Shown here piece after piece: positions 1 to 46,742 of a DNA stretch of 46,742 nucleotides; the stretch's first letter is position 1; every line of letters starts with the position of its first letter. Made by a program: the position numbers and the translations under genes. This DNA comes from Armatimonadota bacterium (GTDB lineage: Bacteria; Sysuimicrobiota; Sysuimicrobiia; Sysuimicrobiales; Humicultoraceae). The notes beneath the pieces were generated by a model. The model made no database searches, was not told the DNA's origin, and was given only the letters and a program-made list of their open reading frames with translations. The DNA lies in assembly GCA_031081715.1 (NCBI GenBank), contig JAVHMA010000027.1, positions 1-46,742 of the forward strand. Reading direction: 5' to 3'.

Positions 1-17
1 TCTGGGCCGCGCGGGAC

Positions 18-60
18 TTGGCCACATGCAGGTTCGGATGGTATAGTTGGGCGGTATAGA
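18..60 (+). promoter_or_regulatory. Candidate promoter(s) for the barrel-protein gene
   Basis: Two -10-like hexamers stand in tandem: TATAGT at 42-47 and TATAGA at 55-60. The first has TTGGCC at 18-23 as a possible -35 (18-base spacer). The second has TTCGGA at 33-38 (16-base spacer). Both lie 40-55 bases upstream of the ATG at 101. The matches are partial, so this is only a candidate, but such AT-rich hexamers are rare in this GC-rich sequence. Confidence 0.4.
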
Positions 61-100
61 TGGGAGTGGGAGCCGCGCATTCCAGCAAGGGAGGGTAATC

Positions 101-793
101 ATGCGCACACTTGCCATCACACTCGTTGCCACAGCGCTCATCCTGGGGACGAGCCTGCCCGCGGCGGCGCAGAACACGAACTTCCAGACCACGTTCCAGC
201 TCCGATACTGGGGTGCCGGGTTCGGGTCGGGCGCAGGCGCTATCACGGCCACGGACTCCGCGAGCACCTGGGGCGGGACGCTTCGGCTCGACTCGCGCAC
301 CTCACCCTGGTCGTTCTCGGGACGCTACGACTCAATGTCGGTGACGCCGTCGGCGTGGCCGTTCACGAGCGCGTACCTGTGGGATGCCAACGTGCACTAC
401 CGGTTCGGCGGAGGCACGCTGGATCAGTACTTCGGGCTGTTCGCAGGCTACGGGTCCGTGTCGGCGTTCCGCGGCGACACCGCGGTAAGGGGCACCGGCT
501 CCGGATTCCGGATTGGGGCCGAGTTCCTCGTGCGCCAACCCGGCGGCTTTTATTTCACGGCCGACGGCGCGTACGGTCCATCGTGGTCGACCACAATCCA
601 GGGCTTCACCGGCACGGCCGCGGGGAACGTTACCGACTTCAAGGCGGCCCTCGGCTACGAGATGCAGAGCGGGGTCGGCCTCGAGCTCGGCTGGCGGGTG
701 GTCAACTGGACGATCCCGACCTCACCCGGGTGCCCAAGCGGGTGCAACTTCCAGTTCAGCGGTGTCGTCGGCGCGGTGACGATCAGGCGTTAG
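101..793 (+). CDS. Predicted secreted outer-membrane beta-barrel protein, function unknown
   Basis: A 230-residue protein begins with a clear Sec signal peptide: MRTLAITL, a hydrophobic stretch, then PAAAQ as a likely signal peptidase I site near residue 24. The mature part is rich in Gly, Ser, Thr and aromatic residues and alternates polar and non-polar residues in short strands (for example FQLRYWG, WSFSGRYDSM, FYFTADGAYG), as in small 8-12-strand barrels. Two Cys near the C-terminus (PGCPSGCNFQ) could form a disulfide. The last residues (VTIRR) do not end in the usual Phe. I chose ATG 101, not the in-frame start at 47, because GGGAGG lies at the right distance and the signal peptide begins there. 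It stands alone and is convergent with the next gene. No enzymatic function can be read from it. If the barrel reading is right, the organism has an outer membrane. Confidence 0.7.
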   Translation: MRTLAITLVATALILGTSLPAAAQNTNFQTTFQLRYWGAGFGSGAGAITATDSASTWGGTLRLDSRTSPWSFSGRYDSMSVTPSAWPFTSAYLWDANVHYRFGGGTLDQYFGLFAGYGSVSAFRGDTAVRGTGSGFRIGAEFLVRQPGGFYFTADGAYGPSWSTTIQGFTGTAAGNVTDFKAALGYEMQSGVGLELGWRVVNWTIPTSPGCPSGCNFQFSGVVGAVTIRR

Positions 794-818
794 CGGCCGC
801 GCGGTCTGACGCTCACCG

Positions 819-842
819 GGGGCGGCGCGCAGGCGCCGCCCC
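819..842. terminator. Strong GC hairpin between convergent genes, candidate bidirectional terminator
   Basis: A perfect 10-bp inverted repeat, GGGGCGGCGC and GCGCCGCCCC, flanks a 4-base loop (829-832). It sits in the 101-base gap between the stop at 793 (plus strand) and the stop at 895 (minus strand), as expected for a shared terminator. There is no U-tract on either side, so intrinsic termination is uncertain. Confidence 0.5.
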
Positions 843-894
843 TCGGCGTCTCGCGGCCCCGCCGACCAGCGCCGGCTCACCCGGGACGCCGAAC

Positions 895-2082
895 TCAACC
901 CTGCGCACCCGCCGCGCGCAGCGCCTGATCGAAGTCGGCGATCAGGTCCTCGACGTCCTCGATCCCGACCGAGACCCGGATCAGCCCGTCGGTGATCCCC
1001 GCGCGTTCCCGCTCCGCCTGCGGGATGCCGACGCTCGTGGTGGACGCCGGGTGCGCCACCAAGGTCTCCACCCCACCCAGGCTGACCGCCATCAGGCAGG
1101 TCCGCAGCGCCTCCACGCACCGCACCCCGGCGTCGAGGCCACCGCGCACCTCGAACGAGAGCATCCCGCCGAACCCGCGCATCTGACGCGCGGCGACCGC
1201 GTGTTGCGGGTGCGACGGCAACCCCGGGTAGTGGACGACAGCCACCTGCGGGTGGCCGGCCAGGAACTGGGCGAGCCGCATCGCGTTGTGGTTGTGCCGC
1301 TCGACGCGCACGCCCAGGGTCTTGAGCCCCCGGAGCAGCAGCCAGGCCGCCATCGGGTCGAGCACCGGGCCCAGGATGCGGAACAGGCGCTTCGCCTCGG
1401 CGATCCGCTCGCGGCTCCCGACGATGACCCCGGCGGTGACGTCGGCGTGGCCACCCAGGTACTTGGTCGCGCTGTGCACGACCAGGTCGGCGCCCAGCTC
1501 GAGCGGCCGCTGGTTGAACGGTGACGCGAAAGTGTTGTCCACGATCGTGGCCGCGCCCGCCCCACGGGCGAGCGCGACGATCGCCGCGATGTCGCCCACC
1601 TGAAGGAGCGGGTTGTTGGGCGTCTCGATGTAGAGCAGGCGGGTGACCGGCCGCAGCGCGCGCTCGTAGGCCTCGACGTCCATGCCGTCGATGAAGGTCA
1701 CCTCGATGCCCAGGCGAGGCGCGACCACGCGGAGGAGCTCGGAGGTCGCCTGGTAGATGGCGCGGGGGGCGACCACGTGCGTCCCGGGCGGGGCTGTGCT
1801 GAGCACGGCCGTCGTGATCGCGGCCATGCCCGATGCTGTCGCCAGCGCGTCCTCGCCGCCTTCGAGCAGCGCGATCCGCTCCTCGAACAGGCGCGTGGTC
1901 GGGTTGCCCCACCGCGTGTAGTACCATCCTTCCCCGCGGTCGGCCCCCAGTGCCGCGCCCTCGGCGACGGTGTCGTACCAAAACGTCGAGCTTTCGTAGA
2001 TCGGAAAGGTCACGGCCCGCAGCCCGTCGCGCACCGCCCCGCCGTGGATCGCTCGTGTCTGGAACCCCCTGCGGTCCCGCAT
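895..2082 (-). CDS. Cys/Met metabolism PLP-dependent enzyme (cystathionine gamma-synthase/lyase type)
   Basis: A 395-residue fold-type I PLP enzyme of the Cys/Met metabolism family, which makes or breaks C-S bonds in transsulfuration or sulfhydrylation. It has the full family signature: YTRWGNPT at 55-62 (phosphate and active-site contacts), ETPNNP at 153-158, the VDNTFASP segment at 181-188, and the PLP-binding lysine K207 in HSATKYLGGH. The usual family length is 380-430. ATG 2082 is preferred over an in-frame start 10 codons upstream because GAGGAGG lies 7 bases ahead of it. The EamA exporter lies 64 bases upstream on the same strand, so the two may be co-transcribed, perhaps linking thiol amino-acid synthesis or breakdown to export. 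Gamma-synthase, gamma-lyase, methionine gamma-lyase and O-acetylhomoserine sulfhydrylase cannot be told apart by eye. Confidence 0.9.
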   Translation of the reverse strand: MRDRRGFQTRAIHGGAVRDGLRAVTFPIYESSTFWYDTVAEGAALGADRGEGWYYTRWGNPTTRLFEERIALLEGGEDALATASGMAAITTAVLSTAPPGTHVVAPRAIYQATSELLRVVAPRLGIEVTFIDGMDVEAYERALRPVTRLLYIETPNNPLLQVGDIAAIVALARGAGAATIVDNTFASPFNQRPLELGADLVVHSATKYLGGHADVTAGVIVGSRERIAEAKRLFRILGPVLDPMAAWLLLRGLKTLGVRVERHNHNAMRLAQFLAGHPQVAVVHYPGLPSHPQHAVAARQMRGFGGMLSFEVRGGLDAGVRCVEALRTCLMAVSLGGVETLVAHPASTTSVGIPQAERERAGITDGLIRVSVGIEDVEDLIADFDQALRAAGAQG

Positions 2083-2146
2083 CGCCGTTCCTCCTCGAGG
2101 AATAGAGAACACCCGGCCCGCCGCACCACCGGACCGGCCCGTCGGC

Positions 2147-3052
2147 TCAGTCGCCCGGCACCGGCCGCGTCGTGGCAGGTAGGCTGCCTGGGGCCTCGGC
2201 GAGCACGATCCCGCCGAGGATCAACAGCGCGCCGAGGGTCTGCCGGACTGCCAGGACCTCGCCCAGCAGCAGGTACGCCGCGATCGCCGCCGCCACCGGT
2301 TCGAACGTGAACATCAGGCCCACGTGGGCCGGCGGGGTGAACCGCTGGGCCCACGTCTGTACGAGCAGCGCGCCGACCGTGGCCGTGGCGGCCATGAAAG
2401 CGACCATCGCCCAGACGTCCGCCGGCGCCGCGCCGAGCGCGGCGAGCGGCCGCTCGGGAAGCGCCGCCAGCGTGCTCAGCGCCATCACGGCCACGATCTG
2501 CGCGGCCGCGAAGGCCGGCGGGGCGATGGTGGCGGCCAGCCGGCCCACGAGGACGATGTGCAACGCGAAGCACACCGCGCCGGCCAGCACGAGCAGGTCG
2601 CCCGCCTGCACCGCGGCCGGGCCGTCGAGCGACAGCAGCCCGAGGCCGGCCGTCGCCGCGGCGATGCCTCCCCACACCGCCGGTGGCGGGGCGCGGCGCA
2701 GCCAGAGGGCGGCGATCACCGGCACCAGCACCACCGAGAGACCGGTGATGAACGCGGCCTTCGAGGCGGTCGTCAGGCGCAGCCCCACGGTCTGGAACGC
2801 GTAGCCCAGGAAGAAGACCGCGCCGACTGCCCCGGCCGCGCCCCACCGACGCGGATGAGACTCCCGGGCCGCAGTAGTGTGCCCGACGACGAGCAGCACG
2901 GCACCGAGCGTGAATCGCGCTGCCAGGTAGGTGAACGGTGGCAGCACGCCCAGGACAAGCTTGCCGAACGGGAAGGTCAGCCCCCAGAAACCGGCGACGA
3001 CGAGCAGCGCGAGGTCTGCGGCCAGGCGGGGCACGGGGCGCGCCTGCGCCAT
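2147..3052 (-). CDS. EamA/DMT-family transporter (drug/metabolite or amino-acid exporter)
   Basis: A 301-residue integral membrane protein with about ten hydrophobic segments in two similar halves, typical of the EamA (10-TM drug/metabolite) superfamily. The N-terminal GFWGLTFPFGKLVL and the second-half segments ending in GEVLAVRQTLGALLILGGI are characteristic of the repeats. The family exports small metabolites, including amino acids such as threonine, cysteine pathway products and purines; the substrate cannot be predicted here. I place the start at ATG 3052, directly before the first membrane segment, and not at 3118, which adds a non-conserved extension reaching into the divergent spacer. 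The ribosome-binding site is weak. The Cys/Met enzyme gene lies 64 bases downstream, probably in the same transcript. Confidence 0.88.
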   Translation of the reverse strand: MAQARPVPRLAADLALLVVAGFWGLTFPFGKLVLGVLPPFTYLAARFTLGAVLLVVGHTTAARESHPRRWGAAGAVGAVFFLGYAFQTVGLRLTTASKAAFITGLSVVLVPVIAALWLRRAPPPAVWGGIAAATAGLGLLSLDGPAAVQAGDLLVLAGAVCFALHIVLVGRLAATIAPPAFAAAQIVAVMALSTLAALPERPLAALGAAPADVWAMVAFMAATATVGALLVQTWAQRFTPPAHVGLMFTFEPVAAAIAAYLLLGEVLAVRQTLGALLILGGIVLAEAPGSLPATTRPVPGD

Positions 3053-3135
3053 GATGCCCCAAGGATAGAGAGGCGGCCTGGCGGTGTCAATCGAACTGCT
3101 CAGCAAGGCCGCGCGCACGCGCGGTCCGCCGCCGA

Positions 3136-4932
3136 ATGACGACCGAAGGCTGGATCGTCGTCGCCATCCTCGCCGCCGCCGTGGCCGCGTTCGCCTGGGG
3201 CCGACTGCGCCCGGAGCTGATCGCGATGGCGGTGGTGCTGGCGCTGGGCGTCAGTCGCCTGCTCTCGCCGGCCGCGGCGTTCGCCGGGTTCGGCGATCCC
3301 AACGTGTTGACGATCACCGCGGTCTTCGTGCTGAGCGCCGGGCTCGAGCGCACCGGCGTGGCGGTGCGGCTCGCGCGGTGGCTGCTGCGCGCGGCCGGCG
3401 GCAGCGAGGCCGCGCTGCTCGTGGCCTTGATGGGCCTGGCGGGCGCGCTGTCGGGCATCATGAACATCTTCGGTGCGATCGCGATGCTGCTGCCGGTGAC
3501 CATCGCGGTCAGCCGGGAGGCCGGGGTGAGCCCGGCCCGGCTGCTGATGCCGCTCGCGATCGGCGGGCGGCTGGGCGGCGCGCTGACGCTGATCGGCAAG
3601 CCGTCCAACCTGGTCGCCAACGGGCTGCTCATCGAGAGCGGCGCCCCACCGCTGGGGTTTTTCAGCTTCTTCCCGGTCGGGGCGGCGATGCTGGTCATCG
3701 GGACCGCCTTCATGGCGACCGTCGGTCGGCGCCTATTGCCGACAGGGACCGCCGTCCCCGCGCAGGTTCCGGTGAGACGCCGGCGCGGCCTGGCCGAGAC
3801 CTACCAGCTCGCTGAGCGGCTCTACCGCATCCGCATCCCCGAGGGCTCGCCGCTGGCGGGGCGTCCCATCGCACAGACGTCGCTCAGCGCCGAGTTCGGC
3901 GTCATCGTGCTCGCGCTGCGGCGGCACCATCGCTGGATCCAGGCACCGGGGCCCGAGGAGCGGCTGGCCGCCGGCGACGCTCTCATCGTCGAGGCGCGCC
4001 CACACGACGTCGCGCGCCTCCGCGAGGGCAACGGCGTGGAAGTCAACCCCGAGACCGAGGCCTCGCGCGCGTCGCTGGAAAGCGAGGACATCGGCCTGGC
4101 CGAGGTGGTGCTGGCGCCGCGCTCCGACCTGATCGGCAAGAGCCTGCGCGAGCTGGAGTTCCGGCAGCGCTACGGCCTCACGGTGGCCGCGATCTGGCGC
4201 GAGGGTCGGCCGCGGCGGACCTGGCTCGCGGACCTCCCGCTCCAGTACGGCGACGCGCTCCTGGTCCAGGGGCCGCGCGAGCGCATCCGCTTCCTCCGTC
4301 AGGACCCCAACTACATCTCGCTGGACGAGGCGCCCGTGCTGCGCGAGTCGCGCGCGGCCGTGGCGGTGGCCGCGGCGCTGGTCTTGATCGTCCTGGCGAC
4401 CTCGGGCGCGCTGCCGCTCAGCCTCGCGGCGCTGCTGGCCGCCGGGATCGTCGTGGTCGGCGGCTGCGTCACCACCCAGGAGGCGTTCCAGTCGATCGAC
4501 TGGCCGGTCGTGGTCGTCACCGGCGGCTTGCTGCCGCTGGGCGCGGTGCTGCAGTTCACCGGCGTGGCGGACGCGGTCGCGCACGCGGTCGTGCCGCTGG
4601 CCGGCGCGAACCCGCTGGCCGTGCTGGCGATCGTCGTGCTGCTCGCGGTCGCGCTGGGACACGTTGTCACGAGCGTGCCCAACACGATCATCATGATGCC
4701 GATCGCCCTGGCCGCGGCCGCCGCGGTGGGCGCGCCCCCGGCGCCGTTCGCGATCGCGGTGGCCTCGGCGACCTCGGTGACATTGCTCACCCCGATCAGC
4801 CACCCGGTCTCGCTGATGGTCATGGGGCCGGGCGGGTACCGGTTCGCCGACTACACCCGCGTCGGCGCGCCGCTCGCGGTGCTGCTGACGGCGACGATGC
4901 TGGCGGTGATCGCCCTGCGCTGGCCGCTGTGA
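3136..4932 (+). CDS. SLC13-family permease (DASS/ArsB-like) with two TrkA_C domains
   Basis: A 598-residue inner-membrane permease of the ion-transporter superfamily. Membrane segments fill residues 1-200 and 395-598. They flank a soluble insert of about 180 residues with two TrkA_C (RCK_C) modules: the first starts YRIRIPEGSPLAGRPI near residue 229, the second near residue 320 (LAEVVLAPRSDLIGKSL). The insert is typical of the bacterial SLC13 proteins usually annotated as sodium:sulfate/dicarboxylate symporters; TrkA_C modules bind small effectors. LIGKPSNLVANG in the first half and SVPNTIIMMPIALA in the second are the re-entrant helical-hairpin positions with the expected N/T residues. The gene is divergent from the EamA gene with an 83-base spacer. 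The substrate (sulfate, dicarboxylate, other anion) is not readable. Confidence 0.88.
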   Translation: MTTEGWIVVAILAAAVAAFAWGRLRPELIAMAVVLALGVSRLLSPAAAFAGFGDPNVLTITAVFVLSAGLERTGVAVRLARWLLRAAGGSEAALLVALMGLAGALSGIMNIFGAIAMLLPVTIAVSREAGVSPARLLMPLAIGGRLGGALTLIGKPSNLVANGLLIESGAPPLGFFSFFPVGAAMLVIGTAFMATVGRRLLPTGTAVPAQVPVRRRRGLAETYQLAERLYRIRIPEGSPLAGRPIAQTSLSAEFGVIVLALRRHHRWIQAPGPEERLAAGDALIVEARPHDVARLREGNGVEVNPETEASRASLESEDIGLAEVVLAPRSDLIGKSLRELEFRQRYGLTVAAIWREGRPRRTWLADLPLQYGDALLVQGPRERIRFLRQDPNYISLDEAPVLRESRAAVAVAAALVLIVLATSGALPLSLAALLAAGIVVVGGCVTTQEAFQSIDWPVVVVTGGLLPLGAVLQFTGVADAVAHAVVPLAGANPLAVLAIVVLLAVALGHVVTSVPNTIIMMPIALAAAAAVGAPPAPFAIAVASATSVTLLTPISHPVSLMVMGPGGYRFADYTRVGAPLAVLLTATMLAVIALRWPL

Positions 4933-4978
4933 GGCGGCGCCGCAGGGCCGTGCGACCGCTTGGAGAATCGGTGCGACG

Positions 4979-5851
4979 ATGGTCCTCGGCGCGCACGTGT
5001 CGATCAGCGGCTCGCTCGACCTGGCGGTGGACCGGGCGCGCGCGCTGGGGTGCGAGTGCCTGCAGATCTTCTACGGGTCGCCACGGCAGTGGCGCATCGT
5101 GACCTACCCGGAGGCCGCGGTCGCGCGGTTCGTCGAGAAGCGGGCGCGGGCAGGGCTCGACCCGCTCGTCGGCCACGCCGCCTACCTGGTGAATCTGGCC
5201 GCGGCCTCCGGCCCGGACCGACGCCGCTCGATCGCCTCGCTACGCGCCACCACCGCCGGCATCGCGCGGCTGGGCGGGCTGGGCGCGGTCACCCACCTGG
5301 GCAGCCGGCGGGACGGCGCGCGCGCGCCGGCCCTGCGGCGAGTCGCATCGGCTGTGCGGGCGGTCCTCGAGGCGGTGCCGGGCACGATGGTACTGCTGGA
5401 GAACGGGGCGGGCGCCGGCGGCACGCTCGGCGCGTCGTTCGACGACCTGGCAGCCGTGCTCGGGCACCTGGACGGTCACCCGCGCGTGGGCGTCTGCCTG
5501 GACAGCGCGCACCTCTTTGCCGCCGGGTGGGACCTCCGCACGCCCGACGGCGTGGAGGCGATGGTCCGGGCCGCCGATCGGGCCTTCGGGTGGGCGCGCG
5601 TGCGGCTCTTCCACCTGAACGACTCTGCGGCCGGGCTGGGCTCTGGGTTGGACCGGCACGCCAACATCGGCGAGGGGGAGATCGGCCTCGCCGGGTTCCG
5701 CGCGCTGCTCACCCACCCCGCGGTGCGGCCGCTGCCGGGCATCATCGAGACGCCGGGCTTCGACCGGCGCGGGCCGGACGGCAAGAACCTGGCCCGCCTC
5801 CGGAGGTTGCGCACGGTCGGGCGCGCCGCGGGGGCGCCACGCCGTGGCTGA
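4979..5851 (+). CDS. nfo: Endonuclease IV (AP endonuclease, deoxyribonuclease IV)
   Basis: A 290-residue TIM-barrel, zinc-dependent AP endonuclease of base-excision repair. It cuts 5' of abasic sites and removes 3' blocking groups. The family's metal-ligand motifs are all present in order: HAAYLVNLA, VTHLGSRRDG, LLENGAGAG, GVCLDSAHLFAAGWD, FHLNDS followed by GSGLDRHANIGEGEIG, and IIETPGFDRRGPDGKNL. The N-terminus GAHVSISG is the standard start, and the length matches the usual 270-300. The gene begins 46 bases after the SLC13 gene and its last 8 bases overlap the alpha/beta hydrolase gene, so they are likely co-transcribed. Confidence 0.95.
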   Translation: MVLGAHVSISGSLDLAVDRARALGCECLQIFYGSPRQWRIVTYPEAAVARFVEKRARAGLDPLVGHAAYLVNLAAASGPDRRRSIASLRATTAGIARLGGLGAVTHLGSRRDGARAPALRRVASAVRAVLEAVPGTMVLLENGAGAGGTLGASFDDLAAVLGHLDGHPRVGVCLDSAHLFAAGWDLRTPDGVEAMVRAADRAFGWARVRLFHLNDSAAGLGSGLDRHANIGEGEIGLAGFRALLTHPAVRPLPGIIETPGFDRRGPDGKNLARLRRLRTVGRAAGAPRRG

Positions 5852-6698
5852 CCGGTACGTCGAGGTGCGGGGCGCGCGCATCCGCTACCGGCGCGAGGGG
5901 ACCGGACCGGCCGTCGTGCTCATCCACGGATTGGGGGCCTCGCTGGAGTCGTGGGACCTCACGGCGCCGGCGCTCGCCGACCGCCACACAGTCGTGCGGT
6001 TCGACTTCCCGGGGTTCGGATTGTCCGACTCGCTGCCAGGTGCGTACACGCCCGAGGGGGCGGTCGAGGCGGTGCTGGCCATCCTCGCCGCGCTGGATGT
6101 CGCCGGCGCCGCGCTCGTGGGGACGTCGCTGGGCGGAGGCATCGCGACGCTCACGGCCGGGCGCGCCCCGGACCTGTTCACCTCGCTCGTGCTCGCCGCG
6201 CCCGCCGGCTTCGCCCGGCCGGTGGGCCGAGGGGTCTGGTGGCTCGCCCTTCCGGCGGTCGGCGAGGTGCTGCTCGCCTACCTGCGCTGGCATCCCCGAC
6301 GCAGCATGGAGGGTGCCTACGCCGACCCGGCTCTCGTGCCCGGATGGCTGGTCGAGGTCGCACGGCGGAACCTGGCGCGGCCCCAGGTGCGCCGGACGAT
6401 CCTCCGCGTGCTGCGCGAGACGCTCGGCCGCGGCGGGGTGCGGCCCGAGCTGGTCGGTGCCATCCGCGACGCGGCGGCGCGGATCGGCGTCCCGACGCTG
6501 GTCATTTGGGGCACGGCCGACCGCGTCATCCCGTGTGCGCAGGCGCAGGCGGTCGCCGCGGCGATTCCGACCGCCCGGCTGCGGCTGTTGCCCGGGCTGG
6601 GCCACGTGCCGTACCTCGAGGACGCCGAGGCGTTCACCGCCGCGCTGACGGGCTTCCTCTCGGAGGTAGCCGCGCGGCCAGCAGGGGTAGCCCGGTGA
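5844..6698 (+). CDS. Alpha/beta-fold hydrolase
   Basis: A 284-residue soluble hydrolase of the alpha/beta superfamily. It shows the oxyanion-hole segment VLIHGLGASLESWD, the nucleophile elbow GTSLGGG (catalytic Ser), the acid loop VIWGTADRVIP (Asp) and the catalytic His in GLGHVPYLED, in the right order and spacing. It most resembles the general esterase / C-C hydrolase / haloperoxidase-like group; the substrate is unknown. The start overlaps the end of nfo by 8 bases and the stop overlaps the start of the B-box gene (GTGA), so translation is coupled. Nothing in the context fixes its role. Confidence 0.88.
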   Translation: MADRYVEVRGARIRYRREGTGPAVVLIHGLGASLESWDLTAPALADRHTVVRFDFPGFGLSDSLPGAYTPEGAVEAVLAILAALDVAGAALVGTSLGGGIATLTAGRAPDLFTSLVLAAPAGFARPVGRGVWWLALPAVGEVLLAYLRWHPRRSMEGAYADPALVPGWLVEVARRNLARPQVRRTILRVLRETLGRGGVRPELVGAIRDAAARIGVPTLVIWGTADRVIPCAQAQAVAAAIPTARLRLLPGLGHVPYLEDAEAFTAALTGFLSEVAARPAGVAR

Positions 6699-6943
6699 AC
6701 GGGATCGCGTGCGCGCACCACGCCGACCGCCTGGCGCTGGGGTACTGCGCCGGGTGCGGGAAGCCGTTGTGCTCCACCTGCCTGGTCCGGCTGAGCGCGG
6801 GCAACTACTGCGAGGCGTGCGCGCGAACACCCGGCCACCGACCGGTGGAGCGGCGCGCGCCGCCGCGGTCGCGCCTGTGGGTCGTCGTCGGTGCCGCGGC
6901 GGCGGCGGCCGCGGTCATCCTGCTCGCGGCGCGGCTCCTGTAA
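6695..6943 (+). CDS. Small B-box-type zinc-finger protein with C-terminal membrane anchor
   Basis: An 82-residue protein starting at GTG 6695, which overlaps the upstream stop as GTGA; GGGG stands just before it. Residues 5-44 hold a Cys/His pattern of the B-box zinc-finger kind: C-x2-H, CAGC, CSTC, CEAC. An Arg/Pro-rich linker follows, then a single hydrophobic helix (WVVVGAAAAAAAVILLAA) at the C-terminus. This layout is common in small bacterial B-box zinc-binding proteins, often next to membrane peptidases or unknown genes, where the finger probably mediates protein contacts on the cytoplasmic face. No specific function is known. Confidence 0.75.
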   Translation: MNGIACAHHADRLALGYCAGCGKPLCSTCLVRLSAGNYCEACARTPGHRPVERRAPPRSRLWVVVGAAAAAAAVILLAARLL

Positions 6944-7019
6944 CGCGGCTCACGTCACGCGAGGGGGGCGCCCGGCGCGCCGGCACGACTCGCGCATCAC
7001 GATTTCGGGAGGCGCACGC

Positions 7020-7439
7020 ATGTTCACGACCATCCTGCACCCCACCGACGGTTCCGAGCACGCCCGCAAGGCGCTGGCGGTCGCCGCCGACCTGGCCGCC
7101 CGCTACGGCGCTACGGTCGTGGTGCTACATGTCTTCGGCCCGGTGCCCCGTGACCTGGGAAGCCCGTTCATCGACGAGCTGATGGCCCGCTACACGGCGG
7201 CCGCGGACCGCATCGTCAAGGCCGCCGCGGCGGAGCTCGCGGCGCGGGGTGTGCGATACGATGAGAACGCCATCGAGGGCACCCCCGCGGCGGTCATCCT
7301 CGAGGTCGCGCGCGCGCGGCGCGCCGACCTGATCGTCATGGGGTCCCGCGGGCTGGCGCCGGTGAGCGCGGCGCTGCTCGGGTCGGTCTCCTACCGCGTG
7401 CTCCACGACGCGCCCTGTCCGGTCCTGGTCGTCCGCTGA
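7020..7439 (+). CDS. Universal stress protein (UspA family), ATP-binding type
   Basis: A 139-residue single-domain Usp. It starts MFTTILHPTDGSEHARKA, the standard N-terminal strand with the Asp of the nucleotide site, and ends with GSRGLAPVSAALLGS, an exact G-2x-G-9x-G-S ATP-binding motif, followed by SYRVLHDAPCPVLVVR. It is therefore of the ATP-binding class. ATG 7020 has GGGAGG 8 bases upstream; a longer in-frame reading to 6891 is spurious. The role is general stress or energy-state sensing. A GC-rich palindrome lies in the 76-base gap before it (near 6972-6983) but nothing more can be said of it. Confidence 0.93.
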   Translation: MFTTILHPTDGSEHARKALAVAADLAARYGATVVVLHVFGPVPRDLGSPFIDELMARYTAAADRIVKAAAAELAARGVRYDENAIEGTPAAVILEVARARRADLIVMGSRGLAPVSAALLGSVSYRVLHDAPCPVLVVR

Positions 7440-7484
7440 CCGCGGGAGGAGCGCGCCGCCGGCCGCCGAATCCCCATACCCACA

Positions 7485-7507
7485 TATCCGGGAGGCTATC
7501 CCGCATA
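7485..7507. promoter_or_regulatory. Inverted repeat upstream of the iclR gene, candidate operator
   Basis: TATCCGGGA, a 5-base spacer (GGCTA) and TCCCGCATA form an inverted repeat with 8 of 9 bases matching. It lies 15 bases before the ATG of the IclR regulator. IclR-family proteins commonly bind near-palindromic sites in their own promoter region. No clear -35/-10 pair was seen around it. The regulator that binds here is inferred from position only. Confidence 0.45.
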
Positions 7508-7522
7508 GAGGGAAACTCAGCC

Positions 7523-8332
7523 ATGGCCCGCCCGCGCGCGCACGAACCCGACGACCTGCTGAAGGGCGTCGAGCGCGCCGTCGCCGTGCTCAACCTGTTC
7601 ACCGCCGAGCGCCCCTCGGTGGATCTGGCGGCGGCCGCGGCCGCGCTGCACGCGCCGCGGAGCACGGCGTACCGGGTCCTCCGCTCGCTGGAGGCCGGGC
7701 GGCTGCTCGTCTACGACGAGCCCCGGCGCGCGTACCGGCTGAGCCTCGCGCTGGCGCGGCTGGGTCAGGTCGCGCTCGCCGGCGTCGACCTGCGCGCGGT
7801 GGCGCGGCCCCACCTGCGCCGCCTGATGGAGGCCACCGGCGAGTCGTCGTTCCTGCTGGTGGTCGAGGGCGATGCGGCGATCGTCATCGACACGGTGGAG
7901 ACCGACGAGCCGCTCAAGCTCACGCGGCCGGTGGGCACACCCTGGCCGCTGCACGCCGGCGCCACCAACAAGGTGCTGCTGGCGCACCTGCCGGCCGATG
8001 CGCAGGCGCGGCACCTGCGCGGGCCGCTGCCGCGCATCACGGCCCGCACCGTGACGGACCCGCGGCGGCTCGCGGCCGAGCTACGGCGCATTCGCCGGCG
8101 CGGGTACGCGTACTCGGTCGGCGAGCTCACGCCCGGGGTGCTCGGCGTCGCGGTCCCGGTCCACGGCGGCGGCCGGCTGCTGGGCGCCATCGCGGTCGCC
8201 GGGCCCACGTCCCGCGTCGGGCCGCGCGACGTGCCGCACCTGGTGGCGCAACTCCGCGCCGCGGCGGCGGGCATCGTTCACGATCTGGAAGGCACAGCCA
8301 CGCACACCAAGTCGAGGAGGTGGACGGCATGA
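7523..8332 (+). CDS. IclR-family transcriptional regulator
   Basis: A 269-residue regulator. The N-terminal winged helix-turn-helix occupies about residues 10-70 (KGVERAVAVLNLF, then the recognition region LHAPRSTAYRVLRSLEAGRLL). The C-terminal IclR effector-binding (GAF-like) domain follows, including the conserved HAGATNKVLLAHLP and GYAYSVGELTPGVLGVAVPV segments. IclR proteins bind small catabolic substrates and control adjacent degradation or uptake genes. The stop overlaps the ATG of the binding-protein gene (ATGA, 8329-8332), so it heads the transporter/hydantoinase operon and probably senses its substrate. An inverted repeat just upstream is a candidate autoregulatory site. Confidence 0.93.
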   Translation: MARPRAHEPDDLLKGVERAVAVLNLFTAERPSVDLAAAAAALHAPRSTAYRVLRSLEAGRLLVYDEPRRAYRLSLALARLGQVALAGVDLRAVARPHLRRLMEATGESSFLLVVEGDAAIVIDTVETDEPLKLTRPVGTPWPLHAGATNKVLLAHLPADAQARHLRGPLPRITARTVTDPRRLAAELRRIRRRGYAYSVGELTPGVLGVAVPVHGGGRLLGAIAVAGPTSRVGPRDVPHLVAQLRAAAAGIVHDLEGTATHTKSRRWTA

Positions 8333-9396
8333 TGTGGCAGACCCGGTGGCGCACCGCGCTCGTCGCGCTGGTCGCGCTGGTGGTGATGGCGGCCGGCCCG
8401 CTCCCCGGGACGGCCGGTCCGGCGCTCTCGGGGACCCTGGTGGTCACCAGCTACGGCGGCCCCTGGGAGCAGTTCATGCGGAGCACGATCGTGCCGGGGT
8501 TCCAGGCGGAGCACCCGGGCGTGCGCGTCGAGCTGGCGGTCGGACTGTCGCGCGACTGGATCGCCAAGATCCGGGCGGCCGGCAAGAACGACCCGCCCTA
8601 CGACGTGGTCATCGCGAACGCCGTGTGGGTCTCGGCGGCCCGGCTCGAAGGCCACTTCGAGCGCCTGACCGAGCAGAACGTGCCGAACCTCAAGGACGTC
8701 TGGCCCGAGCTGCGCAACAAGAACGACGTGGGGGTCATCTTCGGGCTGAACCCGCTGGGCATCGGCTACCGCAAGGACCTAGTCCAGAACCCGCCCAAGC
8801 GGTGGACCGACCTGTGGAACCCCGAGTACCGCGGCCGGCTCGGCATCTACAGCATCAACAACTCCGCCGGGCCGATGTTCATCATGCTGGCCGCCAAGCT
8901 CTTCGCCAACGACCCCAAGAACATCGAGGCCGGCATCAACAAGATCAAGGAGCTGCGGCCGTTCCGACAGAGCGACTTCTCGGGTGACATGGAGATCCTG
9001 CTGACCCGCGGCGAGGTCCACGTCGGCATCATCGACGCGCCGGCGGTCTCGCGCCTCAAGCGCCAGGGCGCGCCGCTGGAGTTCGTCCCGCCCATCGAGG
9101 GCATGTTCATGTTCGAACAGGACACGAACGTCACCGTGGGCTCGAAGAACAAGGCCGCGGCGTTCGCGTTCGTCAACTACATGCTGAGCCGCCAGACGCA
9201 GGAGCGGTGGGTCAACCAGTACTACCTCACCCCAGCCAACCGGACGCTGCGGTTCAGCGGCGAGCTGGCCCAGCTTGTCCCCGTGCACACCGCCCCGCAG
9301 ATCCGGTCGATCATCAAGTGGGACTGGGACTGGTTCAACACGGGGGCGCGCGAGCAGATGATCGAACGGTGGAATCGGGAGATCGTCGGCCGCTAG
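8329..9396 (+). CDS. ABC transporter substrate-binding protein (PotD/PotF-like, family 1)
   Basis: A 355-residue secreted binding protein. The signal peptide covers roughly residues 1-31 (basic start, long Leu/Val/Ala core, then GPLPGTAGPA). The mature protein begins LVVTSYGGPWEQF, the first strand of the polyamine-type (PotD/PotF-like) clade, and contains the hinge-region motifs FGLNPLGIGYRKD and GEVHVGIIDAPAV. I chose ATG 8329 because GAGGAGG at 8314-8320 is well spaced. This clade binds polyamines, opines, amino-acid derivatives and other small organic ions. Because the operon continues into hydantoinase/oxoprolinase genes, the ligand is more likely a hydantoin, lactam or related cyclic amide than a polyamine. 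Confidence 0.9.
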   Translation: MMWQTRWRTALVALVALVVMAAGPLPGTAGPALSGTLVVTSYGGPWEQFMRSTIVPGFQAEHPGVRVELAVGLSRDWIAKIRAAGKNDPPYDVVIANAVWVSAARLEGHFERLTEQNVPNLKDVWPELRNKNDVGVIFGLNPLGIGYRKDLVQNPPKRWTDLWNPEYRGRLGIYSINNSAGPMFIMLAAKLFANDPKNIEAGINKIKELRPFRQSDFSGDMEILLTRGEVHVGIIDAPAVSRLKRQGAPLEFVPPIEGMFMFEQDTNVTVGSKNKAAAFAFVNYMLSRQTQERWVNQYYLTPANRTLRFSGELAQLVPVHTAPQIRSIIKWDWDWFNTGAREQMIERWNREIVGR

Positions 9397-9421
9397 GCCG
9401 CTCGGAGCGCCCGCGCCGTCC

Positions 9422-10483
9422 ATGGCGTCGATCCGCCTGCACGAGCTGACCAAACGGTTCGGCCGCGTCGTCGCGGTGAACCGCCTGAGCCTGCAGATCC
9501 AGGAGGGTGAGCTCATCACCCTCCTGGGTCCCTCCGGGTGTGGCAAGACCACCACGCTACGCATCATCGGGGGGTTCGAGCACCCCGACGGCGGCGAGGT
9601 GTTCTTCGGCGACCGCGCGGTCACCGCGCTACCGCCCGAGCGGCGCGACACCGGCATCGTCTTCCAGAACTATGCGCTGTTCCCGCACCTGACGGTCAAC
9701 GAGAACGTCGCCTTCGGCCTGGATGTCCGCGGGGTGCCACGCGCCGAGATCGCCGCCCGCGTCGCCGCCATCCTCGACAAGGTGCAGCTCGGCGGGCTCG
9801 GCGGCCGCTACCCGCACCAGCTCTCGGGCGGGCAGCAGCAGCGCACGGCGCTGGCGCGCGCCCTGGTCATCAACCCGCAGGTGCTGTTGCTCGACGAGCC
9901 GCTGGCCAACCTGGACGCGAAGCTGCGCGAGGAGATGCGGTTCTACATCCGCCACCTCCAGCGCGAGTTCGGCATCACCACGGTCTACGTCACGCACGAC
10001 CAGGCAGAGGCGATGGTCCTGGCTGACCGGATCGTCGTCCTGCGCGACGGAGTGCTCCAGCAGCTGGGCGCGCCCGACGAGCTCTACCGGCGGCCGCGGT
10101 CGGCCTGGGTGGCCGACTTCATCGGGCTGTCGAACTTCATCCGCGGCACGGCCGCCGCGCAGAACGGCCGGGTCACGGTCCGCACGGCGGTAGGCACCTT
10201 CGAGACCTCGGGGGGGGCCGCCGGCGACGGCGCGCGCGACGTGCTGGTGGTACTGCGGCCCGAGGCCCTGCACTTCGGCGGCGGGCACCCCAACCGGCTG
10301 GCGGGCGTCGTGCGGGAACGGGCGTTCCTGGGCAACCTGCTCGACTACCGGATCGAGTGCGCGCCCGACCTGACCCTGCGCGTGCAGGCCGACCCCTCGC
10401 GCCGCTACGAGCCCGGGGAGCGGGTCGAGCTCAGCTTCGCGGCCGGCGACGCCTGGACCGTCCCGGCCGCCGACCCCGCCTGA
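9422..10483 (+). CDS. ABC transporter ATP-binding protein (PotA-like) with TOBE domain
   Basis: A 353-residue importer ATPase of the CUT1/PotA group. It has Walker A GPSGCGKTT near residue 37, the Q-loop in VFQNYALFPHLTV, the signature LSGGQQQRTALARAL, Walker B VLLLDEPLANLD and the H-loop TVYVTHDQAEAM. A C-terminal TOBE/OB region of about 100 residues (from residue 240) is typical of PotA/MalK ATPases and often serves regulation. It starts 25 bases after the binding-protein gene and ends 2 bases before the first permease gene. It powers the importer formed with the neighbouring permeases. Confidence 0.94.
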   Translation: MASIRLHELTKRFGRVVAVNRLSLQIQEGELITLLGPSGCGKTTTLRIIGGFEHPDGGEVFFGDRAVTALPPERRDTGIVFQNYALFPHLTVNENVAFGLDVRGVPRAEIAARVAAILDKVQLGGLGGRYPHQLSGGQQQRTALARALVINPQVLLLDEPLANLDAKLREEMRFYIRHLQREFGITTVYVTHDQAEAMVLADRIVVLRDGVLQQLGAPDELYRRPRSAWVADFIGLSNFIRGTAAAQNGRVTVRTAVGTFETSGGAAGDGARDVLVVLRPEALHFGGGHPNRLAGVVRERAFLGNLLDYRIECAPDLTLRVQADPSRRYEPGERVELSFAAGDAWTVPAADPA

Positions 10484-10485
10484 CC

Positions 10486-11325
10486 ATGTGGCGCCGCCAC
10501 CTGCTGATCGCCCCGGTGGTCCTGTTCCTGATCGTGCTGCTCATCGTGCCCTACGTCAACATGGTGCGCATGAGCTTCCTGGTGAAACCGCCGGGCGAAC
10601 GCTACCTGAACGTGTTCACCCTCGACAACTACGCGCGCGTGCTGCGCGACGGCTTCTACTGGCGTATCCTGGCCAACACCGTCTGGTACGCGGTGCTCAC
10701 CACGGCGCTCACGTTGCTGCTCGGCTACCCGCTCGCCTACGCGATCGCGCGGGCGCCCAACCGCCGGCGGCCGCTGCTGCTGATGCTGCTGATCGCGCCG
10801 CTGCTGGTCGGGGTGGTCATCCGGGCGTACGGCTGGCTGATCCTGCTCGGGCGCGTCGGCCTGGTCAACCAACTGTTGCGCTACGCCGGCCGCCAGCCCG
10901 TGGAGCTCATGTACAACGTCACGGGCATGACCATCGGCCTGGTGCACGTGTTCATGCCGTTCATGGCGCTGTCCATCGCGGGCGCGCTCCAGAACATCTC
11001 CCCGGACGTGGAGCGGGCGGCGCGCTCGCTCGGCGCCTCGCCCTGGAAGACGTTCTGGCGGGTGACCTGGCCGCTCTCGCTGCCCGGCGTGTTCGCCGGC
11101 ATGCTGCTCGTGTTCGTGCTCGCGGTCAGCTCCTACGTCATCCCGATCCTGCTCGGCGGGAACAACGTCCTCGTCATCCCCATGCTGGTGGTGCAGCTCT
11201 TGCTCGACGCGTTCAACTGGCCGGTGGGCTCGGCCCTGGCCATGGTGTTCTTCGGCCTGACCGCCGTCGTGCTCTGGGGGTACGTGAAGCTGATGAACCG
11301 TGCGCTGCGCTGGAGCCTGCGATGA
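10486..11325 (+). CDS. ABC transporter permease 1 (PotB-like)
   Basis: A 279-residue inner-membrane permease of the binding-protein-dependent (MetI/BPD) type with about six hydrophobic segments. The EAA loop that docks on the ATPase is visible as ERAARSLGASPWKTFWRV in the second half. The start ATG 10486 comes 2 bases after the ATPase stop, and the protein begins MWRRHLLIAPVVLFL, a basic residue cluster followed by the first membrane helix. It pairs with the next gene to form a heterodimeric channel. Its stop overlaps the second permease start (ATGA at 11322-11325). Confidence 0.93.
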   Translation: MWRRHLLIAPVVLFLIVLLIVPYVNMVRMSFLVKPPGERYLNVFTLDNYARVLRDGFYWRILANTVWYAVLTTALTLLLGYPLAYAIARAPNRRRPLLLMLLIAPLLVGVVIRAYGWLILLGRVGLVNQLLRYAGRQPVELMYNVTGMTIGLVHVFMPFMALSIAGALQNISPDVERAARSLGASPWKTFWRVTWPLSLPGVFAGMLLVFVLAVSSYVIPILLGGNNVLVIPMLVVQLLLDAFNWPVGSALAMVFFGLTAVVLWGYVKLMNRALRWSLR

Positions 11326-12125
11326 GCGAGGGCCGTTCCCCGCTGTTCGTCGCGGTCGTCGTGGTGCTCTACGCGTTCCTGCTCGCGCCGATCGTCATCA
11401 TCGTGCTCGCCGCGTTCAACGCGGGCGAGTACCTGCGCTTCCCGCCCGACGGGTTGTCCATCCGGTGGTTCGTGAAGTTCGCGCAGAGCGGGCCGTTCGT
11501 GCGTGCGTTCGTCTTCAGCCTCCAGCTCGCCGCGGCCACCACCATCCTCGCCACCGTGCTCGGCGGCATGGCGGCGTTCTACGTGGTCCGCCACGCGGGC
11601 CGGTTCCGCGACACGCTGCGGCTGCTGGTGGTCTCGCCGCTCCAGCTCCCGGCGATCCTCACGGGCATCGCGCTGCTGCTCTTCTTCTACGGGACCGGCC
11701 TCGGCACGCGCGGGATGCGCGCCCTGCTGCTCGGGCATACGCTGGTCTGCCTGCCCTACGTCTTCCTCACGATCTCGACGGTGCTCGTGGGCTTCGACCG
11801 GTCGCTCGAGGAGGCGGCCCGGTCGCTCGGGGCTGGCCCGCTGACCACCTTCCGCCGGGTCACGCTGCCGCTCATCAAGGGCGGCGTGATCTCCGGCGCA
11901 CTGTTCGCCTTCATCACGTCGTTCGACCAGTTTCCGATCTCGCTGCTCCTGGTGAGCGTCGGGAACACTACCCTGCCGCTGCAGCTCTTCGACTACCTGC
12001 GCTTCTCGTTCGACCCGACCGCGGCGGCGGTCTCCACGGTGAGCGTGCTCATGAGCGTGGCCATCGTCCTGATCATCCACCGCCTGGTGGGGCTGGAATC
12101 GATCGCCTGGGGAGGGCCGCGATGA
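11322..12125 (+). CDS. ABC transporter permease 2 (PotC-like)
   Basis: A 267-residue BPD-type inner-membrane permease with about six membrane helices. The N-terminal helix (LFVAVVVVLYAFLLAPIVII) is followed by the FNAGEYLRFPPDGLSIRW periplasmic segment that is usual for PotC-like partners. The EAA loop reads EEAARSLGAGPLTTFRRV. It is translationally coupled on both sides: ATGA with the first permease, and ATGA (12122-12125) with hyuA. That direct coupling of transporter to catabolic enzyme is the best evidence that the importer feeds the hydantoinase/oxoprolinase. Confidence 0.93.
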   Translation: MSEGRSPLFVAVVVVLYAFLLAPIVIIVLAAFNAGEYLRFPPDGLSIRWFVKFAQSGPFVRAFVFSLQLAAATTILATVLGGMAAFYVVRHAGRFRDTLRLLVVSPLQLPAILTGIALLLFFYGTGLGTRGMRALLLGHTLVCLPYVFLTISTVLVGFDRSLEEAARSLGAGPLTTFRRVTLPLIKGGVISGALFAFITSFDQFPISLLLVSVGNTTLPLQLFDYLRFSFDPTAAAVSTVSVLMSVAIVLIIHRLVGLESIAWGGPR

Positions 12126-14287
12126 GCGGGATGCGTCCCTACCGGATCGGGCTCGACATCGGCGGCACCTTCACCGACCTGGTACTGGTGCACGACCCGA
12201 CCGGCCGCCTGGCCTGGCACAAGGTGTTGACCACCCCGCGGGCCCCGGCCGACGGCGCGCTCGCCGGGCTGCACGCGCTGTGCGCGCGCGAGGGAATTGC
12301 GCTCGCCGACGTCGGCACGCTGGTGCACGCGACCACGCTGGTCACCAACGCGCTCATCGAGCGCCGCGGCGCGCGCACCGCGCTGCTCGCCACCGACGGC
12401 TTCCGCGACACGCTGGAGATTGGCAAGGAACAACGCTACGACATCTACGACCTGTTCCTGCGGTACCCCGAGCCGCTGGTGCCCCGGCGGTGGCGGGTGG
12501 ACGTGCCGGAGCGCATTACCCGCGACGGCACGGTCCGCCGACCCCTCGACCTGGAGGCTGTGCGCCGGCGGGTCGCGGTCCTGACGGCCGAGGGCGTCGA
12601 GGCGGTCGCCGTCTGCCTGCTGCACGCCTATGTGAACCCGGACCACGAGCGGCAGATCAAGGGCCTGCTGGAGGCGGAGTTCCCGGGGCTCGCGGTCTCG
12701 ATCAGCAGCGAGGTGAGCCCGGAGATCCGGGAGTTCGAGCGGACCAGCACCACGGTCTGCAACGCGTACGTCCAGCCGCTGGTGGACCGCTACCTGCGCC
12801 GCATGGAGACCGCGCTGGCCGAGGCCGGTTTCGGGGGCCGGTTCCTCCTGATGCTCTCCTCGGGGACGCTGGCCGCGCCCGAGGTAGCGCGACGGTTCCC
12901 GGTGCGCCTGCTCGAGTCCGGACCGGCCGCGGGCGCGCTTATCGCCGGCCACCTGGGCCTGGAGGCGGGCCGGCGCGACGTGGTCGGGTTCGACATGGGC
13001 GGAACCACCGCGAAGATCTGTCTGGTGCGCGACGGCCGGCCCAGCGTGGTCCCGACCATGGAGGTCGCGCGCGTGCACCGCTTCAAACCTGGCTCCGGGC
13101 TGCCGGTGAAGACGCCGGTCGTGGACATGATCGAGATCGGCGCGGGCGGCGGGTCGCTGGCGCGCGTGGACGCGCTGGGCCTGCTGCGCGTCGGGCCGCA
13201 GAGCGCGGGTGCCGACCCGGGGCCGGCCTGCTACGGCCAGGGCGGCACGGAGGCTACGGTCACCGACGCGTGCGTGGCGCTCGGCTACTACGACCCGGCC
13301 GCCTTCCTCGGCGGCGCGATGCCGCTCGACGCGCGGGCCGCGGCGGAGGCGCTGGCGCGCGCCGGCGCGCCGCTCGGCCTGGATGTGGCCGCGGCCGCGT
13401 GGGGCATCTTCGCAATCGTCTGCGAGTCCATGGCGTCGGCGGCACGGCTGTACCTGATCGAACGCGGGGTGGACCCGCGGCGCTTCGCGCTGGTAGCCTT
13501 CGGCGGCGCCGGGCCCGCCGTGGCCGCGCGCGTCGCGCGGCTGCTCGGCATGGAGCAGGTGCTCATCCCACCCGCCTCCGGGCTGGCCTCGGCGCTCGGC
13601 CTGCTGGCGGCGCCGCCCGGCTTCGAGTTCGGGCACTCGCTCGCCGGCGAGCTGGCCGAGCTACCGTGGGGGGAGGTCAGGTGGCTGCTCGCCCGCATGG
13701 AAGACGAGGGCCGGCGGATGGTCGCGGCCGCGGGCGCGGCCGCCGATGGCGCGACCGTCGAGCGCCGCGTGGAGATGCGCTACGCCGGCCAGTTCCACGA
13801 TATCGAGGTCGCGCTGCCGCCTGACCTGGACGGCGACCCGACCGGTGAGCTGGCCGCGCGGTTCCGCGCCGAGTACGTGCGGCGCTACGGCGTGCCGCTG
13901 GACGGCTATCCGATCCAAACCCTCAACTGGCGCGTGCTGGTCAGCGGCCCGACCCCGCGCGTGGACCTCCGCGGGAGCCTGGGCGACGCCGCAGGTGAGG
14001 CCGGCGCGCGCAAGGGGACGCGTCCGGTCTACCTGCCCGACCGCGGGTTCGTCGAGGTGCCGGTCTACGACCGCTACCGGCTCGATCGCGGGGCCGCGGT
14101 CGCCGGTCCGGCGGTGATCGAGGAGGCCGAGGCCACCACCCTGCTGTGGGCGGGTGACCAGCTGACCGTGGACGCCGGCCGCAACCTGGTGATCCGCGTC
14201 GGGGCGGCGCCGCAGGCCCCGGCCGCCGAAAGCGGCCTGGCCGAGGGCGCGCCGCGCGCCGCCGCGCGCCCCGGAGGCCGCCGATGA
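12122..14287 (+). CDS. hyuA: Hydantoinase/oxoprolinase subunit A (N-methylhydantoinase A family)
   Basis: A 721-residue protein of the HyuA family, the ATP-binding subunit of ATP-dependent hydrolases that open 5-oxoproline, hydantoins or N-methylhydantoin; acetone and acetophenone carboxylase subunits are relatives. It has the two actin-like phosphate motifs DIGGTFTD at 12-19 and FDMGGTTAK beginning at 290. The Hydant_A_N region includes HATTLVTNALIERRG, and the C-terminal part ends with VPVYDRYRLDRG and GPAVIEEAEATTL, as in the family. The length is typical (650-720). Starts and stops overlap the neighbours as ATGA on both sides. Hydrolase and carboxylase members cannot be separated by motif alone; the absence of a third small subunit argues against acetone carboxylase. 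Confidence 0.92.
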   Translation: MSGMRPYRIGLDIGGTFTDLVLVHDPTGRLAWHKVLTTPRAPADGALAGLHALCAREGIALADVGTLVHATTLVTNALIERRGARTALLATDGFRDTLEIGKEQRYDIYDLFLRYPEPLVPRRWRVDVPERITRDGTVRRPLDLEAVRRRVAVLTAEGVEAVAVCLLHAYVNPDHERQIKGLLEAEFPGLAVSISSEVSPEIREFERTSTTVCNAYVQPLVDRYLRRMETALAEAGFGGRFLLMLSSGTLAAPEVARRFPVRLLESGPAAGALIAGHLGLEAGRRDVVGFDMGGTTAKICLVRDGRPSVVPTMEVARVHRFKPGSGLPVKTPVVDMIEIGAGGGSLARVDALGLLRVGPQSAGADPGPACYGQGGTEATVTDACVALGYYDPAAFLGGAMPLDARAAAEALARAGAPLGLDVAAAAWGIFAIVCESMASAARLYLIERGVDPRRFALVAFGGAGPAVAARVARLLGMEQVLIPPASGLASALGLLAAPPGFEFGHSLAGELAELPWGEVRWLLARMEDEGRRMVAAAGAAADGATVERRVEMRYAGQFHDIEVALPPDLDGDPTGELAARFRAEYVRRYGVPLDGYPIQTLNWRVLVSGPTPRVDLRGSLGDAAGEAGARKGTRPVYLPDRGFVEVPVYDRYRLDRGAAVAGPAVIEEAEATTLLWAGDQLTVDAGRNLVIRVGAAPQAPAAESGLAEGAPRAAARPGGRR

Positions 14288-15975
14288 CGACGTTTGACCC
14301 CATCTCGCTGGAGATCATGTGGAGCCGGCTGATCAACATCACGGAGGAGTGCTGGGTCACCATCCTCCGCACGGCGTTCTCCACGATCATCGGCGAGGCC
14401 CAGGACTTCGGGTGCGAGATCCTCGACGCGGGGGCCAACTCGATCGCGCACTCGCCGCGCTCGATGCCCTCGTTCAACCTGACCCTGCCGCGCGCGGTCC
14501 AGGAGATCCTCACAGCGATCCCGCCCGAGACGCTGGCCGAGGGCGACGTGCTAGTTACCAACGACCCGTGGGTCTGCGCCGGCCACCTCTTCGACGTCGC
14601 GGTGGTGACGCCGGTCTTCCGCCGTGGCACGCTGGTCGGGCTCGTGGGCTCCATCGCCCACTGCTCCGACATCGGCGGCACAAAGGCCTCGGGCCGGGCG
14701 CGCGAGATCTACGACGAAGGGCTCCAGATCCCGCCGCTGAGGCTCTACCGGGCGGGCCGCCTCAACGATGATCTGGCCGCCATGATCCGGCGCAACGTGC
14801 GGCACTCGGCCATGGTCTGGGGCGACATCCAGGCGCAGGTCGCGAGCAACCACGTGGGTAGCGAGCGGCTGCTCGCGTTCATGGACGAGTACGGGTTGGA
14901 CTCGCTCGCGCCGCTCGCGCACGAGGTCCAGCGGCGCGCCGAGCTCGCCATGCGCCAGGCCATCGCCGCGGTGCCGGACGGCACGTACCGCAGCGAGGTC
15001 CGCTTCCGCATCGCGACCTGGGACCTGACGCTGCCCTGCGCCGTGATCGTCGCCGGCGACGAGCTCACCGTGGACTGGACCGGCGCGCCGCCGGAGCTAC
15101 CGATGGGCGGGGTGAACTGCACCTACTCCTACGCCTCCGCGCACACGACCTACGCGCTCAAGTCCATCCTGACGCCCGAGATCCCCTCCAACGCCGGCTG
15201 CTTCCGGCCGCTGCACGTCCGTGCGCCGGAGGGCAGCGTGCTCAACTGCCGCTATCCGGCGGCCGTCAACCAGCGTACGATGGTCGGGTGGTACTGCGGC
15301 CCGGCGATCTTCCGCGCGCTCGCGCCCGTGCTGCCGCGGCAGGTGCAGGCGTTCACCGGGCTGCCGGTTCCCTGCACCGCGTACGGCCGGACGGCGGACG
15401 GCCGGCTGTTCAACGACCACATCATGTTCGGCGGCGGCCAGGGCGCCAGCCACCACGGCGACGGCACCGCAGCCCTCATGTACCCCACCTCGGCCGGCAA
15501 CGTACCGGTGGAGATGTTCGAGGCGCGCACCGCGCTGCTGGTCGAGCGCAAGGAGCTCATCCCCGACTCGGGCGGCCCGGGCCGCCACCGCGGCGGCCTG
15601 GGTCAGCGCATGGTGTTGCGGAAGCTCTACGACGACGGCCTGCCCGTGCTGGTCAACGTGCTCACGCACGGGGAGAACTCGCCGATCGGCGGGCTGCTCG
15701 GCGGCGCCGAGGGCGCCGGCCCCGGTCTGGAGATCGCCGGCGGCACCGCGACCGGCCGCGACGAGCCCAGCGCGCTGGTCGAGCTGCGCGCGGCCTCCGA
15801 CGCCATCACCGTGTGGTCAGCGGGCGGCAGCGGGTTCGGCGACCCGCGCGCCCGGCCCGACGAGCTCGTCGAGCGCGACCTGGCGGAAGGCTACGTCACC
15901 GAGGCCGGCCTGGCCGCCTATGGGAGGGACCATGCACGACGTGCGCGCGCGGGTCAGGCTGCGCCCGGGCCGTGA
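14284..15975 (+). CDS. hyuB: Hydantoinase/oxoprolinase subunit B (N-methylhydantoinase B family)
   Basis: A 563-residue HyuB-family subunit, the usual partner of HyuA. The N-terminus (DPISLEIMWSRL, then EECWVTILRTAFSTIIGEAQDF) is the standard Hydantoinase_B start, and VTNDPWVCAGHLFDV, SIAHCSDIGG and GGGGQG-like FGGGQGASHHGDG follow in order. HyuB carries the amide-bond hydrolysis that HyuA drives with ATP. It overlaps hyuA by 4 bases. Its 3' end overlaps the start of the methyltransferase gene by 44 bases. Confidence 0.92.
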   Translation: MTTFDPISLEIMWSRLINITEECWVTILRTAFSTIIGEAQDFGCEILDAGANSIAHSPRSMPSFNLTLPRAVQEILTAIPPETLAEGDVLVTNDPWVCAGHLFDVAVVTPVFRRGTLVGLVGSIAHCSDIGGTKASGRAREIYDEGLQIPPLRLYRAGRLNDDLAAMIRRNVRHSAMVWGDIQAQVASNHVGSERLLAFMDEYGLDSLAPLAHEVQRRAELAMRQAIAAVPDGTYRSEVRFRIATWDLTLPCAVIVAGDELTVDWTGAPPELPMGGVNCTYSYASAHTTYALKSILTPEIPSNAGCFRPLHVRAPEGSVLNCRYPAAVNQRTMVGWYCGPAIFRALAPVLPRQVQAFTGLPVPCTAYGRTADGRLFNDHIMFGGGQGASHHGDGTAALMYPTSAGNVPVEMFEARTALLVERKELIPDSGGPGRHRGGLGQRMVLRKLYDDGLPVLVNVLTHGENSPIGGLLGGAEGAGPGLEIAGGTATGRDEPSALVELRAASDAITVWSAGGSGFGDPRARPDELVERDLAEGYVTEAGLAAYGRDHARRARAGQAAPGP

Positions 15976-17119
15976 GCGCCGTGTCGCGGGCGGTCACCTC
16001 TGGGTCTACGACAACGAGATCGACCGCGTCGAGGGGAACCCCGCGCCCGGCGACCTGGCCGACGTCCTGACCGACCGCGGCCACTTCCTCGGCCGCGGCA
16101 CGATCAACCCCCGCTCCAAAATCCGCGTCCGGCTGTTCACGCGGGCCGAGGAGCGCGTGGACGAGGCGTTCTTCGCCCGCCGACTCGGGGCGGCGGCCGC
16201 GCTGCGCGCGCGCGTGGTGAGGGGCACCACGGCGTACCGGCTCGTGTTCGGTGAGGGCGACCTGCTCCCGGGTCTGATCGTGGACGTCTACGGCGACGCG
16301 CTGGTCGCCCAAGCGCTGACCGCCGGCATCGACCGCCGGCTGCCGATGCTCGTGGAGCTGCTCGTCCGGCTGCGCGGCGCCCGCGCCGTCTACCTGCGCA
16401 ACGACGCGAAGAGCCGCGCCCTCGAGGGGCTACCGCTCGACCAGGGGTTCGCCCATGGCGATGGGCCGACGGAGGTCGAGATCCAGGAGGGCCCGGCGCG
16501 GTTCGTGGTGGACGTGGCGCGCGGTCAGAAGACCGGCTGGTTCTGCGACCAGCGCGAAAACCGGCTCGCCGTGGCGCCCCTGGCCCAGGACGCGCACCTG
16601 ATCGATGCCTTCTGCCACACCGGCGCCTTCGGGGTGCACGCCGCGCTCGCCGGCGCGGCGTCGGTGCTGGGGATCGACGCGAGCGCGGACGCCCTGGCCC
16701 GGGCGCGTCGCCACGCGGCGCACAACGGCGTGGAGGATCGGTGCACGTTCCGCGAGGCCGACGCCTTCGACGAGCTGCGGCGGCTAGCCGCGGCCGGGCA
16801 CCCCGCCGACATGGTGATCCTGGACCCGCCGGCGTTCGCGCGCTCCCGCGCCGCGGTGCCCCGCGCGCTCGCCGGGTACAAGGAGATCAACCTGCAGGCG
16901 CTGCGGCTGCTGCGGCCCGGCGGCCTGCTGGTGACCTGCTCGTGCTCCTGGCACGTGGACGAGGGGAGCTTCTGGTCGGCGGTGACCGAGGCGGCGGCGG
17001 ACGCGAGGCGGCAGCTGCGGCTCATCGAGTTCCGGTCACAGGCGCGGGACCACCCGATGCTGGCGGCGATGCCGGAGACGCGGTACCTGAAGTGCCTGAT
17101 CCTGCAGGTGATCGGGTAG
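15932..17119 (+). CDS. Class I rRNA (cytosine-C5)-methyltransferase, RlmI-like
   Basis: A 395-residue SAM-dependent methyltransferase of the RlmI/RlmK family that methylates 23S rRNA. A PUA-type RNA-binding domain lies at the N-terminus (RLRPGRERRVAGGHLWVYDNEI, about residues 9-75), then the EEHAD-type core, then a Rossmann domain with the SAM motif DAFCHTGAFG at about 225 and the catalytic-loop motif DPPAF from D298. TCSCSWHV near residue 332 holds the Cys typical of m5C enzymes. ATG 15932 with GGGAGG 6 bases upstream is the only start giving a complete PUA domain. It lies inside the 3' end of hyuB, so a housekeeping RNA-modification gene is coupled to a catabolic operon. Which rRNA position it modifies is not certain. 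Confidence 0.9.
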   Translation: MHDVRARVRLRPGRERRVAGGHLWVYDNEIDRVEGNPAPGDLADVLTDRGHFLGRGTINPRSKIRVRLFTRAEERVDEAFFARRLGAAAALRARVVRGTTAYRLVFGEGDLLPGLIVDVYGDALVAQALTAGIDRRLPMLVELLVRLRGARAVYLRNDAKSRALEGLPLDQGFAHGDGPTEVEIQEGPARFVVDVARGQKTGWFCDQRENRLAVAPLAQDAHLIDAFCHTGAFGVHAALAGAASVLGIDASADALARARRHAAHNGVEDRCTFREADAFDELRRLAAAGHPADMVILDPPAFARSRAAVPRALAGYKEINLQALRLLRPGGLLVTCSCSWHVDEGSFWSAVTEAAADARRQLRLIEFRSQARDHPMLAAMPETRYLKCLILQVIG

Positions 17120-17150
17120 CCTGCAGCCCACGTTCGGTCGCGGTTCCCAC

Positions 17151-17438
17151 GGCGTCGAGGCCGCGGCGGTCATCGACGGAAGCCGCTCTCCGATCGCCAG
17201 TCGCCGTTTCGACGACTTCCTGACGGAAGCGCGAATCGTGGTCGAGCCAGTCACCGCGGCTCAGGCTCGCGTCGCGCGCGAAGCCTACCGCGACTTCGGC
17301 AAGGGCAGCGGACATCGCGCCCGCCTGAACTTCGGCGATTGCTTCGCCTACGCCCTCTCGAAGACGATGCGAGAGCCCCTGCTCTTCAAGGGCGACCACT
17401 TCGCGCACACGGACGTCGTTCCGGTCCTCAAGCAGTAG
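17151..17438 (+). pseudogene. 5'-truncated vapC-type PIN-domain toxin remnant
   Basis: Reading from about codon 17151 without a start (GVEAAAVIDGSRSPIASRR) to the stop at 17438, the frame matches the C-terminal two-thirds of VapC toxins. It has LNFGDCFAYALSK with the conserved Asp, then EPLLFKGDHFAHTDVVPVL at the end. The N-terminal 35-40 residues are missing, including the first catalytic Asp of the DTSA-type motif. Upstream is the intact end of the methyltransferase gene, so the missing part is deleted, not frameshifted. No vapB antitoxin gene is visible. A GTG at 17238 could start a 66-residue product, but that would lack half of the PIN active site. I read this as the relic of a toxin-antitoxin module. 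Confidence 0.75.
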
Positions 17439-17477
17439 TCGAAACGCTGGCAAGCAGTCGTGCGGCCGCCGCCCCGC

Positions 17478-18518
17478 TCAGGGTGAGGTCGCCGGCGCCG
17501 GCGCGTCTTGAAACGACAGGAACAGCTTCTCCAGCGCCAGGCGCGCGTTCACGTTGCGCCGCAGCGACTCCTTCGCCGCCTCCACCGCCTCGATCCGCGC
17601 GCCGAGCGTGGTCTCGCTGAACCGCGGGGCCAGTGCTTCGATCTGCGTCTGGCGGTCGCGGTTCGTGAGCAGCGCCGGCTCCGGGAGCTGCTTCCAGACC
17701 AGCAGGTCGCGGTACCACAGTACGGCGAGATCGAGCAGCTCGGGCAGCAGGTCGGGCTGGCGGCTGAGCGCCTCGGCGGCGTCGAGGCGGGTGAGCGGGT
17801 CGCTGCCCTCCAGCGTCGGCAGCAGGTCGAGCAGCCGGTCGCGGGCCTCGAGCCGCTCCTCGGAGGCAGCCCACTCCAGCGCCCGGCCGAGGCGGCCGTC
17901 GGCGAGCACGGCCAGGACGCGCGCCCGATCCGGCGCGATCTGCCAGCGGTCCACCAGCGCTCGCTCGATCTGGTCGGCGCGCAGGAACGCGCACCGGACG
18001 AGCTGGCAGCGCGACACCACGGTCGGCGGCAGCGCCACCGACGACTCGGCGACGAGCAGGAAGACGACCCGGGCCGGGGGCTCCTCCAGGATCTTGAGCA
18101 GGCTGTTGGCCGAGCTGGGGTTCATGCGCTCGGCGTCGGCGATGACGAAGACCTTCCACTTCCCCTCGTAGGGCGGAAAGGCGGCCTCGCGCCGCAGCGC
18201 GCGAATCTGGTCGACGGGGATCTCCTTGCCCCGGTGCTCCTTGCCGGGCGCCTCGAGGTACTGCCCGCGGGCGACGTCGAGAATGCGGACGTCGGGGTGG
18301 CTGCCCGAGACGATCTTCCGGCACGACACGCAGTCGCCGCACGCGTCGCCGTCGGCGCGCGCGCAGTTGAGGAGCTGCGCGAAGGCGAGCGCCAGGGCGC
18401 GACGCCCAACGCCGGCGGGCCCGACGAGCAGGTAGGCGTGGCCGACCTTGCCGCTGCGCGCCGCCGCCCGGAGCAGCATGACCGCGTGATCCTGGTTGAC
18501 GACGTCGCGAAACGCCAT
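17478..18518 (-). CDS. holB: DNA polymerase III delta' subunit
   Basis: A 346-residue clamp-loader subunit of the AAA+ DnaX/HolB family. The N-terminal region reads MAFRDVVNQDHAVMLLRAA, then HAYLLVGPAGVGRRALA, where the Walker A position is GPAGVGRR (33-40) and lacks the usual GKT. Degenerate P-loops are common in delta', which need not hydrolyse ATP. A zinc module follows with Cys at 52, 60, 63 and 66. The sensor region SVALPPTVVSRCQLVR includes the SRC motif. It starts 13 bases after the c-di-AMP receptor gene and is the last gene of the ATPase-tmk-darA-holB operon. Confidence 0.92.
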   Translation of the reverse strand: MAFRDVVNQDHAVMLLRAAARSGKVGHAYLLVGPAGVGRRALALAFAQLLNCARADGDACGDCVSCRKIVSGSHPDVRILDVARGQYLEAPGKEHRGKEIPVDQIRALRREAAFPPYEGKWKVFVIADAERMNPSSANSLLKILEEPPARVVFLLVAESSVALPPTVVSRCQLVRCAFLRADQIERALVDRWQIAPDRARVLAVLADGRLGRALEWAASEERLEARDRLLDLLPTLEGSDPLTRLDAAEALSRQPDLLPELLDLAVLWYRDLLVWKQLPEPALLTNRDRQTQIEALAPRFSETTLGARIEAVEAAKESLRRNVNARLALEKLFLSFQDAPAPATSP

Positions 18519-18531
18519 GCGGCCCCCCGGG

Positions 18532-18861
18532 TTAGACGCGCTCCATGCGCTCGATGTTCAGCACGAACACGATCGCCCCGCCCACCTCGACCTTCACGGG
18601 GTACGTCACGTACGAGTCGACGGGTTCCACGACGGGCGGGATCGGCGTCATGAGCTGCTCGCGGCGGTGACAGACACGGCCGATGACGCCGAGCACGGTC
18701 TCGACCAGGTGGTCTTCCACGCCGGTGAGGATGGTAGCGTTTCCCTCGCGCAGGAACCCGCCCGTGCTGGCCAGCATGGTGGCGTGGATGTTCGCCTCGT
18801 TGAGGGCGTCGATGAGCCGATTGGCGTCCTTCTCCTGGACAATGGTGAGGACCAGTTTCAT
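18532..18861 (-). CDS. darA: Cyclic-di-AMP receptor (DarA/PstA family, PII-like)
   Basis: A 109-residue protein of the DUF970/YaaQ family, trimeric PII-like proteins that bind cyclic di-AMP (DarA in Bacillus, PstA in Staphylococcus and Listeria). It starts MKLVLTIVQEKDANRLIDAL and continues LASTGGFLREGNATILTGVE, which holds the conserved FLR-GN-T-L-G core of the ligand site. ATG 18861 is chosen over GTG 18870; GGGGGG stands 8 bases ahead. It lies between tmk and holB, the same neighbourhood as in Bacillus, which strongly supports the call. The family's downstream targets are largely unknown. A c-di-AMP cyclase gene is not in this window. Confidence 0.92.
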   Translation of the reverse strand: MKLVLTIVQEKDANRLIDALNEANIHATMLASTGGFLREGNATILTGVEDHLVETVLGVIGRVCHRREQLMTPIPPVVEPVDSYVTYPVKVEVGGAIVFVLNIERMERV

Positions 18862-18904
18862 CGGCGGCACCCCCCGTCGCGCGGCCGGGCAGGCACCGCC
18901 GGCC

Positions 18905-19582
18905 TCACCGGGACCAGCCGCGGTCCCGCAGCAGGCGCCTGACCGCCTCCAGCAGCGCGCGGTGCACGTCGTCGCGCGGCAGCGCGCCGTTCACGACGAC
19001 AAATCGCCCGGGGTCTTCGCGTGCCAGTTCGAGGAATCCTTCGCGGACCCGCGCGTGGAACGCACCGTCTTCCTGTTCCAGCCGGTCGCCGCGGCCCGCC
19101 GGCGCGTCCTTCCCGTCGGCGCCGCGCGCGCGCTGCAGGCCCAGATGCGGTTCAATGTCGATCAACAAGGTCAGGTCGGGCCGCAGCCCCTGCGTCGCCA
19201 CCTCGTTCACTCGCCGCACCAGCTCCACCGGCAGGCCCCGGCCGTACCCCTGGTAGGCGATGGACGCGTCCACGAACCGCTCGGAGAGCACGCAGGTGCC
19301 GGCGGCCAGCGCCGGCAGGATAACCTCCGCGACGAGCTGGGCCCGGCTGGCGGCGAAGAGCAACATCTCGGCCTCGGGTCTCATGCCGCGGTGGCGCTCG
19401 TCGAGCAGCACCGCCCGGATGGCCTCGCCGAGGGGCGTCCCGCCCGGCTCGCGCGTGAGCACCAGCGGCAGCTCCACCCGCAGGGTCTCGTAGAGGCGGC
19501 GCGCGTGGGTGCTCTTGCCGGCACCCTCGGGCCCCTCGACGGTGAGGAACAGGCCGCGCCCGGCGGCCAGCGGCGGGGTCAT
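18905..19582 (-). CDS. tmk: Thymidylate kinase
   Basis: A 225-residue nucleoside-monophosphate kinase that phosphorylates dTMP to dTDP. The P-loop is GPEGAGKS at 17-24. The family motif LTREPGGTPLGE follows. SERFVDASIAYQGYGRGLP is the equivalent of the usual DR-x3-S-x2-AYQG motif, with Glu in place of Asp in the first position. The LID region is GADGKDAPAGRGDRLEQED. The length is usual (205-230). It starts 7 bases after the ATPase gene stop and is followed 43 bases later by darA, so it is part of one operon. Confidence 0.94.
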   Translation of the reverse strand: MTPPLAAGRGLFLTVEGPEGAGKSTHARRLYETLRVELPLVLTREPGGTPLGEAIRAVLLDERHRGMRPEAEMLLFAASRAQLVAEVILPALAAGTCVLSERFVDASIAYQGYGRGLPVELVRRVNEVATQGLRPDLTLLIDIEPHLGLQRARGADGKDAPAGRGDRLEQEDGAFHARVREGFLELAREDPGRFVVVNGALPRDDVHRALLEAVRRLLRDRGWSR

Positions 19583-19589
19583 CGCCGCG

Positions 19590-21128
19590 CTACCGGGGGT
19601 AGATCACCACGCGGCGGAACGGCTCGTCCCCCTTGCTCTCGGACGCCAAGCCGTACCGCTGCACGAGCTGGTGCTGCAGGCGCCGGATGTACGAGTTCTG
19701 CGGCTCGAGCTCCACGGCGCGCGCCGAGGCCAACACCTGGGCAATCGCGCGCTCGACCTCGGTGAGGGCGGCCTCGTGGTCGGGGCCCTCATCCACGTCG
19801 AAGTGCTCGCGGAGGAACTGCTGGATCTGTGCACCGGTGTTGCTGCGCAGGACGTGGACGGGCACCCCGCGGCTGGCCGCGTCGCGCAGCCGCATCGGCT
19901 GGCGGCGCTCCTGCGACTTCACGGTGAGGACCAGGTCCGCCTCGCCGGAAGCGTCCACGATGTAGGCCGGCACGTGCATCTCGCGGATCGCGCGCTCCAG
20001 CCGGTTGCGGCTCACCGCGTAGGGGTAGATGCGGAGGATCCGCCGGCCCGGCCGCCCGCGGTCCTCCGGGGGCGGCGGGGCGAAGGGCCCCTCCGGCGCC
20101 CAGCCCGGCGCCGCCGGCGCGGGCGGGGCGATCTGCACCTCGCCGGCCTCGGTGCGGGTGCGCAGCTCGGGCCGCGGCAGCACGCCCCGCAGGTAGCGAT
20201 CCACCACCGTCGCGACGTCGTGGTGCACCGCCAGGCGGTCCTTCTCCTGGATCTCGATGACGACGTCGAAGGTGGGCGGCGCCTTGCGCTCGAGCACGGT
20301 CTTCTGGGTGCCGCGGCGTCGCGCCTCCTCGTCGGAAAGCGTGACGGCCTGGATGCCGCCGACCAGGTCCGAGAGCGTCGGGTTCTGGAGGAGGTTGTCC
20401 AGGGTGTTGCCGTGGGCGGTGGCGATGAGCTGCACCCCGCGCTCGGCGATGGTGCGCGCCGCCTGCGCCTCGGCCTCGGTCCCGATCTCGTCGATGACGA
20501 TGACCTCGGGCATGTGGTTCTCGACCGCCTCGATCATCACCGCGTGCTGGAGCGCGGGCACCGGGACCTGCATCCGGCGCGCCGCGCCGATGCCGGGGTG
20601 TGGGATGTCGCCGTCGCCGGCGATCTCGTTGGACGTGTCCACCACGACGACGCGCTTGCGCAGCTCGTCCGCGAGCACGCGCGCCGCCTCGCGGAGCAAC
20701 GTGGTCTTCCCCACCCCCGGCCGCCCGAGCAGGAGGATCGAGCGGCCGGACTCGATGACATCGCGGACGATGTCCACGGTGCCGATCACGGCTCGGCCCA
20801 CGCGGCAGGTGAGCCCGATGATCTCGCCCTGCCGGTTGCGGATGGCGCTGATGCGGTGGAGCGTGCGCTCGATGCCCGCGCGATTGTCCTTGCCGAACGC
20901 GCCGACACGATCGGTGATGTATTTGAGGGTTGCGCGGTCCACGTAGGCGTCGTCGAGGACGAGGGTGTCGTTGGGAAACCGGGCCTCCGGCCGCCGCCCC
21001 AGGTCCAGGACGACCTCGAGCAGCTGGTCGGTGGCGCCGCGGCGCTCGAGCGCCGCGCGCAGGTGCGGCGGCAGCACGTCGAGGAGCAGGTCGAGGTTGT
21101 CGGTGATCTGGATCTGGCGTCCGGCCAC
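19590..21128 (-). CDS. SpoIIIAA-like AAA ATPase with C-terminal R3H domain (Ycf45-type)
   Basis: A 512-residue cytoplasmic protein. Residues 60-270 form a SpoIIIAA/secretion-ATPase-like AAA domain with Walker A GRPGVGKT at 135-142 and Walker B VIVIDE at 209-214, then [16 protein letters not shown] Pro/Gly-rich linker follows. The C-terminal third ends in an R3H nucleic-acid-binding domain with RRLQH in [16 protein letters not shown]. This fusion is known from Terrabacteria, cyanobacteria and plastids (Ycf45) and is usually annotated as an R3H-domain single-strand nucleic-acid-binding protein of unknown role. GTG 21128 is chosen over the longer start at 21272 because GAGGGGG lies just upstream and the extension would run through the promoter-proximal hairpin leader. 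It heads the tmk-darA-holB operon. Confidence 0.85.
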
Positions 21129-21165
21129 GGGGGCCCCCTCCCGGCGCGCGGGCCCGGAAAAGATG

Positions 21166-21189
21166 GAGGGGAACCCGCGGGCTCCCCTC
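21166..21189 (-). terminator. Leader hairpin followed by a U-rich run, candidate attenuator
   Basis: In the transcript leader of the ATPase-tmk-darA-holB operon, GAGGGGA pairs with TCCCCTC (7 bp, one mismatch, then further CCG/CGG pairing). On the minus strand it is followed by ATCTTTTCC. The structure lies about 38 bases before the GTG start, so it could act as an intrinsic terminator (attenuator) or as a leader stability element. No competing antiterminator was identified. Confidence 0.4.
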
Positions 21190-21277
21190 GAGGTCGTACC
21201 GTCCGGTGTGCGCTGCGGCGCGAACCGCGTCCGCTGACTCAAGCGATGCTCGGGCGCTGCTCGATCACTCACCTCTT

Positions 21278-21306
21278 ATTATAGGTGCCCGGGGTGCGGG
21301 GTGCAA
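21278..21306 (-). promoter_or_regulatory. Sigma-70-type promoter of the ATPase-tmk-darA-holB operon
   Basis: On the minus strand TTGCAC (21306-21301) and TATAAT (21283-21278) are separated by exactly 17 bases, a near-consensus housekeeping promoter in a sequence where TATAAT is otherwise very rare. The predicted start near 21271 gives a leader of about 140 bases before the GTG at 21128. Confidence 0.75.
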
Positions 21307-21323
21307 CAGACGGGCCCCGCGCA

Positions 21324-22886
21324 TCACCGCTCCAGCCAGGCATTGTACCACGTGTGCGTCGGGTTCTCGACGAACCCGCGCAGCTCGCGCCGGTGCAGGT
21401 GCATCTCGAAGAAGTCCCCAAACTTGATCGACCCGGCGTCCGCGTACCAGGTGCGCTGGAGCCGCTGCCAGATCTCGTAGCGCGTGCGGGGGTTTGTATG
21501 GCGGCGCAGCAGCTCCATCATCGCCATGCCGTCGCGGTTGCTCCACCAGCCCGGCCACGTGTGCTGCAGCGGCACCTGGAACACCGGGTCGGGGAAGAAC
21601 GCGATCTGCGTGCTGAAGACGTCCCACAGCTCGGGCCGCACCCGCCGGCTGACGATGGTCGCCCAGTCGCTCACCTGCAGGTCGATGACGAATCCCGCGC
21701 GCTCGAGCATGGGCTTGGCCACCTGGGCGGAGACCGCCTGGTGCGGGAACTCGGTGGTGGTCATGTACCGGACCGGCTCGCCGCGGTAGCCGGCCTCCTG
21801 GAGGAGCTGCCGCGCGCGCTGCGGGTTGTTCGGGCTGTAGTACTCCTTCCCCGCGTCCGTGTACATCGGGTGCTCTTTGGGCATGATGCCGGCGTCCAGG
21901 CGCCAGAACCGCTGCGGGCCGAACGCCGCCTGCATGATCGGGCCGTGGTCGAGCGCGGCCTGGAACGCCTGGCGCACCTTCGGGTTGGCCATGAGGCCCT
22001 GGCGGTTGTTGAAGATCGCCGCGTTCCAGAACGGCAGCGTCGCGACGTAGGGCACCAGGCTCTGGTCGCCCCGCAGCCGGTCGTACTGGTCGCTCGGGAT
22101 CTGCTCGGCGAACTGGAACTCGTTGCGCTGCGTGCCGGCGATGCGCACCGACAGATCGGGCACCGGGATGAAGACGATGGCGTCGAGGTAGGCGTGCTTC
22201 TGGCCGGTATTGCCGTCGGCGGCCTCGGTCCGGCTCGCGTAGCCGTCGAACCGCTCGAGCCGGATGTGACGGTCGGGCACCCGCTCCGCGAGCCGGTACG
22301 GCCCGGTGCCGATGAATCGGCGGATCGGCCCGGTGGCGCCGGCCTCGTCCACGACCTCCTTCGGGTAGACCGCCGCCGGCGACTGGAACGAGCCCAGGTC
22401 GGCGAGGAGCAGCGCGTAGGGCTCCTTGAGCCGCAGCACCACCGTGTAGGGGTCGGGGTTCGACACGGCGGCCACGTTGGCGAAGACGATGCGCCCGCGG
22501 AAGTTGACGCGGCCCCAGCGCTCGAGCGACGCCCGCACGTCGTCGCTGGTCATCTCGCGGCCATGGTGGAACCGGACGCCGCGGCGCAGCGCAAACGTGT
22601 AGGTCAGCCGGTCGGCGCTCATGGTCACGCGCTCCGCCAGCATGGGCCGCACCTGGAACTTGCTGTCCATCGCGACCGGCGCCTCGTAGAGGTTGTTCAG
22701 GATATGGCTGACGATGGCGCCGCTCGACCAGTGCCAGTCCAGCGTCGGCGGTTCGCCGATGTGGGCGATGCGCAGCACCCCGCCCCGACGGGGCTGCGGC
22801 TGGGGTTGCCCCTCGGTGGGCAGGACCAGAACCAGGGCCAGCACGAGCATGATCGCGGCGCCGAGCAGGCCGCGCAGCATCTTCAC
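21324..22886 (-). CDS. ABC transporter substrate-binding protein, family 5 (oligopeptide/dipeptide type), orphan
   Basis: A 520-residue secreted binding protein of the DppA/OppA/NikA family. It has a signal peptide over residues 1-27 (MKMLRGLLGAAIMLVLALVL). The mature protein starts RRGGVLRIAHIGEPPTLDWH, and the family block TYTFALRRGVRFHHGREMTSDDV is near residue 98. The C-terminal region carries AFQAALDH and ARQLLQEAGYRG. GTG 22886 follows GGAGGG by 6 bases. The protein ends without the usual permease and ATPase genes nearby, so it must work with a transporter encoded elsewhere or act as a sensor. Ligands of this family include peptides, nickel, sugars and many small organics; none can be assigned. 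It has its own promoter candidate. Confidence 0.9.
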   Translation of the reverse strand: MKMLRGLLGAAIMLVLALVLVLPTEGQPQPQPRRGGVLRIAHIGEPPTLDWHWSSGAIVSHILNNLYEAPVAMDSKFQVRPMLAERVTMSADRLTYTFALRRGVRFHHGREMTSDDVRASLERWGRVNFRGRIVFANVAAVSNPDPYTVVLRLKEPYALLLADLGSFQSPAAVYPKEVVDEAGATGPIRRFIGTGPYRLAERVPDRHIRLERFDGYASRTEAADGNTGQKHAYLDAIVFIPVPDLSVRIAGTQRNEFQFAEQIPSDQYDRLRGDQSLVPYVATLPFWNAAIFNNRQGLMANPKVRQAFQAALDHGPIMQAAFGPQRFWRLDAGIMPKEHPMYTDAGKEYYSPNNPQRARQLLQEAGYRGEPVRYMTTTEFPHQAVSAQVAKPMLERAGFVIDLQVSDWATIVSRRVRPELWDVFSTQIAFFPDPVFQVPLQHTWPGWWSNRDGMAMMELLRRHTNPRTRYEIWQRLQRTWYADAGSIKFGDFFEMHLHRRELRGFVENPTHTWYNAWLER

Positions 22887-22922
22887 GGTGGTCCCTCCAG
22901 GGTCGCTTCGGTATTGCGTTGC

Positions 22923-22951
22923 AGTATACCGGCGGGACCGCGGCCGGGCAA
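22923..22951 (-). promoter_or_regulatory. Candidate promoter of the orphan binding-protein gene
   Basis: On the minus strand TTGCCC (22951-22946) and TATACT (22928-22923) are 17 bases apart, 37 bases upstream of the GTG start of the family 5 binding-protein gene. Spacing and -10 are good, and the -35 matches at four of six bases. Confidence 0.6.
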
Positions 22952-22959
22952 GGCGGCGG

Positions 22960-23952
22960 TCACCCCACGCCGGCGGCTTCCAGCAGCCGCCACAGCTCGT
23001 CGCGGTCCGGCGGCGCGAGCTCGGCCGTGCGGCCGTCCCGCGTGACCACCCGCTCGCGCTCCACCAGCGTCCCGATCACGGCCGAGGCGATGCCGGCGCG
23101 CGCGAGCTCGGTCTGCAGCGGCCAGGGATCGGGTACCGCGATCAGCATCGCGCCGCTGCTGATCAGCGCCAGCGGGTCGGCCCCCAGCGCGTCACAGATG
23201 ACCCGCGTCTCCGGCGCCACCGGCACCGCGTCGGCGTCGAGCCGCACCCCGCAGCCCGAGGCGTCGGCGAGCTCCCACGCGCCGGTGAGCACGCCACCCT
23301 CGGTGACGTCGTGCATCGCGGTCGCCCCGAAGCGCGCGCCGATCCGGCCGTCGGGCACCACGCTGATCCGGTCGATGAACGCGCGGGCGCGGGCCAGCGT
23401 GGCCTCGTCCACGGTGCCGCGGAGCCGGTCCGCCAGATCCGCGGCCAGGATGGCCGTCCCCTCGATGCCCGCGGTCTTGGTCAGCACGAGCGCCTCGCCC
23501 GGCCGACCGCCGGAGGCCGAGACGTAGCGGTCCCGCGGCGCGCGGCCGATGGCCGCGGTCACCACGATCGAGTGCGGGAGACCGGGCGTCACCTCGGTGT
23601 GGCCGCCCACGATCTCCACGCCGACCGCCCTGGCCGCGGCGCCGGCCTCGCGCATGATCGCCTCCAGGTCGGCCTCGGCGGTCGCTTCGGCCAGCAGGAG
23701 CGTGAGCAGGAGACCCACGGGCTCGGCACCCGTGGTCGCCAGGTCGTTGCAGGCGACGTGCACGGCCAGCCGACCCAGGTGCTCGCCGGCCCCGGTGATC
23801 GGATCGGTGGTCACGACGCACACCGACGGGCCGAAGTCCAGGATGGCGCAGTCCTGACCCACGGTGGCGTGGACCAGCACATCGTCGCGGCGGCCGAGGA
23901 ACGGAAAGATGCGCTCGCGCAGGTCGCGCGCGGTCAGCTTGCCGGGCCTCAT
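22960..23952 (-). CDS. AIR synthase-related protein (HypE/PurM/ThiL superfamily)
   Basis: A 330-residue protein of the AIR-synthase (PurM/HypE/SelD/ThiL) fold, which binds ATP at a dimer interface. The N-terminal part has VGQDCAILDFG and TTDPITGAGEHLG, the equivalent of the HypE/PurM metal-nucleotide loop. NDLATTGAEPVGLLLTLLL and IVGGHTEVTPGL follow, and HDVTEGGVLTGAWELA is the C-terminal domain signature. GAGGGGG precedes ATG 23952. HypE itself needs a C-terminal Cys in PRIC for hydrogenase maturation. This protein ends LLEAAGVG and lacks it, and no hyp genes are present, so it is a HypE-like paralogue of unknown substrate. It is divergent from the molybdenum hydroxylase gene with a 78-base spacer. 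Confidence 0.82.
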   Translation of the reverse strand: MRPGKLTARDLRERIFPFLGRRDDVLVHATVGQDCAILDFGPSVCVVTTDPITGAGEHLGRLAVHVACNDLATTGAEPVGLLLTLLLAEATAEADLEAIMREAGAAARAVGVEIVGGHTEVTPGLPHSIVVTAAIGRAPRDRYVSASGGRPGEALVLTKTAGIEGTAILAADLADRLRGTVDEATLARARAFIDRISVVPDGRIGARFGATAMHDVTEGGVLTGAWELADASGCGVRLDADAVPVAPETRVICDALGADPLALISSGAMLIAVPDPWPLQTELARAGIASAVIGTLVERERVVTRDGRTAELAPPDRDELWRLLEAAGVG

Positions 23953-24030
23953 GCGTCCCCCTCGCGCAGCGCCGTGCCCGCACCCGCGCAGGAGGGGAGT
24001 CGGCGGCGTCTGCTGTAGAGAACAGTATTC

Positions 24031-26451
24031 ATGCCGCCGGTGCGCTCATCCTTGCACGACGAGACAGTCGGGCGGCCCGAGGATCCCCGGCTCCTGCGCG
24101 GGCGGGGACGCTACGTGGCCGACCTCGCCCTGCCGGGCACCCTGGACGTCGCGATCGTCCGCAGCCCGCACGCGCACGCCCGCCTGCGGGGCGTGGACGC
24201 CTCGGCCGCGCTCCGCCTGCCGGGGGTCGCCGCGGCGCTCGTCCCCGACGACGTGCGCGCGCTCCCGGAACTCCCTGTGCTCTTCCGGCCGGCGGGCCAG
24301 CGGCAGACGGGCTATCCTGTGCTCCCCGCCGACCGGGTCCGCTACGCCGGGCAACCGGTCGCCGCGGTGGCGGCCGCAGACCGGTACGTGGCCGAGGACG
24401 CCGCGGCCCTGGTCGCTGTGGACTACGACCCGCTCCCGGCGGTTGTGGACGTGGACGCGGCCCTGGCGCCGGCGGCGCCGCGGCTCTACGAGGACTGGCC
24501 CGACAACCTGGTGGCGTGGCGGGACGTCGGGCGGGGCGACCCGGACGCCGCCTTTCGGACGGCCGCGGTGACGGTCGAGGCGACGTTCGACCTGCCGCGC
24601 CAGACCGCCTCGCCGCTCGAAGGCGGCGCGGCGCTCGCCTCGGTGGACCCTGCGACCGGCGAACTCACGCTGTGGGTCTCCACCCAGGCCCCGCACCAGT
24701 ACCGGACGATCCTGGCCGAGGTCCTCGGGATGGACGAGGCGGCGATCCGCGTGATCGTCCCGGACGTGGGCGGCGGCTTCGGCGCAAAGCTGCACTACTA
24801 CCCGGAAGAGGTGCTGGTCTGCCTGCTGGCTCGACGGCTCCGGCGGCCGGTGCGGTGGATCGCTGACCGCCGCGAGCACTACCTGAGCCTGGTGCACGCG
24901 CGCCAGCAGCGCGTGCGCGCCCGGGCCGGCTTCGACGCCGACGGCCGGCTGGTGGCGCTCCAGGCGCGCGTGCGCGGGGATGCCGGCGCCCATCTGCACA
25001 CCAAGGGCGTCGCGCCCATCTTCGTCACCGGGCTCATGCTCCCCGGCCCCTACCGGTTGGAGGACTACCGGGCGCGCGTCGAGGTCGTCGTCACCAACAA
25101 GATGCCGTTCGGCGCGTACCGCGCCTTCGGCATGCAGCAGTCCACGTTCGTGATGGAGCGGCTGATGGACATGGCCGCGGGGCAGCTCGGGCTCGATCCG
25201 GCGGAGGTGCGCCGCCGCAACCTGCTGCCGCCCGAGGCGTTTCCCTACCGGAGTGCGGGCGGGTTCGTCTACGACAGCGGCAACTACCCGGCGCTGCTCG
25301 ACCGGGCGCTCGCGCTGTCCGGCTACGCGGCGCTTCGCCGCGCCCAGACCGAGGCGCGTGCGGCCGGGCGCCTGATCGGCATCGGCCTGTCGGCGTACAC
25401 GGAGTACACGGCGATGGGGCCCTCGCCGCTGATGGGCGCGCTGGGGAACCTGCAGGGCGGATACGAGACCGCCGTCGTTCGCGTGGAGCCCGACGGCGAC
25501 GCGACCGTGCTCTGCGGGGTCATCGAGCTCGGCCAGGGCATCCGCGCCTCGCTCGCGCGGGTCGCGGCGCGGGTGCTCACCCTGCCTCCCGAACGGGTCA
25601 CGGTCGTGCTGGGCGACACGCACCGCGCGCCCTACAGCGCCTACGGCACCGCGGCCAGCCGCGGCGCCGTCATGGGCGGGAGCGCCACTCTCCTGGCCGC
25701 AAAGCGCGTCCGGGAGAAAATCCTGCGGCTGGCGGCGCACCTGCTCGAAGCGCGCGTCGAGGACGTCGAGCTGACCGGCGGCGTCTGCCGGGTGCGCGGT
25801 AGCCCGCAGCGCGCGCTCACCCTGGCCCAGATCGCGCGCGAGGCCTATGGCGCCCACCGGCTGCCGCCTGAGATGGAACCGGGCCTGGAAGCGCAGTCCA
25901 CCTACACGCCCGCCAACTGGATCTTCCCGGCCGGGGTGCACGTGGCGGCGGTGGAGGTGGATCGCGACCTGGGCACGGTCTCGTTCCTCGGCTACTGGAT
26001 CGCCCACGACTGCGGCCCGCTCATCGCGCCGAATCTCGTCGAGGGCCAGCTCCACGGCGCGCTGGCGCAGGGCGTCGGGGCCGCGCTGCTCGAGGAGCTC
26101 GTCTACGACGAGAGCGGGCAGCTGCTCTCGGGCACCTTCATGGACTACCTGCTGCCGACCGTCCGGGACGTGCCGCCCGCCGTGCTGGCGCACCTGGAGA
26201 CACCGTCTCCAATCAGCCCGGGCGGCCACAAGGGCATGGCCGAGGGTGGGACCATCGCGGCCCCGGCCGCCGTCGTGAACGCGATCGCCGACGCGCTCGA
26301 CGGCGTCGCGCCCGGCACCGGGGCGCGCATCGCCCGCTACCCGGTCACGCCACCGTGCCTGACCGCGCTGCTGACCGCCGCCGAGGGACGGCGCGGGCCT
26401 GACGCCCGCCGGGGGGTCCCGGCCACAGGGGCGGCGAATCTCGCTCCGTGA
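24031..26451 (+). CDS. Molybdenum hydroxylase large subunit (xanthine dehydrogenase/CoxL family), copy 1
   Basis: An 806-residue molybdopterin-binding catalytic subunit of the xanthine dehydrogenase family. The a/b hammerhead domain starts at once (VGRPEDPRLLRGRGRYVADL, then RSPHAHARLR). The molybdenum-binding part has PDVGGGFGAKLHYYPEE, the active-site loop GAYRAFGMQ at 361-369, and the catalytic Glu E738 in GHKGMAEGG. The loop is not AYxCSFR, so it is not form I CO dehydrogenase. FAD (medium) and 2Fe-2S (small) subunit genes are absent from the window. A branched-chain-type ABC importer follows 26 bases downstream, suggesting that this enzyme oxidises what the importer brings in. These enzymes hydroxylate N-heterocycles or oxidise aldehydes with water as oxygen source. 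The start ATG 24031 has only a weak ribosome-binding site. Confidence 0.9.
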   Translation: MPPVRSSLHDETVGRPEDPRLLRGRGRYVADLALPGTLDVAIVRSPHAHARLRGVDASAALRLPGVAAALVPDDVRALPELPVLFRPAGQRQTGYPVLPADRVRYAGQPVAAVAAADRYVAEDAAALVAVDYDPLPAVVDVDAALAPAAPRLYEDWPDNLVAWRDVGRGDPDAAFRTAAVTVEATFDLPRQTASPLEGGAALASVDPATGELTLWVSTQAPHQYRTILAEVLGMDEAAIRVIVPDVGGGFGAKLHYYPEEVLVCLLARRLRRPVRWIADRREHYLSLVHARQQRVRARAGFDADGRLVALQARVRGDAGAHLHTKGVAPIFVTGLMLPGPYRLEDYRARVEVVVTNKMPFGAYRAFGMQQSTFVMERLMDMAAGQLGLDPAEVRRRNLLPPEAFPYRSAGGFVYDSGNYPALLDRALALSGYAALRRAQTEARAAGRLIGIGLSAYTEYTAMGPSPLMGALGNLQGGYETAVVRVEPDGDATVLCGVIELGQGIRASLARVAARVLTLPPERVTVVLGDTHRAPYSAYGTAASRGAVMGGSATLLAAKRVREKILRLAAHLLEARVEDVELTGGVCRVRGSPQRALTLAQIAREAYGAHRLPPEMEPGLEAQSTYTPANWIFPAGVHVAAVEVDRDLGTVSFLGYWIAHDCGPLIAPNLVEGQLHGALAQGVGAALLEELVYDESGQLLSGTFMDYLLPTVRDVPPAVLAHLETPSPISPGGHKGMAEGGTIAAPAAVVNAIADALDGVAPGTGARIARYPVTPPCLTALLTAAEGRRGPDARRGVPATGAANLAP

Positions 26452-26477
26452 CAAACCTCACAGGAGGGACGGCAGTC

Positions 26478-27713
26478 ATGCGCTGGGCTCTGCTCGGACT
26501 CGCGCTCGTCGCACTCATAGCCGGCACGGTGGGCGCCGCGCCCCCATCGCCCGTGGTGGTGGGCTTCGTGGCGCCGCTGACCGGGGTATTCGCACCCACG
26601 GGGCAGGACCTGCTCAACGGCTTCAACCTCTACCTGGCGAAGACCCAGCAACGGCTGGCCAACCGGCCCGTGCGCTTCATCGTCGAGGACGATCAGTTCA
26701 GCCCGGAGGTCGCCCTCACCAAGATCCGGAAGCTGCACGAGTCCGACCGCGTCCACCTGCTCACCGGCATCATCAACTCGGCCGCGGCCTACGCGATGCG
26801 AGGGTACATCGACCAGCAGGCGATCCCCACGGTCATCGCGGTCGCCGGCGGGGACGACCTGACCCAGCGCGGGCGCGCCCGGTTCCTCGTGCGCATCGGG
26901 TGGGGCGCCTCGAGCCAGTTCGCCCATCCCTTCGGCGACTACGCCGCCCGGCAGCTCGGCTACCGCCGCGTCGCGACGCTCGCCGACGACTTCGCGTTCG
27001 GCCACGAGTGGATCGGCGGGTTCCAGCGGGCGTTCGAGGAGGCGGGCGGTCGCGTGGTCGCCAAGATCTGGACGCCGCTGGGCAGCGCCGACTTCAGCCC
27101 CTACCTGGCGCGCATCCCGCGCGACGTGGATGCCGTCGTCGGCGCGGTGGTCGGGCCGGTGGCGTTGCGGTTCGTGCGGCAGTACCAGGAGTTCGGCCTG
27201 CGCGACCGGCTGCCGCTCATCGGCCCCGGGCACATGACCGACGAGGTCAACCTGCTCCAGATGGGGCCGGAGGCGGTGGGCCTGGTAACCACGCTGCACT
27301 ACAGCGCCGCGCTCGAGAACCAGTGGAACCGGACGTTCGTCCAGGAGTACCGGGCGCGGTTCAACAAAATCCCCAACGCGTACGCGGACGCGGGCTATTC
27401 GACGGCGCTGTGGATCGACCGGGCGCTGCAGCGGGTGGGCGGCCAGGTCACCGACCGGGCGGCGTTCATCCGCGCCATGGAGGGGCTGGTCGTCGCAGAC
27501 ACGCCGCGCGGCCCGTTGCGCCTCGACAGCCACGGCAACATCGTGCAGAACATCTACATCCGGCGTGTGGAGCGCGTCGGCACCGCGCTCCAGAACTCCG
27601 TAATCCACACGTACCCCAACGTCTCCCAGTTCTGGACGTACAACGCGGCCGAGTTCCTGCGCAACCCCGTCTACTCTCGCGACTACCCGCCCTGCCAGTT
27701 CTGCGGACGGTGA
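26478..27713 (+). CDS. ABC transporter substrate-binding protein, branched-chain amino-acid type (LivK-like)
   Basis: A 411-residue periplasmic-binding-protein-like I (family 6) protein. The signal peptide is MRWALLGLALVALIAGTVGA, cut near residue 20. The mature part starts SPVVVGFVAPLTGVFAPTGQD, the usual first strand and ligand loop, with GQDLLNGFNLYLAKTQ after it. Inner strands include RVHLLTGIINSAAAYA and IPTVIAVAGGDDLTQ. ATG 26478 has AGGAGGG about 12 bases ahead and matches the signal peptide; an in-frame GTG at 26448 adds only a non-signal stretch. Family 6 proteins bind leucine-type amino acids but also aromatic acids, urea and amides. Next to a molybdenum hydroxylase, an aromatic or heterocyclic acid is plausible. 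Confidence 0.92.
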   Translation: MRWALLGLALVALIAGTVGAAPPSPVVVGFVAPLTGVFAPTGQDLLNGFNLYLAKTQQRLANRPVRFIVEDDQFSPEVALTKIRKLHESDRVHLLTGIINSAAAYAMRGYIDQQAIPTVIAVAGGDDLTQRGRARFLVRIGWGASSQFAHPFGDYAARQLGYRRVATLADDFAFGHEWIGGFQRAFEEAGGRVVAKIWTPLGSADFSPYLARIPRDVDAVVGAVVGPVALRFVRQYQEFGLRDRLPLIGPGHMTDEVNLLQMGPEAVGLVTTLHYSAALENQWNRTFVQEYRARFNKIPNAYADAGYSTALWIDRALQRVGGQVTDRAAFIRAMEGLVVADTPRGPLRLDSHGNIVQNIYIRRVERVGTALQNSVIHTYPNVSQFWTYNAAEFLRNPVYSRDYPPCQFCGR

Positions 27714-27733
27714 AGGACCGCCGGGCGCGTCGG

Positions 27734-27764
27734 GGCCCGGGAGCGCGGCGCGGCCTCCCGGGCC
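27734..27764 (+). terminator. Hairpin between binding-protein gene and permease genes
   Basis: GGCCCGGGAG at 27734-27743 and CTCCCGGGCC at 27755-27764 form a perfect 10-bp stem with an 11-base loop in the 98-base gap between the livK-like gene and livH. No U-tract follows. In many ABC operons such a structure protects or terminates part of the transcript after the binding-protein gene, so that more binding protein than permease is made. Confidence 0.5.
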
Positions 27765-27811
27765 TCGGAGGGCGCGCCGCGGCGTGATGAGACGGCCCCG
27801 GTAGGCTCCCC

Positions 27812-28660
27812 GTGTTCTGGATCACGCTGGTGGCAAACGGCGTCGCCTTCGGCATGCTGCTGTTCCTTATCGGCAGCGGGCTGTCGCTCATCTTCGGCGT
27901 GATGCGCGTGGTCAACCTGGCGCACGGCTCGTACTACCTGATCGGAGCCTATCTGGGCACGGGCGTCGCGGCCGCCACGAACAGCTTCCTCCTCGGCATC
28001 GCCGCCGGCGTGGTCGCGACGATGCTGCTGGGCGTCGTGATGCAGACCGCGTTTCTCGAGCGCTTCGGGGGCCAGATCCTGGCTCAGGTCCTGCTCACGA
28101 TGGGCTTCCTGCTGCTGCTGGCGGACCTCTCCCTGTGGGTCTGGGGCGGGACGCCGCAGATTTTGGCGATCCCCGATGCCCTGAGCGGCAGCGTGCGCGC
28201 CGGCGGGTTCGTCTTCCCCCGCTACCGCCTGTTCATCTCGCTCCTCAGCGCGCTGGTGGCGCTGGCGCTGTACCTGGTCCTGGAGCGCACCCGCCTGGGC
28301 GCGCAGGTGCGCGCGGCGGTGGACGACCCGGAGATGGCACAGGGACTGGGCGTCAACGTGCCGCGCCTCTCCACGGCGATGTTCGCGCTCGGCGCTGCGC
28401 TCGCCGGCCTGGCCGGCGTGCTGGGGAGCCCGATCCTGGGCGTCTTCCCCGGCGCGGACCTGGAGATCCTCACGCTCGCGCTGGCTGTGGTGATCATCGG
28501 CGGGCTCGGCAGCTTCCCGGGGACGCTGGTCGGCAGCCTGTTCGTGGGGCTCGCCGACAATATCGGCAAGGCGCTCTTCCCCGAGCTGTCGTACATCGCG
28601 TTCTTCGCCCCAATGGCGCTGATCCTGGCGGTGAGGCCGCGGGGCCTCTTCGGACGGTGA
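27812..28660 (+). CDS. livH: Branched-chain-type ABC transporter permease LivH
   Basis: A 282-residue inner-membrane permease of the LivH family, about eight hydrophobic segments. It starts with a GTG codon (product MFWITLVANGVAFG), then GSGLSLIFGVMRVVNLAHGSYYL, which is the LivH family signature in the first helices. ALAVVIIGGLGSFPGTLVG near the C-terminus is the ATPase-contact segment. The ribosome-binding site is weak, and the leader contains a GC hairpin after the binding-protein gene. The stop overlaps the livM start (GTGA, 28657-28660), so the four transporter genes from livH to livF are coupled. The gene name reflects family, not proven leucine transport. Confidence 0.93.
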   Translation: MFWITLVANGVAFGMLLFLIGSGLSLIFGVMRVVNLAHGSYYLIGAYLGTGVAAATNSFLLGIAAGVVATMLLGVVMQTAFLERFGGQILAQVLLTMGFLLLLADLSLWVWGGTPQILAIPDALSGSVRAGGFVFPRYRLFISLLSALVALALYLVLERTRLGAQVRAAVDDPEMAQGLGVNVPRLSTAMFALGAALAGLAGVLGSPILGVFPGADLEILTLALAVVIIGGLGSFPGTLVGSLFVGLADNIGKALFPELSYIAFFAPMALILAVRPRGLFGR

Positions 28661-29676
28661 GCAGGCCGGCGACGCGTCGCGCGTGGCCGGTCCTGGGCGC
28701 GCTCGTCGTGGCCGCGCTGCTGGTCGTCGTCGCGGCGCCGACGTACTACGTCAACCTGGCGGTGCTCGCGCTTGTCTACAGCCTGCTCGCCATGAGCCTG
28801 AACCTGCTCATGGGGTATGCTGGGCTCACAAGCTTCGGGCACGCGGCGTTCTTCGGCGCCGCGGCCTACGCGGCCGGCATCCTCTCGCTCCGCTACGGCG
28901 TCCCGTTCTGGCCGGCGGCGGCCGCGGGGATCGCCGTCGGCACCCTGCTCGGCGCGGCGTACGGAATCCTGGTGGCGGGCTCGCGCGGGGTCTACTTCCT
29001 GCTGATCACTCTGGCCCTCGGACAGGTCACCTGGGGCCTGACCCTCCGCTGGGTGAGCATGACCGGCGGCGACAACGGCCTGCCGGGCATCACGCGGCCG
29101 GACCTCTGGCTGGGGTGGCCGCTGGCGGACGTGCGCGGCTACTACCTGTTCGCGCTGCTCATCGCCGGCATCTGCGTGGCATTGCTGGCGCTCGTCGTGG
29201 CATCGCCGTTCGGCCACGCGCTCCGGGGCATCCGCGAGAGCCCCTCGCGCATGCGGACCCTCGGCTATCCGGTCTGGGGATACGCGTACGCGGCGTTCGT
29301 GGTCTCCGCGTTCTTCGCGTCGGTGGCCGGGGTGCTCTACGTCTACTACAACGGCTTCGTCAGCCACCAGAACATGCAGATCGCGGTCTCCGCGCAGGTG
29401 GCGCTCATGGTCATCATCGGCGGCGCCGGCTCATTCTGGGGGCCCGCGGCCGGCGCGACCCTGCTGGTCTTCATGCAGAACCTGCTGAGCAGCGTCACGC
29501 AGCGATGGATGTCGGTGCTCGGCCTGCTCTACATCGTGGTCGTGCTCTACCAGCCCTCGGGGCTGGCCGGCCTGGTGACGCAGATTCGTCGGCGGCGCGC
29601 GGGTCGGCCCGAGGAGCGCGTCGCGACACCCGCGGTGCTGCCGACGGCCGGCGATCGGAACGGGTGGGGCCGGTGA
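28657..29676 (+). CDS. livM: Branched-chain-type ABC transporter permease LivM
   Basis: A 339-residue inner-membrane permease of the LivM family. It has about ten hydrophobic segments, with YSLLAMSLNLLMGYAGLTSF and GHAAFFGAAAYAAG near residues 40-75 as the family signature. The GALRGIRESPSRMRTLGY-like loop (FGHALRGIRESPSRMRTLG) is the ATPase-coupling region, and VIIGGAGSFWGPAAGA lies near the end. The GTG start overlaps the livH stop and the stop overlaps the livG start (GTGA, 29673-29676). It forms the channel with LivH. Confidence 0.93.
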   Translation: MSRPATRRAWPVLGALVVAALLVVVAAPTYYVNLAVLALVYSLLAMSLNLLMGYAGLTSFGHAAFFGAAAYAAGILSLRYGVPFWPAAAAGIAVGTLLGAAYGILVAGSRGVYFLLITLALGQVTWGLTLRWVSMTGGDNGLPGITRPDLWLGWPLADVRGYYLFALLIAGICVALLALVVASPFGHALRGIRESPSRMRTLGYPVWGYAYAAFVVSAFFASVAGVLYVYYNGFVSHQNMQIAVSAQVALMVIIGGAGSFWGPAAGATLLVFMQNLLSSVTQRWMSVLGLLYIVVVLYQPSGLAGLVTQIRRRRAGRPEERVATPAVLPTAGDRNGWGR

Positions 29677-30416
29677 GCATCCGGCTGCGCCTGGAGCGCG
29701 TGGCGCGCCGGTTCGGCGGACTGCAGGCGGTCGTCGACTTCAGCCTGACCGCCTCGGCCGGCGAGCGCATCGCCATCATCGGCCCCAACGGCGCGGGGAA
29801 GACGACGCTGTTCAATCTCATCAGCGGTGAGTTAGCGCCGACCGGGGGACGGATCGAACTGCTGGGCCGAGACGTGACCCGCATGCCCCCGCACCGCCGC
29901 GCCGCGCTCGGGCTGGGCCGGACCTACCAGCTCACGAATCTGTTCCCGCGCCTGTCGGTGCTGGAGAACACCCTGCTTGCGGTGGTGGCGCTCCGCCCGA
30001 TGCGGTACGTGGCCTGGTGGCCGCTAGCCGCCTATCGCGATCCCCTCGACCGGGCGCAGGCGCTGCTGGCACCGCTGGGGTTGTGGGAGCGGCGCGACGA
30101 TCCGGTCGCGGAACTCTCCTACGGCGAGCAGCGGCAGGTCGAGATCGCCCTGGCCATGGCGCCCGGCCCGACCGTGCTCCTGCTGGACGAGCCGACGTCC
30201 GGGCTGTCGGCGGCCGAGACGCGCATCGTGCACGCGCTGCTCCAGGGGTTGCCGCGGACGATCACGGTGCTGCTGATCGAGCACGACATGGGCGTGGCCT
30301 TCGATTTGGCCGACCGAATGGTCGTAATGCACCAGGGACGAATCCTCGCGGAGGACACCCCGGAGGCGGTACGTCGGAACCCCCGCGTCCAGGAAATCTA
30401 CCTGGGGAGCGCGTGA
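29673..30416 (+). CDS. livG: Branched-chain-type ABC transporter ATPase LivG
   Basis: A 247-residue ATPase. Walker A is GPNGAGKTT, followed by LFNLISGELAPTGG; the LivG-type Q-loop segment is LGRTYQLTNLFPRLSVLEN. The signature is the family's variant LSYGEQRQVEIALAM, Walker B is VLLLDEPTSGLS, and the H-loop is LLIEHDMGVAFDLADRM. It is shorter than many LivG proteins but complete, including the C-terminal region ending VQEIYLGSA. The GTG start and stop overlap the neighbours by 4 bases each. It pairs with LivF. Confidence 0.94.
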   Translation: MSIRLRLERVARRFGGLQAVVDFSLTASAGERIAIIGPNGAGKTTLFNLISGELAPTGGRIELLGRDVTRMPPHRRAALGLGRTYQLTNLFPRLSVLENTLLAVVALRPMRYVAWWPLAAYRDPLDRAQALLAPLGLWERRDDPVAELSYGEQRQVEIALAMAPGPTVLLLDEPTSGLSAAETRIVHALLQGLPRTITVLLIEHDMGVAFDLADRMVVMHQGRILAEDTPEAVRRNPRVQEIYLGSA

Positions 30417-31105
30417 CGGTGCTCGAGGTCAGCGACATCCACACCTTCTACGGAAGCAGCCATGTGCTGCACGGGGTGTCCCTGCGCGTGGCAGCCGGGC
30501 AGGTGATCACCGTTCTGGGCCGCAACGGCATGGGCAAGACCACGCTCATCCGGTCCATCGTGGGGTTCACCCCGCCGCGACGCGGCACGGTCAGCTTCCG
30601 GGGAGCGCCGATCCACGGACTGCGGCCCTTCGCCATTGCGCGGCTGGGCATCGGCCTGGTGCCGCAGGGCCGGCGTATCTTCCCCTCGCTCAGCGTGCAG
30701 GAAAACCTGCGGGTGGCGGCGAGGCCGGGGCGATGGGACCTCGACGGGGTCTACGCCCTCTTCCCGCGACTCCACGAGCGCGCGGCCAACCGCGGGCACC
30801 AGCTCTCCGGCGGCGAGCAGCAGATGCTCGCCATCGCCCGCGCGCTGATGACCAACCCCGACCTGCTGCTGCTGGACGAACCCTCGGAGGGCCTGGCCCC
30901 GCTGCTGGTCGCCGAGGTCGCCAGGGCACTGGGGCAGCTGCGGGCCCAGGGGATGGCGATCCTCCTGGTGGAGCAGAACCTCCCCATGGCGGTCGGGCTC
31001 GCCGACCACGCCTACGTCCTGAGCAAGGGGCGCGTGGTCTACGACGGCTCGCCCGCGGCGCTGTGGGCGGACGAAGCCCGCAAGGCCGAGTTGCTCGGCG
31101 TCTAG
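30413..31105 (+). CDS. livF: Branched-chain-type ABC transporter ATPase LivF
   Basis: A 230-residue ATPase, the partner of LivG. Walker A is GRNGMGKTT, the LivF-specific GLVPQGRRIFPSLSVQENL serves as Q-loop, the signature is LSGGEQQMLAIARAL, Walker B is LLLLDEPSEGLAP, and the H-loop region reads ILLVEQNLPMAVGLADHAYVL. The family length is 230-240. It is the last gene of the plus-strand operon. Its stop lies only 7 bases from the stop of the opposing minus-strand molybdenum hydroxylase gene, leaving no room for a separate terminator. Confidence 0.94.
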   Translation: MTVLEVSDIHTFYGSSHVLHGVSLRVAAGQVITVLGRNGMGKTTLIRSIVGFTPPRRGTVSFRGAPIHGLRPFAIARLGIGLVPQGRRIFPSLSVQENLRVAARPGRWDLDGVYALFPRLHERAANRGHQLSGGEQQMLAIARALMTNPDLLLLDEPSEGLAPLLVAEVARALGQLRAQGMAILLVEQNLPMAVGLADHAYVLSKGRVVYDGSPAALWADEARKAELLGV

Positions 31106-31112
31106 GCGGCGC

Positions 31113-33269
31113 TCAGGCGGGCCCCCTCGCCCTCGCCAGCCACCGCCACACGTCCTGCGAGGAGACCGGCAAGGCATCCACGGTCACCGCCGGGTCGTCC
31201 ACGGCGTCCTCGACCGCCGCGGCGAGCGCGGCGTAGGCGGGCATGATGCCGCTCTCCCCGGCGCCTTTGAGACCCAGCGGGTTATGCGGTGACGGCGTCT
31301 CCAGGCGCACGACCTCGATCGGCGGGACGTCGGTAGCGCGCGGCACCGCGTAGTCGGCCAGCGTGGTCACCAGCGGCTGCCCGTCGCCGTCGTAGACCAG
31401 GCGCTCGGCCAGCGCGCCGCCGATGGCCTGCACCGCGGCGCCCAGGATCTGGCGCCGGACCGCGGCCTCGTCGAGCACCGCGCCCGAGTCGTGCACAATG
31501 AGGTAGCGGACCACGCGCACCGTGCCGGCTTGGGGGTCCACCTCGACCGCGGCCACGTGCGCGCCACTGGACCACGCGGCGCCCGAGGGCGCGAACGCCG
31601 CGCGTACCTCGATCGGGCCGTCGCGCGCGCCGGCGCGCAGCCGCGCGGCCAGCTCTCGGGCGGCGAGCGCGGTGGCGTTGCCGAGCATGGTCGCCACCCG
31701 ACTCCCGAACGTCCCGAAGCTCTCGTCCACCGCGGCGGTGTCCCCGCTGGCCACCGTGACCGCCGACGGCGCGATCCCGACCTCGCGCGCGACGATCTGC
31801 GCCAGCAGCGGCGCCAGACCCTGCCCGGCCGCAGGCGGCCCCGCGGAGAGCGTGGCGGTCCCGGAGGGTTCCAGCCGCAGGGTCACGGTCTCGTGACCGT
31901 GCGAGGCGGTCTCCTCGACGTAGAGGGCGACGCCCAGGCCCAGGCGCACGCCATCCTGCGCGCGCCGGCGCCGCTGCTGCTCGCGCCAGGCCTCGTAGCC
32001 GAAACGGTCGAGCGCGGTGCGCAGCACCGCCGGGAAGTCACCGCTGTCGTAGCGGACCTCGTGCCCGCCGGGCGCGCGCAGCCCGGTGTCGTAGGGCATG
32101 GCCTCGGGCGCGATCAGGTTGCGCGCCCGCACGACCGCCGGATCGGCGCCCACCGCGCGCGCCAGGTGGTCCATGACGCGCTCGATGACGAAGGTGCCCT
32201 GGGGGCGCCCCGCGCCCCGGTACGCGCCGGTGGGCACGCGGTGCGTGTAGACCGACCGCAAATCCACCTCCAAGTGCGGCAGCCGATAGGGCCCGATCAG
32301 ATGGTTCACGGTGTGGATGCCGAGCAGGTGCTCGTAGGACGCGTACGCGCCGAGGTCGAGCACGAACCGGTCGCGCAGGGCCAGCAGCTCGCCGGCGCGC
32401 GTGGCGGCGACCTCGACCTCGTGGACCTGGTCGCGGTCCTGGTGGCAGGCAACGAACGACTCGCGCCGCTCCTCGACCCACCGGACGGGGCGCCCGAGCC
32501 GCAGCGCCGCCGCGGCCACCACGGCGTACTCGCGAGGCAGGCCGCCCTTGGAGCCGAAGGCGCCGCCCACGTCGGGCGCGGTTACCCGGATGGCGGCCTC
32601 CGGCAACCCGAGCACACGGGCCAGCGTGCGCCTGAGGTAATGGGGGCTCTGCGTAGACGCGTAGACGCGGAGGCCGCCGTCGTCGGGGACGGCCAGGATG
32701 CCCCGCGTCTCGATGGGCACCGCCGCGCCGCGGCTGATGGTCAGGCGCACGGCGAACCGCACGGGCGCCCCGTCGAACGCGGCGTCGGGATCGCCCACCC
32801 GCCACCGGTAGGTGCCGGCGACGTTGTCCTCCAGGACGGCGTGCACCCGCGGCGCGCCGGGGGCCAGCGCGGCGTCCACGGAGGCGACCGCAGGCAGCGC
32901 CGCGTAGTCCACGACCACGTGGTCCACCGCGTCCGCGGCCGCGTACCGCGACCCGGCGAGGACGACCGCGACCGGTTCGCCCACGTGACGGACCACCTCC
33001 GTGGCGAGTGGCCGGGGGAGCTGGGGGGCGCATAGACCGGGGTGGCCGAAGCGCAGGGGCAGCGGCGCATTGACCGACCCGAGGTCGGCGCCGGTCAACA
33101 CGGCCACCACACCGGGCAGGGCCAGAGCGCCGGCGGCGTCGACCGCGCGCACGGCCGCGTGCGCGTGCGGGCTACGCACGAAGCGGGCGTGCAGCGCGCC
33201 GTCGACGGTCAGGTCGTCGAGGAACCGTCCCTCGCCGAGCAGCAGCCGGCGCACCTCGGGGGCGATCAC
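31113..33269 (-). CDS. Molybdenum hydroxylase large subunit (xanthine dehydrogenase/CoxL family), copy 2
   Basis: A 718-residue molybdopterin-binding subunit. The hammerhead domain begins MIAPEVRRLLLGEGRFLDDL, then FVRSPHAHAAVRAVD. PDVGGAFGSKGGLPREYAVV follows, then the active-site loop GAYRGAGRPQ (Y350), and the catalytic Glu E672 in GLKGAGESG. The AYRGAGR loop is the form II (so-called BMS) type, found in many enzymes of unknown substrate. It is shorter than copies 1 and 3. GTG 33269 overlaps the HAD gene stop (GTGA), and I prefer it to the GTG at 33284. It is the last gene of the minus-strand catabolic operon; no FAD or iron-sulfur subunit genes accompany it. A ring-hydroxylating or aldehyde-oxidising role on a pyridine-type substrate is inferred from context only. 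Confidence 0.9.
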   Translation of the reverse strand: MIAPEVRRLLLGEGRFLDDLTVDGALHARFVRSPHAHAAVRAVDAAGALALPGVVAVLTGADLGSVNAPLPLRFGHPGLCAPQLPRPLATEVVRHVGEPVAVVLAGSRYAAADAVDHVVVDYAALPAVASVDAALAPGAPRVHAVLEDNVAGTYRWRVGDPDAAFDGAPVRFAVRLTISRGAAVPIETRGILAVPDDGGLRVYASTQSPHYLRRTLARVLGLPEAAIRVTAPDVGGAFGSKGGLPREYAVVAAAALRLGRPVRWVEERRESFVACHQDRDQVHEVEVAATRAGELLALRDRFVLDLGAYASYEHLLGIHTVNHLIGPYRLPHLEVDLRSVYTHRVPTGAYRGAGRPQGTFVIERVMDHLARAVGADPAVVRARNLIAPEAMPYDTGLRAPGGHEVRYDSGDFPAVLRTALDRFGYEAWREQQRRRRAQDGVRLGLGVALYVEETASHGHETVTLRLEPSGTATLSAGPPAAGQGLAPLLAQIVAREVGIAPSAVTVASGDTAAVDESFGTFGSRVATMLGNATALAARELAARLRAGARDGPIEVRAAFAPSGAAWSSGAHVAAVEVDPQAGTVRVVRYLIVHDSGAVLDEAAVRRQILGAAVQAIGGALAERLVYDGDGQPLVTTLADYAVPRATDVPPIEVVRLETPSPHNPLGLKGAGESGIMPAYAALAAAVEDAVDDPAVTVDALPVSSQDVWRWLARARGPA

Positions 33270-34018
33270 GCCGCGCCCGCCCACGCGGCCAGGACGGCCG
33301 GCACCTCGTCGAGTCCCCCGACCACGGCGTCGGGGTGGATGGCCGTGTCCGGTCGGTAGTCTGCGGCCCCGGCGTCGGGCATCCAGATCGCCCGCATCCC
33401 GGCGAGCTTCGCCCCCACGACGTCCTTGAGGTAGTCGTTGCCGACGTAGACCGCCTCGGCCGCCGCCACGCCCACGGCCTCGAGGCCGGCTGCGAAGATC
33501 TCGCGCCGCGGCTTGCGCAGGCCGACCTCGGCGGAGGCCACGATCGCGTGGAAGCGCTCGCGCAGCCCGTGCGCCTCAAGCGCCCAGGCGATGAACGGCC
33601 CATAGGCGACGTTCGACACGATGCCCAGGCGCAGTCCCGCGACCGCCAGCGCGTCGAGCGCGCGCGCGGCGCCGGGCTTCACCGTGACGTCGGCGAGGTA
33701 GGCGCGGAACAGCCGCGCGGCTGCGGCGTCGAGCGCCTCGACCGACACGCCGTCCCGGCCGACGGCGCGCAACATCCGGCGGCCGATCTCCTGCGCCGAG
33801 TACTCCACGCCGGCGCCGTTGATGACCGCGCGCAGCCGCGCGAAGGCGGCCTCGATCCGGCGTCGGTCCTCCTCGGGCGGTGCGCCGGCCCACAGCCCCA
33901 GGTGCTGGAGCATCTCGACCGCGATGCCGCCGATCTCCATCGCAAACCAGCGGTCCGCGGAGATCAGTGTCTCGTGGAAGTCGAACAGCACCGCGCGGAT
34001 GGCGCCGGCGGTGGTCAC
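33266..34018 (-). CDS. HAD-family hydrolase with an unusual D-x-H motif
   Basis: A 250-residue HAD-superfamily enzyme. Motif I reads VLFDFHETLI: the nucleophile D13 is present, but the second Asp of DxD is replaced by H15. Motif II is the Ser in IVSNVAYG, motif III the Lys in LRKPRREIF, and motif IV GNDYLKDV, so the rest of the active site is intact. A helical cap lies between motifs I and II (residues about 20-95). Loss of the general acid Asp is seen in some HAD branches that are not ordinary phosphatases (dehalogenases, phosphonatase), so the chemistry is open. GTG 34018 overlaps the ATPase stop (GTGA). In this cluster it could remove phosphate from an imported vitamer, since PLP phosphatases are HAD proteins, but this is speculative. 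Confidence 0.85.
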   Translation of the reverse strand: MTTAGAIRAVLFDFHETLISADRWFAMEIGGIAVEMLQHLGLWAGAPPEEDRRRIEAAFARLRAVINGAGVEYSAQEIGRRMLRAVGRDGVSVEALDAAAARLFRAYLADVTVKPGAARALDALAVAGLRLGIVSNVAYGPFIAWALEAHGLRERFHAIVASAEVGLRKPRREIFAAGLEAVGVAAAEAVYVGNDYLKDVVGAKLAGMRAIWMPDAGAADYRPDTAIHPDAVVGGLDEVPAVLAAWAGAA

Positions 34019-35124
34019 GCTCGCGCGCCGCCACCCGCGGCGACCGGCTCGGCCTCCGGCGCTTCCGCCGGGCCCACCGCGACCCCGGCCGGATCCACCG
34101 CCAGGCGAACCGCGTCGCCCGTGCGCACGCGGCCGGCCAGATCCACCGACGACCCCGCGAGCCGCAACAGTCTAGGCAGGCCGGGGACGCGCACGTCGGC
34201 GCGCAGCGACGGGCCTACAAACTCCACGTACTCGACGATTCCGCCGATACCGCCGGCCGCGGTCCTGTCCAGGAGCCGCACCCCCTCGGGCCGGATGCAC
34301 ACCCAGACCGCTCCGGCGCGCGGCGCAGACACTTCGCCGACCGGCACCTCGAACCCACCGACCGCGACACGTGCGCGGGCGCCGTCGCGGACGAGCACCC
34401 CGTCCAGCAGGGTACCCTCGCCCACGAACCGCGCGACGAACCGCGTCGCCGGACGGCGATAGATCTCGTCGGGCACGCCGACCTGATCCAGCCGGCCGGC
34501 GTGCATGACGCCGATACGGTCGGACATCGACAGCGCCTCCTCCTGGTCGTGGGTAACGTAGAGCGTGGTGATCTCGAGCTCACGCTGCAGGCGTCGGATC
34601 TCGGCGCGCACCTCGACCCGGAGCTTGGCGTCGAGATTCGAGAGCGGCTCATCCAGGAGCAGGACACGCGGCTGGATGGCCAGTGCCCGCGCGAGCGCGA
34701 CCCGCTGGAGCTGACCGCCGCTGAGCTGGCCGGGCATGCGGGCGCCGAGGGCCCCGAGCCCTACGATCTCGAGCATCTGGGCCACGCGCCGACGTATCTC
34801 CGCGCCGGGCACCCTGCGGATGCGCAGCCCGTACGCCACGTTGTCGGCGACCGACATCGTCGGGAACACGGCGTAGCTCTGGAACACCAGCCCCACGTTG
34901 CGGTGCTGCGGGGGGGTGTGCGTGACATCGTCGTCGCCGAAGTAGATGTGCCCGGCGGTGGGACGCTCGAGGCCGGCCACCATGCGCAGCGTCGTGGTCT
35001 TGCCGCACCCCGAGGGGCCGAGCAGCGAGAAGAACTCCCCCTCGCGCACCTCCAGGGAGACGCCGCGGACGGCCCACACCGGGCCGAACGCGCGGCTCAG
35101 CTCGGCCAGCCGGATCTTCGTCAT
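34015..35124 (-). CDS. ABC transporter ATP-binding protein (FbpC/PotA-type) with TOBE domain
   Basis: A 369-residue importer ATPase: Walker A GPSGCGKTT, Q-loop VFQSYAVFPTMSV, signature LSGGQLQRVALARAL, Walker B VLLLDEPLSNLD, H-loop TTLYVTHDQEEAL. A C-terminal TOBE-like region runs from about residue 240 (WVCIRPEGVRLLDR is the TOBE core). The type goes with Fe3+, thiamine, 2-aminoethylphosphonate and polyamine importers. Its start overlaps the permease stop (ATGA, 35121-35124) and its stop overlaps the HAD start. It powers the importer encoded with the next two genes. Confidence 0.94.
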   Translation of the reverse strand: MTKIRLAELSRAFGPVWAVRGVSLEVREGEFFSLLGPSGCGKTTTLRMVAGLERPTAGHIYFGDDDVTHTPPQHRNVGLVFQSYAVFPTMSVADNVAYGLRIRRVPGAEIRRRVAQMLEIVGLGALGARMPGQLSGGQLQRVALARALAIQPRVLLLDEPLSNLDAKLRVEVRAEIRRLQRELEITTLYVTHDQEEALSMSDRIGVMHAGRLDQVGVPDEIYRRPATRFVARFVGEGTLLDGVLVRDGARARVAVGGFEVPVGEVSAPRAGAVWVCIRPEGVRLLDRTAAGGIGGIVEYVEFVGPSLRADVRVPGLPRLLRLAGSSVDLAGRVRTGDAVRLAVDPAGVAVGPAEAPEAEPVAAGGGARA

Positions 35125-36812
35125 GACGCGACCTCCCCCCGGGTCCGCCGGCCCAACAGGCCCGCGGCCGCGGTGCCAGCCGCCACGATGGCCAGCAGGA
35201 CCATGGACACGGCGCCGGCGCGGCCCAGGTTGCCCTCCAGCGCGTAGGCGTAGATTTGCACCGGCAGGGTCACCCATCCCGGCCGGTAGACGATCAGGGT
35301 CGCGCCGAGTTCCTTGATGATCTGGATGAAGGTGATGATGAGCGCCGCGACGATCGCCGGCGCGAGCTGAGGCAGCGTGATGCGCCAGAACGTCGTCGCG
35401 GGCGAGGCCCCCAGGCTGAGCGAGCTCTCCTCCAGACTGCGGTCGATGCGCGTGTAGGCGGCGGCGAGCACGCGCATCGGATACGAGACGCGGCGACTCA
35501 CCATCGCGACCACCAACAGGGCGGGGCCGGTGATCAGCGGCACGACGGGCGAGAGGGTGTCCAGCGGAGAGTAGACACGGACGAGCCCGATGCCCACGAC
35601 CACCCCCGAGACGACGAACGGCAGCAGCGTGACGTAGTCCAACGCGGCGCCGAGCCGGCCGCCATCCCGCATCATGCGGCCGATGACCACCGCCAGCATG
35701 ACGGCGATGGGCGTGGCGAGCCCGGAGACGAGCAGCGAGTTGCGCAGCGGCTCCACCGACCGCCACAGGGCCTGGTAGTGGTTGAGGGTGTAGCCCTTCG
35801 GGAGCAGGTCGGGGCCCCACACGGTCGCCAGCGAGGAGACGAAGATCACCAGGTAGGGGACGAACAGCACCGCGGCGATGCCCCAGCAGAACACCGCGCC
35901 GACGACCCGCCACGACGGCTGCGCGTAGGTATAGGTCTCGACCCCGAAGGTGTGCACGATCGCGGTCCGCCGCATGAGCGCGCGCACCACGACCAGGATC
36001 ACCACCGAGATCGCGACGATCCAGCTCGACAGCAGCACCGGCACGCGCCGGTCCGCGATGAAGCTCGTGAACCGCGTGAACGCCTCGGTGGGCAGTACCA
36101 GGTACTGGCCGCCGACCAGCAAGGGCGCGCCCACATCGCCGAACGACGCCAGGAAGACGAGCAACGACGCCATGTAGACGTACGAGGAGACATACGGCAA
36201 GACGATCCGGACCAGGACCTGCATCGGGGTGCTGCCGAGCGAGATCGCGCACTCCTCGATCGCCTTCGGCACGGTCCGCAGCCCGGCGGCGATCGTCAGG
36301 TAGGAGAGCGGGATCAAGTGCAGCACGTGTGTGACCACAATCCCCGGCAACCCGTAGATCTCGGGCATACGGATGCCCAACGGCGCCAGGAGCTGGGTGA
36401 TGACACCCACGCGCCCGAACAGGATGATGGTGGCGAACGCGTACACGAATGGCGGCGCCAGCAGGGGGAGCGTGAGCGCGACGGGCAGCAGCCGCTGCGC
36501 CGGCAGCACCCGCCCGACCAGCACCGCGAGCGGCAGGCTCACCGCGACGCAGATCACCGTGACGATCGAGGCCACCACCAGCGAGTTACGGGTGAGGCGC
36601 ACGAGATAGCCGACGAAGTCCGGAAACTCCCACAGGCCGCCGCGCGCGATCAGCGCGGCCGAGTCCACGACGATGGCGCCGATGGGGACGATGAGGAACG
36701 CGATCAGGAACGCCCCGGTCAGGACCTCGAGGACGCGCAGCGGGTCGAGCGTGGGGCCGGCGGGCCGGCCCCACGCTCGCGTCCGCTCGATGGCGACGGG
36801 CTCAGCGCGCAC
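35121..36812 (-). CDS. ABC transporter permease, two fused MetI domains (FbpB/ThiP type)
   Basis: A 563-residue inner-membrane protein with about twelve hydrophobic segments in two homologous BPD permease domains. Each has its own EAA loop: EECAISLGSTPMQVLVRI in the first half and EESSLSLGASPATTFWRI in the second. Single-chain double permeases of this size are typical of Fe3+ (FbpB), thiamine (ThiP) and aminoethylphosphonate (PhnU/V-like) importers. The GTG start at 36812 lies 11 bases inside the binding-protein gene. The substrate is not fixed by the family; the surrounding catabolic genes suggest a small organic compound and not iron. Confidence 0.93.
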   Translation of the reverse strand: MRAEPVAIERTRAWGRPAGPTLDPLRVLEVLTGAFLIAFLIVPIGAIVVDSAALIARGGLWEFPDFVGYLVRLTRNSLVVASIVTVICVAVSLPLAVLVGRVLPAQRLLPVALTLPLLAPPFVYAFATIILFGRVGVITQLLAPLGIRMPEIYGLPGIVVTHVLHLIPLSYLTIAAGLRTVPKAIEECAISLGSTPMQVLVRIVLPYVSSYVYMASLLVFLASFGDVGAPLLVGGQYLVLPTEAFTRFTSFIADRRVPVLLSSWIVAISVVILVVVRALMRRTAIVHTFGVETYTYAQPSWRVVGAVFCWGIAAVLFVPYLVIFVSSLATVWGPDLLPKGYTLNHYQALWRSVEPLRNSLLVSGLATPIAVMLAVVIGRMMRDGGRLGAALDYVTLLPFVVSGVVVGIGLVRVYSPLDTLSPVVPLITGPALLVVAMVSRRVSYPMRVLAAAYTRIDRSLEESSLSLGASPATTFWRITLPQLAPAIVAALIITFIQIIKELGATLIVYRPGWVTLPVQIYAYALEGNLGRAGAVSMVLLAIVAAGTAAAGLLGRRTRGEVAS

Positions 36813-37899
36813 GCCCGGACGTGTACTGGTCGAAGCGCCGCATCACCTCGGGCCGGATGCGGGTCGCCGTCTCGATGTCCACAACGACCACCTTGGGCAC
36901 CTCGCGCACGACCGCCTCGATGGACAGGTCGACGGGGTGGACGGTGGCTCGGATCCCGGCGCGCACCGGGTTCTGGTAGTTGTTCGCCGAGTTGATCTGC
37001 CCCGACGGGGACAGGATGAACTTGATGAACTGCCGCGCCAGATCGGCGTTGGGCGCGCCGCGGACCACCCCCACCGCGGTGGCGAAGACCCACGCGCCCT
37101 CGGTCGGGTAGACGACCTCGACGGCCTGCCCGCGGACCTTGCCCTCGTGGTAGGAGCGGGCGGTGCCGAAGCTGATCGGGATCTCGCCGCGGCCCACCAG
37201 CGTGTAGAGCGCCGAGGTGGACCGGGAGTAGAACGCCAGGTTCTCGTTGAGCCGATCCCAGTAACTCCACAGGCCCTGCGGCCCCATGATCTGGTAGAGC
37301 GCGACGATCGTGTTGAACGCCGACGAGGAGAGTTGCGGCATGTTGAACACCACGTGGCCCTTGTAGGCCGGGTTGGTCAGATCGGACCAGGTGCGGGGCA
37401 CCGGCAGGCGCAGCGCGGCGAGCCGGTCCCGGTTGTAGCCGATCACGCCGAGCGAGTACCCCCACACGTACCAGTGGCCCTCCCGGTCGTGCAGCGGGAT
37501 GCGGGAGCCGCCCAGGAACAGGGTGGACGGGGCGACGCCGGCGATCTCCCGGGGGTTGGTGGGTTCCAGCAGTCCCTTCTTGGTGGCCTCGATGAACTCG
37601 AACACCGCGCCGGAGTGGAAGACGTCCGCGCGCGGCGAGGCGCGCTCGGCGTCGAGCCGCGTCAGGATGGCCTCCGCGCCCAGCCCCGGCAGAATCTCGA
37701 CCGTCACGCCGGGGTTCTCCGCCTCGAAGTCGCGCTTGAGCGACTCGGTGAAGTCGCGTGGTGCCGCGCTGTAGACGACTAGCCGGCGCGCCGGCGCGGC
37801 CTGGCCGGTGGAGAGGCCGGCCGCGATGACGAGCAGGACGACGAGAAGCCCCAGCGCGCCCCTCGCCGTGCGGGCAGTACGTCCATCTCGCATCTTCAT
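36802..37899 (-). CDS. ABC transporter substrate-binding protein (Fe3+/thiamine-type, family 1)
   Basis: A 365-residue secreted binding protein. The signal peptide is MKMRDGRTARTARGALGLLVVLLVIAAGL, cut before or near APARR. The mature part starts RRLVVYSAAPRDFTESLKRD, the standard FbpA/AfuA/PhnS-like first strand, and EAENPGVTVEILPG follows. It lacks the conserved tandem Tyr pair that FbpA uses for ferric iron at the expected C-terminal place, as far as can be seen, so iron is unlikely. ATG 37899 overlaps the molybdenum hydroxylase stop (ATGA). The in-frame ATG at 37893 has better spacing from GGGGGG and is an alternative. The cargo is probably a substrate of the catabolic enzymes around it. 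Confidence 0.9.
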   Translation of the reverse strand: MKMRDGRTARTARGALGLLVVLLVIAAGLSTGQAAPARRLVVYSAAPRDFTESLKRDFEAENPGVTVEILPGLGAEAILTRLDAERASPRADVFHSGAVFEFIEATKKGLLEPTNPREIAGVAPSTLFLGGSRIPLHDREGHWYVWGYSLGVIGYNRDRLAALRLPVPRTWSDLTNPAYKGHVVFNMPQLSSSAFNTIVALYQIMGPQGLWSYWDRLNENLAFYSRSTSALYTLVGRGEIPISFGTARSYHEGKVRGQAVEVVYPTEGAWVFATAVGVVRGAPNADLARQFIKFILSPSGQINSANNYQNPVRAGIRATVHPVDLSIEAVVREVPKVVVVDIETATRIRPEVMRRFDQYTSGRAR

Positions 37900-40202
37900 C
37901 CCCCCCTGATCTCGACGTGCATGTCCGTGCGCGCTCCGTCCCCTGCGCCCCTCAACCGGCGCCAGACCCGCTCGGGCGTAAGGGGCAGCCCCGTCACCTC
38001 GATCCCCAGCTCGGCGAGCGCACCCACGATCGCCCCGGGCACGAAGGCGAGCGACCCCTCGCCGACCCCCTTGGCGCCGTAGGGCCCCGGCCCGTCCGCG
38101 TTCTCCACGAGCACGGAGACCATCTCGTCGGGGACATCCGCGATCGTTGGCACGTGGTAATCGACGAGCGAGCCGTTCAGCAGCTGCCCGTCCTCGAAGA
38201 CCATCTCCTCGTAGAGCGCGTTGCCCACCCCCTGCAGACTCCCGCCCTCGTCCTGCGCCTCGACGAGCTGCGGGTTGATCGCCTTCCCCACGTCCGCCAC
38301 GCTCGCGAGCCGCCGCACCCGGACGCGGCCCGTCTCGCGGTCCACCTCGACCTCCGCGCCGCCGACGCACACCTCCCAGAAAACCGGCCCCTCGGCGAAC
38401 GACCCGGTGCCGCGCTGCGGTCGCACCTCGCCCCGACCGATCAGCTCGCCGCCGGGCATGCCGAAGTGCTCCCGGAGCAGGTCGGGATACGTGAGCCGCT
38501 CGGTCTCGTGCCAGACGGCACCGTCGCGCACCCGGAGCGCGGACGCGGGCAGCCCCCAGCGGGAAGCGGCGATGTCGAGGAGCTGCTCGCGCAGGTGCAC
38601 CGCGGCGCGCAGCACCGCGGTGCCCGCCAGCGTGGTCGAGCGGCTGGCACCCGTGGACCGGTCGTAGGGCGTGAACTGCGTGTCCGCGCCCATCACCCGG
38701 ACGCGCTCGACCGGCAGCGCCAGCTCCTCGCCCACGATCTGCGCGAACACCGTCCGCGCGCCCTGGCCGAGCTCGGAGGTACTGGCCAGCACGACCGCGG
38801 TCCCGTCGGCCTGCAGCCGCACCGCGGCCACCGAGACCGGGTTCGCCCCGGCCGCCAGCAGCCCGACGCTGAGCCCGCGCCCCACCTCGGGCCCGGCCGG
38901 CGTGCCCCACCCGATGGCGGCCGCTGCCCGCTCCACGTCGCCCACCAGGTCCGCGTCGAGCGGCTTGCCGCCGGGCCGGACCTCCTCGCCGGGCCGCAGG
39001 AGGTTACGGCGGCGGAACTCCAACCGGTCCATGCCGACCGCGCGCGCCAGCGCGTCGATCTGGGCCTCGCCGATCCACTGCAGGTGCGTGGCGCCGAACC
39101 CGCGGTACGACCCGGCCGGCGGCGTGTTGGTGTAGATCGCCCAGGCGTCCACCGCGACGGCGTCCCAGCGGTAGGGCCCGGGCGCCGCGTCCCCGGCGGT
39201 GGCGGCCACGCGCGGACCGTTGTCCGCGTAGGCCCCGGTGTCCAGCCACGCGCGGCACTCCCGAGCGACCACGCGGCCGTCGCGCGTCGCCGCGGAGCGC
39301 ATCCAGCAGCGCATGTTGTGCCGCCGCGTGGTCACCATCGCTTCGTCGACGCGGTTCGCGATCCTTACCGGCGCCCCGGCCTTCCGCGCGAGCGCGGCCG
39401 TGATCGGTTCCATCTTCGTGTAGGACTTGCTGCCGAACCCGCCGCCGATGTAGGGCACGATCACGCGCACCGCCGCCAGCGGCAATCCGAACAGGTCCGC
39501 GAGCTCGGCGCGCACCAGGTAGGGGTGCTGGCAGCAGGCGTGCACGGTCAGGCCGTCGCTGCCCCACCGCGCGATGACGGTGTGGGGCTCCATCGCGTAC
39601 TGGTAGACGGCGGGAAACGTGTATTCGTTCTCGACGACCACCAGCCCGGGCGCCTCGAACGCCGCGCGCCCCTCGCCGCGCGCCACCCGGTAGTGGTAGC
39701 AGACGTTGCCGCCCTCGTCGGCGAACTCGCCCAGGCCGTGGAACAAGCCGCGCTGGTAGGTCGCCTCGTGCACGCGGGGCGCCCCTGGGGCCAGGGCCGC
39801 GGCGAGCGTGGTGACGCCCGGCAGCGGCTCGTAGACGACCTCGATGCGCTCGGCCGCCTCGGCGGCGGCCTGGGGGCTGTCGGCCGCCACAGCCGCCACC
39901 GGCTCGCCCGCGAACCGCACGCGGTCGATCGCAACGATGGGCCGATCCTTGATCGCGTGCCCGTAGAGCGCCGTCTGGGGGTCGAGGTCCGCGCCGGTCA
40001 GCACCGCGCGCACGCCGGGGACCGCGAGCGCCGGGGTGGGGTCCACGCGCACGATCCGCGCCGAGGCGTGCGGGCTGCGCAGGACCTGCCCGTAGAGCAT
40101 GCCGGGCTCGCGCAGGTCGCCGGCGAAGCGCGCGGCGCCGGTGACCTTGTCGACGTCGACCCGGCGGACCGACGTCCCGACCACGCGGCCGCCCGTGCTC
40201 AC
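37896..40202 (-). CDS. Molybdenum hydroxylase large subunit (xanthine dehydrogenase/CoxL family), copy 3
   Basis: A 768-residue catalytic subunit of the xanthine dehydrogenase family. The hammerhead domain starts RVVGTSVRRVDVDKVTGAARF, then RSPHASARIVRVD. The molybdenum-binding half has VPYIGGGFGSKSYTKMEP, the active-site loop GSYRGFGATH (Y366), GASRSTTLAG and the catalytic Glu E715 in GAKGVGEGS. The start overlaps the class II aldolase-like gene stop (GTGA). It lies between the presumed pyridine-degrading enzymes upstream and the ABC importer downstream. No FAD or iron-sulfur subunit genes are nearby, so it must recruit them from elsewhere or use another electron acceptor. The likely reaction is aldehyde oxidation or hydroxylation of an N-heteroaromatic ring. 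Confidence 0.9.
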   Translation of the reverse strand: MSTGGRVVGTSVRRVDVDKVTGAARFAGDLREPGMLYGQVLRSPHASARIVRVDPTPALAVPGVRAVLTGADLDPQTALYGHAIKDRPIVAIDRVRFAGEPVAAVAADSPQAAAEAAERIEVVYEPLPGVTTLAAALAPGAPRVHEATYQRGLFHGLGEFADEGGNVCYHYRVARGEGRAAFEAPGLVVVENEYTFPAVYQYAMEPHTVIARWGSDGLTVHACCQHPYLVRAELADLFGLPLAAVRVIVPYIGGGFGSKSYTKMEPITAALARKAGAPVRIANRVDEAMVTTRRHNMRCWMRSAATRDGRVVARECRAWLDTGAYADNGPRVAATAGDAAPGPYRWDAVAVDAWAIYTNTPPAGSYRGFGATHLQWIGEAQIDALARAVGMDRLEFRRRNLLRPGEEVRPGGKPLDADLVGDVERAAAAIGWGTPAGPEVGRGLSVGLLAAGANPVSVAAVRLQADGTAVVLASTSELGQGARTVFAQIVGEELALPVERVRVMGADTQFTPYDRSTGASRSTTLAGTAVLRAAVHLREQLLDIAASRWGLPASALRVRDGAVWHETERLTYPDLLREHFGMPGGELIGRGEVRPQRGTGSFAEGPVFWEVCVGGAEVEVDRETGRVRVRRLASVADVGKAINPQLVEAQDEGGSLQGVGNALYEEMVFEDGQLLNGSLVDYHVPTIADVPDEMVSVLVENADGPGPYGAKGVGEGSLAFVPGAIVGALAELGIEVTGLPLTPERVWRRLRGAGDGARTDMHVEIRGG

Positions 40203-40942
40203 CGCGCCCTCCGGCGGTGCGCGCGGGGCATGCCCTCGTCGAGCCCCATCCGGCGCACCGTGCGCAGCCAGTAGGCCCAGTACTCGTCCATGAACTCGTC
40301 ACGGTACTTGGAGGCGTGCAACGGCCCGAGCAACGCCTGGGGAATCGGTCGGGGCTCGCCGAGCCGCGAGGCGACCGCCTGCACCATGACCGCGCGCTCC
40401 AGGGTCAGCGCCGCGAACACGGCCCACCGCACGTCCTTGCCGACCACCAGCACGCCGTGATTGCGGAGCAGCACGGCCCGCCGCGCCCCGAGCGCGCGGG
40501 CGATGTCCGCGCCCACCTGAGCCGACATGATCAGGTCGGCCGTGTCCTCGAAGACCGCCAGGCCGTCGGGGAAGAGCAGCGCGTCGTGCGAGAGCGGGAG
40601 CAGCCGCGCCCCGGCGGCGCCGAGCGCGGTGGTGTAGATGGGGTGCGTGTGGATGACCGCGCCGACATCAGGGCGCGCCTTGTAGACCTCGGTGTGGAGC
40701 GGCACCTCCAGGTGGACGGCGCCGTCGCCCCGCAGGCGCCGGCCGTCCAGGTCGAGCGTCAGCACGTCCCGCGGCGCCACCTCCTCGAGCGCGAGCCCCT
40801 TGCGCTTCATGAACACGCGGTCGCCGGCGCGGGCGCTCACGTGGCCGAGCGTCAGGTCACCGTGGCCGTAGGCCGCCAGGATCCGGCACGCCCACGCGAC
40901 CTGCGCGCGGAGGTCGCCGTCGGAGGGGCGGCGCGCGGTCAT
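40199..40942 (-). CDS. Class II aldolase/adducin-family enzyme, candidate pyridine-dicarboxylate decarboxylase
   Basis: A 247-residue class II aldolase-like metalloenzyme. The metal ligands are in place: E79, H98 and H100 (in VIHTHP), and H162 (in LRNHGVLV). The family includes fuculose- and ribulose-phosphate aldolases/epimerases and, importantly, 3-hydroxy-2-methylpyridine-4,5-dicarboxylate 4-decarboxylase of vitamin B6 degradation. The C-terminal DEYWAYWLRTVRRMG with its aromatic Trp-Tyr-Trp pattern recalls the end of that decarboxylase as I remember it; no alignment was possible. Its direct neighbours upstream are homologues of the two other pathway enzymes. ATG 40942 overlaps the stop of the dehydrogenase gene (ATGA). 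A sugar-phosphate aldolase remains possible, but no sugar genes are near. Confidence 0.75.
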   Translation of the reverse strand: MTARRPSDGDLRAQVAWACRILAAYGHGDLTLGHVSARAGDRVFMKRKGLALEEVAPRDVLTLDLDGRRLRGDGAVHLEVPLHTEVYKARPDVGAVIHTHPIYTTALGAAGARLLPLSHDALLFPDGLAVFEDTADLIMSAQVGADIARALGARRAVLLRNHGVLVVGKDVRWAVFAALTLERAVMVQAVASRLGEPRPIPQALLGPLHASKYRDEFMDEYWAYWLRTVRRMGLDEGMPRAHRRRAR

Positions 40943-41889
40943 GCCGTCACCGACAGCGCCTTCCGCGTCGCGAGCAGCAGGCGCATGCGCCGCTGCATCA
41001 GCGGCGGGATGCTCTCGGGCGTGTAGGCGAACAGGCCGCGGCCCGTCTTGATGCCAAGCTCGCCGGCCTCGACCTTCTGCCGGACGAGCGGGCTCACGTC
41101 GCGGCGGCTGCTCAGGTCGGCGTTCAGGTAGGACGCCACGCTGTGGTAGATATCGAGTCCGGCGACGTCCAGCAGCTCCAGCGGCCCGATGACCGCGAGC
41201 TTGTAACCGATCCCCCACTTCACGATCGTGTCGATGTCCTCGGCCGAGGCGATCCCTTCCTCCAGCAGGTGGAGCGCCTCGCGCATGATCGCGTAGAGGA
41301 TGCGGTTCTCGACAAACCCCGGCACGTCGCGCCGCACGACGACCGGGATCATGCCCAGGCGCTCGACCACACGGCGCGTGGCGGCGACCGCGGCGTCGCC
41401 GGTGCGCTCGCCGCGGATGACCTCGATGACGGGGATCAGGTGCGGCGGGTTCGACCAGTGCATGCCCACCACGCGCTCGGGCCGCTGCACGGCGCGCCCG
41501 AGCTCGGTGATCGGGATGCCGGAGGTGTTGGAGGCCAGGATCGCCTCGGGCCCGATGCGCCGCTCGGCCTCGGCGAAGAACTGCTGTTTGAGATCGGCGC
41601 GCTCGGGGATGGCCTCCACCACGAAATCGACGCCTGCCAGCGCGTCCATCGGATCAGAGGTGAAGGTGAGCCGCGGCCGGGCCGCGGCCACCTGGTCGGC
41701 GGAGAGGAGCTCGCCCTGCTGCAGGGTCGCATACACCGTCTCCACCGTGCCGCGGGCCCGCTCCAGCACGTCGGGCTTGATGTCCGCCAGCCGGACGTCG
41801 AAACCGTGGGTGGCGAACATCGCGGCCATCCCGGGCCCCATCGTGCCGGCGCCGATCAGCGCCACCGTGCGCACGTCATCGCCGTTCAT
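40939..41889 (-). CDS. 3-hydroxyacyl-CoA dehydrogenase-family enzyme, candidate pyridine-aldehyde (FHMPC) dehydrogenase
   Basis: A 316-residue NAD-dependent dehydrogenase. The Rossmann motif GAGTMG is at 13-18. The catalytic pair is H144 and E156 in GMHWSNPPHLIPVIEVI, with N195 in GFVENRILYA. The HWSNPPH segment and WGIGYKLAVIGPLELLDVAGL near residue 225 differ from the usual HFFNP and PMGP motifs of fatty-acid enzymes. They match what I recall of the vitamin B6-degrading enzyme 5-formyl-3-hydroxy-2-methylpyridine-4-carboxylate 5-dehydrogenase, which belongs to this family. ATG 41889 has GGAGG 7 bases upstream. It lies between the class V aminotransferase and the class II aldolase-like genes. 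A plain hydroxyacyl-CoA role is less likely, since no thiolase, enoyl hydratase or acyl-CoA genes are near. Confidence 0.75.
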   Translation of the reverse strand: MNGDDVRTVALIGAGTMGPGMAAMFATHGFDVRLADIKPDVLERARGTVETVYATLQQGELLSADQVAAARPRLTFTSDPMDALAGVDFVVEAIPERADLKQQFFAEAERRIGPEAILASNTSGIPITELGRAVQRPERVVGMHWSNPPHLIPVIEVIRGERTGDAAVAATRRVVERLGMIPVVVRRDVPGFVENRILYAIMREALHLLEEGIASAEDIDTIVKWGIGYKLAVIGPLELLDVAGLDIYHSVASYLNADLSSRRDVSPLVRQKVEAGELGIKTGRGLFAYTPESIPPLMQRRMRLLLATRKALSVTA

Positions 41890-41908
41890 CGCATCGCCTC
41901 CATGCGCG

Positions 41909-43078
41909 TCACTCCCACTCGCCCAGCAGGGCCATCGCCGCCCCGACCCCCGCGCCCAGTCGCACCGACCGGCCCAGATCAGCCAGGCTGCGCTCCAGCA
42001 CCGCCAGCAGTGCGGCCAGATGCGTGGGGTGGGCGGAGACACCCATGTGGCCGAGCCGGAAGGTCACACCCGCCAGCTCCTTGTACCCGCCCGAGATCTT
42101 CACCCCGTACGGCCGCCGCATGCGGGCCACCAGGGCGCCCGCGTCGAGGCCCTCGGGCGTCCGGACCGTGGTCACGGCATTGCAGGCGATCTCGTCGCGC
42201 GCCGGCCACGGCGCCAGCCCCAGCGCCCGCACCGCGGCGCGGCACGCCCGGCCCACCCGGGTGTGCCGCGCGATGTGCCGCTCCAGCCCGACCTCCAGCA
42301 CCTGCGCCGCCACCGACTCCAGGGCGTAGACCAGGCTGACCGACGCGGTGTAGGGGAACGCGCGCTTCTCCACCCAGCTCTCGCGCCAGTCGAGCAGAGA
42401 GAGGTAGCTCTCGCGCAGCGGCGTGGGCCGGCGCCGGGCCATGGCCTCCCACGCGCGCGGGCTAACCGCGATGGGGCACAGCCCGGGCACGCCGCCGAGC
42501 GCCTTCTGCGGCCCGGCGACCGCGATGTCGACCCCCCAGGCGTCCGCCTCGAAGGGATGGCTGCCCAGACCGAGCGCGGTGTCCACGATGGTGATCACAC
42601 CGGCCTCGGACGCGATCCGGCAGATGTCGTCCACGGGGTTCACGGTGCCCGACGGCGTCTCCGCGTGGACGACCGCCAGGAACCCCACGTCAGGATGCCG
42701 GCGCAGCGCGCGGCGGACGTCCTCGGGGTCGATCGCCTGATCGTACGGCACCGCCACCTCGAGGGGCTCGGCGCCGGCCCGCGCGATGAAAGTCTCGAAC
42801 CACTTCCCGAAGATCCCCGAGACCAGGTTGAGGACCCGGTCGCCCGGCGAGAACAGACTCGCCGCCACGGCCTCCATCCCGAGCACAACCTCGCCCTGGG
42901 GGATAACGATGTCGTGCGCCGTGCGGAAGATGTGCTTCAGATGGTCGGTCGCGCGCGCGAACGTCTCGACGAACGCCGGGTCGTAGTGGTTGACCACCTG
43001 GCGCGCATGGTCCCGCAGCGTCCGGTTGGTCACCTCGCCCGGACCGGAGGCCGCCGAGAGGTACGGCCAGTCGGTCAC
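41909..43078 (-). CDS. Class V PLP aminotransferase, pyridoxamine-pyruvate aminotransferase-like
   Basis: A 389-residue fold-type I enzyme of the alanine-glyoxylate aminotransferase group. The PLP lysine is K192 in VAGPQKALGGVPGL. HAETPSGTVNPVDDI at 138-152 and VDTALGLG at 165-172 are the usual cofactor loops. The stretch QGEVVLGMEAVAASLFSPGD at 61-80, then LNLVSGIFGKWF and VPYDQAIDPEDV, resembles pyridoxamine-pyruvate aminotransferase (PpaT) of Mesorhizobium more than other members, from memory of that protein. PpaT converts pyridoxamine and pyruvate to pyridoxal and alanine and uses pyridoxal as substrate, not as bound cofactor, so the call can be tested directly. Other candidates are serine-glyoxylate, alanine-glyoxylate or aminoethylphosphonate aminotransferases. 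GTG 43078 lies 10 bases after the cupin stop. Confidence 0.78.
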   Translation of the reverse strand: MTDWPYLSAASGPGEVTNRTLRDHARQVVNHYDPAFVETFARATDHLKHIFRTAHDIVIPQGEVVLGMEAVAASLFSPGDRVLNLVSGIFGKWFETFIARAGAEPLEVAVPYDQAIDPEDVRRALRRHPDVGFLAVVHAETPSGTVNPVDDICRIASEAGVITIVDTALGLGSHPFEADAWGVDIAVAGPQKALGGVPGLCPIAVSPRAWEAMARRRPTPLRESYLSLLDWRESWVEKRAFPYTASVSLVYALESVAAQVLEVGLERHIARHTRVGRACRAAVRALGLAPWPARDEIACNAVTTVRTPEGLDAGALVARMRRPYGVKISGGYKELAGVTFRLGHMGVSAHPTHLAALLAVLERSLADLGRSVRLGAGVGAAMALLGEWE

Positions 43079-43088
43079 GCCGCCGTCC

Positions 43089-43451
43089 TCACCGCCGCGC
43101 CGTCGGCGGGTAGTCGGGATGCGGGAACCCGAAGACCATCACCACGTCCTCGTCGCCAGTGTTCGCCACCGCGTGCCAGGTGTGCGGCGGGATGAACAAC
43201 GCGTCGCCCGGGCCGAAGGTAACCGCGCCCTCGTCCAGCCGCAGCTCGCCGCGCCCGGCCACGACGTAGGCCACCTCCTCCACCTCGTGCGAGACCATGC
43301 CGAGCACGGTCCCGGGGGTGAACACCGAGTAGCCGAGCGAGGACCGGTTCCCCCCGGCGGTCCTGGCGGTCACGAGCATCCGGCTCCAGCTCCCCTGCGG
43401 GAGCGCGATGGGCTCCACCTGGCCCAGGTTGACGACCCTCACCGGCGCCAT
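43089..43451 (-). CDS. Single-domain cupin protein
   Basis: A 120-residue cupin. Motif 1 is LGMVSHEVEEVAYVVAGRGEL, with one His and two Glu; motif 2 is GDALFIPPHTWHAVANTG, with the metal-binding His. It starts MAPVRVVNLGQVEPIAL. ATG 43451 overlaps the stop of the M29-like gene (TGATG). A GTG 12 bases further upstream is possible but less likely. Small cupins can be dioxygenases, isomerases or sensors. In this operon it may take part in metal-dependent handling of a ring or its opened product, which cannot be shown from the sequence. Confidence 0.88.
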   Translation of the reverse strand: MAPVRVVNLGQVEPIALPQGSWSRMLVTARTAGGNRSSLGYSVFTPGTVLGMVSHEVEEVAYVVAGRGELRLDEGAVTFGPGDALFIPPHTWHAVANTGDEDVVMVFGFPHPDYPPTARR

Positions 43452-44458
43452 CAGAGCACCCACTGCCCGTCACGGAGGATGTAGCGTCCGCTGTCGAGGA
43501 TCTGCAGGGACGCGTTGAGGACGACGCCGTCCAGGTGGAGCGTGCTCACGTTCTGCCCGCCCGGGTAGGCGTTGTGGTTGTCCCCGAGCGCGAAGTGCAC
43601 GGTCCCCAGCCGGCCCTTCTCGGAGGGCGAGCCGAACGGCGACTTCGTGCTCGTCCCGAAGGCGAACTCGCCGATCACGTTGGCCCCCGGGACCCCGGCG
43701 ATCACCTCGCGCAGCCGCGCCGCCTCCGGGCCGCCCTCGATGGCGGTCGCGCGGCCGCCCGTGACGGTCCAGGTGATTGGGTGGGCGACCTGACCCGGCA
43801 CGCCGATCCCTAGCATCACACCGTCCACCACGATGCGCCCCTCGGTCTGGTCCTCCACGGCGGCGAAGGCCACCTCCGCCCACAGCGGCACCGGACCCAT
43901 CATCTGCCCCCGCTTCTTGATGGGGGTCACCTCCAGCGCCGGCCGGCCGGCGATGCTCACCACCACGTCGGTCCCGTTCGCCGCGGTGACGCGGCAGCGC
44001 GAAACTCCCTGTAGCGCCGCGATCGCGTCGCGCGCGCGCCGCGTGGCTTCCTGGATGTCGCGCTCGGTCAGGTCCCAAGCGCCCATGCCTTCCTCCACCG
44101 AGGCGATCTTACCGTTGGCCGCGCAGGTTTCCCGCACCGCCGAGACGTGCGCGAACCGGTTAGCCCACTCCAGGTTCGTGATGATGATCACCTCGTCCGA
44201 GGCGACCATCGCCTGGTGCAGGTTCCGCGGGGGCGCCATCGGGAAGCGCACATCCGCCAGTCCGCGGCGGACCTGGGTCTCATTGTTCATGATGACCGGG
44301 AAGGCGCCCCGGTCCAGCGCCGCCGCGGCGAGCGCCTGCGCTTCCTTGAGGTGCGCGTCGTCGGTGATGATGGTCACGACATCGTCTTTCGCGACCGACA
44401 TGCAGACGTCCACGATCAGCTCGGCGTCGCGCCGGAGTCTCTTGCGGGATACTGCCAT
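43451..44458 (-). CDS. M29-family metalloenzyme: aminopeptidase-like, or NicX-type pyridine-ring dioxygenase
   Basis: A 335-residue protein of the M29 (thermophilic aminopeptidase) fold. The metal-ligand region is complete: E264 in GEFAFGTS, H288 and Y298 in GTVHFALGDNHNAYPGGQN, and H308-x-D310 in LHLDG. The same family contains NicX, the Fe(II) enzyme that opens 2,5-dihydroxypyridine in nicotinate degradation with a Glu/His/Asp triad. Here E264, H308 and D310 take those places. The N-terminal domain (RDAELIVDVCMSVAKDDVVTI) is of the aminopeptidase kind. Motifs alone cannot separate peptidase from dioxygenase; the operon with molybdenum hydroxylases and pyridine-type enzymes favours a ring-cleaving role. 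GGGGAGGG stands just before ATG 44458. Confidence 0.75.
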   Translation of the reverse strand: MAVSRKRLRRDAELIVDVCMSVAKDDVVTIITDDAHLKEAQALAAAALDRGAFPVIMNNETQVRRGLADVRFPMAPPRNLHQAMVASDEVIIITNLEWANRFAHVSAVRETCAANGKIASVEEGMGAWDLTERDIQEATRRARDAIAALQGVSRCRVTAANGTDVVVSIAGRPALEVTPIKKRGQMMGPVPLWAEVAFAAVEDQTEGRIVVDGVMLGIGVPGQVAHPITWTVTGGRATAIEGGPEAARLREVIAGVPGANVIGEFAFGTSTKSPFGSPSEKGRLGTVHFALGDNHNAYPGGQNVSTLHLDGVVLNASLQILDSGRYILRDGQWVL

Positions 44459-44497
44459 GTCGCCCTCCCCTCGCTCGCGTCCCTGAGCCTCGCGGGC

Positions 44498-45733
44498 TCA
44501 CCCGCGCAGGCGGCGGGCGGCCCCGACGACGCTCTCGATTACGTAGTCGACCTCCGCATCGGTCAGGCGCGCGTAGACCGGGAGCATCAGGATCCGGTCA
44601 TAAGTGCGCTCCGCGACCGGGCACAGCCCCCGCGGGTAGCCGCGGCTCTGGTAGACGCTGAACCAGTAGGCCGGCGGGTACCCGGTGATGGTCTGCACGC
44701 CGTAGTCGCAGAACAGCGTGCGCATCAGCGCGTCACGCCCGAACCCCGCCTCCGCCTCATCCACCAGGATGCCGTACAGGTAGTAGATGTGTTCGCCCGC
44801 TCGCGCCTCGTGCGGCAGGACCAGGCCGGGCACGTCGGCCAGCGCCTCGGTGTAGCGGCGGGCGATCGCCCGACGCCGGGCGTTGTTCGCAACCAGGCGC
44901 CGGAGCTGGACCCGGCCGACCGCGGCCTGCGCCTCGCTCATCCGGTAGTTGGTCGGGATGTACCCGTCGGGCGCCTCCACGTCGTAGGGCAGGGGCAACC
45001 AGTAGTCGGCGGCTGGGTGCTCGACGCCATGATTGACCCCGATGCTGCGCAGCAGCGGCACCTTGGCTGCCCACGCGGCGTCCCGGGTCGTGAGCATGCC
45101 ACCCTCGCCCAGCGTCGTGATGTTCTTCCGCGAGTGGAAGCTGAACGCGGCCGCGTCACCGAGCGATCCCGCCGGCCGGCCCTTGTAGGTCGCCCCCGCC
45201 ACGTGGGCGGCGTCCTCGATGACCCGCAGGCCGTGGCGGCGCGCAACCGCGGTGATGGCGTCCATGTCCGCGCACTGGCCGAATAGGTGCACCGCGTAGA
45301 TCGCCCGCGTCCGCGGCGTGATAGCCGCGGCCACCGCGTCTGGATCCAGGGTGAATGTGCGCGGGTCGACGTCGACGAACACCGGCGTCGCCCCGCAGCT
45401 CAACACCGACGTGCTGGTGGACACAAACGTCAGCGGCGTCGTAATGACCTCGTCGCCCCCCCGCAGCCCGCAGAGCTGGCCGGCCACGATCAGGGCGACC
45501 GAGCAGTTGGCCATCGTGAACGCGTATGGCACCCCGCACAGCGAGGCGAACTCTGCCTCGAAGGCGCGGTTCTGCGGCCCGTCGGTCTGCGCGTCCTGCT
45601 GCAGGGTCTGGGCGATGGCCTGGATCTCCTCGAGCCCGAAGTCGCTCCCCACAGGCTGGTGGCGGACCCGGATACCGCCGGGCGGCGGCTCCGCCCGCCC
45701 GGCCCGCCCCGCCCCCTGCGTGCTCAACGCCAT
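44498..45733 (-). CDS. DegT/DnrJ/EryC1/StrS-family aminotransferase
   Basis: A 411-residue fold-type I PLP enzyme. GSDFGLEEIQAIAQTL near the start and TANCSVA-like TMANCSVALIVAGQL at 73-87 give the phosphate site. DAAHVAGATYKG at 174-185 holds the pyridine-stacking region. The catalytic lysine is K203 in FSFHSRKNITTLGEGG. ATG 45733 is preferred to a GTG-type start at 45763, because GGGAGGAGG lies 7 bases upstream. Members mostly aminate nucleotide-linked ketosugars, but some act on cyclitols and other ketones. No sugar-nucleotide genes are nearby. Its place in the catabolic operon suggests a different amine or ketone substrate, possibly from ring opening. Confidence 0.88.
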   Translation of the reverse strand: MALSTQGAGRAGRAEPPPGGIRVRHQPVGSDFGLEEIQAIAQTLQQDAQTDGPQNRAFEAEFASLCGVPYAFTMANCSVALIVAGQLCGLRGGDEVITTPLTFVSTSTSVLSCGATPVFVDVDPRTFTLDPDAVAAAITPRTRAIYAVHLFGQCADMDAITAVARRHGLRVIEDAAHVAGATYKGRPAGSLGDAAAFSFHSRKNITTLGEGGMLTTRDAAWAAKVPLLRSIGVNHGVEHPAADYWLPLPYDVEAPDGYIPTNYRMSEAQAAVGRVQLRRLVANNARRRAIARRYTEALADVPGLVLPHEARAGEHIYYLYGILVDEAEAGFGRDALMRTLFCDYGVQTITGYPPAYWFSVYQSRGYPRGLCPVAERTYDRILMLPVYARLTDAEVDYVIESVVGAARRLRG

Positions 45734-45779
45734 GGTGGTGCCTCCTCCCGAAGGATCCCCCAACGCCCCGCCGCAACGG

Positions 45780-46742
45780 TCATCGCCGGGCGCGCGCCGA
45801 AAACCGCGGCAGCACGTCCCGCGCGAACCGGGCTACCTGCCCAAACTGGTCCAGCGCCCCGAAGCGGCAGATGAACGTCGTGACCCCGGCGCGGGCGAAC
45901 GTCTCGATCCACGCGGCGATGCGGTCCGGCGTGCCGACGGGCCCCCACTCGCCCAGGTCCACCGCCTTGCTCAGCTCGGGATAGTACTGGGAGATGTACT
46001 CATCGATGCCCCGCTGGGCCTCGGCCTCCGAGTCCGCGATGTTCATCGTCACCTGATAGGCCACCGCCAGGCTGGAAGGGTCCCGACCCTCCGCCGCGGC
46101 GGCCTCGCGGATGCGCTCGAGCTGGGCGGTGAGTTCCTCGGGATGTCGTGCCCGGCAGCACGTCATCCAGCCGTCGCCGTATCGCACGATCCGCAGCGCG
46201 GCGCGGTCGATCACCCGGGCGACGCGCCGCTCCTCGACGCCGCGGATGAGCCGCGGGTTGCTGACAATCCACATCGGCGGAGGCGTTTGCACGGGCATGA
46301 GCGGTCCCATCTCGACGCCGGAGGAGAAGCTGACGTCCTGGTAGTCGAACCACCGGCCCTTGTGGGTGATCCGCCCCTCGGTCCACAGCGTGCGCAGGAC
46401 GTGGAGGCCCTCCTCGAAGATCTCGGCCCGGCGCTCGAAGTCCAATCCCAGCGCCCGATACTCCCGTCGAACGCCTTCCTCGGGGTTCCCCATGCAGGCG
46501 CCCAGGATCGTGCGGCCGCCGGAGATCACGTCCAGCGTGGCCCACTCCAGCGCCAGATAGAGCGGGTTGCGCGTGCCCGTGACCAGGCAGGCGGTGCCGA
46601 GCTTCGCCCGCGTCGTGCGCTGCGAGATCGCGGCGAGCAGGGCGAGCGGCTCGTAGCGGGGCTTGGAGAACAGGCTGTCCCCCACCCACATCGACTCGAA
46701 GCCCGCCTCCTCCGCGGCGGCCGACAGGTCGAGGAGCGCAGG
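45780..46742 (-). CDS. LLM-class flavin-dependent oxidoreductase (5' end beyond the window)
   Basis: The visible 320 residues belong to a luciferase-like (LLM) TIM-barrel enzyme that uses F420 or reduced FMN. The frame is open to the window edge, so the N-terminus is missing. The visible part begins ALLDLSAAAEEAGFESMWVG, which is the usual strand-helix before VGDSLFSKPRYEPLALLAAI. ATG 46691 is internal to the fold and not a credible start. Later blocks are ALEWATLDVISGGRTILGACMG and GVTTFICRFGALDQF. It is the first visible gene of the minus-strand catabolic operon, 46 bases before the aminotransferase gene. A monooxygenase acting on a ring or amine is possible; the substrate is unknown. Confidence 0.9.
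   Translation of the reverse strand, partial: PALLDLSAAAEEAGFESMWVGDSLFSKPRYEPLALLAAISQRTTRAKLGTACLVTGTRNPLYLALEWATLDVISGGRTILGACMGNPEEGVRREYRALGLDFERRAEIFEEGLHVLRTLWTEGRITHKGRWFDYQDVSFSSGVEMGPLMPVQTPPPMWIVSNPRLIRGVEERRVARVIDRAALRIVRYGDGWMTCCRARHPEELTAQLERIREAAAAEGRDPSSLAVAYQVTMNIADSEAEAQRGIDEYISQYYPELSKAVDLGEWGPVGTPDRIAAWIETFARAGVTTFICRFGALDQFGQVARFARDVLPRFSARARR

Follow-up and report, generated by a model that had tools for sequence, protein, structure and literature searches.

An M29-fold protein whose metal site resembles that of two-metal hydrolases, encoded in a conserved operon resembling vitamin B6 degradation pathway I

The closest described relatives of the protein studied here are the M29 aminopeptidases and the pyridine-ring dioxygenase NicX. 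According to PMC7023490, AmpS binds two metals through E253, E319, H348, H381 and D383, and LmAmpII needs all six residues of the EEHYHD set, as mutation of any of them abolishes activity. In NicX, the Fe ligands are His265, Ser302, His318 and Asp320, and the substrate is held by Glu177 and His189 (PMC7910607). Pathway I of vitamin B6 degradation ends, as outlined in PMC3538738, with a ring-opening oxygenase and a last hydrolytic step in which (E)-2-(acetamidomethylene)succinate gives rise to succinic semialdehyde, ammonia, acetate and CO2. Hydroxylation and saturation followed by hydrolytic ring opening has precedents in nicotinate degradation, namely the enamidase of E. barkeri and HxnM of A. 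nidulans (PMC9304392). Few pathways of cofactor catabolism are characterised; a 2025 paper counts only those for B6, NAD+ and riboflavin among the well-characterised ones (PMC12746152).

We analysed a window of 46,742 nucleotides, i.e., the whole stretch of DNA presented here, in which an initial annotation had described an M29 'aminopeptidase' as a possible NicX-type dioxygenase. The ORF is present on the minus strand, where it starts with ATG and encodes 335 residues without internal stop, and stops interrupt this frame on the plus strand (Table 1). Its product, P0001, scored 43.8 bits with Pfam Peptidase_M29, for which the cut-off is 27, and had no match in NCBIfam at E 0.001. Software would file the gene under peptide-cutting enzymes, but the label leucyl aminopeptidase that the initial annotation expected would thus not stem from an NCBIfam model. 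A phmmer search of the PDB with P0001 alone gave no match, whereas a profile search did. The genome from which the window comes (G000) also encodes a canonical M29 paralog on contig C32 (320 bits, match spanning 363 residues). A second short COG2309 protein lies on its contig C17 (L004:8515-9483), and genes for two large subunits of molybdenum hydroxylases are found approximately 3 kb away.

Table 1. Features of the window discussed in the text, with the basis of each assignment
Feature	Position	Strand	Basis
P0001, M29/COG2309 fold	43451..44458	-	ORF reading, Pfam, ortholog alignment, model
Luciferase-like (LLM) flavoprotein, truncated where the window ends	45780..46742	-	Pfam/NCBIfam matches, synteny
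DegT/DnrJ aminotransferase between LLM and M29	44498..45763	-	Pfam; no recurrent family here elsewhere
Small single-domain cupin, overlapping the end of the M29 gene	43089..43463	-	Pfam, synteny
Class V aminotransferase	41909..43078	-	Top NCBIfam pyridoxamine-pyruvate transaminase, 351 bits (cut-off 600); best PDB match 2z9u
FHMPC dehydrogenase-like protein	40939..41889	-	401.6 bits (cut-off 500); PDB 4om8 (FHMPC dehydrogenase) 333 bits, next 190
Class II aldolase-type protein, possible pyridine-carboxylate decarboxylase	40199..40942	-	Pfam; PDB comparison with the G010 ortholog
Molybdenum hydroxylase large subunit	37896..40202	-	Pfam, synteny
SBP_bac_5 binding protein	21324..22886	-	80% identical to the SBP inside the G010 operon
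Glu195 codon	43874..43876	-	Column of AmpS E253 / LmAmpII E250; Phe or Gln in the NicX clade
Glu264 codon	43667..43669	-	Column of AmpS E319 (bridging); NicX His265
His288 codon	43595..43597	-	Column of AmpS H348; Leu/Met in the NicX clade
Tyr298 codon	43565..43567	-	Invariant in 38 aligned rows
His308-Leu309-Asp310 codons	43529..43537	-	Ligands of the other metal: AmpS H381/D383, NicX H318/D320

Plasmid records held 10 relatives of P0001, every one below 60% identity. Three plasmid proteins (L091:7959-8993, L092:5959-6990 and L093:5956-6990) are annotated as leucyl aminopeptidase and yet carry the NicX ligand set, so that the feared misannotation is real, but affects NicX-clade proteins. The L091 and L092 genes have neighbours of alpha/beta hydrolase, isochorismatase and either racemase or maleate-isomerase type. 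The L093 protein has Gln in the NicX Glu177 column and its gene adjoins a 4-hydroxyphenylacetate 3-hydroxylase-type gene; its substrate may be another ring.

A scan of genome contigs for orthologs of P0001 yielded 40 loci, all in records titled as MAGs. Two fragments (L085 and L086) were discarded, leaving 38 near-complete orthologs at 62-81% identity. Gene content was compared over 40 loci comprising these 38, the locus of genome G010 and the window; L046 was left out because it lies on the same contig as L047. The comparison was made by tblastn, with L045, L049 and L057 as sources of the queries and a separate identity floor for each gene. In this set, where many loci end at contig edges, the LLM flavoprotein and the cupin were each found at 38 loci, the aldolase at 37, the 2Fe-2S and large subunits of the molybdenum hydroxylase at 35 and 34, and its FAD subunit at 24. 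Genes of vitamin B6 degradation type recurred less often (FHMPC dehydrogenase 28, lactonase 24, transaminase 21, short-chain dehydrogenase [SDR] 19), as did those for GntR (22), glyoxalase (14) and a Zn-alcohol dehydrogenase (11). The LLM gene lies directly upstream of the M29 gene in 30 of the 33 loci with room for it; L060, L067 and the window depart from this order, the DegT aminotransferase gene intervening in the window, and no recurrent family occupies that position in the other loci. Downstream follow the cupin (34/34 loci), the aldolase (33/34), the molybdenum hydroxylase large subunit (32/34) and the FHMPC dehydrogenase (28/34). With 38 near-complete orthologs in a common gene order, this arrangement is far beyond chance. 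It occurs in records titled with several phyla, including Chloroflexi and Actinobacteria. The operon is also present in L072, a record titled Bifidobacterium breve MAG that is possibly misnamed or a mixed bin.

The catabolic context described by the initial annotation was borne out and proved stronger than described. Its further statement that no peptide-handling genes are present holds less well, since the G010 operon includes an oligopeptide-type SBP_bac_5 gene and M20-peptidase/deacylase families occur at some loci (F19 at 5, F23 at 4). The FAD and 2Fe-2S partners of the molybdenum hydroxylase are non-adjacent in the window, and adjacent in G010 and G028. On contig C7 of G000, L113:9064-9894 codes for a homolog (50%) of the FAD subunit of the molybdenum hydroxylase in the G010 operon, with one TAG in frame. 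Genes for an R3H/PTPase-domain protein and a thymidylate kinase follow the operon in G010, and genes of these types lie beside the SBP gene in the window (18905-22886), approximately 15 kb from the operon; the common set hints at one ancestral site.

Several genes of the operon resemble those of B6 degradation. The best NCBIfam matches in G010 were pyridoxamine-pyruvate transaminase (364 bits, equivalog cut-off 600), 4-pyridoxolactonase (280 bits, cut-off 325), FHMPC dehydrogenase (397 bits, cut-off 500) and, for the SDR, pyridoxal 4-dehydrogenase (218 bits, cut-off 325, with the next family close at 211 bits). The window transaminase matched PDB 2z9u, which we take to be the M. loti enzyme PPAT, at 278 bits, with the next match at 174. 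The aldolase-type protein of G010 scored 120 bits against other aldolases and 85 bits against Mlr6791, presumably the decarboxylase of the B6 pathway; being closer to the former, it is assigned a decarboxylase role by inference. Among the proteins scanned, all B6 enzymes fell below their equivalog cut-offs and only two transporter proteins passed, namely the B6-transporter ATPase (716.8 bits, cut-off 670) and binding protein (405.2 bits, cut-off 400) of L049. The corresponding permease of L057 scored 410.5 bits, under its cut-off of 465, and B6-transporter-like genes were found at 11 of the 40 loci. In six genomes searched, no lactonase exceeded the cut-off, with matches above 75 bits only in G010 and G048, and no B6 binding protein exceeded its own. 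Genome G000 reached 46 bits for the lactonase (cut-off 325) and 87 bits for the B6 binding protein (cut-off 400), and thus has no clear copy of either. Its contig C19 encodes a related Bmp-type transporter (74 bits to the binding-protein model) with an ATPase 43% identical to that of L049. Of the five upstream enzyme types of pathway I (transaminase, pyridoxal dehydrogenase, lactonase, FHMPC dehydrogenase and decarboxylase), the window holds three. The lack of a clear lactonase in G000 makes the substrate of the window operon less certain, and its pathway may start from 4-pyridoxate or from another pyridine.

We annotated all gene families found in at least four loci, through one representative each, and recognised among them neither the FAD-dependent ring-opening oxygenase nor the acetamidomethylenesuccinate hydrolase. 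Ten of the 31 proteins with FAD_binding_3 matches in G000, G010 and G028 were scanned, and none was named as the B6 oxygenase, an enzyme that NCBIfam may not model; most were of the geranylgeranyl-reductase type, the others being PRK06185, salicylyl-CoA hydroxylase and GMC, with one lacking a match. One geranylgeranyl-reductase-type protein is encoded downstream of the molybdenum hydroxylase genes in G010. Potential amide hydrolases among the recurrent families are two M20 groups (5 and 4 loci) and an amidohydrolase-2 (4 loci). Within the conserved core of LLM, M29, cupin, aldolase and molybdenum hydroxylase, P0001 is the sole hydrolase-type protein, the lactonase being present at 24 of the 40 loci. 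Plasmid searches revealed no classical B6 cluster among the best 20 of 1168 records for the FHMPC dehydrogenase or the best 20 of 405 for the lactonase. Among the open-licence papers listed, which provide weak evidence of absence, none described a B6 operon of such composition or an M29 protein in pyridine catabolism. On the basis of its gene content, the operon resembles pathway I, of which neither the ring-opening oxygenase nor the amide hydrolase was recognised among the recurrent families.

An AlphaFold2 model of P0001 (mean pLDDT 94) had NicX as its nearest solved structure (TM 0.79; VIA Z 32.5 and 32.0; rmsd 2.9 over 316 at Z 32.5), and NicX was also the best PDB match of the profile (1.2e-24). 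PepS, AmpS and AmpT gave TM of 0.63-0.71 and Z of 21.3-24.9, indicating that the modelled overall shape is nearer to NicX than to the aminopeptidases. P0001 is also close in length to the NicX-clade proteins (343-350 residues) and shorter than the PDB aminopeptidases (408-418). The interpretation of the initial annotation is supported in part: P0001 is probably not a housekeeping peptidase, and its operon resembles one for pyridine-ring catabolism. In a tree, the orthologs (10 rows), the NicX clade (8) and canonical M29 proteins including AmpS, AmpT and PepS (6) each formed a separate clade, all three starred 100/100, and the branching order among them is unsettled, with several long branches meeting. 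Joining the orthologs with NicX or with M29 was not rejected at 0.05 in the AU test (p 0.0625 and 0.0762, respectively). The initial annotation had named clear clustering with two-metal aminopeptidases, with all ligands of the second metal, as the result that would contradict it; the full ligand set was found, but no such clustering.

Two alignments characterised the metal site. The first (A3) contains P0001 and 37 of the 38 near-complete orthologs, the incomplete L052 being omitted, and in it E195, E264, H288, H308 and D310 are each invariant (38/38 rows). The second, made with MAFFT, comprises 42 rows (10 orthologs, 8 of the NicX clade, 6 canonical M29, 18 short rows). In its five M29 metal-ligand columns, P0001 has the same residues as all six canonical rows and 17 of the 18 short rows, the exception (L022) having Gln in column 264. 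By contrast, these columns read Phe/Gln, His, Leu/Met, His and Asp in all eight rows of the NicX clade, which also have the Ser ligand. Only two of the four NicX ligands, as His308 and Asp310, are kept in P0001, all four being present in every NicX-clade row. Glu264 replaces His265 and Ala290 replaces Ser302, and the NicX substrate residues Glu177 and His189, found in 6 and 7 of the 8 rows of the NicX clade, align with V177 and P189. The second-metal ligands absent from NicX, E195 and H288, are retained in P0001 and its orthologs (38/38). The canonical column of the catalytic Tyr corresponds to His295, is variable (His in 19/38 rows of A3) and holds no Tyr in any of the 18 short rows. Three residues beyond it, Tyr298 is invariant (38/38) and, judging from the alignment, may substitute for the catalytic Tyr.

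These data bear on the central claim of the initial annotation. Glu264, His308 and Asp310 are indeed at the residues named, but of this trio only His308 and Asp310 coincide with NicX ligands; the three are part of the six EEHYHD columns and thus belong to the M29 set rather than to a NicX signature. Neither the ligands nor the substrate residues support a NicX-type site with a single Fe(II). The predicted site resembles that of a two-metal hydrolase, not the one-iron site of NicX.

The cofactor of the LLM flavoprotein was considered from its family and from its host genomes. The F420-type model TIGR03619 was the best NCBIfam match of three full-length copies (L045 150, L047 142 and L049 126 bits) and of the truncated window copy (141 bits), all under the cut-off of 166.9. 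Among PDB proteins, F420-dependent glucose-6-phosphate dehydrogenase scored 54 bits and RutA approximately 33. CofD was above the cut-off in 18 of 23 host genomes and just under it in G047 and G054, with a 28-bit fragment in G000 and none in G010 and G052. An F420 ligase was found in five of six genomes, including G000 and G010 and missing in G052, and cofH exceeded the cut-off in two of six. In G000 an F420-dependent NADP oxidoreductase domain protein adjoins the ligase. Neither G000 (97% complete) nor G010 (95% complete) has a cofH match or a cofD match over the cut-off, which argues against the use of F420 there.

Sequence or model establishes the fold of P0001, its five metal ligands and the conservation of its operon. 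On this basis we propose, at about an even chance of being right, that P0001 is a two-metal C-N hydrolase of the M29/NicX fold that acts after the molybdenum and LLM steps in a variant degradation of vitamin B6 (pyridoxine-type pyridine). The upstream enzymes would convert pyridoxamine or pyridoxal to 4-pyridoxate and then to 3-hydroxy-2-methylpyridine-5-carboxylate, the molybdenum hydroxylase would place an oxo group beside the ring nitrogen, and the LLM flavoprotein would end aromaticity by reduction or mono-oxygenation. With a metal-bound water, P0001 would then hydrolyse the resulting lactam or N-acyl bond, either replacing (E)-2-(acetamidomethylene)succinate hydrolase or opening the ring hydrolytically like enamidase. 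Enamidase belongs to a protein family different from M29. An oxygen-independent form of this route, in which the molybdenum hydroxylase yields a 2-pyridone, an F420- or flavin-dependent LLM reduces the ring and the two-metal M29-fold enzyme hydrolyses it, is considered unlikely.

The hydrolase proposal draws on the five ligands, which agree with the six canonical M29 rows in every one of their columns and whose LmAmpII counterparts are all essential when mutated (PMC7023490), on the B6-like operon with the L049 transporter proteins above their NCBIfam cut-offs, on the position of P0001 as the only hydrolase-type protein of the core, and on the enamidase and HxnM precedents (PMC9304392). The fact that no FAD ring-opening oxygenase was recognised among families in at least four loci favours it, and also speaks for a rival reading, in which P0001 itself is an O2-dependent ring-cleaving dioxygenase with NicX-like function and a different metal site, possibly di-iron or Glu/His/Asp, and the molybdenum hydroxylase supplies its 2,5-dihydroxypyridine-type substrate. 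By reasoning, hydroxylation of 3-hydroxy-2-methylpyridine-5-carboxylate beside the nitrogen would yield such a 2,5-dihydroxypyridine, and P0001 is closest to NicX in fold and profile match and near the NicX clade in length; the closeness in fold also weighs against a hydrolase. His104 also aligns with NicX His105, though Phe occupies this column in 5 of the 8 rows of the NicX clade. According to PMC7356986, KpiC belongs to the amidohydrolase family and uses O2 to cleave 3,4-dihydroxypyridine; it illustrates that hydrolase-like folds can turn into oxygenases, so an oxygenase role for P0001 is still conceivable. We nevertheless consider it unlikely in view of the replaced NicX ligands and substrate residues, the retention of both ligands of the site lost in NicX, the separate ortholog clade, and the annotation of the recurrent families, which include no isochorismatase- or maleate-isomerase-type gene.

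Other observations also count against the hydrolase proposal, namely the variable catalytic-Tyr column, the M20 and amidohydrolase-2 genes that could supply an amide hydrolase, the sub-cut-off scores of the scanned B6 enzymes, and a possibly different substrate in G000. Within that proposal, the LLM protein could be an FMN-dependent, RutA-like monooxygenase that opens the ring, leaving P0001 as a late N-acyl amidase only. The adjacency of the LLM and M29 genes, the cofH and cofD results in G000 and G010 and the presence of RutA among the PDB matches speak for this division of labour, and TIGR03619 as the best family of each LLM copy compared, albeit below its cut-off, the F420 ligases of both genomes and the higher score of the F420-dependent dehydrogenase speak against it; as a part of the hydrolase proposal, and within its odds, we consider it somewhat less likely than not. 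Finally, complete metal ligands, a Pfam M29 match above gathering, and the M20-family and oligopeptide-type binding-protein genes at some loci would fit an ordinary small aminopeptidase found in the operon by chance. Such an explanation is very hard to sustain, given the identical catabolic neighbours across records titled with several phyla, the canonical M29 paralog already present in G000, and a length of 335 residues that falls short of both that paralog's match and the PDB members.

Whichever protein opens the ring, the operon suggests a B6-like branch of cofactor catabolism in lineages titled Chloroflexi, Actinobacteria and others, and the core proteins LLM, M29, cupin and molybdenum hydroxylase form a small set of candidates for that step. 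If P0001 is a hydrolase as we propose, it is also an example of an M29 fold that no longer acts on peptides but retains the metal site of the peptidases. If the oxygen-independent route were correct, it would add a third mode of B6 ring cleavage, as well as a new activity of the M29 fold.

Compared with known systems, P0001 shares with NicX (PDB 7cn3, 7cnt and 7cup) the fold, the His and Asp of one site and a pyridine-ring context, but lacks the His265 and Ser302 ligands and has two extra metal ligands and other substrate residues; no recurrent genes of nic type were annotated at its loci. With the aminopeptidases AmpS, AmpT, PepS and LmAmpII it has all five metal ligands in common, and it differs in being shorter than the PDB members, in a Tyr shifted by three residues, in its separate clade and in its catabolic operon. 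Transaminase-, SDR-, lactonase- and FHMPC dehydrogenase-like genes and a class II aldolase gene link the operon to pathway I as described for Pseudomonas MA-1 and Mesorhizobium loti (PMC3538738, PMC6253932). The operon adds the molybdenum hydroxylase, LLM, cupin and M29 genes, whereas the 2-methyl-3-hydroxypyridine-5-carboxylate oxygenase and the acetamidomethylenesuccinate hydrolase of that pathway were not recognised among families in at least four loci. The anaerobic nicotinate pathway of E. barkeri, as presented in PMC9304392, proceeds like our proposal through hydroxylation, saturation and hydrolytic ring opening, with the difference that ring reduction by the LLM flavoprotein is a proposal only.
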